A stretch of 64,000 bases of DNA, taken from contig CANMPL010000001.1 in NCBI GenBank assembly GCA_947499715.1, positions 248,001 through 312,000 on the forward strand, in the 5' to 3' direction. Below the pieces are notes generated by a model. The model did not search any database, was not told the origin of the DNA, and saw only the letters and a list, made by a program, of their open reading frames with translations. Shown here piece after piece: positions 1 through 64,000 of the stretch. The DNA comes from an uncultured Paracoccaceae bacterium. Lineage in GTDB: Bacteria > Pseudomonadota > Alphaproteobacteria > Rhodobacterales > Rhodobacteraceae. A program made the translations under genes and the position numbers. Position 1 is the first letter of the stretch, and every line of letters starts with the position of its first letter.

Positions 1-1283
1 ATCTCTCCGCCGAAGTGACCAAGTTGTTCGGGCGATATATATTTGAATTTACCGGCCAATTGACCGTGCAGCGTGTTTTCTGCCATCTCGGTCGACTTTG
101 CGATACCAAAGTCAATTAGCACCGCCTCTGACACCTTTCCGTCGCGCAGCATCACGTTATCAGGCGACAGATCGCGGTGGACCACATCCATCTGGTGGGC
201 ACGGTCCAGACCACGGGCCACGCGGCGCAAAAGGCCGCGCGCTTCGTCTTCGGTCAGGGGGCGTTCATCCCGGACGAAATCCGAAAGGGACACGCCGTCG
301 ATGAACTCCATAATCAGGCAGAACCGATCAAGCGCTGCGTCTTTCACAAAGTTGAAATAACGCACGATGGCGTTGTCAGACAGGCCGCAAAGCACCTTGG
401 CTTCGCGCATGAAAAGGGCCGCGATCTTGCTGTCATTGGCCAGCGATTGCAGCACGATCTTGATCGCCACCGCATCGCCGGTAAAGGCGTTCACACCGCG
501 AAAGACCTCGCCCATACCGCCAGCGCTGATCAGTTCTTTGATCTCGTAGTTGTTGTTGATCATCGTGCCAACGGGCACGGCATCCTTGGGCGGAGAGGGC
601 TCATCTATCGGCGCGTCCGACAGATCGTCGGGCGGCGGTGCGATGGAGGGTTCTTTTGCCGCTTCAATGGGTTCCGGCGGCAGTGAAGGCGCTGGTTCTT
701 CCGCGTCCGGGGTGTCTTCTTCGGTCGTGTCGATCTCTTCCGGTGTGGCGATGCCAACTGCTGCGGCAGCCACAGCCTCCACCACCGGAGGAGAGGCGAT
801 CCCGCTGGTTGCAGCCATCGGGGCCTCTGTCACGGGCGGCGTCGCAATGCCGCTGTCGCCATCCGCGGGGGTTTCGGTCACGGGGGGAGTCGCGATGCCA
901 CTGTCACCTTCGGCAGGGGCCTCTGCCTTTGGTGGGGACGAGATGCCCGTTTCGCTATCTTCGGGCGGGGTCGTCACAGGCGGTGTTGAGAGACCTGCAA
1001 CAGGGGTGTCTTCGGGATCTTCCGGCAAAGCCTCGGCCGTGGGCGGGGCCACTGCGGGCGGGACATCATCATCGGTGGCGATCTGCGTGCGATCTTCGTC
1101 CACAGCCGGGGACTGGATCGGTTCGATCACGGTGCGATCTTCATCCGCCGAAGCAGGCGGCACGGCAGCACTGGAAATGACGGTGCGGTCAACATCTTCT
1201 GCGGGGGAGTCGACCGCAAAGATATCATCCTCTTCGCCCTGTGGCGGGATGGTCTTGTCAGGATCTGGCGTATCGTTTTGCAT
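1..1283 (-). CDS. ppkA: T6SS serine/threonine protein kinase PpkA, partial (C-terminus outside window)
   Basis: Hanks-type kinase that by family and context phosphorylates T6SS components to switch on assembly. The first 427 codons are visible. Residues 1-240 are a Pro/Ala/Glu/Asp-rich, probably disordered tail with Asp-x-Thr motifs at Thr11, Thr34, Thr51 and Thr66, and a repeated SGIATPPVTE-like unit. The kinase domain begins near Met241 (MINNNYEI). It shows the loop SAGGMGEVF, the VAIK lysine (about Lys275), HRDLSPDN with catalytic Asp about 371, DFG (Asp about 391) and the YISPEQLG element just before the window edge. The first glycine of the glycine-rich loop is Ser. ATG at 1283 lies 11 nt after the pppA stop, so it is the last visible gene of the tss operon. 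An internal start at 563 would remove the tail; the intact upstream frame and operon spacing favour 1283. Any membrane or sensor domain lies beyond base 1. Confidence 0.9.
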   Translation of the reverse strand, partial: MQNDTPDPDKTIPPQGEEDDIFAVDSPAEDVDRTVISSAAVPPASADEDRTVIEPIQSPAVDEDRTQIATDDDVPPAVAPPTAEALPEDPEDTPVAGLSTPPVTTPPEDSETGISSPPKAEAPAEGDSGIATPPVTETPADGDSGIATPPVTEAPMAATSGIASPPVVEAVAAAAVGIATPEEIDTTEEDTPDAEEPAPSLPPEPIEAAKEPSIAPPPDDLSDAPIDEPSPPKDAVPVGTMINNNYEIKELISAGGMGEVFRGVNAFTGDAVAIKIVLQSLANDSKIAALFMREAKVLCGLSDNAIVRYFNFVKDAALDRFCLIMEFIDGVSLSDFVRDERPLTEDEARGLLRRVARGLDRAHQMDVVHRDLSPDNVMLRDGKVSEAVLIDFGIAKSTEMAENTLHGQLAGKFKYISPEQLGHFGGE

Positions 1284-1294
1284 CACGCGACCCC

Positions 1295-2041
1295 CTAGAA
1301 GAACGGCTCTGGCGGCAGGCATCGCACCACCACCGCCGTGACGTTATCTTTGGCCCCGCGATCAAGGGTCTGGGCAATCAAATCGTTGCAAATCGACTGC
1401 GCCGTTTCCCCCCGCTGAAGGGCGGCGACGATATCGGCATCGCTGTTATGTTCCGTCAGCCCGTCAGAGCACAAAAGCAACATGTCGCCCTGTCGGATCT
1501 CACCGCTGACAACGTCGCAATTGGGTTCCTCTGACACGCCAATCGCGCGGGTGATGACGTTCTTGCGTGGCCAATTTTCGGCCTCTTCTTCGCCGATCAT
1601 ACCGGCATCGAGCAGTTCCTGCACTTCGGTATGGTCGCGGGTCAGCTGTTCAAGCGATCCGTTGCGCATCCGGTAGATCCGACTGTCCCCGGACCAGATG
1701 CAAGCATAGCTTTCTTCGTAGACCAAAAGCGCCACCAGCGTCGCGCCAACAGTGCCGCCGCCCAGCGAAATCGCATGTTCGCCAATCTTGTGATGCGCCC
1801 GGCCAAGCCGTTCCATAAAGCGGGCTTGCAGATCCCCGGCTGAGATTGAAAAGCCGACCGTCTCCATCTCTCCGGTGATGGTTTGGCTGGCGAAATCGCC
1901 CGCGTCATGGCCGCCCATGCCATCCGCCACGACCCAGACGCCGGATTCAGGGCGCACGAAATAGCTATCTTCGTTGTGGTCACGGACGCGGCCCGTGTCT
2001 GTTGCCGCCCCTGTGTCAAACAGGAAGAATTCAGTCTGCAT
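1295..2041 (-). CDS. pppA: T6SS PP2C-type protein phosphatase PppA
   Basis: Metal-dependent Ser/Thr phosphatase that by family reverses PpkA phosphorylation and resets T6SS. The protein has 248 residues, normal for a stand-alone PP2C domain. Metal-site motifs are present: RDHNEDSYF near the N-terminus, VVADGMGGHDAG, CSDGLTEH in the middle, and KDNVTAVVV near the C-terminus. There is no signal peptide or membrane segment, so it is cytoplasmic. ATG at 2041 overlaps the end of tagF by 11 nt. An in-frame TTG three bases upstream is a weaker alternative. Position between tagF and ppkA matches the post-translational regulation module of Agrobacterium- and Pseudomonas-type systems. Confidence 0.92.
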   Translation of the reverse strand: MQTEFFLFDTGAATDTGRVRDHNEDSYFVRPESGVWVVADGMGGHDAGDFASQTITGEMETVGFSISAGDLQARFMERLGRAHHKIGEHAISLGGGTVGATLVALLVYEESYACIWSGDSRIYRMRNGSLEQLTRDHTEVQELLDAGMIGEEEAENWPRKNVITRAIGVSEEPNCDVVSGEIRQGDMLLLCSDGLTEHNSDADIVAALQRGETAQSICNDLIAQTLDRGAKDNVTAVVVRCLPPEPFF

Positions 2042-2870
2042 CAATCGCCCCTTCGTCCGTCATCTGCGGCAGGACCACAGGCGCGACGGTGTTATCATTA
2101 TCTGCCATTGGTGGCACTGTTTTATCGGGTTCCGGGGCCATGGCCTGCGGTTGTTCATCAAGTGCCGGCATCGGGACGGCAGCCGGTGCGGTGGCCCGCA
2201 CCGCATCCGTCATCAGCCAGGCCAGGACCGGTGCATCAGGCAGGCCGCGCGTGACATGCACCGCCGCACCACCGGGGCCTTCACACCACAGATAGCTGCG
2301 GGTTGCCGCCGCACGCAGGTGATCGACACCGGCCACGTCACCCCACAGCCGGTCAAGGTCGCCATCGGCGCGGGCGGCCCAGAAATCTGGTTCCAGTTCT
2401 GTCGCCGGTGGCGGGAGCATGGCGGACACCGCACGATGCACATGTGCGGCATAGTCGCCTGCCCCGGTTGAGGGGTCGCGGGCATAGCTGCGCATTGCCT
2501 CTGTCAGGGCCACATAGATCGCTTGATCCCCCGATTGAACCGGGGCGGGTTGACTGGATCCGGCGACCGCAGCGGCCAATGGAAAGCGGCGACCAACGGT
2601 GTCACGCGATGGGGCCATCACGCCAAAGATCGGCGCGACCTCGCCGATCAGCCCTGCGCCGAACCAGAACCGGATCACCGGACTTGCATCGAACAACGGC
2701 CCCCAATCATTGCCCCAGCCATCGCGAATAGCGGGCATGACGTGGTGCAACCATTTTTCCAAAGTGTCTTGCGGTCCATCGGGCAGGCCATTGGTAACAA
2801 AATCGCCAAACGCGGGGTGTTTACCATAAAGGCCTACTGCGACGCCGTGATCCTCTGTCCCCTCCATCAT
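2031..2870 (-). CDS. tagF: T6SS-associated protein TagF (ImpM family)
   Basis: Member of the TagF/ImpM family, which represses T6SS post-translationally, in Agrobacterium by acting on the Fha/TssM pathway. The family N-terminus is clear (GLYGKHPAFGDFV, then WGPLFDASPVIRFWFG and GRRFPL). The protein has 279 residues. The last 35 residues are a low-complexity tail containing PDKTVPP (Thr251) and DNTVAP (Thr261), which resemble motifs in the PpkA and TssL tails. I chose the ATG at 2870, four bases after the tssM stop; a longer reading frame inside tssM lacks family similarity. The tail overlaps the pppA start by 11 nt, suggesting translational coupling. Confidence 0.88.
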   Translation of the reverse strand: MMEGTEDHGVAVGLYGKHPAFGDFVTNGLPDGPQDTLEKWLHHVMPAIRDGWGNDWGPLFDASPVIRFWFGAGLIGEVAPIFGVMAPSRDTVGRRFPLAAAVAGSSQPAPVQSGDQAIYVALTEAMRSYARDPSTGAGDYAAHVHRAVSAMLPPPATELEPDFWAARADGDLDRLWGDVAGVDHLRAAATRSYLWCEGPGGAAVHVTRGLPDAPVLAWLMTDAVRATAPAAVPMPALDEQPQAMAPEPDKTVPPMADNDNTVAPVVLPQMTDEGAIDAD

Positions 2871-2874
2871 GGCG

Positions 2875-5800
2875 TCAGTCCAGACTTTGCGGGCAGCTGA
2901 ATTCGCTGAGTTCCCGCATGGTAAAGGGGTTGGTGGCAGCGCTAAAGCCGAAGTCATAGCTGATCGAGCGGCCACCGATATTGAACGTCAACCGCTGCTG
3001 GCCGCCGTTGTCCTGAATCGACGCTGCACGCTTCATCAAACGCAGGATCGCCCAAGGGCCATCCTGAAAGCCGATGGCAGAGGTGCGGTCAAGCGATGGG
3101 AACAGCAGGATCGTGGCCGAGCCACCAGCGCCGGGCCAGTCAAAGGCTTTGGCCGGGTCGCCGGTGCGCGACAGCATGATCGCGCTGTTGATATCCAGCT
3201 GCGCCTGTTCGACAGAGGCATGGTTGCCCACGTGGCGCACGGTGATCTTGACCTCTGGCGCAGGCGTGCCTGCGGCAAAGAAGGCGCGGCGAATTTTCTC
3301 GGCACGGTCAAACTGGCGCAGGGTGGCGGGTGACAGGCGGTCGGACAATGGGCTGTTTGGGTCAACCGAAAGGCCGTCACCGGTGCGGATCACATGCGGT
3401 GAAAGGTAGGTGTTAAAGTAGCGGTCCATCGTGCCGCCGGGGCCAAAGAACTGCCCAAAGGTGGCGGGCGGCAGTTGCCGCGGCGTATCCGCAAAGGGGA
3501 AGAACGACGCGATTTCTTCGCGGCAGGTGAACGCGATTTCATTGGTCAGCGCGCGGTTCATTTCGGCCAGCGTGGCGTCAGACGCTTCGTTGCGGAAATC
3601 CTTTTCGGCATCGTTCACGAATTCGCGCAGATCGCCCGGCAGGCGGGAATTGTTGCGCGTGAGGTTCGACAGAAGCTGCGGCAGAAGGGCGGCCGACTGG
3701 CCGGGGTTTGACGACGCAAGCCGTAGGTTGTCGCGGATCGCCGCCAGATCAGCGAGCACGATGTCGATGGGGCGCTGGCCTTCGGCGCCTTCAAGCAGCA
3801 CATGCCAGTCGCGGAATTGTTCTTGGATCCGTTCCACCGGGCGCAGCGGGCCATCGGCGGCCCCGCTTACGCGGTTTTGGTTCTTGTTGTCGCGGGCGGC
3901 ATCCAGCAGGACCTTACCGGCCTTGTCCGACCGGCGACGCGCGCCATCAAGGAACACATTGCCAAGCGCACCTGCGATTCCGGCACCACCACCCTCGGCA
4001 GCGGCGGCTTCCGCCTCTTCCGCAGCGGCAGCGATACGTTCAAGTTCACGCATCAATTGGGTTTCGCCGTCCACGGCCTCGACCAGTTTCAAGATCGGGG
4101 ACGAAAACGGCGCAGAGGCGGCGGCAAGGATGTCATACTGCGGCTTGTCGGCGGACAGATTGGCCAGCTGGATGTTGTCGAACATCGCATACCACGCATC
4201 GCGGAAGTCTTGCCCATAGCGCGATTGCAGCGCCTGATCGAGGCCCCGCATCTGGTTGTCAAAGTTCACCAGATCGGCCTGATCGCCCAACACCCATTTG
4301 TCACGCTCGAGCGCGTCACGCACATCCAGAAGCTGGTCAAAGAAGAACGACCAATAACCTTCGTAGGTATAAAGCCCCGGCACGCCAACGGTCGACAGGT
4401 CAGCCCCGTCCTTGGTGATGAACACCAGATTGGCGTCATTGCCGGTGGATTGCACAAGATTGTAATCAATCAGCCCGGCAGTGCTGGCGCGGTCCGTAAT
4501 CAGCGCATAGGCCTGATCGGCCAGCGACATCTGTACGATAGCGGAACGTGCGGCGTTGACGGTTTCCTGATCAATCTCGACCTGAATATCGCGTGTGTCG
4601 TCGAGTTTGAGCATCGCATCCAGATGCGCGTTCAGCGCGTCGCGCTGGTTGATCTGGAAGGCGCCGGAATATTCCTCGCGCCAGACACTTTCAAACCATG
4701 CCTTGATTGCGGCGTCGTCCGTCTGGGGCGCTTGCCCGCCCAGCAGCATATAGACCTTGAGCGCGCGATAAATCTGCGCGGGTTCACCTGCGGCACGGAT
4801 CTGCGGCAGTTGCGTTTCCAGATCAAGGATCAACCGCGGGCGCAGCATTTGTTCCAGCGCATCAGCATAGGCGCTGTCGGTGGCGACGCTAAGCCGGTCG
4901 CGCTGTCCAAGGCCAAGACCTTCCCAAAAGGTCGGTTCCGTCGCGACGCCGTAACCGGCAGGCATATCGCGAAGCTGGTCAAGGTAAGGCAGGATGGGTT
5001 CAAGGCCCGGATCGCTGATCTCGGTCCGGGCGATTTCATCCTGTGCGGCGCGGGCGTATTTGCCGGTTTCTTCCTCGGCGTTGCCCAGCAGATTGTAGTT
5101 CTGCCAAAAGCTGAACCCGAAAACAGCCAAAAGGCCAACCGTGGCCAGAGAGATGGCAGAGAAGCCTAGCGTGCGCAAAATCGCCGTGCGGCGGACGGCG
5201 CGGGCGTCATGGCTGACCCAATCGCGTTCTTCAAAGATCACGCGCTTGAGAAGGTCATGGATGAAAAAGGACTTGCCCTGCCCCGACATAAACGCAGGCG
5301 CAAAGGCACCGCTGGCGTTGTCGGTCTGGGACATCGCACCCAGCACCTGGTCAATCGGCGTGCCCTCTTGCGTGCCAGAAGTAAAATAGAACCCCCGCAG
5401 AATGGCGTTGGTCTTGTGCTTGGAGGGCGCAAAGACGCGGCGCAGAAATTCGCTGACGTTTTCGCGCATCAGCGCCATCTGGCCGGGCAAGCCAAAGATC
5501 GCCACGCGGCTGATGCCATCGGGTTCTTCGGACAGACGGTCGATCAATTCGTCCGACAGACGGCTGACCAGCTTGTCAAATTCTGGGCCCACATCTTCGT
5601 GGGTCTGCGCCTTGCGGTCTTTGGTCTGAAACGTGACACCCCAAACGGATTTTCGGCGGTGCTGGCTAAAGCTCGAGAAATACTCGCGGAAGCCGCTGAT
5701 CAGGTCGGCCTTGGTAAAGAGGACATAGACGGGGAAATCGACCCGCAGTGCGTCGTGCAACTCGGCCAGACGGTCGCGCACGATATTGGCGTGTTCGGTC

Positions 5801-6480
5801 AATTGCTCATCGGTGGAGGTCATCATGTCCTCGGCCGAGAAGGCCAGCATGACGCCGTTGATCGGCTGGTTGGGCCGCGAGCGTTTCAGCAGGTTGAGGA
5901 ATGACGTCCAGCTTGCGCCGTCCGCCTCTGCGTCGCTGTCTTGCGTGGTGTAGCGGCCTGCGGTGTCGATCAGGATCGCATCTTCGGCAAACCACCAGTC
6001 GCAATAGCGCGTACCACCAAACCCTTCCATGCCGCCGTCTTCGTCACCGGCGACGGGAAATTCGATGCCGGAGTTCTTGAGCGCCGTGGTCTTGCCCGCG
6101 CCGGGTGGGCCAATGATGATGTACCACGGCAGATCATAAAGGTAGGTTGAGCCGCCGGACTTTTTCAGCCGCGCAAGGGCGGTGTTCATCTTTTCGGCCA
6201 GCACCTTGCCGTCGCCCGCTGGTTCCTTGACCAGCTCTTCTTCCATCTCGCGGGCAAGCTTGCGGCGTTTGCGCCATTTCAGGAATTGAACGATGAAGAT
6301 GATGCCCAAGAGCACACCGATCACGGTGGCGCGGAACCAGACGGCTTGGGTCAGCCACCACGGGATCATGCCAAAGCCGAACCAGATCGCCAGACACAGG
6401 CAGATCACCCCGATGATGATCGCGGGAATGCGCATCCACGGCTTCCATTTCAGAAAGCGGAATAGTGCGGTGAACCTCAA
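2875..6480 (-). CDS. tssM: T6SS inner-membrane protein TssM (IcmF)
   Basis: Large T6SS membrane-complex subunit that spans the inner membrane and reaches into the periplasm, where it docks with TssL and, in many systems, TssJ. The protein has 1201 residues, the usual size. Two N-terminal membrane segments lie at about 19-40 and 52-66. The cytoplasmic NTPase domain has an intact Walker A (GPPGAGKTT, 124-132) and LIDTAGRY downstream. A third membrane segment lies around 436-455, followed by the long periplasmic IcmF/DUF1215 region. The start is TTG at 6480, sharing TTGA with the tssL stop; no closer ATG gives a complete first membrane segment. It is followed after 4 nt by tagF. Confidence 0.93.
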   Translation of the reverse strand: MRFTALFRFLKWKPWMRIPAIIIGVICLCLAIWFGFGMIPWWLTQAVWFRATVIGVLLGIIFIVQFLKWRKRRKLAREMEEELVKEPAGDGKVLAEKMNTALARLKKSGGSTYLYDLPWYIIIGPPGAGKTTALKNSGIEFPVAGDEDGGMEGFGGTRYCDWWFAEDAILIDTAGRYTTQDSDAEADGASWTSFLNLLKRSRPNQPINGVMLAFSAEDMMTSTDEQLTEHANIVRDRLAELHDALRVDFPVYVLFTKADLISGFREYFSSFSQHRRKSVWGVTFQTKDRKAQTHEDVGPEFDKLVSRLSDELIDRLSEEPDGISRVAIFGLPGQMALMRENVSEFLRRVFAPSKHKTNAILRGFYFTSGTQEGTPIDQVLGAMSQTDNASGAFAPAFMSGQGKSFFIHDLLKRVIFEERDWVSHDARAVRRTAILRTLGFSAISLATVGLLAVFGFSFWQNYNLLGNAEEETGKYARAAQDEIARTEISDPGLEPILPYLDQLRDMPAGYGVATEPTFWEGLGLGQRDRLSVATDSAYADALEQMLRPRLILDLETQLPQIRAAGEPAQIYRALKVYMLLGGQAPQTDDAAIKAWFESVWREEYSGAFQINQRDALNAHLDAMLKLDDTRDIQVEIDQETVNAARSAIVQMSLADQAYALITDRASTAGLIDYNLVQSTGNDANLVFITKDGADLSTVGVPGLYTYEGYWSFFFDQLLDVRDALERDKWVLGDQADLVNFDNQMRGLDQALQSRYGQDFRDAWYAMFDNIQLANLSADKPQYDILAAASAPFSSPILKLVEAVDGETQLMRELERIAAAAEEAEAAAAEGGGAGIAGALGNVFLDGARRRSDKAGKVLLDAARDNKNQNRVSGAADGPLRPVERIQEQFRDWHVLLEGAEGQRPIDIVLADLAAIRDNLRLASSNPGQSAALLPQLLSNLTRNNSRLPGDLREFVNDAEKDFRNEASDATLAEMNRALTNEIAFTCREEIASFFPFADTPRQLPPATFGQFFGPGGTMDRYFNTYLSPHVIRTGDGLSVDPNSPLSDRLSPATLRQFDRAEKIRRAFFAAGTPAPEVKITVRHVGNHASVEQAQLDINSAIMLSRTGDPAKAFDWPGAGGSATILLFPSLDRTSAIGFQDGPWAILRLMKRAASIQDNGGQQRLTFNIGGRSISYDFGFSAATNPFTMRELSEFSCPQSLD

Positions 6481-8027
6481 AACGTGCCCTCTTTCGCCAT
6501 CATGATCTCGACCCGGCGGTTCAGGGCGCGGCCCTCTGCGGTGCTGTTATCTGCGATTGGATCGGCTTCGCCTCGGCCTTCGATGCTCAGCCGGTCGGGG
6601 TTGTTCATCAGGTCATCCAGCACATCCTTGACGGCGGCGGCACGGCCAACGGACAGGTCAAGGTTGGTCTTATATAGGCCGCGGCCAGAAGGCTGGATGT
6701 CATCGGTATAGCCCAAGACCCGGATCGGCCCCTGTTCTGCATTCAGCGTATTGACGATATTTGCGGCAAGTTCTGCGAATTCGGGCCGCACAGTGGCGCT
6801 GCCAGAGCGGAAAAGCAGCGTGTTGCCGACCCGAATAAAGATAAACGCGCCCTTTTCGCCGACCTCGACCGACCCATCGGCAAGCTGCGGTGCAAGCGAG
6901 GCGCGAATGCGGTCAAGTTGGGTGTTATCAACGGGCGCCACAAAGGCCTGCACAGGCGCGGTGCGCACAAGGCTGATGTTGGCGGCATTTGGGTGCATGG
7001 TGAATAGTTGGCTGGCCAGCGCACCACCTTCGCGGTTGATATAGGTCGACATGCCCGCATAACCGGCCACAACGATCACCGCCGCGACGCTGGCCACAAT
7101 CCACATCGGCAACCCGCCAAAGCGCTTCTTGGCCGCCATCGGCACAGCGGCCCAGTTCACAGCGATGTCTTCATCGGGGCGCGGCTTCACCCGGCGCAAA
7201 GTTTCATAGATGGCAGAGCGGATGCGGGCGAGTTCAACCGCACCGTTGGGCATGGTGCGATATTGCCCCTCGAACCCAAGTGACAGGCAGACCAGCATCA
7301 GTTCCAGCAGGCCATAACGTTGCGCGGGCGCCTGCATCGCCTTTTCAGCCTCTTGGAAAAAGCCCACACCGGAATCGCGCTTTTGGAAGAAGCGGGCGAC
7401 CATGGAATATTGCAGCCAGGTGCTTTTGTCGGTGCCCGGCAGGTTTTGCACGATGTCATCGGCGGTGCCGCACAGGACATAGGTGCCGATCTGCGCCTCT
7501 TGCGGGTCAGCGCCTTCTTGCACGGCGTTGCGTTCAAATTGCTCAATCTCGCGGACGACGTGGTTCATCAGCGGTTCGGCCTGCATTTCAACCATGCCGG
7601 TGCGCAACCGACCAAAGAGGATCAACAGGTTTGCGGCTGCGGCCAAAAGCGGGTTGGACGGACCGCCCTTGCCAAGGCCGGTGGCGCGCAAGGCCTCTTC
7701 CAGTGCGATGCGCGGGGTTGCAACGCCTTGCGGCTGTTGCGGTTGACCAGACGGCACGTCGGGGAAAAACCCTTGCGGCTGTGCCGCAGGTGCCTGACCC
7801 GGCGCTGGCTGCGCGGGCGGCAGCGCACCACCCAGCCATGTGTTGCCATCTTGGGGACCCGGTGCAGGTGTGCCAAAGCCACCCCCCGGTGCGGGACGCT
7901 GTGGCGGCAAAGCACCGCCAATGACAGTGCGGTCAGCGCTTGGCGCGCCAGGGGCCGCACGCGGCGGCTGGGCTGGCTGCTGCGGCAGCTTGCCCCCAAA
8001 GACCGTCTTGTCATCGTCCTTTGACAT
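6477..8027 (-). CDS. tssL: T6SS protein TssL (DotU/ImpK) with C-terminal OmpA-like domain
   Basis: Inner-membrane T6SS subunit, partner of TssM and the baseplate. The protein has 516 residues. Residues 1-80 are a Pro/Gly/Ala-rich tail with three copies of a Thr-x-[FIL]-Gly-Gly-x-Leu-Pro motif (Thr8, Thr34, Thr63). Then comes the DotU domain (about 100-290), a single membrane segment (MWIVASVAAVIVVAGYAGM), and a C-terminal OmpA/MotB-like peptidoglycan-binding domain (GYTDDIQPSGRG, NLDLSVGRA, GRGEADPI, NRRVEIMM). The OmpA domain makes this the extended TssL type, which anchors to the cell wall itself. In Agrobacterium the TssL N-terminus is phosphorylated by PpkA at one threonine and then bound by Fha; the Thr motifs here are candidate equivalents (inference). 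The stop overlaps the tssM start by 3 nt, and the start overlaps the tssK stop by 1 nt. Confidence 0.94.
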   Translation of the reverse strand: MSKDDDKTVFGGKLPQQPAQPPRAAPGAPSADRTVIGGALPPQRPAPGGGFGTPAPGPQDGNTWLGGALPPAQPAPGQAPAAQPQGFFPDVPSGQPQQPQGVATPRIALEEALRATGLGKGGPSNPLLAAAANLLILFGRLRTGMVEMQAEPLMNHVVREIEQFERNAVQEGADPQEAQIGTYVLCGTADDIVQNLPGTDKSTWLQYSMVARFFQKRDSGVGFFQEAEKAMQAPAQRYGLLELMLVCLSLGFEGQYRTMPNGAVELARIRSAIYETLRRVKPRPDEDIAVNWAAVPMAAKKRFGGLPMWIVASVAAVIVVAGYAGMSTYINREGGALASQLFTMHPNAANISLVRTAPVQAFVAPVDNTQLDRIRASLAPQLADGSVEVGEKGAFIFIRVGNTLLFRSGSATVRPEFAELAANIVNTLNAEQGPIRVLGYTDDIQPSGRGLYKTNLDLSVGRAAAVKDVLDDLMNNPDRLSIEGRGEADPIADNSTAEGRALNRRVEIMMAKEGTF

Positions 8028-9358
8028 CAGTTTTTCTCCGGTATGGCCCAGAGTTCCAGTTTCAGTTCAGGCCAGTCGCCCGCAAAGTGCATCCCGATAG
8101 CGGGTGCGGTCGAAAATTCCTGCCACATGGGCGTGTTTTTCTCGAGCAGGAAGTAGACGTTGGTGCTGACCACCCTGATCTGACGCGGCGGATTTGGCAA
8201 ATGCACAAGGCTGATGCCGGGCAGGTTGTTGGTCACGATCTCGCGCATGCGGGTGTTGGGGCCGACTTTGCACAGTTCGGGGAACTGGCTTTGGACCTGG
8301 GTCAGCGGCTTGGCGCTTTCGACCTCGATCACAAAGGTTGCGTCGCGGAACAGGTTGCGGTCGCTGACCTCTGCCAGATAGGAATTCTGGCGGACCTGGT
8401 TCAGGTTCAGGCGCACCGCACGGCCCACATCGCGCGACAGGGCCCGCTGGATGTCGGACACGACGGGACCAAAGGTTTCCTTGGGGTCGCCATGGTCATA
8501 TTGGCCGTAATCACGCGCCATACGTTCGCCTTGGTCAAAGGTTGCAAGCTCGCCCGCCAGCGCGATCAGATGTTCATACAGCCGCTCGGGATGCACCGCC
8601 CGGCTGGTCGCCATGTGTCGCAACACGCCGATATTGCGGTTCAGCGTCATCAGCATCAGGTAATCCGTCGCCTGCATCCCACCGCCCGCAGAGGGGTCAG
8701 AGGCATAGCGCGCAAGGCTTTCCAGCTTTGCCTCGATCCAGCCGATCACGCGGGTCAGATAGCCGACCGTCACCGGATGCACCGCGATGATCAGCGCCGG
8801 TGGCGGGACGGTATCATCCAGCGAAATGACACCATCGCGGACTTCGTTGATGCGGGCAATGCGCAAGCATTGATAGCCCGGCTTGGCCGATTTGCGCACG
8901 TCAAGTTCAAGACGCGGCACAGCAGTTTCAATCAGATGTTCCACCCGCGCGTTTGAGGCGTTATCCGCGACAGTGGCAGAGGAAAGCGCATAGCGCGTCG
9001 TTGCCGCCTCTGGCCCGACGCCAACGTCTTGGCCGTTTTGGGACATATCGGGCAGGGTCAGCCAGATAAAAAGGCCCTTGGCGTCTTCGGGCACATCAAC
9101 CGGTGTCGGCAGATCGCCCGCATTGGGTGCGTCAAAGGGTGTCCCATCCGGCATGATGCCAGTCACGGTGCGCAAACCAAAGCGGCCCTGCTGGGCCATG
9201 TCACGATCCACGGTCATTTCCGAAATGCCCCATGGATAGGGCGTAATCACATCGGTGCGGGCTTGAATCAGCTTTTCGACGTACCGATCACTTTGCTGTA
9301 GGTGTTGCGGCTGCAGAAACAGACCTTCTTTCCAAGCAACCTTGCTAAACCACGACAT
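8027..9358 (-). CDS. tssK: T6SS baseplate protein TssK (ImpJ/VasE)
   Basis: Cytoplasmic baseplate subunit that links the TssEFG wedge to the membrane complex. The protein has 443 residues, the normal family length. It begins with the typical N-terminus (SKVAWKEGLFLQPQHLQQ), which fixes the start at ATG 9358; the frame stays open 69 nt upstream but without family similarity. The C-terminal region (VYFLLEKNTPMW, MHFAGDWPELKLELWAI) also matches the family. The stop overlaps the tssL start by 1 nt (TGATG). It is the first gene of the tssK-L-M-tagF-pppA-ppkA run, so its promoter should lie in 9359-9465, downstream of the autotransporter hairpin. Confidence 0.93.
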   Translation of the reverse strand: MSWFSKVAWKEGLFLQPQHLQQSDRYVEKLIQARTDVITPYPWGISEMTVDRDMAQQGRFGLRTVTGIMPDGTPFDAPNAGDLPTPVDVPEDAKGLFIWLTLPDMSQNGQDVGVGPEAATTRYALSSATVADNASNARVEHLIETAVPRLELDVRKSAKPGYQCLRIARINEVRDGVISLDDTVPPPALIIAVHPVTVGYLTRVIGWIEAKLESLARYASDPSAGGGMQATDYLMLMTLNRNIGVLRHMATSRAVHPERLYEHLIALAGELATFDQGERMARDYGQYDHGDPKETFGPVVSDIQRALSRDVGRAVRLNLNQVRQNSYLAEVSDRNLFRDATFVIEVESAKPLTQVQSQFPELCKVGPNTRMREIVTNNLPGISLVHLPNPPRQIRVVSTNVYFLLEKNTPMWQEFSTAPAIGMHFAGDWPELKLELWAIPEKN

Positions 9359-9465
9359 TGCAATCCAATCATCTTCAATAGGCTGTGCGTTCCGCGCAAG
9401 TCTGGAACCTTGGCCCTGCGCGGTCAAGCCTTGGGCCGCGCAAAAAGCGGTCCCTTCAATATGTT

Positions 9466-9493
9466 AAGGGCCGGGTTTTTCTGCCCGGCCCTT
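9466..9493 (-). terminator. GC-rich hairpin after the autotransporter gene
   Basis: Perfect 10-bp inverted repeat (AAGGGCCGGG / CCCGGCCCTT) with an 8-nt loop, 8 nt beyond the autotransporter stop. There is no long T-run after the stem on the minus strand, so intrinsic termination may be weak or Rho-assisted. It separates the autotransporter from tssK. Confidence 0.6.
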
Positions 9494-9501
9494 GAACCTG
9501 A

Positions 9502-12500
9502 TTAGAACTGGAAGCGCGCCTGTGCCGTCACACCCCAGCTATCAAGCCGGTCGCTGACACGGAAGTCGCCACGCACAGAGGCGTTGAATTGCTTGACCGC
9601 ACCAAATTCGCCCGGCTGCAAAATCCGCACATAGTTCAGACCGGCGCTGATTTCGCCATATGCCCCAAGGTTCTCGGAAGAGATCCGCGTGACGTCACCG
9701 TTGTCAGACCGGGTAAAGGTCGACGTCGGATTTTCAGCAAAGTCCTTGTAAAGCGTCAGCGTTCCGAATTGCGTCAGTGCAGAGACGCCATCATCACCGA
9801 CAATCGTGCGGGTCACGGTACCACCTGCAAAGCCGATCTGACTGTCAAAGTCGTCGATCTGCACCACACCGCGACCAACAAAGTTGATCGGGTCGGTTGA
9901 GATCTGGCTGTAAGCAAAACCAACGGTCGGCACAAAGGTCAGACCCGTTTCCTGAATCGGCAACGAATAGGAGACCGCACCAGACAAGGTTTTGCCGTCG
10001 GACGTGAATTTCTCGTCCGTCAGACCAAGTGACGCGCCGCCGGTCGCTTCGACGTTGGTGGCGGTGTAGTCGGTCTTTTCGATCCGGTACTGCAGATCAA
10101 CGGCCAGACGATCCCGCACCGCGGCAACGTAAACGCCACCATAGGCTTGGGTAAAGTCAACGTCAGTCACCGATGTCTGGATGTCAGACAGACCCGTGTC
10201 AGAGCTGGTATCGGGGGCAAAGATCGGCTGATTAGATTTACCGATGTTCACACCACCGATGGCACCAAATGCGACGTCCCAACCATTGTAGAAGCCGTTA
10301 AAGCAGGCATAGTCCCCGCCCAGCTGCACACCGTAGTAGTCAGCCGAGATGCTGCTGTCGAAAGGTTCTGTCGTGCCATTGACCTGGTCGATTTCACCTG
10401 TTGCATCAGCCGAACCGCCAATGCCGCGTGCCCAAAGGCCTGCACCACATGGATCTTCGTCTTCAAATGCCAGACCGCTGACGAAGGGGCTGGAAGGACG
10501 GTTGATCACCGAACCGATCAGCGACTGCGCCAGAACGATTGTGCCGGCGATGGACGAGATACCTTGGTCAAGCGCATCAAAGACCACCAGATCGCCTGCG
10601 CTGTTCTGGGTCAGGCCGTAGACGATGATACCATCGGTCAGCGACAGATCAGACGCGTCCGGCAGGCCATTTGCAATTGCGTTGATCGTGTCCTGACCCG
10701 TCGCCGCATCCAGCACGACGACATCTTCGTCCTGCTCTCCGCCTGCGCCAAGCACGTTAAAGTTCAGAACCACATCACCCGTCACAAAGGCCCCGGGGGA
10801 CATGACAATCGTATCAGCCGTCCCCGTGGTGCCGCTCAGGTCGATATCAAGGTCAAAGGTCTGCGCACCAAGGTCGCCGCCGATATTCACCCGGTCAGAC
10901 GTCGCGCTGTTGCTCGCAAGGTTCACACGACCGCCACCGGTCAGACCATCTGCAAAGCTGAGCGTGCCTGTTCCGATGATGACGCCACTGTTAGAGAACG
11001 CGCCTTCGACCATGCTGCCATCCGCGAATGTCGCGTTGCCTGTGTTGGTCCCAAGGCCCGAGGTGCGCAGTGTTGCACCGGCGCCCAGCGTCAGATCGCC
11101 ATTGCTGGTCAGATTCCCGGCCTGCAGTGTCGCACCGTCGTTCACAGTCAGAACCGTGTCGCCATCCGTGGTGATATCACCGCTGACAGAGAACAGATCA
11201 CCATCGACGACAAGCTGCCCAAGACCGCTGAGCGCAAGATCAGCAGGGCCAGCGCCGTCCGTCAGGATCCGTGTCGTGCCAGCCGAAGAGATCAGCGTTT
11301 GCGAAGTCACATCGCCTTCCAGCGTTGCATCTGTCAGATCGACAGTCGCACCGGCGGCAAAGCTCATGTTACCGGCAAGCGTGCCATCGTTGATGGTCAG
11401 CGTGCTTGGCGCGCCAAAGTCGGCGTCACCGGTTGAGGCAAGCACAAAGCCATTCTCGATCGTGATTGTGCCAAGGTTCGAAATATAGCCCGCTTCGATG
11501 TTACGGTCGTCAAGTTCAAGCACACCTGTTCGAGTGTTTTCAAAAATCCCGATCCGCGAGGTCGGTCCGCTCAGTGTATAGGCCCGGTCGTTGCTGATTG
11601 TCTTGGCACGCGCGTCGCCCGGATCCGTGTTGATGGTGCCCGTGTTGGTCAGCGTGCCGGTCACATCGCCGAAGTAGTCAACCAAACCACGATTGATCAA
11701 GTTGCCGTCGATGCTGCCATCAAGCCGGACATAGCCGGCCTCAAGATTGCGCACAAAGCCGGTAATCTCTTGACCGGAGTTGATGAAGAAATCGCCGGAA
11801 CGGTTGATCATGTTTGTCGTGATGTCTGCGTTCAGGTTCACAACACCACCGTTGTTGACAATGCTATTTCCAACCGAGCCGCCGTTTAGGTTCAATTCTC
11901 CGCCAGTCAGATTTGAGGTCCCATTGATGGAACCTGCGTCATGATCCACCGTGCCGGTGCCGCCGACCACAAGGCCGTTGGTCATAGATCCGTTGTTCGT
12001 CAACGTGCCGCCATTTACGGTCACAAGACCGCCAAGTTCACCGTTGTTAGTTGTTGTGCCGCTGATTTGGGTCAACTTGCCATTCAATTGCCCTGCCGCA
12101 CCGATAGCAACGCTTGCTCCAACGTTGCGGATATCAGCTATGACGCTTGCGTTGACATTCAGGTCGCCTGAAACTGAGCGCACCTCTTCAGTGAAAGTAC
12201 CGCCGTTCATATCAAGCTGACCGGTACCCGTGAGGGTGGTCGCACCATTGACGCGCGAATTGGCGCCTGTGCTGACAAGGTTGTCAGAGATCGCGAGATC
12301 ACCAAACAGCTTACCATTTAGCTGCAACGTCCCACCACTATTGGTGAAGTCACCAAAAACTGAACGGGCCGTGCCGATCGTGAGCGCAATCCCGTTATTG
12401 CGAATATCCGCGTAAGTGTCAGCGGCAATGGTCAGGCTGCCAGCATTTGCGACGATACCGCCGTCAAAGCGGCCACCGTTTGCGATGAGTGTGCCACCTG

Positions 12501-15500
12501 TCAAAAGCGTTGTTTGGCCCAGCGTGTTCGCGCCGGAATTCTGGCTCCAGCTGTTGCCGCGGACTTTCAGGGTGTCTGTCACGACGCCGTTGTTGTTCGC
12601 CACGCCACCGTTGTGGGTCACGCCGCCGATCCAGCGCGCGCCTGCGTCAATTGTCAGGGTGCTGGCATTTGTAAGCGTCCCGGTCGTGTTGCCGGCAACA
12701 GTCAGCGTTCCTGCGTTGTTGCGTGTCGCGCCGTCGATCCGGCCGCCATCAGCAACGACGTCACCACCGTTGTTGGTCAGGTCCAGATTGACCCGGCCCT
12801 CGGCGTTGTATGTGCCCCCAGAAACAGTGACGCTATCCGTCACAAGACCTTCCTGTGTGGTTGTGCCGGAAAGGCTGTTCACACTGCCGTTCACTTGACC
12901 TGCACCATTGATGTTCAAGGTGCCACCTGCGTTTGTCAGAGTCGCGACGGTGATTTCACCATCGATGTCAGTCTGACCAGCGTTCGTGCGCAACTGCCCC
13001 GCAAAAGTGCCGCCTGACGCTGCAATGTTCCCACCTGCGTTGATCACATCAGCATTCAGCATCCCACCGGTTGGTGTGAATGTGCCGCCTGCGTTCACGG
13101 TGACCTTTTCTGTAATCGTGCCACTGCTGCTGACGTTGCCACCGCTGATTTTCACGGTGCCATCCAGCGTGCCTTGGTTATTAATTGTGCCGCTGGTATT
13201 CACGACAGCGCCCGTCAGGGTTTGGCTGCCCTGCACAGTGACTGCCGCGCCAACATTGGTCAGGGCCGCGGTCGTATCGCCATCGACGATGATCGTGCCA
13301 CCTTGCCCGCGCAAACCGCCCGAGAATGCGGTGCCGCCCGCATTCAGCTGACCACCCAAGACAGTAGTTTGGCCCAGAATTTCGCCGCTGTTGGCATCCA
13401 TGTTGCCCGCGTTCAGGCGCACGGTGCTGTTCATGTCACCTGCGTTGGTGACGGAACCGCCAGTAATGACCAATGCACCCGTCAGCGTGCCAAGGTTGTT
13501 CATGTCGCCGCCGATGTTATCGACTTTGCCGGTCAGCGTTTCGCCATTTTGGATCGTCAAAAGCCCTGCCGTATTGCGCACGTCAACCGTGGTCGCGCCA
13601 GCGATATTCAGCGCACCACCCTGGTTCAGGATCTCTTGGTTGAACGTGCCGCCCTTGGCGTTCACGACACCGCCGTCAAGTATGAGCTTGCCCTGAAGCG
13701 TGCTGCCAGATTCCGCATCCAGCACGCCCGATCCATCCACCGTCACATTGCCGATGATGTCGCCGTTGTTGGTGAAGACATCTGCAATTGCGTCTGTGTC
13801 ATCGCCCGACAGCATCAGGGTGCCCATCAGAGTCCCATCATTGATGGTGGCACCCTTGTTGCTGACGTAATTGTGGGTCCAAGTTGTCGCAGCATCAATG
13901 TTGACGGTCCCGCCTTCATTGGTGACGGCAGTCGTTGTGGCCGGGACGTTGAAAAACACGTTGCCGCTATTGTTGACGATACCACCCGTAAAGGTGCCAC
14001 CGTTGTCGTTGACCGTGCCGCCGTTGTTTGTCACCAACCCGGCAACTTCACCGTTCAATTCATTATTCAACACACCAGAGCCTGAGACCGCGACCGTGTC
14101 GTCGATCAGACCTGTCGCAAGCACATTGATGTCGCCACCTGACAAGGTCACCGGACCCGCAATGGTGCCGATGACATTGGTGTCACCATCCGTGCTGCCA
14201 TAAGCGCCCGTCAAGGTGAACGTGTCGGTTATAGTGACCGTACCGCCTGCATTGGTGACGGGTGCGGTTGTATCGGCCAACAGATCAACCGTGCCCGATT
14301 GGTTCAGGATACCGGTGGTAAAGCCACCACCCAGCAGATTGATGTCGCCACCTTGATTGGTAACAAGACCTGTGGCGGTGCCTCCATTCGCATTAAAAAT
14401 ACCACCACCATTCACAAGGGCTGTGCCCGTGAGAGTGTTGTTGTTGTCGAACGTCCCACCATTCACCGTGACAGTACCAATGATTTCACCGTCGTTGGTG
14501 GTTGTACCATCTTCGTTGATCACGCCACCCGTCAGAACTCCTGTGCCGGTGATATTCAGAGTTCCCGCGGTCATATCGTCGCCGTTGGTCACGGTCGCGC
14601 TGGCAGCGCCGTCAACTGTGGTGGTGCCGGCTTTGTTCAAGACACCTGCGGTGACGGTACCACCGCTAAGTGTAATCTTGCTTTCGACAGCATTGGTCGA
14701 AACAGTGCCTGTGATTGTGCCACCTTCGACCACAAGCATGCCCATACCAGTGACGTCGATCGCGCCTGTCACGTCGCCATCATTGGTAAAGACGCCGCCC
14801 CCTACATCAGCCGTTCCGACGTAGATACCGTTGTTGTTTACTGCGCCTGCGGTTTGGGTGATGTCGCCCGTCAAGGTATTGCCACCGACGATCAGCAACT
14901 CACCGCCATTGACGTTCACATCAACTTCGCGGTCTGCATCAGTGATGGGATCAGAGCCGTGACGTACCCGTACAAGTCCCGTGGTGATATCAATCTGCCC
15001 GGTGCCGCCACCTTCCGAAAAAGTGCCGCCCCGCAAGACCAGCTCTCCGCCGTCAACAGTGACCACGTCCTGGATCTCGCCTTCCAACGCAAGGAATAGG
15101 CCACCATTCACTTCAACCTCACCACCCCAGTCCCCACGGTTGGTCAGCTGGCCACCTTGCAGGTCGAGTGTGCTGACGGCGTCGGTATTATCGCCCGTAA
15201 GCTGCAAAGTGCCATCACCAGAACTATTGATCGTAAAGGTACGGTCGTCTTTGCCAGCCGAAGAGAGGTTAGTGGAGATCTGTGCAATGTCGTCAACGTT
15301 CGTCACGTCGATGGACATTCCTGCAGGAATTGCATTCCCGACCTTGCCCTTTGCAACAATCTCGGGATTTACGGCGCCATCGGCGGGGCGGATCACATAG
15401 CCAGTTACGTCAAAGGTGATCGAGCGTGGGCGCACAGGCACTTCGACATCGACCGTGACACCGGTCGCGCCAAAAATAACGTCATCACCGCGGTTGTTTT

Positions 15501-15750
15501 CGAAAGAAAGCTCGGACCCCGTGCCATCATCATCGTCATTCCAGTTTTCGGTCGACGTGTTCCATACACCACCGTCTACAGTGCCGATTACACCGCCAGG
15601 CGTTTCATTGTCGTAGTAGATCGTATCGGCAGCAGCCGCGCTTGGCAGCGAACCTGCCAGAAACGCTGTTGTTAGGACCAATGCCGAAGAACCCAGCAAA
15701 CGTGCTTTGACGGGCGAACGGGAGGGCTGAAATGAAAACAGGGCACGCAT
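9502..15750 (-). CDS. Giant autotransporter (type Va secretion) with repetitive beta-helix passenger
   Basis: Self-secreting surface protein of about 2082 residues. It has a long signal peptide with an n-region (KARLLGSSALVLTTAF) and probable cleavage after PSAAAA, near residue 41. The passenger (about 50-1750) is built of imperfect repeats rich in Gly, Asn and Thr, with recurring VNGGT, TNNGG and TNAGGTL units, as expected for a right-handed beta-helix. The last ~290 residues form an autotransporter beta-barrel (WARGIGG, YYGVQLGGDYA, final residue Phe in ARFQF). The only obvious cysteines are in the barrel (DPCGAGLW, DYACFN). An AGGA-like ribosome-binding site precedes ATG 15750; a GTG three bases upstream is also possible. 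The role is probably adhesion or autoaggregation (inference). It lies between vgrG and tssK in the T6SS locus, same strand. Confidence 0.9.
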   Translation of the reverse strand: MRALFSFQPSRSPVKARLLGSSALVLTTAFLAGSLPSAAAADTIYYDNETPGGVIGTVDGGVWNTSTENWNDDDDGTGSELSFENNRGDDVIFGATGVTVDVEVPVRPRSITFDVTGYVIRPADGAVNPEIVAKGKVGNAIPAGMSIDVTNVDDIAQISTNLSSAGKDDRTFTINSSGDGTLQLTGDNTDAVSTLDLQGGQLTNRGDWGGEVEVNGGLFLALEGEIQDVVTVDGGELVLRGGTFSEGGGTGQIDITTGLVRVRHGSDPITDADREVDVNVNGGELLIVGGNTLTGDITQTAGAVNNNGIYVGTADVGGGVFTNDGDVTGAIDVTGMGMLVVEGGTITGTVSTNAVESKITLSGGTVTAGVLNKAGTTTVDGAASATVTNGDDMTAGTLNITGTGVLTGGVINEDGTTTNDGEIIGTVTVNGGTFDNNNTLTGTALVNGGGIFNANGGTATGLVTNQGGDINLLGGGFTTGILNQSGTVDLLADTTAPVTNAGGTVTITDTFTLTGAYGSTDGDTNVIGTIAGPVTLSGGDINVLATGLIDDTVAVSGSGVLNNELNGEVAGLVTNNGGTVNDNGGTFTGGIVNNSGNVFFNVPATTTAVTNEGGTVNIDAATTWTHNYVSNKGATINDGTLMGTLMLSGDDTDAIADVFTNNGDIIGNVTVDGSGVLDAESGSTLQGKLILDGGVVNAKGGTFNQEILNQGGALNIAGATTVDVRNTAGLLTIQNGETLTGKVDNIGGDMNNLGTLTGALVITGGSVTNAGDMNSTVRLNAGNMDANSGEILGQTTVLGGQLNAGGTAFSGGLRGQGGTIIVDGDTTAALTNVGAAVTVQGSQTLTGAVVNTSGTINNQGTLDGTVKISGGNVSSSGTITEKVTVNAGGTFTPTGGMLNADVINAGGNIAASGGTFAGQLRTNAGQTDIDGEITVATLTNAGGTLNINGAGQVNGSVNSLSGTTTQEGLVTDSVTVSGGTYNAEGRVNLDLTNNGGDVVADGGRIDGATRNNAGTLTVAGNTTGTLTNASTLTIDAGARWIGGVTHNGGVANNNGVVTDTLKVRGNSWSQNSGANTLGQTTLLTGGTLIANGGRFDGGIVANAGSLTIAADTYADIRNNGIALTIGTARSVFGDFTNSGGTLQLNGKLFGDLAISDNLVSTGANSRVNGATTLTGTGQLDMNGGTFTEEVRSVSGDLNVNASVIADIRNVGASVAIGAAGQLNGKLTQISGTTTNNGELGGLVTVNGGTLTNNGSMTNGLVVGGTGTVDHDAGSINGTSNLTGGELNLNGGSVGNSIVNNGGVVNLNADITTNMINRSGDFFINSGQEITGFVRNLEAGYVRLDGSIDGNLINRGLVDYFGDVTGTLTNTGTINTDPGDARAKTISNDRAYTLSGPTSRIGIFENTRTGVLELDDRNIEAGYISNLGTITIENGFVLASTGDADFGAPSTLTINDGTLAGNMSFAAGATVDLTDATLEGDVTSQTLISSAGTTRILTDGAGPADLALSGLGQLVVDGDLFSVSGDITTDGDTVLTVNDGATLQAGNLTSNGDLTLGAGATLRTSGLGTNTGNATFADGSMVEGAFSNSGVIIGTGTLSFADGLTGGGRVNLASNSATSDRVNIGGDLGAQTFDLDIDLSGTTGTADTIVMSPGAFVTGDVVLNFNVLGAGGEQDEDVVVLDAATGQDTINAIANGLPDASDLSLTDGIIVYGLTQNSAGDLVVFDALDQGISSIAGTIVLAQSLIGSVINRPSSPFVSGLAFEDEDPCGAGLWARGIGGSADATGEIDQVNGTTEPFDSSISADYYGVQLGGDYACFNGFYNGWDVAFGAIGGVNIGKSNQPIFAPDTSSDTGLSDIQTSVTDVDFTQAYGGVYVAAVRDRLAVDLQYRIEKTDYTATNVEATGGASLGLTDEKFTSDGKTLSGAVSYSLPIQETGLTFVPTVGFAYSQISTDPINFVGRGVVQIDDFDSQIGFAGGTVTRTIVGDDGVSALTQFGTLTLYKDFAENPTSTFTRSDNGDVTRISSENLGAYGEISAGLNYVRILQPGEFGAVKQFNASVRGDFRVSDRLDSWGVTAQARFQF

Positions 15751-15880
15751 CACGCAAATCCTTTGGTAAAATAACCGTTAACGCGAACCGAACCACGGTA
15801 AAGCGCTGCAATCAACAGGAAACATTGGTTAATGGCGCTTTGACTTCAGGGTGTTGTCGTCAACGCAACGCGAAATTTAC

Positions 15881-16108
15881 CTACACCTCAAAGGCGATTA
15901 ACCTGAGAATCGCTTTCGTCATTGGGACATACGCCCCGTTTGCAACGACGCATAAGTTTTGTAGCGCGACGGGCATCTGCCCCAACAATCCCGGCTCATA
16001 GGGCAATTTGTTGATGAAGCGACGCAGTCGAACCGGCAGGCGCGCACCTGATTCCAACTGCAAAACCTCGCTTTGGGTCATGTGCTGCAATGCCATCCCA
16101 CGCGCCAT
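15881..16108 (-). CDS. Small hypothetical ORF downstream of vgrG (75 codons)
   Basis: Open frame starting 2 nt after the vgrG stop, with the predicted start MARGMALQHMTQSEV. I do not recognise the protein. It has a mixed charged N-terminal half (LPVRLRRFINKLPYEPG) and a hydrophobic C-terminal half (VPMTKAILRLIAFEV) with no clear signal peptide. There is no good ribosome-binding site, so coupling to vgrG would be needed. Its place right after vgrG is where cargo or adaptor genes often sit, so it could be a tiny accessory protein or an eroded one. The rest of the 15,751-16,110 gap shows only AT-richer DNA that should hold the autotransporter promoter. Confidence 0.35.
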   Translation of the reverse strand: MARGMALQHMTQSEVLQLESGARLPVRLRRFINKLPYEPGLLGQMPVALQNLCVVANGAYVPMTKAILRLIAFEV

Positions 16109-16110
16109 TT

Positions 16111-18144
16111 TCAGTTAATCTTGACCATTTTGCCAAGCACTTCGACCAAGGCGCTCGCGTTCAATCCGATCTTGGTGCCATTGACCTGAATGTCGCCGCT
16201 GGATGTCATCTCGATCCGGCTTTTGCCCACGGTGATCGCGATCTTGTCGCCCGCAGTGATGTTAATGGTCTTGCCCGCCCGCAATTCATAATCGTCACCC
16301 ACGACCGAAGTTTTGTTGCGGCGAACGTTTTCGGCGTGATTTTCGCCAATGGTCTGGGTTTTGTTGGTGTCCACCGAAAGGTTCAGCGCCCCTTCACCGG
16401 GGTTGCTTCCGGCCTTGCCGAAGGTCTCGGGCAGATCCGGCAGCCCTTCTGGCGCCTTTGACGCGCCCGCCGGGGTAACCGTGTTCTTGTTGGCGGGCCC
16501 CACGCGAATATCCATATTGCCGTCGACAACCTGCAACATGTTGTTGCCAACCTCGCTGGCCTTATCGTGGCCTACGCTTTCGACCTTGTTGACGTTGACC
16601 CGCTCTGACTGGTTGTTTTCAACCTTGGCGTTCCGGTCCTTTGAGGCGTGGACATAGATTTCTTCCGCGCCGGTTTTGTCTTCGAACCGAAGCTCGTTAA
16701 ATCCCTTACCCTGATGGGTCTTCGTCTTGAACGTGCTGCGGGTTTTGTGATCTGGCAAGTCGTAGGGCACGTCGTTTTTGCCGTTGTAGACACAGCCGGT
16801 CACAAGCGGTTTGTCAGGGTCCCCTTCAAGGAATTCGACCACCACCTCCATGCCGACGCGCGGCACGATCATCCCGCCAAAACCGCTGCCAGCCCAGTTC
16901 TGGCTTACCCGGCAGCGCATGGAATTGGCCCCGGCGAGGTCCCAATGGAATGTCACGATGATGCGGCCGAAATCGTCGCAATCAATCTCTCCCTCACCCG
17001 TGACGACAGCCGTTTGCGGGCCGTGAACCAAGGCCAAGGGTGTCTTGCGCGCGGCAGCATAGGGTTCGTCAACCGGCACAAAGCTGTAGTGCGCCTTGAA
17101 AATCAGCCCGGTCTCTGCATCGCCGGAGGCATAGGACTGATCGGCAAAAAAGTGCGTCGCCGACAAACAAAGATAGCTGTCGTCCACGACCTGACCCGCG
17201 GCTTGCCCGGTGAGCGTGATCTTCATACCCGCGCCCAAACTGACGCAATCACCCTCTGCGGTGTGGCGATGATCCTTGCCGCGCTCTTGCGCGACACGCG
17301 TGGCGATCAGATCCTTGCCGTCCGCCTCCGATGTATAATCGCCAGGATAGTCGAACGCCTCTATCGCGCCTTCGGAATAAGTTGCGTCGCCCGTGCGCTC
17401 CACGTCCATTTTCGCGGTCGGTGACTTGAAATTGAAATCCTTAAGCATGACCGCCCCGGTGGTCATATGCCGCGCCTTTTGCCACTGCCAAAAATGTTCT
17501 TCATCAGCGTCGTGGCTGGCGGTGACATCCAGAAACGGGCGGTTCTTGCCGGGTGCATCGTCAAAGCGGTCGACGGCATCTGTGATGACCATCGTGTGCG
17601 ATCCCATGGCATGTTTGAAGTGAAACGAAAGGCCGAAACGTTCCATCATGCGGCGGGCAAATGCCAGATCGCTTTCGCGGTACTGCACGGTATATTCAAG
17701 GTCGGGGTAGCTTTTGGTCAGGCGCATCTCGACCGCTGGATCGCCAAGGCCGGCATAGGCGTTGAAAAGCTCTTCCAGGATCCCGACAACCGATTTGTTG
17801 TGAAAAATCCGCTGGTTCCGGCGCTGTTCAAGCAAGGCAAACCACGGGCGCAGCGTCAGGCGAAAGACTGCGCGATCATCCGTTTCGCCAACCCAGCGCC
17901 CGGCAGTGACGATCCCGTCAAAATAGCGGTCGCCGTGATCCTTTGTGGTGATCGCAACGGTGGCGTGGGTGCCAAGAAGGCTATCAAGTTTCGCGTCCGT
18001 ATCGGCACATTGTGCCTCGACCTCGTATTCAAACAGGTCATCGACGTGGTCGGTGCCGTTGAACTGCCGCAGTTGCAGCGCATCGCGGCCCAGCGCCGTT
18101 ATCACCTGTGCGGCCCGCATCACTTGAGAGGTCTTCGCTACCAT
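16111..18144 (-). CDS. vgrG: T6SS spike protein VgrG
   Basis: Trimeric spike at the tip of the T6SS tube. The protein has 677 residues, with a gp27-like N-terminal region (VDDLFEYEVEAQ, LLGTHATVAI, LTLRPWFALL), then a gp5 OB-fold region (VVEFLEGDPDKPLVTGCVYN, GMIVPRVGMEVVV), then the gp5 C-terminal beta-prism repeats (NVRRNKTSVVGDDYELRAGK, INITAGDKIAITVG), ending at GKMVKIN. No extra effector domain follows, so cargo is expected to ride on a PAAR protein or an adaptor rather than on an evolved VgrG. The ATG at 18144 is 25 nt after the DUF4150 gene, suggesting co-transcription. Confidence 0.95.
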   Translation of the reverse strand: MVAKTSQVMRAAQVITALGRDALQLRQFNGTDHVDDLFEYEVEAQCADTDAKLDSLLGTHATVAITTKDHGDRYFDGIVTAGRWVGETDDRAVFRLTLRPWFALLEQRRNQRIFHNKSVVGILEELFNAYAGLGDPAVEMRLTKSYPDLEYTVQYRESDLAFARRMMERFGLSFHFKHAMGSHTMVITDAVDRFDDAPGKNRPFLDVTASHDADEEHFWQWQKARHMTTGAVMLKDFNFKSPTAKMDVERTGDATYSEGAIEAFDYPGDYTSEADGKDLIATRVAQERGKDHRHTAEGDCVSLGAGMKITLTGQAAGQVVDDSYLCLSATHFFADQSYASGDAETGLIFKAHYSFVPVDEPYAAARKTPLALVHGPQTAVVTGEGEIDCDDFGRIIVTFHWDLAGANSMRCRVSQNWAGSGFGGMIVPRVGMEVVVEFLEGDPDKPLVTGCVYNGKNDVPYDLPDHKTRSTFKTKTHQGKGFNELRFEDKTGAEEIYVHASKDRNAKVENNQSERVNVNKVESVGHDKASEVGNNMLQVVDGNMDIRVGPANKNTVTPAGASKAPEGLPDLPETFGKAGSNPGEGALNLSVDTNKTQTIGENHAENVRRNKTSVVGDDYELRAGKTINITAGDKIAITVGKSRIEMTSSGDIQVNGTKIGLNASALVEVLGKMVKIN

Positions 18145-18169
18145 GGTCCTGATCCTGAAAATCGTTAAA

Positions 18170-18589
18170 TCAAATGCACGTCTGGCGGGGGTCCATAAAC
18201 AGAAGCCGCCCGATCGTGTTGCCGGGGCCGTGCGGCCCGGCGCAGTTCATTTCATAAAGGTGGTTGTTGCGGATCAATTCCCGCCCGCCGACCATCACCG
18301 TCACATCGTTTGACATCGGACGGCACCAGCCACGGTTCACGTTGGATTTAATGCCGCCAAGGTTGCCCGGCTCGTCGCCCATCACCTTGTTGGTGCGCGA
18401 CGCCATGTTGAACGCCTCTTGATTGGTGATCTTCACGTCCGGCACCGTCTGCGTCGCCCAATCCAACCGCGACACGATCATGTAAGGGATTGGTACCACC
18501 GCAGAGCCTACGGGCGTTTTGCAGACATCTGGTGCCATGCATATGATGGTCGCGTTAGCACCTTGTTTGCGGGCGGCAGAGTTGAGCAT
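18170..18589 (-). CDS. PAAR-like protein (DUF4150), T6SS spike tip
   Basis: Protein of 139 residues with the DUF4150 pattern: CKTPVGSAVVPIPYMIV near the N-terminus, GIKSNVNRGWCRPMSNDVTV in the middle, and a short Gly/Cys-containing C-terminus (NCAGPHGPGNT). DUF4150 proteins cap VgrG in place of classical PAAR proteins and often carry or recruit a toxin; here only the tip domain is present. The start at ATG 18589 gives the family N-terminus. A longer frame to 18,715 is open but looks non-coding. It is the first gene of the minus-strand T6SS run and is divergent from copA. Confidence 0.85.
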   Translation of the reverse strand: MLNSAARKQGANATIICMAPDVCKTPVGSAVVPIPYMIVSRLDWATQTVPDVKITNQEAFNMASRTNKVMGDEPGNLGGIKSNVNRGWCRPMSNDVTVMVGGRELIRNNHLYEMNCAGPHGPGNTIGRLLFMDPRQTCI

Positions 18590-18694
18590 TTGGGGTCCAG
18601 TCGTATTGCGTTTGTTGCATCCACAATAATCGCTGACGGCCCTGTCCGGGGCTTGCCGTATCCAAAACGATGCCCCGCGAATCCCTGTCAGGCC

Positions 18695-18725
18695 TTGACC
18701 ACAACGCCCGACCACCCCTTATAGG
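18695..18725 (+). promoter_or_regulatory. Candidate copA promoter with long spacer
   Basis: TTGACC (18695-18700) and TATAGG (18720-18725) are separated by 19 bp, 27 nt before the copA start. A 19-bp spacer is typical of promoters activated by MerR-family copper regulators (CueR/HmrR). The dyad those regulators bind is not obvious, so this is only a candidate. Confidence 0.3.
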
Positions 18726-18752
18726 TAGGCGCGCATTGGGAATACGCTTGCC

Positions 18753-20981
18753 ATGTCAAAGACACTGCAACTTCAAGTATCGGGACTGTCCTGCGCGTCA
18801 TGCGTTGGGCGGGTCGAAACTGCGTTGATGGCCGACCCTGCCGTGCAGGCGGCCTCTGTCAACCTTGCGACCCGCACAGCATTTGTGACCTACACAGAGG
18901 GCGGCACGACAGCAGCGGCGCTGGCGGACCATGTGGCAAAGGCAGGTTATGCTGCCGAGGTCGCGCCCACTGATCCCCAGATTGACCAAACCGCAAAAGA
19001 AGCGAACGCGTTAAGGCGGGCAACCATGATCGCGGCTGCGCTGACGCTCCCGGTTGTGGTGTTAGAGATGGGCGGCCATTTGTTCCCCGCATTTCACCAT
19101 CTGATTGGGCGTACAATCGGGCATCAGACCAGCTGGATCATTCAATGCGTGCTGACCACCCTTGTTCTGATTGGCCCCGGACGGGTGTTCTTTCGGGCAG
19201 GCGTCCCCGCCCTGTTGCGCGGCGCGCCAGAGATGAATGCACTGGTGGTCTTGGGCACATCTGCGGCTTGGGGGTATTCAACACTGGCGCTTTTGGCCCC
19301 CGGTTTGTTCCCCGCTGGCACGCGCGCCGTGTTCTTCGAAGCCGCTGCGGTGATTACCACGCTAATCCTTTTGGGGCGCTGGCTAGAGGCGCGGGCCAAG
19401 GGCCGCACTGGCGCGGCGATCCGGCGTCTGGCCGGTTTGCGCCCTGCGACGGCCCGCGTGATCCGCAACGACAAGACCGTCGAACTGCCGCTTGATCAGG
19501 TGCGTATCGGGGATGTTCTTACGGTCAAACCTGGTGAACGTCTGCCCGTCGACGGCAAGGTGACAGACGGGCAATCCTGGGTCGATGAAAGCATGCTGAG
19601 CGGCGAACCCGCACCGGTCGAAAAGACCATCGGCGCGGCTGTCACTGGCGGCACCGTCAACGGCAACGGCGCCTTTCGGTATCGGGCGACCGCCGTGGGT
19701 GAGGCGACCGTGCTGTCGCAAATCATCCAGATGGTGTCTCAGGCGCAGGGCGCGAAGCTGCCCGTTCAGGCGCTGGTCGACAAGATCACCCGCATCTTCG
19801 TGCCGATTGTCATGGCACTCAGCGTGCTGACTGTTCTTGCTTGGCTGGTGTTTGGTCCCGATCCTGCGCTGGCCTTTGCGCTGGTTGCAGGTGTCTCTGT
19901 CCTGATTATCGCCTGCCCCTGCGCGATGGGCCTTGCGACGCCCACGTCTATCATCGTGGGCATTGGGCGCGCGGCAGAGATGGGCGTGCTGTTTCGCAAG
20001 GGCGACGCGCTGCAATCCATGGATACCGTCGGCATCGTGGCCTTTGACAAGACCGGCACCCTGACCGAAGGGCGCCCGGAACTGACCACCTTGCGGCTTG
20101 CACCGGACCAAAGCCGCGACACCATTCTGCCAATCCTTGCAGCGGTTGAGGCGCAGTCCGAACATCCAATCGCCCAAGCCATCCTGCGCGCCGCCGACGA
20201 CGCCCCCCTGCCCGACGTCACTGACTTTGCGGCCATCACCGGTATGGGCGCGCGTGCCCGCGTTGACGGTGTCGACGTCCTGATCGGGGCAGATCGTCTG
20301 TTTGCTAGCCGTGGCATTGCGCTGGGCGATTTGTCGGCCGCTGGTGCGGAAATCGCAGCATCCGGGGCAACCCCGCTTTATGCCGCAATTGCCGGACAGG
20401 CCGTTGCCGCCATCGGTGTTTCCGACCCGGTCAAGACGACAACGGCAGATGCGATAAAGGCGCTGCACGAGCGGGGGCTGAAGGTCGCGATGATCACCGG
20501 CGACAATCAAACCACCGCAGATGTGATTGCCCGCGACCTTGGCATCGACCATGTGGTGGCAGAGGTTTTGCCCGACGGCAAAGTTGCGGCCCTGAACAAC
20601 CTGCGCGATCAGCATGGGGCTATTGCCTTTGTGGGCGACGGCATCAACGACGCCCCAGCCCTTGCCACCGCAGACGTCGGCATCGCGGTCGGAAATGGCA
20701 CCGATGTTGCCATTGAAGCGGCGGATGTGGTCCTGATGTCAGGCGCGATAACCGGTGTGGCGACGGCCCTTTCGCTCAGCCGCGCGACCATGCGCAACAT
20801 CCGCCAGAACCTGTTTTGGGCCTTCGCCTACAATGCCGCCCTGATCCCCGTGGCCGCAGGCGTGCTATATCCGCTTCTCGGGGTGACGCTGTCGCCAATG
20901 CTGGCCGGTGGGGCCATGGCGCTGTCGTCGGTTTTTGTCGTCAGCAATGCATTGCGGCTACGCACGACCGCATTGCGCTAG
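18753..20981 (+). CDS. copA: Copper-exporting P1B-type ATPase (CopA family)
   Basis: Inner-membrane pump that uses ATP to export Cu(I). The protein has 742 residues. One N-terminal heavy-metal-associated domain has the binding motif GLSCASC (about 12-18). Eight membrane segments are expected, with the transport motif [11 protein letters not shown]. The phosphorylation motif DKTGTLTEG, the SEHPIAQAI nucleotide-binding histidine motif, TGDNQTTAD and [10 protein letters not shown] follow in order. CPC, with further Asn and Met residues in the C-terminal membrane helices, fits the Cu(I) class. The gene ends in CTAG, which also contains the stop of the convergent bhcD. No metal chaperone or regulator gene is beside it. 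Confidence 0.93.
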
Positions 20982-21943
20982 AACGCCACCTCAATCGCGC
21001 TGCCTTGCGCGATCGCAAGATCAAGCACCACACTGGCAACCGCAAGATCCTGCAACCCGACGCCAGTGCCATCGAACAAAGTGATCTCGTCCGCGCTGCT
21101 GCGGCCCGGATGATCCGCGTTGATGACCGCACCAATCTCAACAAGATCCTTGGCATTGATAAGCCCGGCGGCAATCGCGTGCTGCGCCTCTCCGATTGTG
21201 GTGGATTGGGCGATTTCGTCAGTGAAAACAGTGGCGTGGGCCAATATGGCCGCTTCGACCTCTTGCTTGCCTTTCGTGTCGGTCCCCATACAGGCAATAT
21301 GGGTGCCGGGCCTGACCTGTGCGTCAGACAGGATCGCCGCGTGTGACGAGGCGATGGTGATGATCACATCCGCCTCTGACGCCAATGTCGGCAGATTGAC
21401 CGCCTCAAACGGCAGGCCCAGCGCGTCAGCACATGTTGCCAGACGCGCCAGTTTTTCAGGGCTGCGGTTCCAGCCAACGACCTTTTCAAAATTGCGCTGC
21501 TTCACCGCCGCTTGCATCTGAAAGACCGATTGGTGGCCCGCACCGATGATCCCCAAAACCTTGGAATCCTCTCGCGCCAAATGCTTGATCGACACGGCAG
21601 ATGCAGCGGCCGTGCGCAATGCTGTCAGCAAATTGCCCCCCACGACTGCGCGGCACTGTCCCGTATCGGCATCAAACAGAAACACCGTGGATTGGTGATT
21701 GGTCAGACCCTTATCCGCATTTCCCGGCCAATAGCCGCCGGATTTCAGACCCAGGGCCAGGCCCTTGCGGTCAAACCCGGACTTAAAGCCATAAAGTGCG
21801 CCAGCATGGCCAATGTCTTCTCGGATCACCGGGAAATTATAGGCGTCCTTGCTAGCCATGGCCGCAAAAACGCTTTCGATTGCGGCAAAGGCCGCTTCTG
21901 GCGTCATCAGCCCTGCGATGTCCTTTTCTGGCACGATAAACAT
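20978..21943 (-). CDS. bhcD: Iminosuccinate reductase BhcD (ornithine cyclodeaminase/mu-crystallin family)
   Basis: Last step of the beta-hydroxyaspartate cycle: iminosuccinate plus NAD(P)H gives L-aspartate, which regenerates the amino donor. The protein has 321 residues. Family features include [15 protein letters not shown] (substrate region), [10 protein letters not shown], and the Rossmann motif [11 protein letters not shown]. On sequence alone it would be called ornithine cyclodeaminase-like. The specific call rests on its place as fourth gene of a bhcA-bhcB-bhcC-bhcD operon, 3 nt after bhcC. The stop (TAG on the minus strand) is formed by the same CTAG that ends copA. Confidence 0.9.
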
Positions 21944-21946
21944 GGA

Positions 21947-23110
21947 TCAGAACGCCTTCCCACGGGCCGAGACGGGCCAAATAGTTTCAACCTTGCCGTC
22001 ACGGACGCCCACATACCAATCATGGACATTGCAGGTTGGGTCGCAGTGGCCCGGCACAAGACGCAGCTTGTCGTTGACCGAGAGTACGCCATGCGGGTCC
22101 GCCACCACGCCATGTTCATCCGAGCATTTGACGTATGTGACATCGGTGCGACCAAAGATCACGGGCAGACCGCTATCCACCGACTGCGCCTTGAGGCCCG
22201 CATCAACGATGGCTTTGTCCGCTTTTGCATGGCTCATTACGCTGGTCAGAATGAACAGCGCATTTTCCCATTCGCCATTGTCGATCCGGTTGCCATCCTT
22301 ATCCAGAATCCGGCCATAATCGGCGTCCATGAAGGCATAAGATCCGCATTGCAGTTCGTTGAACACGCCAGAGGCGCTTTCAAAATAGTAGGATCCCGTG
22401 CCACCACCGCCAACGATATCGCAGTCCAGGCCAGCCGCCTTGAGCATCGCGACGCTTTCGCGCACCTGATCAATGGCGATTTGTGTCTTTTCCTGACGAT
22501 CCGCATAGGTATCAAGGTGCTGCATCGCGCCTTGATAGGCTTGGATGCCTGCAAATTTCAGCCCCTCTGCGGCGGCAATCGCAAGGGCAAGGTCCACGAC
22601 AGGTTGTCCGTATTGCACGCCACATCGCCCCGCGCCCACGTCGATTTCAACAAGACATTCAATCTGGTTCCCGTGCTTTGTTGCGGCAGCGGACAGGTCC
22701 GCCACATTGGCCAGATCGTCCACACAACAGATAGCGCGCGCGCCATGATTTGGGATCCGCGCAAGCCGGTCGATTTTGGCGGGATCGCGCACTTGATTGG
22801 ACACCAGCACGTCCTTGATACCGCCTCGGGCAAAGACTTCCGCCTCGCTCACTTTTTGGCAGCAAACGCCGCAGGACCCACCAAGACGTTCTTGCAGCAA
22901 TGCCACATCAACCGACTTGTGCATCTTGCCATGAACGCGGTGCCGCATCCCGTGGCTCGCCGCAAAGTCGCCCATCTTCTTGATGTTCCGTTCCAGCGCG
23001 TTGAGGTCCAGCACAAGCGCTGGCGTCTGGATATCCTCGGCGTCCATACCCGGCAATGCGGGCACATCATAACCAACTTCAAGACCTTCAAGTTTCGTAA
23101 TCGCGTTCAT
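21947..23110 (-). CDS. bhcC: Beta-hydroxyaspartate aldolase BhcC (DSD1/D-threonine aldolase-like PLP enzyme)
   Basis: Condenses glycine with glyoxylate to (2R,3S)-beta-hydroxyaspartate, the carbon-carbon bond-forming step of the cycle. The protein has 387 residues, fold type III. The N-terminal domain has IQTPALVLDLNALERN and the PLP-lysine region HGKMHKSVDVALLQ. The middle has the CLVEIDVGAGRCG segment and a glycine-rich phosphate loop (DIVGGGGTGSYYFE). The C-terminal metal-binding segment ends in LVPGHCDPTCNVHDWYV, with the His and Cys ligands typical of this family. The start at ATG 23110 is preceded by AAAGGGA; an upstream in-frame extension has no family similarity. It starts 13 nt after the bhcB stop. 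Confidence 0.92.
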   Translation of the reverse strand: MNAITKLEGLEVGYDVPALPGMDAEDIQTPALVLDLNALERNIKKMGDFAASHGMRHRVHGKMHKSVDVALLQERLGGSCGVCCQKVSEAEVFARGGIKDVLVSNQVRDPAKIDRLARIPNHGARAICCVDDLANVADLSAAATKHGNQIECLVEIDVGAGRCGVQYGQPVVDLALAIAAAEGLKFAGIQAYQGAMQHLDTYADRQEKTQIAIDQVRESVAMLKAAGLDCDIVGGGGTGSYYFESASGVFNELQCGSYAFMDADYGRILDKDGNRIDNGEWENALFILTSVMSHAKADKAIVDAGLKAQSVDSGLPVIFGRTDVTYVKCSDEHGVVADPHGVLSVNDKLRLVPGHCDPTCNVHDWYVGVRDGKVETIWPVSARGKAF

Positions 23111-23123
23111 CGCATTGTCCCTT

Positions 23124-24092
23124 TCACTGAAGCCATGGCAGCGTGTCGAGGTCGACATTCCCGCCCGTGATGATTACCCCGACCCGCTTTCCCGCGAACC
23201 GGTCTTTGTTCTTAAGGATGGTCGCCAGCGGCACGGCACAGCTTGCCTCCATCACGATTTTCATGCGTTGCCACGTCAGCTTCATCGCCGCGATGATCTC
23301 ATCCTCGGACGCCGTCAGAATGTCGGTGACGTGATTGCTGACAAAGTGCCAGGTCAGCTCTTTCAGGGGTACCTTTAGACCGTCGGCAATCGTCACTGGG
23401 GCGTCATCGGCAATGATGTGGCCCGCCTTGAAACTGCGATAGGCATCGTCCGCCTGTTCCGGTTCTGACGCGATGATCTTAACGTCTGGCGCGATATTCG
23501 ACAGCGTCAGACAGGTGCCGGAAATCATGCCGCCGCCGCCGATTGGCGCAACAACCATGTCCAGCCCGTCGGTCTGTTCCATCAGCTCGCGCGCACAAGT
23601 CCCCTGACCAGCGATGACCCTTGGGTCATTATAAGGATGCACGAAATTGCCCCCTGTCGCTGCCCGAACATCAGCAAAAACGGCCTCACGCGATGACGTG
23701 GACGGCTCACATTCTGTAATGATACCACCATAGCCTTTGACTGCGTCCTTCTTTGCTTGCGGCGCCGTGCGCGGCATCACCACATTGCAGGGGATGCCTC
23801 TACGCCCCGCAGCGTAGGACAGGGATAAAGCATGATTTCCTGAACTATGTGTGCACACACCCTTTTGGGCTTCTGCATCCGACAATCCGAACACCGCGTT
23901 AGACGCACCGCGCACCTTAAAAGCGCCCGCCTTTTGAAAATTCTCGCATTTAAAGAACAATCGCGCGCCGGTCAGATCATTCAGATAGGACGACGTCAGA
24001 ACGGGTGTCCTGTGGATATGTGGCCGGATCCTGTCATGGGCGTCCAGCACGTCCTGAAAGGTCGGGATTGTCAGGTCAGGGTTATCCAACAT
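23124..24092 (-). CDS. bhcB: Beta-hydroxyaspartate dehydratase BhcB (serine/threonine dehydratase family)
   Basis: PLP enzyme removing water from beta-hydroxyaspartate to give iminosuccinate. The protein has 322 residues, fold type II. The PLP lysine is in FKVRGASNAV (Lys59), the phosphate-contact motif is SSGNHALSLSYAAG, and the glycine loop is PIGGGGMISG. It has no C-terminal ACT regulatory domain, which separates it from biosynthetic threonine deaminase. The ATG at 24092 shares one base with the bhcA stop (TGATG); GTG at 24095 is an alternative. Without the operon it could be called threo-3-hydroxyaspartate ammonia-lyase. Next to bhcD, the iminosuccinate is expected to be reduced rather than hydrolysed. 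Confidence 0.92.
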   Translation of the reverse strand: MLDNPDLTIPTFQDVLDAHDRIRPHIHRTPVLTSSYLNDLTGARLFFKCENFQKAGAFKVRGASNAVFGLSDAEAQKGVCTHSSGNHALSLSYAAGRRGIPCNVVMPRTAPQAKKDAVKGYGGIITECEPSTSSREAVFADVRAATGGNFVHPYNDPRVIAGQGTCARELMEQTDGLDMVVAPIGGGGMISGTCLTLSNIAPDVKIIASEPEQADDAYRSFKAGHIIADDAPVTIADGLKVPLKELTWHFVSNHVTDILTASEDEIIAAMKLTWQRMKIVMEASCAVPLATILKNKDRFAGKRVGVIITGGNVDLDTLPWLQ

Positions 24093-25282
24093 CACGCTGC
24101 CGCCCTCACCGAAATCTCAAGCGTGCCGCGATAGTATTCCTGCGCCGCCGCGACGCCTGACCCGAGCTCGATATCAAGGCCCAGATCGACCATGCACATT
24201 TCAGCGGTGGCAATACCTGACAGGGCCATCACATCGGTCATCGACCCTAGGTGGCCGATGCGGAACACCTTGCCCGCGACCTCGCCCAGCCCCACACCAA
24301 ACGCCACGCCATAGCTTTCCGCGGCCCGCGTTACGATATTGGTCGCGTTGAAGCCTTCGGGCGTCCTGATCGCACTCACCGTATCGGAATAAAGGTCAGG
24401 GGACGCGGCACAAAGCTCCAGCCCCCATGCGCCAACAGCATGTCGCACACCTGTTGCGATCCGCGTGTGGCGCGCAAAGACGTGATCAAGCCCCTCAGTC
24501 AGCAATGTCTCACAGGCAAGGCGGAGACCGTTCATCAACCCAACCGCAGGCGTGTAGGGATAGGCGTTGTTGTCATACCCCTTTGCCATATCGGTGATGT
24601 CGAAAAAGGTGCGCGGCAAGGTCGCTGTCTTTTGCGCGTGAAGTGCCTTTGCGCTAAACCCCACAATCGCCAGACCAGCAGGCAACATAAAGCCTTTTTG
24701 CGACCCGGTGACCGCAACATCGACACCCCATTCATCAAACCGAAAATCCATCGACCCGATGGAGCTGACGCCATCCACAAACAGCATCGCCGGATGCGCG
24801 GCGTCGTTCAACGCCTTGCGGACCGCCGCAATGTCAGACGTCACACCTGTTGCGGTTTCATTATGCGTGGCCAAAACGGCTTTGATTTGGTGGCTTTTGT
24901 CGGCGGCAAGGATCTCTGCATAAGTCGCAACCGGAATACCGTCTCCCCAGGCTGCCTCGACCACCTGCATGTCCAGCCCATGCCGCGTGCACATATCGAT
25001 CCAACGATGGCTGAACATCCCGTTCCGGGCAGCCAGAACCTTGTCACCGGCGGACAACGTATTCGTCAGCGCCGTTTCCCAACCACCCGTTCCGGTCGAC
25101 GGAAAAATGAAGATCTCTGCCGTTTCGCTTTTCATGACCTCTTGCACGCCGGCGCGGGCCGGATGCAAAATCTGCCCAAACAGTGGCGAGCGGTGGTCAA
25201 TCGTTGGCATATCGCAAGCCTTACGGATCGCCTCTGGCATGTTGGTCGGGCCGGGAATGAAGACCGGGTTTTGAAAACTCAT
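24092..25282 (-). CDS. bhcA: Aspartate-glyoxylate aminotransferase BhcA (class V)
   Basis: Transfers the amino group of aspartate to glyoxylate, giving oxaloacetate (the cycle product) and glycine for BhcC. The protein has 396 residues. It has the serine-glyoxylate aminotransferase pattern: IPGPTNMPEAIR at the N-terminus, PSTGTGGWETALTN, HNETATGV, FVDGVSSIGSMDF and the PLP lysine in TGSQKGFML (Lys196). First gene of the bhc operon, with a strong AAGGAG ribosome-binding site 7 nt before ATG 25282. The divergent IclR gene bhcR and two palindromes lie upstream. A plain serine-glyoxylate aminotransferase is the alternative, but no serine-cycle genes are nearby. Confidence 0.93.
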   Translation of the reverse strand: MSFQNPVFIPGPTNMPEAIRKACDMPTIDHRSPLFGQILHPARAGVQEVMKSETAEIFIFPSTGTGGWETALTNTLSAGDKVLAARNGMFSHRWIDMCTRHGLDMQVVEAAWGDGIPVATYAEILAADKSHQIKAVLATHNETATGVTSDIAAVRKALNDAAHPAMLFVDGVSSIGSMDFRFDEWGVDVAVTGSQKGFMLPAGLAIVGFSAKALHAQKTATLPRTFFDITDMAKGYDNNAYPYTPAVGLMNGLRLACETLLTEGLDHVFARHTRIATGVRHAVGAWGLELCAASPDLYSDTVSAIRTPEGFNATNIVTRAAESYGVAFGVGLGEVAGKVFRIGHLGSMTDVMALSGIATAEMCMVDLGLDIELGSGVAAAQEYYRGTLEISVRAAA

Positions 25283-25340
25283 CGGAATCTCCTTTGTGAT
25301 TCTGCGGTCAACCTAGCCACCTGTTGTGCACCACACAATT

Positions 25341-25363
25341 TTTTTGAAATCATTTTTCAAAAA
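25341..25363. promoter_or_regulatory. Palindrome in the bhcA-bhcR gap, candidate BhcR operator 1
   Basis: Perfect 9-bp inverted repeat TTTTTGAAA / TTTCAAAAA with a 5-nt spacer, 59 nt upstream of the bhcA start. Size and AT-rich half-sites fit an IclR-type operator. A second weaker repeat, TTGTG-5-CACAA, lies at 25324-25338, closer to bhcA. Confidence 0.55.
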
Positions 25364-25405
25364 CCGAGTGAGCCAGAAATTGTTTTATTGTCAGTCGGTT
25401 AAATT

Positions 25406-25420
25406 TTTCATATTATGAAA
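25406..25420. promoter_or_regulatory. Palindrome in the bhcA-bhcR gap, candidate BhcR operator 2
   Basis: Perfect palindrome TTTCATA-T-TATGAAA, 26 nt before the bhcR start. It shares the TTTC/GAAA half-site with the palindrome at 25341-25363. Its place close to bhcR suits autoregulation (inference). Confidence 0.5.
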
Positions 25421-25445
25421 TTGATTTTCAAAACTGGAATAAACA

Positions 25446-26300
25446 ATGGAAAACACCGACCGCCGCGCCCGTGGACGCCCCCGCGATTGGGACGACAAGA
25501 CCGAACAAAATACGATAAAGGCACTGGACCGTGCCATGGTCGTGTTTGAACGCCTGAGCGAGATGGGCGGCGCAACCTTATCAGAACTTGCCGCCGACCT
25601 TGGCCAAGCACCAGCGAGCGTCTACCGCGTGCTTGTCACCCTCGAAGGCCGCAGCCTGGTGGATTTCGAACAGGCCAACCAGACATGGCACATCGGTGCG
25701 CGCGCCTTCCTGATTGGTGCCCGCTTCCTGCGTCGCAGCAGTCTTGCAGAACGTGCCCGTCCGATCTTGCGTCACCTGATGGAGGAAACCGGCGAAACGG
25801 CGAACCTTGGCATCGCGCGAGACGCGCATGTGTTGTTCGTCAGTCAGGTCGAAACTCACGCCAGCATCCGCGCTTTCTTTCCGCCCGGCACGCTGTCACC
25901 GATGCACGCCTCTGGCATTGGCAAGGCATTGATGGCGCAGATGGACAAGGATCGCCTTGCCCGCCTGTTTGCCAACCGCGCATTTGAGGCGTTCACACCA
26001 AAGACATTCAACGACCTCGCCGCAATGGCCTCTGATTTGTCTGCGACCCGCGACCGGGGTTACGCGTTTGATGACGAGGAACGCAATATCGGCATGCGTT
26101 GTATCGCCGCGCCGATCTTTGATCATCTCGGCGAAGCAATTGCCGGGATATCCGTGTCTGGACCGACAAGCCGCGTGCAGGACGATGCTGTGCCAGTCCT
26201 TTCCGACGCCGTCAGAACCGCCGCACAGGCCCTGTCAAAGGCTATGGGTGCGCCGTTGGGCGAAGATTCTCACCTGACTGCTACTGAACCAGATCAATAA
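25446..26300 (+). CDS. bhcR: IclR-family regulator of the beta-hydroxyaspartate cycle (BhcR)
   Basis: DNA-binding regulator of 284 residues. The N-terminal winged helix-turn-helix lies at about 20-85 (TLSELAADLGQAPASVYRVL is the recognition region), followed by the IclR effector domain (GETANLGIARDAHVLFVSQ, SPMHASGIGKALMAQ, GYAFDDEERNIGMRCIAAP). In Paracoccus the homologue controls the bhc operon and senses glyoxylate; the divergent layout here is the same. The first residues are basic (RRARGRPRDWDDK). Start at ATG 25446 by family length. Confidence 0.9.
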   Translation: MENTDRRARGRPRDWDDKTEQNTIKALDRAMVVFERLSEMGGATLSELAADLGQAPASVYRVLVTLEGRSLVDFEQANQTWHIGARAFLIGARFLRRSSLAERARPILRHLMEETGETANLGIARDAHVLFVSQVETHASIRAFFPPGTLSPMHASGIGKALMAQMDKDRLARLFANRAFEAFTPKTFNDLAAMASDLSATRDRGYAFDDEERNIGMRCIAAPIFDHLGEAIAGISVSGPTSRVQDDAVPVLSDAVRTAAQALSKAMGAPLGEDSHLTATEPDQ

Positions 26301-26342
26301 GAACTCAAATTTAATCCTTAACCGACATGTTCCACCAATGAT

Positions 26343-28406
26343 GTGGGAATCACGGATTTGAAATTCATGACGGCGATGAAACGCCTGGTTTTCGAGAGCA
26401 CCCAGCACGTGCGACCCGAACACCTTTGGCGGCGTTATGTCCTTGGCATGACGTCAGTTGTGTTGCTTGTCGCGGCCGCGCATGAAGCCCACAGATCGAC
26501 CATCGACAAAAGCGCCGTCGACGCCCGGTTTATCGAGACAGCTGGCGAAATGCAGATGTTGAGCCAGCGCATTCTTTTGCACGCCCTTGAACTCAAAAGC
26601 CGCGACAACACACAGACAGACCTTCTGGACCTCAGCGTTGATATTGACAGATTTGCCGCAATACATGCGGCATTGATACGCAAATCCGACCTGACGCCGG
26701 CATTAAACGCGGCCTACTTTGATGAACCGCTGCGCGCTGACGCACAGGTGAATTCATTCATCGACGCCGCGCGCGATGTGGTGCGCAGCGTCAATCAAGA
26801 CATCTCGGTTGATCCTGCACTTAGCGCATTGATGGATCTGGGACATAATGAACTTGTCGAGACGCTCGATCTGATCGTCGACCTCTACGTCGATGCAACC
26901 GAGGCGAGCACAGACACATTGCGCAACCTGCAATCCATGACGCTGGCCGCAGTGATTGTTGCGTTGCTTTTGCAGGCCCTCTTTATCTATCTGCCGGCGC
27001 ATTTGTCGGTGACCGCCAAAATTCGGGACCTGCGCAAAAGCGCCCGAAACTTACGGATCAACCAATCGCAATTGCGCTTGTCCAACCTTGCCCTGCAAAA
27101 GGCCGCGACCCATGACACTTTGACGGAACTGCCCAACCGCATGTTCCTGATCGAACGCCTGACAGAAGCGCTCAAAAAGAAGGATGCCGGATTAAGCGTG
27201 CTGCACCTCGACATTGATCGCTTTCGCGGGATCAATGATGCCGCGGGGGAGGCTATTGGCGATCAGGTCCTTTGTCGGGTCCGGGACATTTTGATCGAAT
27301 TTGCGGGGTCAGAGTTTTGTTTGGCCCGCACGGGTGGCAACCAATTCATGATCATGACCGATGGCGACCCTGAACAGTTGGCTGATGACATCGGCAAGGC
27401 ATTCGAAGACCCGCTTCAACTATCGGGCCGCACCTATCAGATCGGGTTTTGCATCGGTTATGCCACGTCTGATGCGGGCACGGTCGACGCGATGACGCTG
27501 ATATCAAACGCTGAATTTGCGCTGAAAGCCGCCAAAGACGAAGGGCGCGCTGCTGTAGTGGCCTTTTCAAAATCGCTGCGCGAGGCCCGCGACGAAAACG
27601 ACCAGCTTGCGCGCGAAATCGCGGGCGCCATGCAAGACGGCCAGATCGTTCCGTACTTTCAACCACAGATCAACCTGCAAGACATGTCACTTGCTGGGAT
27701 AGAGGTTCTGGCCCGCTGGAATCACCCCACGCGCGGTCTGGTGCCGCCGGATGTCTTTCTTCCACTTGCAAGGACCGAAGGGTTGACCCGCGCGCTTGAC
27801 CAACTGATTTGGTCGAAAGCGATGCGCCAGTTCCAAATCTGGACAAAGGCCGGATGCGAAATCCCGCGCATTTCGCTGAACGCCGCGCCCGACACCATCG
27901 CCGATCCGCGCATCGTTCCGCGGCTCATGGTGGATATGACGGCCTATGGGCTCACCCCGGAAAACATTGTGATCGAGGTTTTGGAAACCACATTTATCGG
28001 CAGTATCCATGATGCTGCCGCGATCAATATTGAACGGCTTATTGCGGCAGGCGTCACCATTGAACTTGACGATTTTGGCACCGGCTATGCATCCCTGTCC
28101 AAACTCATCCAGCTTAGCTTGTCTGGCATTAAGCTTGACCGCTCGCTTATTCATCCGCTGCCCTCACAAAACGCCGAAAGCATTGTGCGGGCCATGTTGG
28201 CCATCGCTAACGAAATGTCACTGCATGTTGTCGCCGAAGGCATAGAGACGGACGCGCAGGCAGAATACCTGCGGGACGTCGGCTGTGAGATTGGCCAGGG
28301 ATTCGGCTTTGGCCGCCCCATGCCAGCGGCGGATTTCGTGGACTGGCTCGCCTCCCATGACGCACAGTCGCGCAGGAAATCCGCGCAAGCCGCGCTCCGG
28401 GCTTGA
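26343..28406 (+). CDS. Membrane-bound GGDEF-EAL protein with degenerate cyclase site, probable c-di-GMP phosphodiesterase
   Basis: Protein of 687 residues (GTG start at 26343; ATG at 26367 would drop 8 residues). A first membrane segment lies at about 33-48, then a periplasmic PilJ/NIT-like sensor (TAGEMQMLSQRILLHALELK), then a second membrane segment (201-217). The GGDEF domain (about 256-415) carries GGNQF (331-335) in place of GGDEF, so cyclase activity is unlikely. The EAL domain (about 430-675) keeps key residues: E454 (EVLAR), N513, E545, DDFGTGYASL (576-585), K597, E632 and Q652. It is therefore a likely phosphodiesterase, with the GGDEF perhaps sensing GTP. It is a single gene with no partner gene nearby and no ribosome-binding site of note. 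Confidence 0.88.
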   Translation: MGITDLKFMTAMKRLVFESTQHVRPEHLWRRYVLGMTSVVLLVAAAHEAHRSTIDKSAVDARFIETAGEMQMLSQRILLHALELKSRDNTQTDLLDLSVDIDRFAAIHAALIRKSDLTPALNAAYFDEPLRADAQVNSFIDAARDVVRSVNQDISVDPALSALMDLGHNELVETLDLIVDLYVDATEASTDTLRNLQSMTLAAVIVALLLQALFIYLPAHLSVTAKIRDLRKSARNLRINQSQLRLSNLALQKAATHDTLTELPNRMFLIERLTEALKKKDAGLSVLHLDIDRFRGINDAAGEAIGDQVLCRVRDILIEFAGSEFCLARTGGNQFMIMTDGDPEQLADDIGKAFEDPLQLSGRTYQIGFCIGYATSDAGTVDAMTLISNAEFALKAAKDEGRAAVVAFSKSLREARDENDQLAREIAGAMQDGQIVPYFQPQINLQDMSLAGIEVLARWNHPTRGLVPPDVFLPLARTEGLTRALDQLIWSKAMRQFQIWTKAGCEIPRISLNAAPDTIADPRIVPRLMVDMTAYGLTPENIVIEVLETTFIGSIHDAAAINIERLIAAGVTIELDDFGTGYASLSKLIQLSLSGIKLDRSLIHPLPSQNAESIVRAMLAIANEMSLHVVAEGIETDAQAEYLRDVGCEIGQGFGFGRPMPAADFVDWLASHDAQSRRKSAQAALRA

Positions 28407-28458
28407 GAACACAAGCGCCAGACCGTATCTGAAGTGAAACCACCCGATTGGATGCCCT

Positions 28459-29070
28459 ATGGCCAACTACCTTTATCAAAACGATCTGCCTGACGGTCTG
28501 GACCTTGGTCCTGTCGTCGCAATCGACTGCGAAACGATGGGTCTGAACCCGCACCGCGATCGGCTTTGCCTGATCCAAATGTCAGGTGGTGATGGAAATT
28601 GTCACCTTGTTCAGGTCAGCAAAGGGCAGACCGCTGCCCCCAATCTTTGCGCGATGTTGGAAAACCCTGACGTGCTCAAGCTGTTCCATTTTGGCCGCTT
28701 TGATATTGCCGCCCTGATGCACGCCTTCGGCGCAACAACGGCACCGGTTTACTGCACCAAGATTGCATCGAAACTCGTGCGCACCTTTACTGATCGCCAC
28801 GGGTTGAAGAACCTGTTGCAGGAATTGGTCGGTATCGACATTTCCAAGCATCAACAGCAAAGCGATTGGGGCGCCGAAACCCTGACCGAGGCCCAGCTTG
28901 AATATGCCGCGTCCGACGTGCTCTATCTGCATAAGTTACGCGATGTGCTGGACGGAAAACTCGCCCGAGAGGGCCGGACCGACATAGCGCAATCCTGCTT
29001 TAATTTCCTGCCGACGCGCGCACGACTTGATCTTGCGGGCTGGCCCGAAATCGACATCTTTTCGCACTGA
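28459..29070 (+). CDS. RNase D-like 3'-5' exonuclease (DEDDy), short form
   Basis: Single-domain DEDDy exonuclease of 203 residues. The motifs are AIDCETMGL (Exo I), FHFGRFDIAAL (Exo II) and YAASDVLYLHKL (Exo III with Tyr). The C-terminal HRDC domains of full RNase D are missing, as in the short alphaproteobacterial form. The likely role is trimming structured RNA 3' ends (family knowledge). The stop overlaps the kdsD start by 1 nt, so it heads the kdsD-lpt operon. Confidence 0.9.
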   Translation: MANYLYQNDLPDGLDLGPVVAIDCETMGLNPHRDRLCLIQMSGGDGNCHLVQVSKGQTAAPNLCAMLENPDVLKLFHFGRFDIAALMHAFGATTAPVYCTKIASKLVRTFTDRHGLKNLLQELVGIDISKHQQQSDWGAETLTEAQLEYAASDVLYLHKLRDVLDGKLAREGRTDIAQSCFNFLPTRARLDLAGWPEIDIFSH

Positions 29071-30029
29071 TGGCCGACCAACCTGATCACCTTGCCACCG
29101 CCCGCCGCGTCATCGCGGACGAGGCGGCTGGCCTCACCGCCCTAGCCGATGGTCTGGGCGCGGGGTTTGTCGAAGCGGTCGAGCTTATACTTGAGGCGCG
29201 AGGCCGGATCATCGTCTCTGGCATTGGCAAATCTGGCCATATCGCGCGCAAAATCGCCGCAACACTCGCGTCAACCGGCACGCCCGCCCAATTCGTCCAC
29301 CCCGCCGAGGCTAGCCACGGCGATCTTGGCATGGTCACCAGCCACGACATCGTTTTGGCCCTGTCAAATTCCGGCGAAGCGCCGGAGCTTGCGAACCTTG
29401 TGGCCTATACCCGCCGCTTTCAAATCCCGCTGATCGCGATTTCGAGCCGCGATGAAAGCACCTTGGCAAAACAGGCCGACATCCGCATCAACATCCCGCA
29501 ACTGGGCGAGGCTTGCGGCTTTGGCGTGGTGCCCACGACATCAACCACAATGTCACTGGCAGTTGGCGATGCGCTGGCAATCACCCTGATGCAATCGCGC
29601 CGGTTTACGCCCGCAGATTTCCATGCGTTTCACCCTGGCGGCAAGCTTGGCGCCCAGCTTGCCCGAGTCAGCGACCTGATGCACACCGGCGATGCGATCC
29701 CTCAAGTGTCAGCCACGACCCCGATGGGCGATGCGCTTTTGGTCATCAGCCAAAAGGGCTTTGGCGTCGTCGGCGTCACGCAGCCCGACGGCACCTTGGC
29801 CGGGGTCATTACCGACGGCGACTTGCGCCGCCATATGGATGGTCTGATGTCCAAGACCGCCGGCGAAGTCATGACCGTTGATCCGACCACAATTGCCCCC
29901 TCAGCACTTGCGCAGGAAGCAGTCGCAGCCATGTCCGGCAAAATAACCTGCCTCTTTGCGGTGGATGATGGCCACAAGGTCGCAGGCGTGCTGCACATTC
30001 ACGATTGTCTGCGGGCTGGCGTTGTCTGA
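29070..30029 (+). CDS. kdsD: Arabinose-5-phosphate isomerase KdsD (KpsF/GutQ)
   Basis: Converts ribulose-5-phosphate to arabinose-5-phosphate, the first step of Kdo synthesis for LPS. The protein has 319 residues. The SIS domain (about 35-170) has ISGIGKSGHIARKIAATL, the HPAEASHGDLGM motif and LSNSGEAPEL. Two CBS domains occupy about 200-319 (SDLMHTGDAIPQV, VITDGDLRRHM, VMTVDP). It is followed by lptC after 4 nt, so precursor synthesis and LPS transport are linked in one transcript. kdsB lies further right in the window (40,738-41,538). Confidence 0.93.
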   Translation: MADQPDHLATARRVIADEAAGLTALADGLGAGFVEAVELILEARGRIIVSGIGKSGHIARKIAATLASTGTPAQFVHPAEASHGDLGMVTSHDIVLALSNSGEAPELANLVAYTRRFQIPLIAISSRDESTLAKQADIRINIPQLGEACGFGVVPTTSTTMSLAVGDALAITLMQSRRFTPADFHAFHPGGKLGAQLARVSDLMHTGDAIPQVSATTPMGDALLVISQKGFGVVGVTQPDGTLAGVITDGDLRRHMDGLMSKTAGEVMTVDPTTIAPSALAQEAVAAMSGKITCLFAVDDGHKVAGVLHIHDCLRAGVV

Positions 30030-30033
30030 CGCC

Positions 30034-30636
30034 ATGACCACCAACAGCAACATTCACAGCAGGCTGGTTGGATGGTTCAAGATCCTGCTGCCGCTGAGCG
30101 CGCTTGCCCTGCTGTCGACGCTTTTTCTTTTCGCCCGCGCGCCGGGCGAAATACCGGCGATCCCCTTCGCCGAAATCGACCGACTTGCGCAGGAACAACG
30201 GATCTCTGCCCCGCGGTTTTCAGGCGTCGCGGACGACGGTTCAACCATTGCGATTACAGCGCTCGCGGCCAAACCCGAATCGACGGAAAAACTCACGATT
30301 GAGGCACCCCGCCTTTCGCTTGATGCCGTCGATGGCACATCGCTGACGGTGCAGGCCGGGTTTGGCAGCGTCGACAGCGCAGCGCAGATGGCCGAATTGC
30401 GCAGTCTGGCCCGGCTCGAGACGTCATCAGGCTACCTGATGGAAACCCAAGGCCTGCGCGTCAACCTTGCCAGCGGGGAAATCACCTCTACCGGGCCCCT
30501 TGAAATTCAGGCCCCCTATGGCGAAGTCACAGCAGGGCAGGTCAATATCCTGACCACACCCGACGGCACCGGGCAGCGGATGGATTTTACCAAAGGCGTG
30601 AAGCTGGTATATAACCCCGCAAGCCGCAACGAGTAG
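30034..30636 (+). CDS. lptC: LPS export protein LptC
   Basis: Bitopic inner-membrane protein that hands LPS from LptB2FG to LptA. The protein has 200 residues with one N-terminal anchor (about 11-33, LVGWFKILLPLSALALLSTL) and a periplasmic beta-jellyroll. Sequence similarity in this family is low; the call is supported by position between kdsD and lptA, by size, and by the patterns LTIEAPRLSLDAVDG and SGEITSTGPLEIQAPYGEVT. ATG 30034 is chosen because it gives a short cytoplasmic N-terminus before the anchor; an open frame into kdsD exists upstream. Confidence 0.86.
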   Translation: MTTNSNIHSRLVGWFKILLPLSALALLSTLFLFARAPGEIPAIPFAEIDRLAQEQRISAPRFSGVADDGSTIAITALAAKPESTEKLTIEAPRLSLDAVDGTSLTVQAGFGSVDSAAQMAELRSLARLETSSGYLMETQGLRVNLASGEITSTGPLEIQAPYGEVTAGQVNILTTPDGTGQRMDFTKGVKLVYNPASRNE

Positions 30637-30642
30637 GACCCG

Positions 30643-31125
30643 ATGATGACCCGATTGATCGCAATCCTTGTGGCCCTCGCGCTTGCAACGCCGCTTACGG
30701 CGCAGACCAACATTAACCTTGGCGGTATTTCGGCTGACCCTTCTGCCGCCGTAGAAGTCAGCGCCGACAGCCTGTCGGTTGATCAAGACAGCGGCACGGC
30801 CATTTTTGCCGGTAACGTCATCATCGGTCAGGGCGATCTGCGCCTTTCCGCGACCGAGGTTGAGGTCGTCTATTCCGATGCGACAGGGGATATCGCCCGC
30901 CTCAAGGCCTCTGGCGGTGTTACCTTTGTCACCGCGACCGAAGCGGCAGAGGCGCAATCGGCAGACTACGATCTGTCCGCGGGCACGCTTACTTTGCGCG
31001 GCGATGTCTTGCTGACCCAAGGTGCCAGCGCGCTCTCTTCGGATGAAATGCGGATCAACCTGACCACGGGCGACGCGCAGATGTCCGGCCGTGTCCGCAC
31101 CGTATTTCAGCAAGGCAACAACTGA
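30643..31125 (+). CDS. lptA: LPS transport periplasmic protein LptA
   Basis: Forms the periplasmic bridge for LPS. The protein has 160 residues with a signal peptide (LIAILVALALATPLTAQ) and the OstA/LptA beta-jellyroll (VEVSADSLSVDQDSGTAIFA, GDLRLSATEVEVVYSD, GDVLLTQGASALSSDEM). Starts ATGATG at 30643/30646, 7 nt after lptC with GTAGGACCC upstream. The stop overlaps the lptB start by 1 nt. Confidence 0.9.
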   Translation: MMTRLIAILVALALATPLTAQTNINLGGISADPSAAVEVSADSLSVDQDSGTAIFAGNVIIGQGDLRLSATEVEVVYSDATGDIARLKASGGVTFVTATEAAEAQSADYDLSAGTLTLRGDVLLTQGASALSSDEMRINLTTGDAQMSGRVRTVFQQGNN

Positions 31126-31880
31126 TGTCCCCGTCGCTGACAGTTCAAGACGGCGATGCCGGGCTGCGCGTTGTCAATCTGCGCAAAAGCTACCGCAAAC
31201 GCCCCGTCATCCGTGATGTCAGCATGACCCTTGGCCGCGGTGAAGCTGTCGCGCTTTTGGGGCCAAATGGCAGCGGCAAGACGACCTGTTTCTACCTCAT
31301 CGCGGGCCTCATCAACGCCGAAGGCGGGCGCGTGTCCGTTGACGGCGACGACGTAACAACCTTTCCAATGTATCGCCGCGCCAAACTTGGGATCGGCTAT
31401 CTGCCACAGGAAATGTCGATCTTTCGCGGCATGAGCGTTGAGGACAATATCAAAGCGATCCTCGAAATCAGCGTCCCCGACCGGCTTAAACGGCGCGAAC
31501 GGCTCGAAGATTTGTTGTCCGAATTCTCGATCGAACATCTGCGCCGCGCCCCTGCCATTGCCCTTTCGGGCGGGGAACGCCGCCGGGTCGAAATTGCACG
31601 CTGCCTTGCGGCGGGCCCGAAATACGTCTTGTTGGACGAACCTTTTGCCGGTGTAGACCCGATTGCGGTCGATGAAATCCGCCATCTTGTGGCCGATCTG
31701 AAGAATCGCGGTATTGGCGTGCTGATCACCGATCACAACGTCCGCGAAACGCTGCAAATCGTGGATCGCGCCTATATCCTGCATGACGGCAAAATCTTGA
31801 TGAGCGGGACAACCGATGAAGTTGTCCAAGACGAAAACGTGCGCCGCGTTTATCTTGGTAAGGGCTTCCGCGTTAACTAA
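31125..31880 (+). CDS. lptB: LPS export ABC transporter ATPase LptB
   Basis: Cytoplasmic ATPase that powers LPS extraction together with LptFG (encoded elsewhere). The protein has 251 residues. It has Walker A GPNGSGKTTCFYLI, the Q-loop YLPQEMSIFRGMSVEDN (typical of LptB), the signature LSGGERRRVEIARCLA, Walker B YVLLDEPFAGVDP and an H-loop ITDHNVRETL. The ATG at 31125 sits in TGATG with the lptA stop. A 225-nt gap without a gene separates it from hpf. Confidence 0.95.
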   Translation: MSPSLTVQDGDAGLRVVNLRKSYRKRPVIRDVSMTLGRGEAVALLGPNGSGKTTCFYLIAGLINAEGGRVSVDGDDVTTFPMYRRAKLGIGYLPQEMSIFRGMSVEDNIKAILEISVPDRLKRRERLEDLLSEFSIEHLRRAPAIALSGGERRRVEIARCLAAGPKYVLLDEPFAGVDPIAVDEIRHLVADLKNRGIGVLITDHNVRETLQIVDRAYILHDGKILMSGTTDEVVQDENVRRVYLGKGFRVN

Positions 31881-32105
31881 TTTGCAGGGCCAAACGCGCA
31901 AGATTCGATTGACAGACACGCCCATTCTGACGCTCAATGAAGGGGATGAAAGACCCGGCTCAGATTCTTGTCCGCCACCAGGCCTCGCCGCCTGACGGTC
32001 AAGTAAAACCAAATGATGACGGGTTCCATCGCTCCCCGAAGGTGCGCGACTAACCTGCTACGGCAGGCCAAACGACGTGCCACCACGTCACGCAAAGGAG
32101 ACACG

Positions 32106-32681
32106 ATGCGGTATCAGATCAGCGGTAAACAGATCGACATTGGCGAAGCCCTGCAAACCCATGTCAAAACCGAACTTGATGAAATGCTCACGAAATACGC
32201 AGGTCGCCCGACCGAAGCGACCGTCGTGTTTTCCAAGTCTGGTCATGAATATGTCTGTGAAACGGTGATCCACCTTTCAACCGGGCTCACGGCGCAGGCG
32301 CGCGCCCATGATGCAGAGATCTATGCTGCTTTTGATGGCAGCAACGAAAAAATGGATAAGCAACTCAGGCGGTATAAGCGGCGGCTAAAGGACCACCATC
32401 GTGATCGCTCACAACCTGTTGAACTTTCCGCCGCCGACTCGTATATCCTCGCCGCAACGGATGAATCGCACGAGGCGGAAAAGGCAGACGACGCGCCAAT
32501 CATCGTCGCAGAGATGGAGACGAAGATACCGTCAATCTCTGTTGGTGAAGCAGTCATGCAGATGGAACTGGCGGATACAAAGGTCGTCGTTTTCCGAAAC
32601 GAGAAGCACAACGGAATAAACGTGGTATATAAGCGGGACGATGGAAACATCGGTTGGATCGACCCGCGTGCGACTGGTTAG
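32106..32681 (+). CDS. hpf: Ribosome hibernation-promoting factor, long form
   Basis: Binds the 30S decoding region and dimerises 70S ribosomes in stationary phase. The protein has 191 residues. The N-terminal YfiA/HPF domain (1-100; RYQISGKQIDIGEALQTHV, AEIYAAFDGSNEKMDKQLRR) is followed by a linker and the C-terminal dimerisation domain (DTKVVVFRNEKHNGINVVYK), which marks the long form. The start at 32106 has a clean AAAGGAG site; the longer open frame to 32,013 has none of the family pattern. It lies 28 nt before ptsN. rpoN, often just upstream in other proteobacteria, is not here. Confidence 0.93.
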   Translation: MRYQISGKQIDIGEALQTHVKTELDEMLTKYAGRPTEATVVFSKSGHEYVCETVIHLSTGLTAQARAHDAEIYAAFDGSNEKMDKQLRRYKRRLKDHHRDRSQPVELSAADSYILAATDESHEAEKADDAPIIVAEMETKIPSISVGEAVMQMELADTKVVVFRNEKHNGINVVYKRDDGNIGWIDPRATG

Positions 32682-32709
32682 ACCCGTCGCGTAGTCGAAG
32701 GGAACAGAC

Positions 32710-33174
32710 ATGCAGGTGGCAGATATTCTAAAGCCAGATGCCGTCAAAGTGATCAACAGCTGCACAAGCAAGAAGCGGCTGTTTCACGATCTTGGTGCGC
32801 TGGCGGACGCCTGCTATGATCTGCCCAGCGCAGACGTGATCGATGCCCTGATCGAACGCGAAGGGCTTGGCCCAACAGGTGTGGGACACGGCATCGCCCT
32901 GCCCCATGCCCGTATGCCACAGGTCAAAGGCGTGCTTGGTGCGTTTCTGCGCCTTGAAAAGCCGTTGAACTTTGATGCGGTTGACCGCCAGCCGGTTGAC
33001 CTTGTCTTTGCCTTGCTCGCCCCCGAGGACGCCGGGGTCGAGCATCTCAAGGCCCTCGCCCTTGTATCCCGCACCATGCGGAACGAGGATGTATGCAGCA
33101 AATTGCGGGCCAATAATGACCCTGCAACGCTGTTTGCCTTGCTGACAGAAGCGTCGGCCAGTCAGGCCGCGTAG
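32710..33174 (+). CDS. ptsN: PTS IIA-like nitrogen regulatory protein PtsN
   Basis: EIIA-Ntr component of the nitrogen phosphotransferase system, a regulator rather than a sugar transporter. The protein has 154 residues, with the phosphorylated histidine in GVGHGIALPHARM (His66). Membership of the hpf-ptsN pair is standard. The stop lies inside the convergent sulfotransferase gene; the two genes overlap tail to tail by 13 nt, so there is no room for a terminator. Confidence 0.94.
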   Translation: MQVADILKPDAVKVINSCTSKKRLFHDLGALADACYDLPSADVIDALIEREGLGPTGVGHGIALPHARMPQVKGVLGAFLRLEKPLNFDAVDRQPVDLVFALLAPEDAGVEHLKALALVSRTMRNEDVCSKLRANNDPATLFALLTEASASQAA

Positions 33175-34598
33175 TCACCAAACCCGAACATCTGATAGTC
33201 GCGGGCATAGGCCAGCCGTGCGGCGCTTTCGACCTCTGGGTTGTAAATCCCGGCCAATCTTTCTGCCCACGGGTCCGTTGTGGCAGGCACCGCCGGCATC
33301 TTCGACCGCCCCAACTGCCCCGCCAGACCGGCCAGATCGGAGCGCAGCCGATCTTCGCGCAGGATGGCGTCAGGCGGGCCAAATTCCACCATGCTTTGCA
33401 AAACCGACAGCTGCGTTGACCATGCCGGATCAACGCGCGTTGCCGTCTGGGCTGACAAATTGCTTCGCAGAAACTGCAAAAACGTCAGAAACGCCGCGCG
33501 ATGGGCATCCAGATCGTATGCCGGGTCGGTCACCGGATCAGGCGCGTGATCGGGGATCTTTAACTTGTGAACTTTGCGCAGCGTCTCGCGAATCTCGGCA
33601 AAGCTGCCGGGACCTGTTGCCAGGATCTTGTCGCAAAAAGCCGTATGCGCCCAAGCCACCGGATGCCGTAGCACGGTAAAGCTGCGATGGCCGGGACGAT
33701 CGTTCATCCATTCCCGCAGGGATTTCTGCCCGAACTTGCGCTGCAAATCATCCGCCTCAACACCATCCAGCGCGGCCATCCAAGCCTCGACCACCGGCAC
33801 GGGCCCGGATTTGAGCGGCAAATACAGCAGCGGCGATTGCGCGGCCGCAACATAAGTCGGCACCAATGGCCCGCGACGCGGTTCAAAATTTGGCGTCCGG
33901 TTCAGATTGAACCGATCCATCCGCGCCAAGGCCTGCTCCATCTGTGGAAAATTTTCGACTTTGGATGACATCGGCGCCGGGTTTTGCTTTTTCAGCTTCC
34001 GGTCAAGGTTTGTGATCCGCCCCTTTGCGCCCAGGAATTGCGCAAGCCCGTTCATCACGTCGACGTCCTGCAAATCTTCATAAGCCACATAAAATGCGGT
34101 CTGACCGGTGCGCTGCAGCGCATTCAAAAGCTTGACCTGAAACGCCTGAAGCGCGGCCATATGCGCTTCAAACTCATCCGCGTCAAAATGCACGGCCTGC
34201 GTCTTGGCGTGGGTTGCATTGGTCAGCTTCCACTGCCCCGTCGCGCTGGCGATCTTCCAGCTGACAAAGCTGTCCACCGGGTTGCGCGTCAGAATGATCT
34301 TGGCACAGCGCGGATCCGCAAGACACTCATCCAGCACGCGCGGATCGTGGTCATTAAAGAACCGAAACCCCGCCAGTCCGGGGGCCGCTTTAACCGCCTC
34401 GATCAACGCCTCTGGCGCGACTTCGCGTTGCGCCTGCGTGATACCCAGCATGTCATCCTTGTTGGGATACCCAATAAAATGCGGATTGAACGCCTCACCC
34501 AGACAGCTGAGGTCATCAAAGGCGTTGATATTCGCCTCAAGGAAATTGGACCCGGTCCGCATTTCTGCAAAGACCACAAAATAATCAAATCGTTCCAA
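33162..34598 (-). CDS. Sulfotransferase-family protein with two sulfotransferase-like halves
   Basis: Protein of 478 residues. The N-terminal half has the PAPS 5'-phosphosulfate loop (EMRTGSNFLE, 12-21) and the 3'-phosphate motif (ILTRNPVDSFVSWK, from 102), close to Stf0/NodH-type carbohydrate sulfotransferases. The C-terminal half (about 250-478) opens with PLLYLPLKSG and has FTVLRHPVAWAHTAF (about 307), which looks like a second, weaker sulfotransferase domain. It probably sulfates a surface glycan (inference from the glycosyltransferase neighbours and cysQ). The start is TTG at 34598, 2 nt after the GT14 stop; no in-frame ATG precedes the PAPS loop, so the start is uncertain. The tail overlaps ptsN by 13 nt. 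Confidence 0.78.
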   Translation of the reverse strand: MERFDYFVVFAEMRTGSNFLEANINAFDDLSCLGEAFNPHFIGYPNKDDMLGITQAQREVAPEALIEAVKAAPGLAGFRFFNDHDPRVLDECLADPRCAKIILTRNPVDSFVSWKIASATGQWKLTNATHAKTQAVHFDADEFEAHMAALQAFQVKLLNALQRTGQTAFYVAYEDLQDVDVMNGLAQFLGAKGRITNLDRKLKKQNPAPMSSKVENFPQMEQALARMDRFNLNRTPNFEPRRGPLVPTYVAAAQSPLLYLPLKSGPVPVVEAWMAALDGVEADDLQRKFGQKSLREWMNDRPGHRSFTVLRHPVAWAHTAFCDKILATGPGSFAEIRETLRKVHKLKIPDHAPDPVTDPAYDLDAHRAAFLTFLQFLRSNLSAQTATRVDPAWSTQLSVLQSMVEFGPPDAILREDRLRSDLAGLAGQLGRSKMPAVPATTDPWAERLAGIYNPEVESAARLAYARDYQMFGFGDYAA

Positions 34599-34600
34599 GG

Positions 34601-36301
34601 TTACCGTACCAGATAGGGTTTTCGGGGCTGCGGCACATTGTGATCCGCAGGTGGATCGACGGGGAAATCGCCCATCAAATAGGGGTGCATCCCCTGATTC
34701 TTGAGGTTTTGCAGAAACTGACCGAACCCGGTCAGATCGTGCATCCGCGGCGCCTCTGCCAAGCGGCCAAGGGTCTTGCCGGTCATGTCTTCGACCACGG
34801 TTTGCAGGGCCTCCATCGGGGCCTCGATAAAGTCGGCCATCGACCAGATCCGCACCCGCGCCTTGCCATAAGGCGATCGCAAACAGCTAAGGTGCTCATT
34901 CTCGATCCGCTGCAATTCGGCGGCCTCTTGCCGCAGATCTGCAAAATTGCGGTTGGATTGAAACAGCGGCACAGCCCAACTGCCCGTGACCACGGCAATT
35001 TGCGCATTCTTGTCGCGTGCAAGGTTCCAACTCATGGCCTGATGGTCGGTTGGCGAAAACTGAAACGCCTGACGCTCGCCACGCGTGTTCCAGATCAGGT
35101 TCGTCAGAAACATCTGCGGATTGTAGTCGCGCAGTTTCACATTATCGGTCAGCGCACCGTGGAAATGGCTTTGCCGTCCGTCAAATTCGACGCGTTGATA
35201 ATGATAAAGATGCCCATGCACGCGCGCGCCGGTCATCTTGGCCAACCACGGCTCAAAATTCTCGAACAGCTCGGTAAAGCCCTGAAGCACGGTGAACGGT
35301 TCGCAGGTAATCCCGTTTTCCCAATCATTGTTGGGGAAACGGCTTTGCATATAAAGTCCGGGCCGCCCGCGCGTCCGCCGCTCAACCGCCTTGGAAAAGA
35401 TCCTGTCAATCTTGCCGGGGTTGGGTTCGGCACCCTTCATCACGGCCATGTCGTCATTCAGAAACGTCTTGTAAAGGCGATCCGCCTGCGGCCAGATCTT
35501 GCGCGCGACAAAGCAGTCGGATCGGCGCAAAAGCTGCAGGTGATCATCATAGAAAATATGCGGCTTGCCCTGAAAATCGAACTTCGACAGCGTCAGCGAC
35601 CGACTTTCGATTTGTTGCGAATAAAGCCGGGATAGGGTCTGAAAATAGCTTTCGTCGGGGATCCAGACGCGTTTGAAATAGCGATCATAGGTTGGGCGAT
35701 CTGGGTCCTGCAAAATCGCCGAAAGCGTTTGCCGGGTCAGACACCACCACTGCGAACCCATATGCGGGATCAACCCCTCTGGGATCTTGCGGCGGAACCG
35801 GATGCGCCGCTGCAAAGCGACGTAGCGGTCAAACAGAAAACGCTGACGCTTCCATGAAAACGGGAACCGCAGGGTGAACCGTTCGTGATCCAATCCGCCA
35901 ACCGTCCAGGGCACATCGGCGGTTGTGGCGCTTTCGATAAAGTCGGTGCGCGGACGGCTCGCCAAGTAGCGGCGCAGTTCTTTCACGGGGCGCAACGGCA
36001 TACAGGACCCCGACGCCAGATAGACATGCGCGACCTTGGGAAAATTCCGCAGCATCATTTCCGACGCGGATTGGGCCGCCGCCACAATGCCCCATGTGCC
36101 CCACTCGCAGGCGTGACGCTTGCAAAACAGCACGTTGGATTCCAGATCGGCCAAGGCATCGCGAAAGGTCGCAAAGGTCGCGTCATCGACGTTCTTGTCC
36201 ACATGGATCACCACAGGGCAACCGCCCGCAACCCAATGCCGCGCGACCTGTTCAGCCCGGTCAAGGGCCGTATGCACCAGCATGACAATCCCGACCGTCA
36301 T
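34601..36301 (-). CDS. GT14-like glycosyltransferase (core-2/I-branching family) with a C-terminal extension
   Basis: Protein of 566 residues. The N-terminal ~280 residues resemble beta-1,6-N-acetylglucosaminyltransferases of family GT14 (VIHVDKNVDDATF, YLASGSCMPLRPVKELRRYL, GSQWWCLTRQTLSAIL, WIPDESYFQTL). The remaining ~280 residues form a separate domain, similar to a DUF5928-type domain I associate with Rhodobacteraceae, with an adhesion- or sulfotransferase-like layout (ARVHGHLYHYQRVEF, RIWSMADFIEAPMEAL). No membrane segment. The ATG at 36301 overlaps the stop of the preceding glycosyltransferase by 4 nt (ATGA). The sugar and acceptor cannot be told from sequence. Confidence 0.75.
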   Translation of the reverse strand: MTVGIVMLVHTALDRAEQVARHWVAGGCPVVIHVDKNVDDATFATFRDALADLESNVLFCKRHACEWGTWGIVAAAQSASEMMLRNFPKVAHVYLASGSCMPLRPVKELRRYLASRPRTDFIESATTADVPWTVGGLDHERFTLRFPFSWKRQRFLFDRYVALQRRIRFRRKIPEGLIPHMGSQWWCLTRQTLSAILQDPDRPTYDRYFKRVWIPDESYFQTLSRLYSQQIESRSLTLSKFDFQGKPHIFYDDHLQLLRRSDCFVARKIWPQADRLYKTFLNDDMAVMKGAEPNPGKIDRIFSKAVERRTRGRPGLYMQSRFPNNDWENGITCEPFTVLQGFTELFENFEPWLAKMTGARVHGHLYHYQRVEFDGRQSHFHGALTDNVKLRDYNPQMFLTNLIWNTRGERQAFQFSPTDHQAMSWNLARDKNAQIAVVTGSWAVPLFQSNRNFADLRQEAAELQRIENEHLSCLRSPYGKARVRIWSMADFIEAPMEALQTVVEDMTGKTLGRLAEAPRMHDLTGFGQFLQNLKNQGMHPYLMGDFPVDPPADHNVPQPRKPYLVR

Positions 36302-37308
36302 GCCCAGTTCCCCTTGGACATCAGGCCCAAAATCTCAAGCTGGCGCCAGTTGATATACTTCTCGCTCCACTTGCACCACAGATCAGGGTTGTCTTCGTTC
36401 GCAGCGGCATAGGCGCGGTATTCGTGGCTATTGGCGTAATGTTCCTTTCGGATCAGCTCTTCTTTCGCCTTCTCCGCAAAAGTGCTGAGGAATTTGGTGT
36501 GCAGCATCACGCCAGAGGCTTTTTCACCGCCCCATTCGTCATAAACAAGGTTCAACCCGCGCGGCAGCAGCATATGGGTCGAACTCACATAGGCATAGCG
36601 GCGGTCCCATTTGACCAGCGGCACCTTGTTCAGCGCCGGGGCGCGGTTCGGTTCTTCGGCAAAGAACGTCCGCGCGCGCGGCCCGCCCTGGATCCACAAA
36701 TTGCCAAACGTGGGATTACGCTCAATCGTGTAGTTTCCGCTGTCAAACCACTCTGCCACTTCAAGCGGGTCGCGGCCGCGCAGGTAGGGTGTGTCGTTGA
36801 CCGGACCCTTGGGATACATGTCCAGCAACATCGCACCAAAGGACTTGATCGACGACGCATCAAGCCAATCTGTCAGCGCCCGCAAAGGCCGGGTATCGCA
36901 AAACGGATAAACCAGCAGCTCATCAGGGTCGGCCACAAGGCACCAGTGTCCGTGGCCATATTTGAACTGAAGCCAGTTCAGCCAGTCAACACCGAACCGC
37001 GCCCGCTTGTAGCTGCCTTTGGCCAACCAAAGCGACACATCGGGCTGCTCCTTTAAAAATGCCTGCGCGTCATCGGTGCTTTCGTTGTCCACCATCATGA
37101 AATGGTTCACGCCCATCTCGCGGTAGTATTGCAGGAAATACGGCAGCCGCAGATCTTCATTCCGAAAGGTCGAAAAGACGATAATGTCAGACGGCTTTAT
37201 CTGGTCTGTGCGATCAACAATATTGGTCAGCTCGCGGCGCTTACGAAAGGCGCGCGCAATCCAGCGCCGTCGCTGGGTTCGCAACCGATATGACTCCCAA
37301 ACGCCCAA
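36298..37308 (-). CDS. Glycosyltransferase of GT-A fold (Glyco_tranf_2_4 / DUF23-like)
   Basis: Protein of 336 residues. The N-terminal basic stretch (RRRWIARAFRKRREL) is followed by a GT-A core: IVFSTFRNEDLRLPYFLQYY, MMVDNESTDDAQAFL, and the DxD-type metal site in CLVADPDELLVYPF. The C-terminal part has SSTHMLLPRGLNLVYDE, also typical. The start is TTG at 37308, with AGGGA 7 nt before it, 36 nt after the GT4 stop. It belongs to the minus-strand surface-glycan run. Substrate unknown. Confidence 0.8.
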   Translation of the reverse strand: MGVWESYRLRTQRRRWIARAFRKRRELTNIVDRTDQIKPSDIIVFSTFRNEDLRLPYFLQYYREMGVNHFMMVDNESTDDAQAFLKEQPDVSLWLAKGSYKRARFGVDWLNWLQFKYGHGHWCLVADPDELLVYPFCDTRPLRALTDWLDASSIKSFGAMLLDMYPKGPVNDTPYLRGRDPLEVAEWFDSGNYTIERNPTFGNLWIQGGPRARTFFAEEPNRAPALNKVPLVKWDRRYAYVSSTHMLLPRGLNLVYDEWGGEKASGVMLHTKFLSTFAEKAKEELIRKEHYANSHEYRAYAAANEDNPDLWCKWSEKYINWRQLEILGLMSKGNWA

Positions 37309-37344
37309 TGTGATCCCTGTGTTACATGCCTCGCGATACGAGAC

Positions 37345-38511
37345 TTACCACCCATCCGTAAAGACTAACTTGAAATGTGTGTCCCAGTCAGGGGGAACTC
37401 GGGTCATTTTTGTGCCAATTTGCGCAGCCAAGCTCATATTCTTTAAGGTTTTTTCCCAAGCGTCCCGGTCGTTCGGGTCCAAATAAATGGCATCTTTGCC
37501 CAGAATTTCGCGGCAGGCGGGCAAATCAGAAACCACGACCGGTGTGCCAAGGGCCGCCGCCTCAACTGGCGGCAAGCCATAGCCTTCGGCAAATGATGGA
37601 AAAAGCAGCGCCCGCGCGCCACCCAAAAGGCTGATGATCTGACCGTCCGTCAGATCCTGCACCTCTTTGACGCCTGCGATACCAGCGTCCAACCGCGCAA
37701 AAACATCCGCGTTCTTCCACCCGCGGCGACCACAAATCAGCAGGTTTGGCGGTGCTTCCCAACTTTCCCAAATATCCAGCAACAGCGCATGGTTCTTGCG
37801 CGGCTCAATCGTGCCAAGGATCACAAAATAGGGGGAATTCGTGTCTAACACAGGCGGAATCGGCTCTGGCTTTGCCAATTCGACACCAAGCGGCGCGACA
37901 ACATGCGGCGGCATATCCGCCATGTGACGCCCCATATCAGCAACAACAGCGCGGGTTGAACAAATTACCCGGTCCGCAAGGGCCGCGATCAACGCAACCT
38001 TGCGGGCAAAGGCCTTTGCGGTTCCCTCTCTTTGCAGATCCGGCCAATCCAACGGGATCACGTCGTGCAACAAAACAGATGAACGCCCGCCCGCGCCACC
38101 GACGCTTAGCAGCATTCGCTGGGTCAGATTGCTATGGCCGACGTTGTAATAGGCAAAACTGCCGGGCAGATGCTTGCCCAGCATGCGCGGCAACCCATTG
38201 GGCCGGCACCGGGCCCTGGCATGACGCCGCACAAGGGATTGCCCGCGCTTTGCCGCATCTGTCAGCCGCCGATTTAGCCGGGATAGCAAATCAACCTGAC
38301 CCCAATCGCCGCTTTGATGCGCCGCAACAAAGGCCCGCATCCCGCCTTGGTCCAACAGCACATAGCCCAACGCCGTCCGCACGACCGCATTGGCTGATGG
38401 GTCCGCCGCAAACTGTTTGAGATAGGCAAATTCGACGCGATCAACGCCGGTATGAACAAGCCCCGCCCGACTGACCAAACGGGTCAAATCCAACAGGCGC
38501 GGCACCGCCAT
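37345..38511 (-). CDS. Glycosyltransferase family 4 protein
   Basis: Retaining GT-B glycosyltransferase of 388 residues. The N-terminal half is the acceptor domain (LHDVIPLDWPDL, ADRVICSTRAVVADM). The C-terminal half is the nucleotide-sugar domain (FVILGTIEPRKNHALLLDIW, LLICGRRGWKN, and the E-x7-E motif in FAEGYGLPPVEAAALGTPVV). The first residues (RLLDLTRLVSRAG...TGVDRVEFAYL) match a subgroup found in polysaccharide clusters. ATG at 38511; GTG three bases upstream is an alternative. It is 30 nt downstream of galU. Confidence 0.85.
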   Translation of the reverse strand: MAVPRLLDLTRLVSRAGLVHTGVDRVEFAYLKQFAADPSANAVVRTALGYVLLDQGGMRAFVAAHQSGDWGQVDLLSRLNRRLTDAAKRGQSLVRRHARARCRPNGLPRMLGKHLPGSFAYYNVGHSNLTQRMLLSVGGAGGRSSVLLHDVIPLDWPDLQREGTAKAFARKVALIAALADRVICSTRAVVADMGRHMADMPPHVVAPLGVELAKPEPIPPVLDTNSPYFVILGTIEPRKNHALLLDIWESWEAPPNLLICGRRGWKNADVFARLDAGIAGVKEVQDLTDGQIISLLGGARALLFPSFAEGYGLPPVEAAALGTPVVVSDLPACREILGKDAIYLDPNDRDAWEKTLKNMSLAAQIGTKMTRVPPDWDTHFKLVFTDGW

Positions 38512-38541
38512 CACAGGGCCTTAGCCGCATAGAAAGCGTGT

Positions 38542-39435
38542 CTATTGCGCGGCATTCTTCATGGAAATCATCTGGCTGAGGTATCGCGCAAAGTCATCCT
38601 TTAGCTGCGGATGCGCCAAGGCAAAGGCAACTGTTGCTTCCAGATATCCAGCCTTGGATCCGCAATCGTAACGCTGACCCTCAAAGCGGTAGCCATAGAC
38701 GTCGCGGCCCTGCGTAATCTCTGCGGCAATTGCGTCCGTCAGCTGTACTTCGCCGCCCGCACCTTTTTTGACGCTGCTGATATTGCGCAGCACATTGGGT
38801 GTCAGGATATAGCGACCGATCACCGCCAGATTGGACGGTGCCGTGCCCTCTGCTGGCTTTTCGACCATGCCTTTCACGGACACCACCCGTCCGTTTTCAG
38901 ACGCAACATCCAAAACACCATAGGCCTTGGTCTTTTCAGGGGAAACTTCCATCGCCGCGACCATCGCACCGCCTGTTTCGTGATAGGCCTCGACCATCTG
39001 CTGCAAGCAGGGGGTTTCACCGGCAATCACATCATCGGGCAGCATCACCGCAAAGGGCTCGTTCGCAATCAACCGACGACCGCACCAGACCGCGTGGCCC
39101 AGTCCCATCGCCTTGTGCTGGCGAATATAGGCAATCGCGCCGCTTTCCATGTTGGTGTTACGCAGCACTTCCAACAGCTCATCCTTGCCCGCAGACCGCA
39201 AGGACGATTCCAGATCCGGCGCGTGGTCAAAGTAGTCTTCCAGCGCGGATTTCCCGCGCGACGTCACAAAGATAAATTCCTTGATGCCCGCGGCGCGTGC
39301 CTCATCAATCGCGTATTGGATCAATGGGCGGTCGACCAAGGTCATGATCTCTTTCGGCACCGATTTCGTCGCGGGCAAAAAGCGCGTGCCCATTCCGGCA
39401 ACGGGGAAAATGGCTTTGGTAACTTTGGTCTGCAT
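38542..39435 (-). CDS. galU: UTP-glucose-1-phosphate uridylyltransferase GalU
   Basis: Makes UDP-glucose, a donor for surface polysaccharides. The protein has 297 residues with the nucleotidyl-transfer signature VAGMGTRFLPATKSVPKE (about 12-29), EFIFVTSRGKSALEDYF, VMLPDDVI and EVQLTDAIA. A 91-nt gap lies before it (39,436-39,526), room for its own promoter. It supplies sugar nucleotide to the glycosyltransferases downstream. Confidence 0.95.
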   Translation of the reverse strand: MQTKVTKAIFPVAGMGTRFLPATKSVPKEIMTLVDRPLIQYAIDEARAAGIKEFIFVTSRGKSALEDYFDHAPDLESSLRSAGKDELLEVLRNTNMESGAIAYIRQHKAMGLGHAVWCGRRLIANEPFAVMLPDDVIAGETPCLQQMVEAYHETGGAMVAAMEVSPEKTKAYGVLDVASENGRVVSVKGMVEKPAEGTAPSNLAVIGRYILTPNVLRNISSVKKGAGGEVQLTDAIAAEITQGRDVYGYRFEGQRYDCGSKAGYLEATVAFALAHPQLKDDFARYLSQMISMKNAAQ

Positions 39436-39526
39436 CTCGAACCTGTAGGTCGTTTATTCTCTTTTGCTCTAAATGACCCGCGCTTGGAAACCAAGGCCCC
39501 CACGCGATTCGGTCACTGACCATGAC

Positions 39527-40741
39527 TTATCTATCATCAAATAGGCGAACTTGTGACAAACGCGCCAGTTCATGGGCCATACGGGCGCCAGCCCGCCACC
39601 ATCTGAAACGCGGCATTGCCCGGTCTGATGGGCCAAATTGCCCGCCCCGCTGAACCCAAAAACCGCGTGGATCAAACCAGATCTGATGCTTCCGTGCGCT
39701 TAGCGAAAACAAAAAGACGGTCACGCGCGACCCGTCGGATACAGCATCAAGCGCGCGTCTTGCGGCACCACGGGCCTGCCAGAACCGCGCCTTGATGGCC
39801 TGATGCCCCGCCACCTGCACCGAAATCGCGCGAAATTCTGCTGACGCCTCATAAGTGGTGGATTGATCCAATGCGCGTTCGAGGCCTGCGGCCCAGCCAC
39901 GATCAAACCCACGCAAAAGCCGCCGCACATCGCCGGGCATGATGTCGCCCGCCACCATATGTCGCAGCAGCCGCTGACGCTGCGCCTTGCGGAGTGCTAC
40001 CTTGTCCACCGTGTCGCTATGCTTGCGCTGAAAAACGGCCGTTGACGCGCCAATTTCGGTCAGGTCACGCGGCACCCGGTTTTGCGTGCGCCTGCTGCTT
40101 GCGGAAAATCCGTGATGCACCTGCGCCAAGGGCACCAAAGCGGTGGCCGCGCCACGGCCCGCCAACCGCATATTCAGATCCGTCTCATCCAGATAGAACG
40201 CAAAGGCTTCGTCAAAGCCGCCCGCCTCTGTCAGCAAGGACCGACGCACCGCCATATTGGTGCCTTCGGTCTTGGCGATCACCCCGTCCTTGGGGTCAAA
40301 GATCTTGGGATCACGCCCCCAGCCTTCCAGATCAGTCGCCGTGCCATCGCGGTGGACCTCTCGTGCGCCCCATTGCAGGCTGATCCCGTTGCGGCCAATC
40401 ACAAAACCGCCCGAAATCCCAATGTTAGGGTCTGAAAATGGCGCAATCAGGTGTCTTAGCCAGGTCGGCTCTGGCACCGCATCGTCGTCAAGAAACGCCA
40501 CAATCTCTCCGGTGGCTTGCGCGATCCCTGCGTTCCGCGCGGCAGAGATATTGGGCACCTCAAAATGCACCAGTTTGATCCGGCGCTGAAAAACGCCCAG
40601 GCCCGCATGGCTGCTCTGATCGGCAACGACCACGACCTCAAAGTTTGGGTAATCCAGCTGGCAAAGCCCTGCCAGACACCGGTTCAGGTCGTTGGGTCGG
40701 CCGCGGCTGACAACAACAACGCTGACCGGCAGATCGGTCAT
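39527..40741 (-). CDS. Family 2 glycosyltransferase
   Basis: Inverting GT-A glycosyltransferase of 404 residues. The N-terminal catalytic domain has PVSVVVVSRGRPNDLNRCL, FEVVVVADQSS, NISAARNAGIAQATGEIVAF and the metal-binding LDDDAVPEPTWL. The C-terminal ~120 residues are Arg/Trp-rich without a clear membrane segment. The ATG at 40741 overlaps the kdsB stop (ATGA); a longer open frame within kdsB lacks similarity. Acceptor unknown. Confidence 0.85.
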   Translation of the reverse strand: MTDLPVSVVVVSRGRPNDLNRCLAGLCQLDYPNFEVVVVADQSSHAGLGVFQRRIKLVHFEVPNISAARNAGIAQATGEIVAFLDDDAVPEPTWLRHLIAPFSDPNIGISGGFVIGRNGISLQWGAREVHRDGTATDLEGWGRDPKIFDPKDGVIAKTEGTNMAVRRSLLTEAGGFDEAFAFYLDETDLNMRLAGRGAATALVPLAQVHHGFSASSRRTQNRVPRDLTEIGASTAVFQRKHSDTVDKVALRKAQRQRLLRHMVAGDIMPGDVRRLLRGFDRGWAAGLERALDQSTTYEASAEFRAISVQVAGHQAIKARFWQARGAARRALDAVSDGSRVTVFLFSLSARKHQIWFDPRGFWVQRGGQFGPSDRAMPRFRWWRAGARMAHELARLSQVRLFDDR

Positions 40742-41538
40742 GCCAGGCCCATCTCTTTCAACATCGCCTCGATCCGGGGGACGTCTTCGGGGTTGTTCAA
40801 CTCCCAAAACTGCCGCCCACGCGCCTCAACTTCAACGCACAGCACATGGCGCCCTTGCTCAAGAAACCGCAGTTGTTCAAGCCCTTCCAACTGCTCCAGC
40901 GGGCCCGCCGCCCAGCGCGGATAGGCCGCCAGCGCAGAGGGGCGATAGGCATAGACGCCGACATGATGAAACACAGGCGTTTCCGCGTCACCGGCATAGG
41001 TCTTTCCGGTGTAGGGAATGACCTCCTTGCTGAAATAAAGCGCGTTGTGATCGGCCCCGAAAACAGCCGTCGTGCCACCAACCCGCCCAGCCAGCCGGTC
41101 CTCCAGGAAACCGCGCAACGCGCGCCCTTCGGTGCGTAAAACCGGCGTTGCAACCTCTGCCACCGGGTGCGCCGCCAGGTCGCGCACAAGGTCTTCGATG
41201 AACCACGCCGGCGTCAGCGGTGCGTCCCCTTGCAGATTGACGACGATCTCATAGCCGCCGCCCAGCGCATCCAAGGCCTCTGCACAGCGTTCGGTGCCGT
41301 TTTGGCAGTTCTCAGAGGTCATTACGACCTCTGCACCAAAGGCCTCTGCCGCGTCTTTGATCCGGTCATCGTCCGTTGCCACGACCACGCGGTCCACGCC
41401 CTGCACCGACATGGCGGCATCCCAGCTCCGGCGGATCAGGCTGCGTGCCTCACCATCCGCACCCCGCAATTCCACCAATGGCTTGCCGGGATACCGGGTG
41501 CTTGCGAAACGCGCGGGGATGACGACAAGAACGCCCAT
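40738..41538 (-). CDS. kdsB: 3-deoxy-manno-octulosonate cytidylyltransferase (CMP-Kdo synthetase)
   Basis: Activates Kdo to CMP-Kdo. The protein has 266 residues with IPARFASTRYPGKPL at the N-terminus, VVVATDDDRI, NLQGDAPLTPAWFIEDL and FWELNNPEDVPRIEAML near the end. It sits between cysQ (1-nt overlap) and a glycosyltransferase (4-nt overlap), inside a surface-glycan operon rather than with kdsD. It may serve capsule, LPS or both. Confidence 0.92.
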   Translation of the reverse strand: MGVLVVIPARFASTRYPGKPLVELRGADGEARSLIRRSWDAAMSVQGVDRVVVATDDDRIKDAAEAFGAEVVMTSENCQNGTERCAEALDALGGGYEIVVNLQGDAPLTPAWFIEDLVRDLAAHPVAEVATPVLRTEGRALRGFLEDRLAGRVGGTTAVFGADHNALYFSKEVIPYTGKTYAGDAETPVFHHVGVYAYRPSALAAYPRWAAGPLEQLEGLEQLRFLEQGRHVLCVEVEARGRQFWELNNPEDVPRIEAMLKEMGLA

Positions 41539-42335
41539 CAGCCTTTGACCAGATCAACGCCCGGTGCGTAGGCGATAAAAAACGGATTGGCGAAAGTGTC
41601 CTTGCCATAAGTCAGCGGCGTGTGATCATCGAACCTGACCACCCTGCCGCCTGCACCGTTCAAAACGGCATGACCTGCGGCGGTGTCCCATTCCATCGTG
41701 CGTCCCAATCGTGGGTAGATGTCCGCCTCTCCGGTGGCGACAAGGCAGAACTTCAGCGACGATCCTGCGCTTTTCATGTCAGCGGCGCTGTATTTGCCGA
41801 TATAGGCGTCTGTTGCGGCGTCCCTGTGGGACTTTGACGCAACAACCAAAAGCGCCGAATTGTCCGGGTTAGACACTGATATCGGCTTTGTTTCGCCGAT
41901 TTGATCCTTTGCGAAAGATCCCGTCTCTTCGACCGTCTGCCCACTTGCATCCGTATAGAACAACCGGCCCTTGGCGGGGGCATAGACCACGCCCGCAACC
42001 GGCGCACCATCGACCACATAGGCGATGTTCACGGTGAAATCGCCGCGCCGCTTGATGAACTCTTTGGTGCCGTCCAGCGGGTCAACAATCAAAAAGGTAT
42101 TGGCGCTTTCGCCGTGCGTATCGGCCTGTTCCTCGGTCACCAGCGCCACATCCGGGAACGCCTCGCGCAGTCCCGCAGAGATCAGCGCATCCGCCGCCTC
42201 GTCCGCGGCTGTCACCGGGCTGTCGTCACTTTTGGACCGCACGTCAAAGTCTGGGCTGTCGTAGATCTCCATGATCACATCGCCTGCCTCTAACGCCAAA
42301 CGCCGCATCACGGTTGTCAGTCGCCCAAAATCCAT
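41538..42335 (-). CDS. cysQ: 3'(2'),5'-bisphosphate nucleotidase CysQ
   Basis: Hydrolyses adenosine 3',5'-bisphosphate (PAP), the by-product of PAPS-dependent sulfotransferases. The protein has 265 residues of the inositol-monophosphatase fold: VTAADEAADALI, VTEEQAD, the metal site IVDPLDGTKEFI and EWDTAAGHAVLNGAGG. ATG at 42335 is chosen; GTG six bases upstream is an alternative. First gene of the minus-strand glycan run, divergent from the ABC-2 permease. Its presence with a sulfotransferase supports a sulfation pathway (inference). Confidence 0.92.
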   Translation of the reverse strand: MDFGRLTTVMRRLALEAGDVIMEIYDSPDFDVRSKSDDSPVTAADEAADALISAGLREAFPDVALVTEEQADTHGESANTFLIVDPLDGTKEFIKRRGDFTVNIAYVVDGAPVAGVVYAPAKGRLFYTDASGQTVEETGSFAKDQIGETKPISVSNPDNSALLVVASKSHRDAATDAYIGKYSAADMKSAGSSLKFCLVATGEADIYPRLGRTMEWDTAAGHAVLNGAGGRVVRFDDHTPLTYGKDTFANPFFIAYAPGVDLVKG

Positions 42336-42462
42336 TGTCACACCCTGCCTTTTGCCTGCCTTGTCACGATTGAAATACGTGAACGCCGTCCTTATGATCC
42401 GCCGTCAAGCGAACAGCAAGAATTTCGTGTCATCAGGGGCGCACCCCGACGAAGGAACACCC

Positions 42463-43284
42463 ATGTTTCAGGCACCCATCACCACCGAACGTCGCCGTGG
42501 CACCTTTGCCATGCTGGAACTGATTTATCATTCCATCGTGCGTGACGTGCGCAAAAGCCACCGCAACGCCTTTCTGGGGCTTGTGCTGAACATGCTGCAA
42601 ACGGTTGTCTTCGTGCTGACATTCTACTTGATGTATTCGCTACTGGGCCTGCGTGGCGCCGCCGTGCGCGGCGACTTTTTGCTGTATATCATGTCGGGCA
42701 TCTTTCTTTATCTGACCCATACCAAGGCGATGCAGGCCGTGATCCAGTCCGAAGGCCCCGCATCCGCGATGATGCAGCACGCGCCGATGACAACCGCCAT
42801 TTCGATCACGGCAGCCGCACTTTCATCGCTTTATCTGCAAATCCTGTCGCTCCTTGTGGTGCTTTTTTTCTACCACGTGATCTTTAATCCCGTGGTCATA
42901 GATGATCCCGCAGGTGCAATGGCAATGCTGTTGCTGTCATGGTTCACCGGCGTCGGTGTTGGCCTGATCCTTTTGGCGATCAAACCCTGGGCCCCTGATG
43001 TGGTCACCGTCGTCAGCTCTATCTATTCGCGGGCCAATATGATCGCCTCGGGCAAGATGTTCCTTGCCAATTCGCTGCCCGCTTCAATGCTTGTCCTGTT
43101 TGACTGGAACCCGCTGTTTCACACCATTGATCAGGCGCGCGGCTTTGTCTTTATCAACTACAACCCGCATTTCAGCTCTTCGATGTATCCACTTTACGTG
43201 GGCCTTGTGCTGGTCGCGATTGGCCTGATGGGCGAATTCTACACCCGCAAAAACGCCTCAATCAGCTGGGGCGCGTCACGTTAA
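42463..43284 (+). CDS. ABC-2 type polysaccharide export permease (KpsM/Wzm-like)
   Basis: Inner-membrane permease of 273 residues with about six hydrophobic segments (FLGLVLNMLQTVVFVLTFYL, LLYIMSGIFLYL, LYLQILSLLVVLFFYHVIF, AMAMLLLSWFTGVGVGLILL, LYVGLVLVAIGLMG). The N-terminal amphipathic stretch with DVRKSHRNAFLG and the region DWNPLFHTIDQARGF are typical of capsule or O-antigen exporters. Start ATG 42463 after GAAGGAAC. No ATPase partner gene is adjacent; it must be encoded elsewhere. Position beside the glycan genes suggests export of that polymer (inference). Confidence 0.83.
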   Translation: MFQAPITTERRRGTFAMLELIYHSIVRDVRKSHRNAFLGLVLNMLQTVVFVLTFYLMYSLLGLRGAAVRGDFLLYIMSGIFLYLTHTKAMQAVIQSEGPASAMMQHAPMTTAISITAAALSSLYLQILSLLVVLFFYHVIFNPVVIDDPAGAMAMLLLSWFTGVGVGLILLAIKPWAPDVVTVVSSIYSRANMIASGKMFLANSLPASMLVLFDWNPLFHTIDQARGFVFINYNPHFSSSMYPLYVGLVLVAIGLMGEFYTRKNASISWGASR

Positions 43285-43339
43285 CCGTGTCAGAGGTGAA
43301 AACTTCGCAAGAATCCACTTCTGAAAGGTCCGCAAGCGG

Positions 43340-43368
43340 TTGCAGCCCCCCAAAGCCAACCCTATATA
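43340..43368 (+). promoter_or_regulatory. Candidate dnaK promoter
   Basis: TTGCAG (43340-43345) and TATATA (43363-43368), 17 bp apart, 112 nt before the dnaK start. The fit is to the housekeeping sigma factor. A heat-shock (RpoH) promoter is expected as well but not clearly seen; no CIRCE element is visible. Confidence 0.4.
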
Positions 43369-43480
43369 CGCCAAGTCTTGGGACGGGCACTGCCCCTCCC
43401 TTCCAATCATGAACGTAAGGCGCGGGTGCCGGAACGGGTTCGCGCCGCTCAAACCGCCTGAAGCAAAAGGGATTTGAAAC

Positions 43481-45397
<1,917 letters not shown>

Positions 45398-45417
45398 GGC
45401 CTTAGCCTAGCGAATTG

Positions 45418-45448
45418 GACCGGCCCCTTGAACCGGGCCGGTCTTTTT
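45418..45448 (+). terminator. Intrinsic terminator between dnaK and dnaJ
   Basis: Perfect 9-bp stem GACCGGCCC / GGGCCGGTC with an 8-nt loop, followed by TTTTT. It lies 20 nt after the dnaK stop and 26 nt before dnaJ, so it should reduce dnaJ transcription relative to dnaK. Confidence 0.85.
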
Positions 45449-45473
45449 CCATTCCCAAAGGGGAAACCTGAAC

Positions 45474-46616
45474 ATGGCAAAACGCGATTACTACGAAACG
45501 CTCGGCGTCGCCAAAGGGGCTGACGCCGCTGCGATCAAAAAGGCCTACCGCCAAAAGGCAAAGGAACTGCACCCCGACCGCAACTCCGACAACCCCAAAG
45601 CGGAAGAGCAATTCAAAGAAGCCAACGAGGCCTATGAGGTCCTCAAGGACGCCGAGAAAAAGGCGGCTTATGACCGCTTCGGCCATGCAGCGTTTGAGGG
45701 CGGCATGGGCGGCGGCGGCCAGCGCCCCGGCGGCGGTCAGGGCGATTTCGCCTCTGCCTTCTCGGACGTGTTCGACGACCTGTTTGGCGACATGATGGGC
45801 GGCGGCCGTGGCCGCGGCGGCAACCGCGCCCAGCGCGGCAATGACCTGCGCTACAACCTGCGGATCAAGCTTGAAGACGCTTTCGCCGGCATGCAGAAAA
45901 CCATCAACGTGCCCACGGCTGTTGGCTGCGGGTCCTGTAATGGCACCGGCGCCGAAGGCGGGTCAGAGCCGCAGACATGCCCGACCTGTAACGGCATGGG
46001 CAAAGTCCGGGCGCAGCAGGGTTTCTTTACCGTCGAACGCACCTGCCCCACCTGCAACGGCATGGGCCAGACGATCAAGGATCCCTGCCATGTCTGCCAC
46101 GGTGCAGGCCGCGTCGAGAAAGAGAAATCGCTTTCCGTCAACATCCCTGCGGGTGTTGAGACCGGCACCCGGATCCGCCTCGCGGGCGAGGGTGAGGCCG
46201 GAATGCGTGGCGGCCCAACCGGCGATCTTTATATCTTTATCGAAGTCGCCGACCATGAATTGTTTGAACGCGAGGCCAGCAACCTCTTCTGCCGCGTCCC
46301 CGTCAGCATCGCCTCTGCCGCCCTCGGCGGAGAGATCGAAGTGCCAACCATCGACGGTGGCCGCAGCCGCGTGAAGATCCCCGAAGGCTCGCAATCAGGG
46401 CGTCAAATGCGCCTGCGCGGCAAGGGCATGCCGGCCCTGCGTGGCGGCGGTGCGGGCGATATGTTCATCGAGCTCAGCGTCGAAACGCCTGTGAACCTGA
46501 CTAGCCGCCAGCGCGAAATCCTCAAGGAATTCGACAAGCTAAGCGAAGAAAACAATCCAAACGGATCGAAATTCTTCAAATCGGTCAAGGGTTTCTGGGA
46601 CTCGATGAAGGGCTAG
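45474..46616 (+). CDS. dnaJ: Co-chaperone DnaJ (Hsp40)
   Basis: Stimulates the DnaK ATPase and delivers substrates. The protein has 380 residues: J domain (5-70; [13 protein letters not shown] with the HPD motif), a Gly-rich linker, four CxxCxGxG-type zinc motifs ([32 protein letters not shown]) and C-terminal substrate-binding domains ([20 protein letters not shown]). AAAGGGGAAA precedes the ATG. Full-length type I DnaJ. Confidence 0.97.
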
Positions 46617-46687
46617 GTCAAGAACCGACAAAGCCGACCAGCCACGCCGTTAACCAAACATTCACCTGAATCGCGCGAAATGGGGCC

Positions 46688-47437
46688 ATGTCCCATTTCG
46701 CCGAAAGCCCTTCCCTGTTCCGCGACCTGGACGAGGCGACGCCTGTCCCCGTCCCCGCCAAACTGCCGTCCTATATCAAGGATCACCGCAGGCGCCTGCG
46801 TGAACGCTTTCTGGACGGTGGCGCGGCGGCAATGCCGGACTATGAGCTTCTTGAACTTGTCCTCTTCCGCGCCATTCCCCGGCAAGATGTGAAACCACTC
46901 GCCCGCGCGCTTCTGGACCAGTTTGGCGACTTCAACGCTGTTCTTGCTGCCCCCGCCAGCCAGCTCAAGGCAGTAAACGGCGTCGGCGATGCCGTGATCC
47001 TTGAACTCAAAATCGTCGAAGCATCCGCCCACCGCCTCGCCCGGTCCCGCGTGATGCAGCGGCACGTCATTTCAAGCTGGCAGGCAATCATCGACTATTG
47101 CCATACCGTGATGGCGCACCGCGATACCGAACAGTTTCGCATCCTTTATCTGGATACCAAAAACACGCTGATCGCTGACGAAGAACAGGCCAAAGGCACC
47201 ATCGACCATGTCCCCGTCTACCCGCGCGAGGTTGTCAAACGTGCCCTCGAACTCAACGCCGCCGCCCTGATCCTTGTGCACAACCACCCCTCTGGTGATC
47301 CCACGCCCAGCAGCGCCGATATCGAAATGACGGCCAAGATTACCAACGCCGCTTATGCGGTGGATGTGCAGGTCCATGATCATCTGATTATCGGCAAGAA
47401 CCGCGAACTCAGCTTCCGGTCCGAAGGGCTACTCTGA
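46688..47437 (+). CDS. radC: RadC/YeeS family JAB1-MPN-like protein
   Basis: Protein of 249 residues with an N-terminal helix-hairpin-helix region ([24 protein letters not shown]) and a C-terminal JAMM metalloprotease-like fold ([20 protein letters not shown]). Historically called DNA repair protein RadC, but a repair role is not established. Only 71 nt separate it from dnaJ, but the ATG at 46688 has no strong ribosome-binding site. The stop overlaps the convergent OmpA-fusion gene by 9 nt. Confidence 0.92.
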
Positions 47438-48985
47438 CACCCACAGCTCCACCCGGCGGTTCATCTGGCGGCCCCATTCGGTGTCATCACAGCCCATCGG
47501 CAAAGCCTCGCCAAAGGCCTCTGTCTCGATGGTCACCCCATCCGGCAATTGCCCGAGCAGATCCAGCAGATCGCGCCGCACCGCCTCTGCCCGTGCACTG
47601 GACAAATCACGATTCGCCAAGGCCGCCCCACGCCCATCGCTGAACCCGACCAGCCACAAGGCGCGGCCCGCGTAATCGCCATCCTTGATCCGTTGCGCCA
47701 ACATGATCAGGTTTGACCGTGATCCGGCATCCAGCCGCGTTGATCCCACCTCAAACCGGAACGACACCGATTGCCGGGTCAACGCGGTCAGGACGCGCAC
47801 CATGCGCTGCAATTCTTCCAGCCCCAGTTCCGGACCTGCCGCCGTAATCGCACTGACAAACCTTTGCCCCTGCGCATCCAACGGGATCGGCACCGCGCCC
47901 TGGTCCACAAACCCGGCGCGCCGCACGATCAACTGCGCTGCGGGCGTGCGCAGAAAGGCCAGAAAGTCGCGCGCCATCGGGTGCAAACGCCACTCTGGCA
48001 GGTAGATGAACAGCGGCGCGGTCAGCGGATAATCCTGCGCCTTCAGCGCCAATGGCCGGGGCACGGTGACAAAGCCACAGGCATCACGCAGCGTCAGCGC
48101 AGCGGCCACGCCCGTCTCTCCCATCCCGCCCACACCCAGTGCGCCGGGGTCACGGGCCACCGCCGCAGCCATCTCGGCCACACTGGCATGATGCACAACG
48201 GCATCGGCCAATGCACCGCCCAGCAAGCGACGCAAAAACTGCACCTGCCCATCGGACGCAGGCCCCAAATGCAAGGTCATCGGCAGATCCGGTCCACCAA
48301 TATCGACCCAGCCCGTCACCCGGCCCGCATAGGCCCGCGCCAGATCACTGATCGAGATAAAGGTGGCTGTGTTGCTGGGCGATACCACCGGCACCAGCGC
48401 GTCCAGACCCACAATCCGGCTTTGCTCGGCGCTGTCCAACGCGCCCAATCCCACCTCTTGCGCCAGCGCCAATTCGACCTCTGACACCTCTCGCAATGAC
48501 AGAACCATGTCGGCGCTGAACGTCATCAAATCGGCAAAGCCTTCGTCGGATGTTGTCCCATGCAGCGCAAATTCCGCGACCGTGTCAGAGTCATCCGTCA
48601 GGGTGATCTGCAACCGCGTTGAGCCCAGCTCTTTCAATGTGCTGCGCCAGCCCTTTGACCGCGCGAACCCGTCAATCAGCGCGGGCATCAATACATCGAC
48701 CATCCGCGCCGCGCCCGACAGGCGCACAACCGGGGTGTGGTTGATTGGATCCGGGCAGGTCGCGCCCTCACAGGTCACCCGCGTATAGTCCAGCGCTAGG
48801 GGTCCGTAGGGCGATTCAATTTGCAGATAGGTGCCGTCAAAACCGATCACCCGGCCCGTGACCGCCAGCCCGCCATTCTGGCTGGTGATCGTCACATCCT
48901 GCGCTTGGGCTGTGCCACAAACGAAAAGTGCGGCGAAGATCGCCGCACGTTTCAAAAGGTCATTGATCCGGTGCTTGCACGTCAT
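47429..48985 (-). CDS. Periplasmic phosphate-binding-protein-like domain fused to OmpA domain
   Basis: Secreted protein of 518 residues. The signal peptide ([20 protein letters not shown]) is followed by a short N-terminal domain (about 30-85), then a PstS/PBP-like domain (about 90-360; [50 protein letters not shown]). A C-terminal OmpA peptidoglycan-binding domain ends the protein (about 390-518; [48 protein letters not shown]). It may tether a ligand-binding module to the cell wall (inference). It is in an operon with the preceding hypothetical gene (4-nt overlap). Confidence 0.8.
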
Positions 48986-50118
48986 TTCGACGCGAGTGTC
49001 AGGTCCTGAAACATGTTTTTCAATACAAGATATTCACCAACTGCGTCACAGCCCGGCATGGTCATGCTCAAATCGGTGGCATTAACCTCTGCGCCTTTCA
49101 TCAACTGGATGCTCTGGGCCTCGACCAGACGACCACAATTGCGCGTGGTCACTTCGGCCTCGACGCTGATCTCAATCGCGCCGTCACGCAGCGCAAGGCC
49201 GGTGGGGAAGGTATAGACTTCGACCATCAGCGCGTCAGGCGCAGCCGGATCACCAAGTGATGTCAGGAAGCCACCCAAACCGGCAACCGCCTGCTTTGGA
49301 TCTGCGGCGGAAGCGGCCCAAACGTGGCCCGCGTCGCCATAAGTCGCGCCGTATTCCAGCGCGTGAAGCTGCACATCATCTTCGCCCTGCCATTGCAGCA
49401 CGGCGCGGTCATACATCATCAGGCTTGGCACGCCGGTGATCGCGACAGCGCCTTCACCGTCGTCAAAGGCTGCAATAAAGAACGCTTCTTCGGCCAGCGC
49501 CGGCACTTTGAGGTTCAGGTTCCCCTCTGCGTCGGTGATGGCGTTGAACATCATGCCCTGATGATGGATCGCCACAACCGCATTGGGGCGGCAGGCGTCC
49601 GACAGGGACAAGTCAACCATGGCAAGATCGCTTGGCGTTGCGGTCATCACCGATTCGCAAGCGGGCGTCGTCAAAAGCTCTGGCATGGGCGCAAGCGTGG
49701 GCGCTTCCATGGCATCCGTCGCCACAATATCAGTCGCCGCGACCTCGATGGGTGAGGACATCATCGGCGTTTCCACCGGTGCGGGCATCAACGTAGCTTG
49801 CGGTGCTGCATCATCAGCCGCTGGCACCGACATCAGCGGTGCGTCAACATCGCTAAGGTCATTTGAATAAACGACTTTTTCAAACCGTGGCAGGCTCGCG
49901 CTTGGCATGGCCAATGTGGTCGGCACAGCAACGCTCGCCGCCACCGGGATCGCCACTGTTTCAGGGTCCAGCCGCGATTCAGGGCCCGTCACGGGTGCAT
50001 CCGCACCCCAACGGCCCGCGACCGCGTCGCCATATTGCATCACAAAGCCAATGCTTAGCGCGATGGCAAAGGTGCCACCCGCCGTCGCCAACTGCCGTTT
50101 CGTACGTGTCTGTGCCAT
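48982..50118 (-). CDS. Hypothetical membrane-anchored periplasmic protein
   Basis: Protein of 378 residues with no family I recognise. A single N-terminal membrane segment (ATAGGTFAIALSIGFVMQYG) is followed by a Pro/Ala/Met-rich linker (about 50-155), then a folded region with PACESVMTATPSDLAMVDLS and CRPNAVVAIHHQGMMFNAIT that looks like a beta-sandwich. Five cysteines in the periplasmic part suggest disulfides. The ATG at 50118 is chosen because it gives a normal N-terminus (MAQTRTKRQL). The stop overlaps the start of the PBP-OmpA gene (ATGA), so the two proteins probably work together. A 7-bp inverted repeat (TTGGGTC, 19 nt, GACCCAA) lies upstream at 50145-50177. Confidence 0.7.
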   Translation of the reverse strand: MAQTRTKRQLATAGGTFAIALSIGFVMQYGDAVAGRWGADAPVTGPESRLDPETVAIPVAASVAVPTTLAMPSASLPRFEKVVYSNDLSDVDAPLMSVPAADDAAPQATLMPAPVETPMMSSPIEVAATDIVATDAMEAPTLAPMPELLTTPACESVMTATPSDLAMVDLSLSDACRPNAVVAIHHQGMMFNAITDAEGNLNLKVPALAEEAFFIAAFDDGEGAVAITGVPSLMMYDRAVLQWQGEDDVQLHALEYGATYGDAGHVWAASAADPKQAVAGLGGFLTSLGDPAAPDALMVEVYTFPTGLALRDGAIEISVEAEVTTRNCGRLVEAQSIQLMKGAEVNATDLSMTMPGCDAVGEYLVLKNMFQDLTLASK

Positions 50119-50222
50119 GTCAGTTTCATTCCCCAGCAAGAGATTTGGGTCGAAACTGTCACCTTCCCATGACCCAAGATGGACCGCGGAAAGGTATTAA
50201 CAAGTCGTAAATATGGCAGAGA

Positions 50223-52937
50223 TCAGGCGAGCTTGCCGTGGCAATGTTTGAATTTCTTGCCCGAGCCGCAGGGGCAAGCGTCGTTCCGACCGGGGCTGCC
50301 CCATGTGGTCGGATCATCCTCAACAAAGCCTTCTCGCGCGGTTGATCCCTGCCCTGTGGCATCCGCCGTGGCCCGTGCCACGCCGCCTTCTGCCGCCGCT
50401 GCCGCCTGTTGTTGGGCGGCCTGCATCTGGGCGATCAACTGCTGTTGCTCTTCGGCGGACATCGGCCGGATCTGACCCAGCTTTTGCGTCACATCCTCGC
50501 GCAGACTGTCCAAAAGCCGTTCAAACAACTGGAACCCTTCGGTCTTGTATTCGTTCAGCGGATCGCGCTGCGCATAGCCGCGGAACCCAACAACGGACCG
50601 CAGATGCTCCAGCGTCAACAGATGCTCGCGCCACTTGCCATCAATCGTCTGAAGCAACAGCTGCTTTTCGACGTTGCGCATGGTCTCGGCGCCAAAGGCC
50701 TCTTCCTTCTCGGCCATATGCTTGGCGGTCGCTTCTTCCAGCCGCTCTTGCATGACCTCGTCATCAACACCTTCTTCTTCGGCCCATTTCATCACCGGCG
50801 CATCAATGCCCAGCTTTTCAATGGTTGCAGCATATAGCCCTTCGGTGTCCCACTGATCGGCGTAGGATTTGGGCGGCATGTATTCTGTCACCAGATCCTC
50901 GATCACCTGTTCGCGCATGTCTCGCGTGACCTCGGACAGATCCTTGCTTTCCATGATTTCGCGGCGCTGGCTAAAGATCACCTTGCGCTGCTCGTTCATG
51001 ACATCGTCGAACTTCAAAAGCTGCTTACGAATGTCAAAGTTGCGGCCTTCGACCTTGGCCTGCGCCCGTTCCAGCGACTTGTTCACCCAAGGGTGCACAA
51101 TCGCTTCGCCCTCTTTCATGCCAAGCGTGCCCAGCACCTTGTCCAAACGCTCTGACCCGAAAATGCGCATCAGATCATCGTCAAGGCTCAGGAAAAACGA
51201 CGACCGGCCCGGGTCACCCTGACGGCCAGAACGGCCGCGCAGCTGGTTGTCGATCCGGCGGCTTTCGTGGCGTTCAGTCGCCAACACGAACAGACCGCCC
51301 GCGTCTTTGACCTTTTGCTCATCGGCGGCGTGCGCCTCTTCAATCCTGGAACGGATTTCATCGGGATCAGCATCAGGATCAGCGGCAATCGCTTCCATGA
51401 TCTTAAACTCGACGTTGCCGCCCAGCTTAATATCCGTGCCGCGCCCGGCCATGTTGGTGGCAATCGTCACCGCACCAAACTTGCCCGCATCGGCAATGAT
51501 CTGGCTTTCCTTTTCATGCTCACGTGCGTTCAGCACGTTGTGCGGAATTTGCTCTGCCTTCAGCAGTTGCGACAGGAACTCTGACTTGTCGATCGAGGTC
51601 GTACCAACCAGGATCGGCTGGCCTTTTTCGTTGGCCTTTTTGATCTCTTGCACAACGCCGTCGAACTTTTCCTTCGCAGTGCGATAGACCTGATCGTTGT
51701 CGTCAACACGCGCAATCGGGCGGTTCGTTGGCATCTCGACCACGCCAAGCCCGTAGATTTCCATGAATTCGTCCGCTTCGGTCAGCGCGGTGCCGGTCAT
51801 GCCCGCCAGCTTTTCATACAGGCGGAAATAGTTCTGGAATGTCACGCTGGCCAAGGTCACGTTCTCTGGCTTGATTGATGTGCCTTCCTTGGCCTCAATC
51901 GCCTGATGCAGACCGTCGGACAAACGACGCCCGACCATCATCCGGCCGGTGAATTCGTCAATCAGCACGACCTCTCCGTCGCGCACGATATAGTCTTTGT
52001 CCTTGGTGAACAGCTTGTGCGCCTTCAGGCCCTGACTGACGTGATGCACCAATGTGGCGCTTTCAGGATCATACAGCGTCTGCCCTTCAGGCAGCAGGCC
52101 GCTGCGCGACAATTGCTCTTCCAGCCAGTCGTTGCCTTCGTCGGTAAAGGTCGCCTGCCGGGTCTTTTCGTCCAGCGTATAATGCTGCTCTTCCACGCCG
52201 GGGATGAACTTGTCGATCTCGCGATACATCTCTGATCGGTCCTGTGCGGGGCCAGAGATAATCAGCGGCGTGCGCGCTTCATCAATCAGGATGCTGTCGA
52301 CCTCGTCCACAATCGCAAAATTGTGGGGGCGCTGATACATCTGGTCCAGCTCGGACTTCATGTTGTCGCGCAGATAATCAAACCCAAGCTCGTTGTTGGT
52401 GGCGTAGGTCACGTCACAGGCATAGGCCGCTTTCTTTTCGTCCTCTGGCTGCTGGGGCACGACCACACCGGTGGTCAGACCAAGGGCGGCATAGACCTTG
52501 CCCATCCATTCCGCGTCGCGTTTCGCCAGATAATCGTTGACCGTGACGATGTGCACGCCCTTGCCGGTCAGCGCATTCAGATAGGCCGGGAAGGTCGCAA
52601 CAAGGGTCTTGCCCTCGCCTGTTTTCATCTCTGCGATATTGCCCTGATGCAGGAAAATCCCGCCCAAAAGCTGCGTATCAAACGCCCGCAGGCCCAGCGC
52701 CCGTTTGGCGGCCTCGCGGCAGTTGGCAAAGGCCTCTGGCAGCAGATCATCAAGGCTTTCGCCGCCCATCGCGCGTTCGGCCAGTGCTTGCGTCTTTTCC
52801 TTCAGCCCGTCGTCGGACAGCGCCTGAAACTCTTCTTCCAGCGCATTGATCTTGGCGACCATGGGCCGCGCCTTTTTCACTTTCCGATCGCTCGGTGTGC
52901 CAAAGACTTTCTTACTGATCGTTTCAAACCCGAGCAT
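50223..52937 (-). CDS. secA: Preprotein translocase ATPase SecA
   Basis: Motor of the Sec pathway, 904 residues. NBD1 has [20 protein letters not shown] and [20 protein letters not shown]; the preprotein cross-linking region and NBD2 follow ([36 protein letters not shown]). The C-terminal zinc-binding SEC-C motif ([16 protein letters not shown]) is intact, so SecB interaction is expected. Start at ATG 52937 ([13 protein letters not shown]) with GGAGAAG upstream. Divergent from ppiC. Confidence 0.97.
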
Positions 52938-53123
52938 ATCTTCTCCGAAATGGTGCCGCGCACCCGTCTGACGTCTATTTGAGAGGAGGTCGCTTGTGGG
53001 CAACACGCGCCCGGCCTAAACAGGGATCAAGACCAGCCCCCTCGAGGCTTCAAAGTGATGTAAGGGGCCGGTTATGCACTGTCAACGTCGCGCCCCATGC
53101 GCGACCCATCAAGGGATCGTTTA

Positions 53124-53957
53124 ATGCTGAAACATGTGACTTTTGCGGGCGTTTTTGCTTTGCTTGCCGGGGCTGCCACTGCGCAGGATGCCGATAGCGT
53201 CGTGGCCACCGTTGGCGACACCGACATCACGCTGGGCGAGATGATCATCATCCGTGCGCAACTGCCACGCCAATACGCTGATCTGCCCAATGATGTCCTG
53301 TTCACCGGCATTCTGGATCAGCTGATCCAACAACAGCTTTTGGCCGACTCTGCGGGCGAAATGCCGGCCCGTGTGGCCTATGCCTTGTCCAACGAAGAAC
53401 GGACATTGATGGCGGGTGAAACGATCAACGTCATCGCCGCAGACGCCATCAGTGAAGAGGCCGTCATCGCCCGCTTTGAAGAGATGACATCAAGTGCCGC
53501 ACCAGACGTGGAATGGAACGCGTCGCACCTGCTGGTCGAGACCGAAGAAGAAGCGGCAGCAGCCCGTGACCGTGTGACCGCAGGCGAAGAGTTTGCTGAT
53601 GTCGCCCGCGACGTCTCGACCGGGCCATCTGGCCCGTCGGGTGGCGCATTGGGCTGGTTTTCGGCTGGCATGATGGTGCCCGAATTTGAACAGGCCGCAG
53701 CAGCGCTTGAGCCGGGCAATATGTCCGACCCGGTGCAAACCCAGTTCGGCTGGCACGTTGTGATGCTGAACGACAAGCGCAACAAACCACTGCCGGAACT
53801 TGAAGCCGTGCGCGGCGAGATCGAGGGCCAATTGCAAGAGGCCGCGATCACCGCGCGGTTGGCAGAGCTTGAAGCAGCCACCACCGTGACCCGCCCCGAA
53901 GAGGGCGCATTCGACCCAGAGCTTTTGGGCGCGCTTGACTTGCTGGAGCCAAAGTAA
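53124..53957 (+). CDS. Periplasmic parvulin-type peptidyl-prolyl isomerase
   Basis: Secreted folding factor of 277 residues with a signal peptide (VTFAGVFALLAGAATAQ), an N-terminal SurA-like helical region (IRAQLPRQYADLPNDVLF) and a PpiC rotamase domain (about 130-225; VEWNASHLLVETEEEAAAAR, FADVARDVSTGPSGPSGGAL, SDPVQTQFGWHVVMLND). Start ATG 53124 after AAGGGA. It overlaps argJ by 1 nt (TAATG). Divergent from secA, which delivers its substrates. Confidence 0.92.
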   Translation: MLKHVTFAGVFALLAGAATAQDADSVVATVGDTDITLGEMIIIRAQLPRQYADLPNDVLFTGILDQLIQQQLLADSAGEMPARVAYALSNEERTLMAGETINVIAADAISEEAVIARFEEMTSSAAPDVEWNASHLLVETEEEAAAARDRVTAGEEFADVARDVSTGPSGPSGGALGWFSAGMMVPEFEQAAAALEPGNMSDPVQTQFGWHVVMLNDKRNKPLPELEAVRGEIEGQLQEAAITARLAELEAATTVTRPEEGAFDPELLGALDLLEPK

Positions 53958-55171
53958 TGCCTGTCTCTCCGCTTGCACCTGCGTCATTTCCAAAGCTGCC
54001 CGCCATCGGCGGTGTGACCTTCGCGAGTGCCGCAGCGGGGGTGAGATACGCAGGGCGCACTGACGTCATGTTGGCGCTTTTGGATCCCGGCAGCACGGTT
54101 GCCGGGGTCTACACGACATCTGCCACACGTTCGGCCAACGTCTTGGATTGTCAGGCAAAAACCGGACTTTCCAGCGATGGCGGCGCGGCGATTATCGTGA
54201 ATTCCGGCAATTCCAACGCCTTTACCGGCAAGGCTGGCGATGGATCTGTGGCGCGGATCTGTGCGGCTGTGGCGGCCAAGACTGGCATCGCGGAAACCCG
54301 CGTCTTTACCTCTTCAACCGGGGTTATCGGGGAACCGCTGCCGGATGATCGCATCACCGCCAAGATTGATGAATTGATCGCAAGTCAATCACAAGACGGC
54401 ATCGCCGATGCGGCCAAGGCGATTATGACGACGGACACCTTTCCCAAGGGGTCGACGGCGACGGTCACGATTGACGGCAAACCGGTAAAAATCGCAGGTA
54501 TTGCAAAGGGTTCCGGCATGATCGCGCCGGATATGGCGACGATGCTCGTCTATATCTTTACCGATGCCGCGATCGGGTTTGACGCGCTGCAAGCACTGCT
54601 AAAGGGGCAGACAGATCAGACGTTTAACAACATCACTGTGGATAGCGATACGTCGACCTCGGACACGTTGATACTGGCGGCGACAGGGGCCTCTGGCGTG
54701 GATGTGACGGGCAACGCAGATTTCGAAAAAGCGTTACATTCCGTGATGTTAGACCTATCGCACCAAGTTGTCCGCGACGGCGAGGGGGCCACGAAATTCG
54801 TGACCATCGCGGTCACCGGGGCCGCCACAGACGCAGATGCCCGCAAGGTCGCGATGGCCACGGCGAACAGCCCGCTGGTCAAGACGGCGGTGGCAGGCGA
54901 AGACCCGAACTGGGGCCGGATCGTGATGGCGGTGGGCAAGTCCGGCGCTGCGGCGGATCGGGACACGTTGCAGATCACATTTGGCGATATTCTGGTGGCC
55001 GAGAACGGCTGGGTCGCGGCCAGCTATACCGAAGAGGCCGGATCTAACTATATGAAACAACAGGATATTGTGATCGGCGTAGACCTTGGGCTTGGCACTG
55101 GAACCAGCACGGTCTGGACCTGCGATCTGACCCACGGCTATATCACGATCAACGCGGATTACCGGTCTTGA
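53957..55171 (+). CDS. argJ: Glutamate N-acetyltransferase / amino-acid acetyltransferase ArgJ
   Basis: Bifunctional arginine-biosynthesis enzyme that recycles the acetyl group from N-acetylornithine to glutamate. The protein has 404 residues. The self-cleavage site is KGSGMIAPDMATMLVYIFTD, with the nucleophile Thr195 giving alpha and beta chains. The C-terminus GLGTGTSTVWTCDLTHGYI is typical. Whether it is mono- or bifunctional cannot be told from sequence. It overlaps mutT by 4 nt. Confidence 0.96.
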   Translation: MPVSPLAPASFPKLPAIGGVTFASAAAGVRYAGRTDVMLALLDPGSTVAGVYTTSATRSANVLDCQAKTGLSSDGGAAIIVNSGNSNAFTGKAGDGSVARICAAVAAKTGIAETRVFTSSTGVIGEPLPDDRITAKIDELIASQSQDGIADAAKAIMTTDTFPKGSTATVTIDGKPVKIAGIAKGSGMIAPDMATMLVYIFTDAAIGFDALQALLKGQTDQTFNNITVDSDTSTSDTLILAATGASGVDVTGNADFEKALHSVMLDLSHQVVRDGEGATKFVTIAVTGAATDADARKVAMATANSPLVKTAVAGEDPNWGRIVMAVGKSGAAADRDTLQITFGDILVAENGWVAASYTEEAGSNYMKQQDIVIGVDLGLGTGTSTVWTCDLTHGYITINADYRS

Positions 55172-55569
55172 TGAAAACGGTTCTGGTCTCTGCGGTGGCG
55201 CTGATTGACGTCGATGGCCGGGTGCTTTTGGCGCAGCGGCCAGAGGGTAAGTCATTGGCGGGCCTATGGGAATTCCCCGGCGGCAAGGTTGAGGCGGGCG
55301 AGACACCAGAGGTCGCCCTGATCCGCGAGTTAGAGGAAGAACTGGGCATCAACACATGGCAAAGCTGTCTGGCACCGCTGACCTTTGCCAGCCATTCCTA
55401 TGAGGATTTTCACCTGCTGATGCCGCTTTTTGCCTGCCGCAAATGGGAGGGCACGCCGCAGTCGAAAGAGGGACAGGCGCTGAAATGGGTGCGGGCCAAT
55501 CAGCTGCGGGATTACCCGATGCCTGCGGCGGATATTCCGCTGATTCCGATCCTGCGCGATTGGCTGTAG
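55168..55569 (+). CDS. mutT: Nudix hydrolase MutT (8-oxo-dGTP diphosphatase-like)
   Basis: Protein of 133 residues with an intact Nudix box from Gly37 (GKVEAGETPEVALIRELEEE, then LGI). It probably sanitises oxidised nucleotides. Last gene of the ppiC-argJ-mutT operon, with ATGA overlap. The following 168 nt (55,570-55,737) hold several GGTTAA/TTAACC elements and no gene. Confidence 0.93.
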   Translation: MMKTVLVSAVALIDVDGRVLLAQRPEGKSLAGLWEFPGGKVEAGETPEVALIRELEEELGINTWQSCLAPLTFASHSYEDFHLLMPLFACRKWEGTPQSKEGQALKWVRANQLRDYPMPAADIPLIPILRDWL

Positions 55570-55737
55570 CTTGCATAGGTTAACGCCGTAAAATCAGCAG
55601 GTTAACGGATACACAAACCATGCAGAACCGATGCACACACCATACACAAGTGATGCATCAAATTTCCCAGATCCGGGGGGTTAAGGCACCGTGCTTAACC
55701 ATGTTGCGTTAGGGAATTTTTAACCGGGTTTTCCAAC

Positions 55738-55765
55738 AAAAAAGGTGGGCCAATGGCCCACCTTT
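55738..55765 (-). terminator. Intrinsic terminator of the rimP-nusA-ylxR-infB operon
   Basis: Perfect 12-bp palindromic arms AAAGGTGGGCCA / TGGCCCACCTTT with a one-base centre; on the minus strand the stem runs straight into a T-tract. It lies 42 nt beyond the infB stop. Confidence 0.88.
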
Positions 55766-55783
55766 GGTTGTTCTTGCATGTCG

Positions 55784-55802
55784 GGTGGGCAATCTGCCCA
55801 CC
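55784..55802 (-). terminator. Second hairpin after infB
   Basis: Inverted repeat GGTGGGCA / TGCCCACC with a 3-nt loop, 5 nt after the infB stop. The stem core is the same as in the terminator 20 nt further on. It has no T-run, so it more likely protects the mRNA end or assists termination. Confidence 0.5.
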
Positions 55803-55807
55803 GCATT

Positions 55808-58294
55808 TTAGAGGGTGCGTTCGACCTCTTCCCGCTCGAAGATTTCGATCACGTCATCGGGGCGAATGTCGTCGTAGTTTTCGAACGCCATGCCGCACTC
55901 TTGACCGGACTGAACCTCTGGCACTTCGTCCTTGAAGCGCTTGAGCGTTTTGAGCGTGCCTTCGTGGATGACCACGTTGTCGCGCAGCAGGCGGACACCT
56001 GCGGAACGGCGGGCGACACCTTCGGTAACCAGACAACCGGCAACCTTGCCGACGCCTGTCACCTTGAAGACCTCTTTGATGTTGGCGTAGCCGATGAACT
56101 TTTCCTTGATCTCGGCAGAGAGCAGGCCAGAGGCCGCTGCTTTGACGTCGTCAACAAGGTCGTAGATCACCGAATAATACCGGATCTCGACACCTTTTTG
56201 GTTCGCGACGTTCCGGGCCGTTGCATTGGCACGGACGTTGAAACCAAAGACCGGCGCGCCAGAGGCTTCGGCCAGACCCACGTCGGTTTCGGTGATCGCA
56301 CCGACGCCAGAGTGCAGGACCCGCACGCGGACCTCATCGTTGCCGATCTTCTCCATCGCTTGCACGATAGCTTCGGCAGAGCCTTGCACGTCGGCCTTTA
56401 CCAGGATCGGCAGTTCGGAGACATCCTCGTTCGCTTTGGCGTTGGCCATCAGCTGTTCGAGGGTTGTCGCGGCACCAGCGGCGGCGCGTTTGTCTTTCGC
56501 GGCCTTTTCACGGTAGTCGGCGATTTCACGCGCCTGCGCTTCGGTGTCGACCACGTTCAGCACGTCGCCCGCTTCGGGTGTGCCGTTGAGGCCAAGCACC
56601 TCGACCGGAACCGATGGGCCGGCTTCTTTGACGCGGTCACCTTTGTCGTCGATCAGCGCGCGGACTTTACCCCACTGCTCGCCCACAACAAAGATATCAC
56701 CCTGCTTGAGCGTGCCGTTCTGAACCAGAACGGTGGCCACAGGACCACGGCCCACGTCAAGCTGCGCCTCGATCACGGCACCAGAGGCGGAGCGGTCGGG
56801 GTTGGCTTTGAGTTCCAGAATTTCAGCTTGCAGCGCGATGGCCTCAAGCAGTTCTGGCAGGCCCTGACCGGTGATGGCGGAAACTTCGACGTCCTGCACT
56901 TCGCCGGACATCTCTTCCACGATGACCTCGTGTTGCAGAAGATCGGTGCGCACTTTCATCGGATCAGCCGCAGGGCGGTCGATCTTGTTGATCGCTACGA
57001 TCATTGGCACGTTGGCGGCCTTGGCGTGGTTGATCGCCTCGATCGTTTGCGGCATGACCGCATCGTCGGCTGCGACAACAAGCACAACGATATCAGTGAC
57101 TTGCGCACCGCGTGACCGCATCGACGTAAACGCCGCGTGACCCGGCGTATCAAGGAACGACAGCAGCTGGCCGCTGTCGGTTGTGACCTGATAGGCACCG
57201 ATGTGCTGGGTGATGCCGCCAGCCTCACCAGCGACAACGCGGGCGTTGCGGATGGCGTCGAGCAGCGAAGTCTTACCATGGTCAACGTGGCCCATGATCG
57301 TGATGATCGGCGCACGCGGCTTGAGATCTTCGGGCTTGTCTTCGACCTGGTCGATGACCTGTTCCACGTCCGCGTCAGAGACGCGCACAACGGTGTGGCC
57401 AAATTCTTCGATGATCAGTTCGGCGGTGTCGGCGTCGATGGTCTGGGTTTGCGTCGCCATGATGCCATTGGTCATCAGCGCCTTGACCACGTCAGAGACG
57501 CGTTCGGACATTCGGTTGGCAAGCTCGCCCACGGTGATCGCTTCGGGCAGGGCCACGTCGCGGAACACCTTTTCACGCTCGGCAGAAGCGCCCATCGCCT
57601 TGGCGCGGGCACGGTCCTGCTTGCGCTTCATCGCGGCCATGGATTTGGGGCGCGCGCCGCCGCCGCCACGCAGGGCGTCGTTCAGCGTCAGCTTACCAGA
57701 GCGGCGACCGTCATCGTCACCGCCACGGCCGGGCTTGGATTTGTTGTTACGGTCCTGATTGTCACGCTCGCGGTCCGTCTTGCTGGGCGCGCGGGTCGGA
57801 CGATCAATCGCGGCTTCGCCGGGAACGGCGGCAGCGGGAGGCGGTGCGGCGGCGGCGGCCTTTGCGGTTTCAGCGGCGCGTTTCTTCGCCTCTTCTTCCT
57901 CGGCTTTGGCCTTGGCGCGTTCCTCGCGTTCGCGGGTCTCTGCCTCTTTGGCTTCGGCCTCTGCCCGGCGACGGTCGCGTTCTGCGGCACGTTCTTTTTC
58001 TTCGGCTTCACGCTTTGCGGCGTCTTCGGCTTCGCGGGCTTTGAACGCCTGCAGGGCCTTCATCCGGCGCGCGTAATCCGCATCCGACACGCCCGCAGGA
58101 CGCTTGGACGGATCACCCGCAGTCGGGGTTCCGGTTGCGGCAGGCTTTGCAGCGCCCGGCTTGGGCACCACAACGCGCTTGCGCTTGGTTTCCACCACTA
58201 CGTTCTTGGTCCGCCCATGGCTAAAGCTTTGCTTTACGTTACTGGGGCGCGAACCGCCAAGACCGAGTGTCTTTTTGCCGTCGTTATCGCTCAT
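55808..58294 (-). CDS. infB: Translation initiation factor IF-2
   Basis: GTPase that places initiator tRNA on the 30S subunit. The protein has 828 residues. The N-terminal ~220 residues are Ala/Glu/Lys/Arg-rich with a long charged coiled stretch (about 75-140). The conserved core has G1 [18 protein letters not shown]3 [15 protein letters not shown] and G4 [14 protein letters not shown]; domains II-IV end at [15 protein letters not shown]. Start ATG 58294, 4 nt after the ylxR-like gene. Confidence 0.97.
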
Positions 58295-58298
58295 CTAG

Positions 58299-58925
58299 CT
58301 ACTTGTCCTTCCCGGTGGCATTCTCTCCACCGTCAATCTCGCGCAAGCCTTTCAGCTTTGCGGCTTCCTCTACTACACGGTCGCTGAGTCTGCCAGTGGC
58401 GAGCGCGCCATGTATCACACTTTGCCGTCCAAATGCCAAACCCAATTCCGCAGCTGTCAAACAGCCGTAATATCGGGCGCCTTCGGGCGTCCATAATTTC
58501 GTCTTGCCCCGTTCAGACCCGTCAGAGGCCTGCATCAGAACACGGACACGTTCCCCACCGGAGAGCCAGCCCTTTACCTTCTCAAATCCACAGACCGCGA
58601 GCCCCGCTTTGCGGGCCAATGCGATCAGATCAACGACGCGGCGCGCCAGTTGTCTTTCAACTTCCTGTGCCAAACCTTCCGGCACCGTCACGGAGGTCTT
58701 GGCCGCGCGACTGAACTGACCCTTGGAGGCCACCTGAAGTGCGGCATGGTCGGCCACGACATATATGCCCCGACCCGGCAGTTTGCCAAGAACATCGGGC
58801 ACAATCATATTGTCAGGCCCAACAACAAAGCGGATCAGCCCAGACTTGGGCTGGCTTTCGCCGGTGACGATGCACCGACGTTCCGGCCCATCGTCCCTGT
58901 TCTTTTTGCTACCGCCCCGCGTCAT
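58299..58925 (-). CDS. YlxR (DUF448) - L7Ae-like RNA-binding fusion protein
   Basis: Protein of 208 residues. The N-terminal YlxR domain (about 12-85) has RRCIVTGESQPKSGLIRFVV and GKLPGRGIYVVADHAALQ. The C-terminal half (about 100-195) is an L7Ae/L30e-like domain (LIALARKAGLAVCGFEKVKG, RVRVLMQASDGSERGK). The fusion is common in Alphaproteobacteria; in other bacteria they are two genes. Probably an RNA-binding modulator of transcription or translation. ATG 58925 is chosen; the frame continues upstream into nusA without similarity. Confidence 0.9.
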   Translation of the reverse strand: MTRGGSKKNRDDGPERRCIVTGESQPKSGLIRFVVGPDNMIVPDVLGKLPGRGIYVVADHAALQVASKGQFSRAAKTSVTVPEGLAQEVERQLARRVVDLIALARKAGLAVCGFEKVKGWLSGGERVRVLMQASDGSERGKTKLWTPEGARYYGCLTAAELGLAFGRQSVIHGALATGRLSDRVVEEAAKLKGLREIDGGENATGKDK

Positions 58926-58947
58926 CGCGTCTGGGATCAGAGGCCCA

Positions 58948-60573
58948 TCAGGCCTCCGCCTCCGCGGTTGCGTCTGCGTCGTCGGCTTCGCCTTCTTCTT
59001 CGTCTGCGACCAAATCAGCAGGATCAACCCAACCCAGCATGACGCGGGCGGTCATGACCATATCTTGCGCCTCTTCGAGGCTGATTTCAAATGGTTCAAG
59101 CACACCGTCATCTTTGGTGCGTTCGCCATCAACGGTTGTCCAGCCGCCTGCCAGTTCCCAATCGGCGCAGGTGGCGAAGTCTTCGAGTGTTTTCACACCG
59201 TCTTCGGCCAGGGCCTGAATCATCAGTGGTGTCAGACCTTCGAAGTTCACAAGGCTGTCTTCGACGCCCAGCGCACGAGCGGCTTCCATCGCCTTGTTGT
59301 TGATCGCCTCAAGGTAATCGCGGGCACGGGCCTGCAATTCGCCAGCGGTGCCTTCGTCAACACCTTCGATGACCAGCAGTTCCTCAAGTTCGACGTAAGC
59401 GACTTCTTCGAGGTTGGTGAACCCTTCAGAGACCAGCAACTGGGCAAAGAATTCGTCCAGATCGAGCGCTTCCATAAAGAGACCGGTGCGCAGTTCGAAT
59501 TCGGCCTGACGACGCTTGGATTCTTCTTCTTCGGTCAGGATGTCGATGTCGAGGCCGGTCAGTTGCGATGCAAGGCGCACGTTCTGGCCACGGCGGCCAA
59601 TGGCCAGCGAAAGCTGTTCCTCTGGCACCACAACTTCGATTTTGCCGGCTTCTTCATCCAGAACAACCTTGGAGACCTCAGCAGGCTGAAGCGCGTTCAC
59701 AAGGAAGGTCGGCATGTCTTCATTCCAAGGAATGATGTCGATTTTCTCGCCCTGAAGTTCATTCACGACGGCCTGCACACGGCTACCCCGCATACCGACA
59801 CAAGCGCCGACAGGGTCGATGGAGCCATCATAGGAAATGACAGCGATCTTGGCGCGGCTGCCGGGGTCACGGGCGACGGCCTTGATCTCGATGATGCCTT
59901 CGTAGATTTCCGGCACTTCCATCTTGAACAGTTCGGCCATGAATTCAGGCGCTGTGCGCGACAGGAAGATCTGCGGGCCGCGCTGTTCGCGGCGCACGTC
60001 CTTGATGAAGCAACGGATGCGGTCGTTGGGGCGATAGGCCTCGCGCCCGATCTTTTCATTGCGACGCAGGATCGCTTCGCCTGCGCCGACATCGACGATG
60101 ACGTTGCCGTATTCTTCGCGCTTGACCAGCGCGTTGATGATCGTGCCAGCGCGGTCTTTGAATTCTTCGTATTGCTTGTCGCGCTCTGCTTCGCGGACCT
60201 TTTGCAAGATCACCTGCTTGGCGGATTGCGCAGCGATACGGCCCAGTTCAACCGGTGGCACCTCTTCGATCAGCTGTTGGCCGACCTCGGGGTTTTCCAT
60301 GTATTGCTTGGCCTGTTCAACGGTGAATTCGGCCTGATAATTCTCGAGCTCTTCTTCCTCGACCACGGTGCGGACGCGGGTGAAGGTTGCCTTACCGGTC
60401 TTGCGGTCAATCGCGACGCGGATGTCCATTTCGGCGCCGTAGCGGGATTTCGCCGCACGGGCGAGCGATTCTTCCATCGCTTCGACCACCAGATTCGGGT
60501 CGATCATCTTTTCGCGGGCCACGGCCTCGGCTGTTTGCAGCAGCTCTAGCTGGTTGGCAGAGGTGATTGCCAT
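58948..60573 (-). CDS. nusA: Transcription termination/antitermination factor NusA
   Basis: RNA polymerase-binding factor, 541 residues. The N-terminal domain, S1 domain (about 135-200; [20 protein letters not shown]), two KH domains ([40 protein letters not shown]) and C-terminal acidic helix-hairpin-helix repeats ([17 protein letters not shown]) are all present. The acidic end ([18 protein letters not shown]) is normal for alphaproteobacteria. ATG at 60573 shares one base with the rimP stop. Confidence 0.97.
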
Positions 60574-61205
60574 CAGGTCTTCTCCTTGTTCGCGCTGGGG
60601 CGCTTTTTGGACTTGGTCTTTTTGCTGGGTGCGACGTTTTCGTCGCTGTCGATAATGGTTTCGATCTCGTCGAACTGGCTTTCGTCAATCTGGCCCGCGT
60701 CCTTGCGGCCCTTGAGCACATCGCGGATCAGCTCATCCGTCAGGATCAGCTTGGCGTCGGTGAGCCAGTCGAATTTCAGGCCAATGGTGCCTTCTTCGAT
60801 GTCGATCAGAACCTCATCGCCGTCGATGCCCGCAAGCTCGCCCTTAAAGCGGCGGCGGCCGTCGATCAGTTCTTCGGTTTCGATCTTCGCCTCAAAGCCT
60901 TTCCACTGGTCAAAGTCTTTCAACCGGGTCAGGGGACGGTCGATGCCGGGGCTGGAAACTTCGAGCGTATAGGCATCAATAATCGGGTCTTCGACATCCA
61001 GCACGGCAGAGATGGCGGTGCTGATCTGACCGCATTCATCAACCTCGATCGTGCCATCAGGCTTTTGCGCCATGATTTGCAGGATGCTTTCCTTCCCGCT
61101 CATCAAACGGACGCGCACAATCTCGAACCCCATGTCTTCTACGACAGGGGTGATAATCTCTGTGATGCGGCGGTCGATGGCCGCTTTGGCGATCATATCA
61201 GTCAT
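60573..61205 (-). CDS. rimP: Ribosome maturation factor RimP
   Basis: Needed for 30S assembly, 210 residues. The RimP N-terminal domain has [20 protein letters not shown] and [20 protein letters not shown]; the C-terminal SH3-like domain has [21 protein letters not shown] Lys/Ser-rich tail ([18 protein letters not shown]) extends beyond the usual length. First gene of the rimP-nusA-ylxR-infB operon. ATG 61205 fits the family N-terminus; the open frame upstream is spurious. Confidence 0.94.
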
Positions 61206-61298
61206 GGTTCGTCCAAGCACAAAAAAACGGGCGCGCGGCCCGTTGCGATTTCGGTGGTGCAGGGGGTGGAGGCCTGCGCCGCTGTTAAGGGGGATATA

Positions 61299-61325
61299 GG
61301 CCAAGCGCTGGGTCAGCGCAAGGCC
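61299..61325. other. Hairpin between the hypothetical gene and rimP
   Basis: Interrupted inverted repeat GGCC-AA-GCGCTG / CAGCGC-AA-GGCC with a 3-nt loop, 7 nt beyond the stop of the minus-strand gene at 61333. No T-run follows. It may act as a weak terminator for that gene or as part of the rimP leader. Confidence 0.4.
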
Positions 61326-61332
61326 CCCTGTG

Positions 61333-61941
61333 TTACTGACCCAAAAGCGCGTTCAACTCCGCGACAACGCCACCGCTGAGCGCCTGCCCACCGGTCAGAC
61401 CCGCCTTGGCCCGGTTGAGTTGGCGCGACGCCAAATAATAGACGTCCACGGCGGCATTATAGCTGACGGCAGAGGCGTGCAGATGTTCAAAGTGGTCGCC
61501 GTTGGGGTAGGCCGCAAGCGCCTGCTCGGGCGTCATCGTGTTCAGGCGGTCGTATTCGGCATAAAGCGTCCGCGTGCGCGTATATGCCAGTTGGGTCAGC
61601 CGGGTCATGGTGCGCACCATCTCAATCTTGCCTTGGTGGCTGGCGCGACGTTCCTGACGGTCATTACGGGAATTGGCGGCGCGACCTGCCTGATCAGAGC
61701 TGGCCGCCTGCAAGACAGACGTGACGTTTTGCACAGTCTCGACGTCAGAAGAATTGGTTTGGCGCGCACGATTGGAGCCTTTGCCCGAAGCGGCAACCGA
61801 TGAAACCGACAGCGTGGTCTGACCACTTTTATCGGCAAGGCCCGGCGTTGCGATACTGGAAAACAACAACACCAAAAGAGCGGATAAAGATCCGGTCCTG
61901 ATAGGCCCCCAAGGCACAAGATTTCGGGTGGTGATAGCCAT
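61333..61941 (-). CDS. Hypothetical secreted protein
   Basis: Protein of 202 residues with an N-terminal signal peptide ([20 protein letters not shown]) and no domain I recognise. The mature part has a Ser/Thr-rich disordered segment (about 40-70), an Asn/Arg-rich basic stretch ([18 protein letters not shown]) and a helical C-terminal half ([40 protein letters not shown]). Start ATG 61941 after AGAGGCCC. A TTAACCAT element lies 37 nt upstream. It is flanked by hairpins on both sides and so seems to be its own transcription unit. Confidence 0.75.
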
Positions 61942-62038
61942 AAGGGCCTCTCCAATTACTGAACTAATCCTTTGTGGTTAACCATCAAATGCGGCAGTTT
62001 TCGGGCCATTCGGCAGGAAATTAAGCCAAAACCATCCC

Positions 62039-62071
62039 AAAAACGAAAACGCCCCGCACAATGGCGGGGCG
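62039..62071 (-). terminator. Intrinsic terminator after the substrate-binding protein gene
   Basis: Perfect stem CGCCCCGC / GCGGGGCG with a 6-nt loop (62050-62071), then a T-rich tract on the minus strand (GTTTTCGTTTTTGG). It begins 25 nt after the stop of the gene ending at 62097. Confidence 0.85.
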
Positions 62072-62096
62072 CTTCCAGTGATTGTTTCGATTTGGT

Positions 62097-63647
62097 TTAC
62101 GCGACGGACCAACGCTCTGCCATGCGGGCGTTATCCATCTGCCAGAGGTTACCGACCACGTCAGGTGACTGAATCCGGTTGTTCACGGCCTGCACGTAGT
62201 TGGCGAACATTGGGATCAGGACGCCACCTTCATCCCGCAGGATCTCTTGCATCTCGAAATACTGGCTGCGGCGCTTGTCGCTGTCGAGTTCGGCACGTGC
62301 TGACAACAGCAGTTCCTGGAAGCGGGCGCTGTCTTTGCTGTCCCACTGGCTGTCATTCCACGGCACGCCTTCTTCGTAGGCGGTCGAGAACATCCAGTCT
62401 TCGGTCGCGCGACCGGACCAGTAGCAGGCACAGAACGATTTCTTCAGCCAAACGTTGGACCAGTAACCATCGGATGGCTCTTGCACCACGTTGATGTTGA
62501 TCCCGGCCTGAGCCGCGGAGGCCTGATACAGCTGAGCTGCGTCAACAGCACCTTCGAACGCAGCGTTTGACGCGCTGAGGTCGATGGTCAGAGAATCCAT
62601 GCCTGCCTCTTTGAGGTAGAACTTTGCCTTATCGGCGTCGAATTCAGTCTGTTCCATCTCAGAGTGGTAGTATTGGTTCGCAGGCCCGATGGGCGTGTCG
62701 TTACCAACAGCACCGTGACCCAGCAGGATCTTGTCGACGAGTTCCTGACGGTTGATGCCATACTTGAGCGCGCGACGGACGTTGACGTCATTGTATGGCG
62801 ACGTGTCGGTCAGCATCGGGAAAGTATACTGCTGGTTGCCGGTAACTTCCTGAATACGCAGGGCGGGGTTCGCCTTGAGCAGTGCTTCGGTCTTAAAGTC
62901 GATGCGGTTGATGGTATCAACCTGACCGGTCATCAGCGCGTTCATGCGTGCAGTGTTGTCGTTGATCGCGATGAATTCGACCTCATCAAAGAAGCCGGCG
63001 CTGTCGCCTTTGTAGTGACCTTCAAAGCGCTTACCGACAAAGCGGACGCCCGGATCAAAGGCCACAACGCTGTAGAGGCCCGTACCGATGCCCTGCGCGA
63101 TGGCGTTTTCGATGTTGCCCGCTGGGAACATCAGGATGTGATAATCCGACATCAGATATGGGAAGTCGGCGTTGCCGGAGGCAAGCGTGAACTGCACCTG
63201 ATGGTCGCCCAACTTCTTCATTTCGGTGATGGCTTCGACGATTGGCTTGGCGGCAGACTTTGATTCCTCACCGACGTGCATTTGCAGCGATTCAATCACG
63301 TCGTCAGCGCCAAATGGCTTGCCGTCGTGGAAGGTCACGCCCTGGCGCAGGTTGAATGTCCAGGTCTTGGCGTCTGCGGAAGCTTCCCAGCTTTCAGCCA
63401 GTTCGCCAACAAGGCTACCGTCAGCAGCAACTTCCGTCAGACAGTCAAAGACTGTGCCGTGTGCAGCAGCGATCATGAAAATGTCAGAGTGCGTCCGGCC
63501 ATCCCAGCTATCGGACGTGTTTGCGCCACCCAGACCTGCGGTCAGTTTACCGCCACGGGTTTGCGCACGCAGGGGCAGGCCAGTCAGGCCAAGTACACCT
63601 GCAGCAACACCGGTCTTGAGTAGACCGCGTCTGCTAAATTGAGTCAT
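62097..63647 (-). CDS. Peptide-type ABC transporter substrate-binding protein (SBP family 5), Tat signal
   Basis: Periplasmic binding protein of 516 residues. The N-terminal Tat signal (SRRGLLKTGVAAGVLGL) suggests export in folded form. Then the extracellular solute-binding family 5 pattern: LVGELAESWEASADAKTWTF, FHDGKPFGADDVIESL, INDNTARMNALMTGQVDTIN, DVNVRRALKYGINRQELVDK. Substrate is probably an oligopeptide or related small compound; it cannot be told from sequence. Start ATG 63647 after GGGAGAA. It follows an ABC ATPase gene by 74 nt and ends at a terminator, so it is the last gene of its operon. Confidence 0.9.
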   Translation of the reverse strand: MTQFSRRGLLKTGVAAGVLGLTGLPLRAQTRGGKLTAGLGGANTSDSWDGRTHSDIFMIAAAHGTVFDCLTEVAADGSLVGELAESWEASADAKTWTFNLRQGVTFHDGKPFGADDVIESLQMHVGEESKSAAKPIVEAITEMKKLGDHQVQFTLASGNADFPYLMSDYHILMFPAGNIENAIAQGIGTGLYSVVAFDPGVRFVGKRFEGHYKGDSAGFFDEVEFIAINDNTARMNALMTGQVDTINRIDFKTEALLKANPALRIQEVTGNQQYTFPMLTDTSPYNDVNVRRALKYGINRQELVDKILLGHGAVGNDTPIGPANQYYHSEMEQTEFDADKAKFYLKEAGMDSLTIDLSASNAAFEGAVDAAQLYQASAAQAGININVVQEPSDGYWSNVWLKKSFCACYWSGRATEDWMFSTAYEEGVPWNDSQWDSKDSARFQELLLSARAELDSDKRRSQYFEMQEILRDEGGVLIPMFANYVQAVNNRIQSPDVVGNLWQMDNARMAERWSVA

Positions 63648-63692
63648 CGTATTCTCCCTATTTTACGACTTGGGCGTTTCCCGCCCGTATTG

Positions 63693-63716
63693 ATCATCCC
63701 GCGATGCGGGGGTGAT
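63693..63716 (-). other. Intercistronic stem-loop between ABC ATPase and binding-protein genes
   Basis: Inverted repeat ATCATCCCGC / GCGGGGGTGAT with a 3-nt loop. It lies 6 nt after the ATPase stop and 46 nt before the binding-protein start. Such stems often stabilise mRNA so that the binding protein is made in excess (inference). Confidence 0.45.
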
Positions 63717-63721
63717 TCGGA

Positions 63722-64000
63722 TTACATCTTACCAACGGCAGCGTCGCCAATGTTATCAACTCCGCGTTCTTGCAGCAGATTTGTGAGCCAATCGGGGTCC
63801 ATTTCGGGCACCGAGGACAACAATAGGTCGGTATAGGCGTGGTGCGGTGGGGTAAACATTGCCTTCTTTTCCCCCTGCTCCACGACGCGGCCATCTTTCA
63901 TCACCACAACTTCGTCCGCAATTGCGCGAACTGTCGCAAGGTCGTGGGTGATGAACATGTAGCTGAGTTTGAGCTCATCTTGCAGTTTCGCCAGCAGGCG
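63722..64000 (-). CDS. ABC transporter ATP-binding protein, C-terminal part (peptide-type, partial)
   Basis: The frame enters from the right edge; 92 codons are visible. It shows the H-loop (SYMFITHDLATVRAIADE), the strand VVVMKDGRVVEQG and the C-terminal Opp/Dpp signature (PPHHAYTDLLLSSVPEMDPDW). The last residues (QERGVDNIGDAAVGKM) form a short tail. Nucleotide-binding motifs lie beyond base 64,000. It is probably the ATPase of the peptide transporter whose binding protein follows. Confidence 0.88.
   Translation of the reverse strand, partial: RLLAKLQDELKLSYMFITHDLATVRAIADEVVVMKDGRVVEQGEKKAMFTPPHHAYTDLLLSSVPEMDPDWLTNLLQERGVDNIGDAAVGKM

Follow-up and report, generated by a model that had tools for sequence, protein, structure and literature searches.

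The kinase PpkA of the T6SS cluster in the window (the whole analysed stretch of 64,000 nucleotides) carries, in a disordered N-terminal tail of about 240 residues, four copies of a threonine motif that is maintained by selection at the protein level, recurs in the tails of homologous kinases, in TssL and in Fha, and co-occurs with the kinase in T6SS loci. We consider it on balance probable that the tail is a self-substrate array, which PpkA would autophosphorylate and which would recruit Fha through phosphothreonine. On this reading, the array would add a new variation to the T6SS threonine-phosphorylation switch that is already known. No description of the motif in PpkA tails was found in the open-access literature.

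The ppkA gene and its disordered tail

The ppkA gene shares its T6SS cluster with pppA, tagF, and fha, the cluster order being VgrG, a 2083-aa protein, TssK, TssL, TssM, TagF, PppA, and PpkA; Fha is encoded about 21 kb past the ppkA 3' end. The window edge truncates ppkA, and the complete gene was recovered from the genome (G000:C1:246659-249283, minus strand, 875 aa). The relevant features in the window are as follows:

3..1283, minus strand: 5' part of ppkA, the rest of which lies outside the window, to G000:C1:246659
3..563, minus strand: beginning of the kinase domain, with GGMGEVFRG, HRDLSPDN, and DFGIAK motifs
564..1283, minus strand: disordered N-terminal tail, residues 1-240
741..950, minus strand: five [STV]GI[AS][TS]P units, residues 112-181, period 16 aa; a probable spacer that varies between species
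1080..1094, minus strand: DxT site 4, DRTQI (Thr66)
1125..1139, minus strand: DxT site 3, DRTVI (Thr51)
1176..1190, minus strand: DxT site 2, DRTVI (Thr34)
1245..1259, minus strand: DxT site 1, DKTIP (Thr11); Asp, Lys, and Thr identical in the sister protein L067
1295..2038, minus strand: pppA, PP2C phosphatase
2031..2939, minus strand: tagF, with C-terminal EPDKTVPP (2112-2126) and DNDNTVAP (2082-2096)
6477..8027, minus strand: tssL, with N-terminal copies DKTVFGG (7998-8012), DRTVIGG (7920-7934), and GNTWLGG (7833-7847)

PpkA has an intact Hanks-type Ser/Thr kinase domain, in which the HRD, DFG, and glycine-loop motifs are all present. The Pfam Pkinase match spans residues 246-493 (5e-38), with some 240 residues ahead of it, as the first-pass annotation of this DNA had proposed. 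A hydrophobic, transmembrane-like segment occupies residues 614-632, and the C-terminal region beyond it is expected to be periplasmic. PppA is expected to reverse the action of PpkA.

Other genes of the region were noted in passing. The 2083-aa protein between vgrG and tssK (9502-15753, minus strand) has a signal-peptide-like start, a C-terminus ending in ARFQF, and no Pfam match; it resembles a surface protein of the autotransporter type within the T6SS cluster. A Tox-PAAR-like protein (18170-18715, minus strand) adjoins VgrG (16111-18144) and is likely the spike tip of this T6SS. Outside the window, about 4.4 kb past the ppkA 3' end, lies a gene whose product has a caspase fold (Peptidase_C14) and a signal-like N-terminus (L003:576-2246, minus strand); MotA/ExbB and ExbD genes are located between it and ppkA.

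The ATG at window position 1283 lies 12 nt past the end of pppA (preceding sequence ...CTAGGGGGTCGCGTG-ATG) and has a Shine-Dalgarno-like AGGGGG ahead of it; in relatives, a Shine-Dalgarno-like GGAGGG stands ahead of the same ATG. No comparable sequence was seen upstream of the internal ATG near 563. Translation from this internal ATG, which the first-pass annotation had named as a refuting outcome, is unlikely, because the four sites are all retained in the closest relatives and the tail there bears signs of selection on the protein.

The tail is acidic, Pro/Ala-rich, and of low complexity, contains a single aromatic residue, and is classed as disordered by a charge-hydropathy plot. In the AlphaFold model of L067, the tail has pLDDT values of ~40-55 and no secondary structure, and most of the kinase exceeds 90. 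The four Asp-x-Thr sites reported in the first-pass annotation are present as D-[KR]-T at residues 9-11, 32-34, 49-51, and 64-66 (Thr 11, 34, 51, and 66). The pattern D[KR]T[VIQ] occurs four times in the tail against 0.014 expected, and none of 20,000 shuffles of the tail residues gave four; the sites are therefore not an effect of composition.

The second half of the tail contains GI[AS][ST]P units that begin at residues 112, 128, 144, 160, and 176, a spacing of exactly 16 aa; an extra SGIATP occurs at residue 532, C-terminal to the kinase domain. A DNA-level tandem array was looked for over the repeat and none was found, so that a DNA tandem repeat was rejected as its origin and the periodicity is a protein-level pattern.

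Comparison with L067, the closest relative, the kinase of which is 98.9% identical to that of PpkA, separates the two elements. For the tail, dN is 0.23-0.32 and dS ~2; with dS close to saturation and gaps in the alignment, these values are only indicative. Of the 20 positions in the four five-residue DxT cores, 19 (95%) are identical, compared with 37 of 66 other positions within residues 1-90 (p 0.0007); L067 carries one additional DxT site. The SGIATP cores are identical at only 15 of 24 residues (62%), and the number of units differs. The constraint therefore acts on the DxT sites and not on the 16-residue repeat. The repeat that had drawn attention in the first-pass annotation (SGIATPPVTE, SGIASPPVVE, VGIATPEEID) is thus real and regularly spaced, but it is drifting and genus-specific, and SGIATPPVTE was rejected as a functional element, given its absence outside the genus and its lower core identity; the SGIATP half of the tail is probably a flexible spacer rather than a docking element.

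The motif in homologous kinases, TssL, Fha, and TagF

Homologues were collected by scanning a genome collection once with an alignment of kinases, which yielded 80 loci with 10 kb flanks, and a strict motif, [DE][KR]T.[ILVFM], was counted in 57 T6SS loci against expectations from shuffles. The pattern had been set after viewing the window and the first relatives, and in the resulting, partly circular counts the motif was present in 36 of the 57 PpkA tails (49 copies vs. 0.6 expected) and in 32 of 55 TssL N-termini (39 copies vs. 0.4 expected). Because the first possible start codon was used for relatives, some counted tails include untranslated sequence, by which the enrichment is diluted, not inflated. 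The PpkA region after the kinase was mildly enriched (17 vs. 2.5 expected), and in kinase domains, TssM, TssK, PppA, TagF, and Fha the counts were close to expectation or lower. The motif was accordingly rejected as a general property of cluster proteins, since it stood near background in the kinase domain, TssM, TssK, PppA, and most TagF.

The strict motif is missing from about a third of PpkA tails, and tail length varies among relatives between about 6 and 270 aa; across homologues it is thus the motif that is conserved and not the 240-residue length. The assumption in the first-pass annotation that T6SS kinases usually begin with the kinase domain is wrong for this clade, in which many alphaproteobacterial PpkAs have a tail of ~20 residues with a single copy (MSDDDKTRI... 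type). In Mesorhizobium, Bosea, Methylobacterium, and others, this copy lies just past the start (MSDDDKTRISPN, MSDPDRTVFMPRTG, MTDSERTIIMPRNG). One homologue with a 74% identical kinase domain, L010, is practically tailless (~6 aa, MSDQAVPIGT only); the array is therefore dispensable at least there, although the conservation of the DxT motif elsewhere sets aside the concern that tailless homologues would leave the tail with no sign of conservation.

Longer arrays were found in the tails of several relatives, among them L009 (DDRTRIGG, DDRTQFAA, DDRTQFAG), L017 (DDRTLIMP, DEDRTILAF, DPDRTIIAP), L102, and L073. They were probably built separately, because their surrounding sequences are unalignable, and the L073 array is apparently independent. 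In this last case, a Paracoccus MAG (L073:8804 onward, plus strand), the tail has repeated T-W-[IV] and T-R-[IL] units that are like GNTWLGG in TssL. A wider sample that took in kinases of other classes in the phylum showed a similar pattern, in that L213 has DDVTVVKPT and DEDITRVLP, and L236 has three T-[VC]-V copies; among the pseudomonad-type kinases, many (including L205, L219, and L231) have a tail that lacks the motif.

TssL N-termini of the sampled alphaproteobacteria carry the motif almost throughout (DKTVFGGKLP, DRTVIGGALP, DKTVIRPNPGGR). A related form, [DE][KR]TV[IF], is widespread in TssL N-termini of Proteobacteria with a T6SS kinase (L037-L264). In most Fha proteins, T-[MTLQ]-[IVLF] immediately precedes NNPLKF (in the present Fha, ERTMMGNTENNPLKF), and this position appears to match the known PpkA phosphosite. 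The threonine lies ~136 residues from the C-terminus in pseudomonad-type proteins, and we take it to correspond to Thr362 of P. aeruginosa Fha1, a match made by C-terminal distance only and on the assumption that Fha1 has 497 aa. A literature search on the residues around the Fha phosphosite gave nothing usable. Candidate PpkA target sites are present, then, in both TssL and Fha, among them Thr8 and Thr34 of TssL and Thr289 of Fha. Only one FHA domain was found in the genome, in the T6SS Fha, which also has T6SS_FHA_C; it keeps the phosphothreonine-pocket residues GR...S.HH...TNG (aligned to the Rad53 FHA domain).

The two C-terminal TagF copies appear to be a lineage-specific version of the same motif. 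The TagF C-terminal extension of a sister species has DRTVPP and NENTV in place of DKTVPP and DNTVAP; as a general feature of TagF the motif was rejected, having been seen in the present genus only. TagF binds Fha (PMC5995506).

A phylum-wide sample of 80 DotU/TssL loci from 399 proteobacterial genomes, in which absence of the kinase or of FHA means absence within 20 kb, provides a cleaner test than the 57-locus counts. A loose TssL motif, T[VIRQF][IVFML], fixed after reading the sampled TssL N-termini, occurred in 28 of the 34 loci that have the kinase and in 12 of the 46 that lack it (Fisher p 1e-6). With TssLs collapsed at 60% and 45% identity, a coarse correction for kinship, the association gave p 0.0004 and 0.028, respectively. 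Among FHA-positive loci alone, the loose motif still followed the kinase (26/31 with vs. 7/18 without, p 0.002); the strict motif pointed in the same direction but was not significant (15/31 vs. 4/18, p 0.13). The strict motif was found in 19 of 49 FHA-positive loci and in one of 31 FHA-negative loci.

Proposed role of the tail and alternative readings

In the proposed mechanism, the tail would present PpkA with several copies of its own substrate motif, [DE]-[KR]-T-x-[I/V/F]. Activated PpkA would phosphorylate threonines in its own tail or in that of a partner; its other targets would be this motif in the TssL N-terminus and the conserved Fha threonine. The FHA domain of Fha would bind the tail phosphothreonines, and four copies on a flexible arm, spaced by the SGIATP half, could gather several Fha molecules at the membrane assembly site, where Fha would in turn bring in TssL and TagF; several copies would thereby raise Fha locally. 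PppA would erase the phosphothreonine marks. The autophosphorylated docking arm suggested in the first-pass annotation is thus the best-supported reading for the four D-[KR]-T sites, given a motif that is found in PpkA tails, TssL, and Fha and tracks the kinase, but it does not extend to the SGIATPPVTE repeat.

The T-x-[IVF] pattern is common to the tail, TssL N-termini, and the pT14-VV site of A. tumefaciens TssL, a proven Fha ligand. Counting against the proposal, the constant residue of the tail sites is at +2; the classical selector of FHA domains is pT+3, a preference that is therefore unreadable at these sites.

The sites could be autophosphorylated without the tail being an Fha ligand, if the tail were a disordered region, tuned by phosphorylation, with a role in forming PpkA condensates or in controlling kinase activity. 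Its long, acidic, low-complexity, fast-evolving sequence would suit such a role, and condensates of A. citrulli PpkA recruit TssL, TssJ, and Fha (PMC12607579). Yet condensation has no need of one exact short motif in common with TssL, and the motif is kept in tails of ~20 aa, which are probably too short for phase separation; we regard this explanation as unlikely. Less likely still, the copies may be pseudosubstrates or decoys, the unphosphorylated motif filling the active site or the phosphorylated tail soaking up Fha and so delaying firing. In favour, the copies resemble the kinase's substrate motif, and a substrate tethered in this way would be a strong competitor; a classical pseudosubstrate, however, would lose its threonine, and here a phosphorylatable Thr is retained at every site. 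Fold prediction, of low confidence throughout the tail, does not place the tail in the active site.

A low-complexity extension free of selection, or a true start at the internal ATG near 563, is a very improbable explanation of the tail. The variable tail length among relatives and the drift of the SGIATP repeats would fit this explanation; the dN and dS values (indicative as they are), the retention of the four sites, the Shine-Dalgarno-like sequence before position 1283, with none before 563, and the many-fold enrichment of the motif across loci argue against it.

Some bacteria are reported to use Fha as the PpkA target and others TssL. A T-x-[I/V/F] motif common to both proteins and tracking the kinase would allow targets to be predicted by a single rule in any genome, and it suggests that the kinase itself is a scaffold. 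We advance more tentatively that T6SS kinases, TssL, and Fha across Proteobacteria may share one phosphothreonine motif, and that in some lineages the kinase N-terminus may repeatedly have come to hold several copies of it, so that the kinase itself would act as a phospho-scaffold, collecting Fha and determining where assembly takes place.

Comparison with known systems

In A. tumefaciens, PpkA phosphorylates TssL at Thr14 (LP-pT-VVEITEE), the earliest PpkA site in TssL to be published, and Fha binds the phosphorylated site (PMC3953482). The present cluster has the same kinase-phosphatase-TagF-TssL-Fha set and a T-x-[I/V/F] site in the TssL N-terminus; unlike A. tumefaciens TssL, which has one mapped site (LPTVV), TssL here has three candidate sites and the kinase has four. 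The Thr14 region was reported not to be conserved in distant TssL (PMC3953482), whereas T-x-[IVF] was found here to recur across Proteobacteria. In A. citrulli, the condensates formed by PpkA take in Fha and TssL, and the accessible part of the description of this PpkA gives the kinase domain as N-terminal and mentions no motif array (PMC12607579). By analogy, a multivalent tail such as the present one would favour condensates of this type.

As in the PpkA-Fha system of P. aeruginosa and S. marcescens (Fha1 Thr362), an Fha threonine in the context T-x-[IVM], the presumed counterpart of Thr362, is kept before NNPLKF (ERTMMG...NNPLKF in the present protein). The pseudomonad-type kinase tails examined mostly lack the motif, unlike that of the present PpkA. 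The kinase domain of PpkA is PknB-like. In the PknB-GarA system of M. tuberculosis (kinase-substrate complex 6i2p), autophosphorylated threonines of the kinase hold the FHA domain of its substrate, the docking sites being in the activation loop and not in an N-terminal tail array; by analogy, this system would be the closest worked-out parallel for docking of Fha on the PpkA tail.
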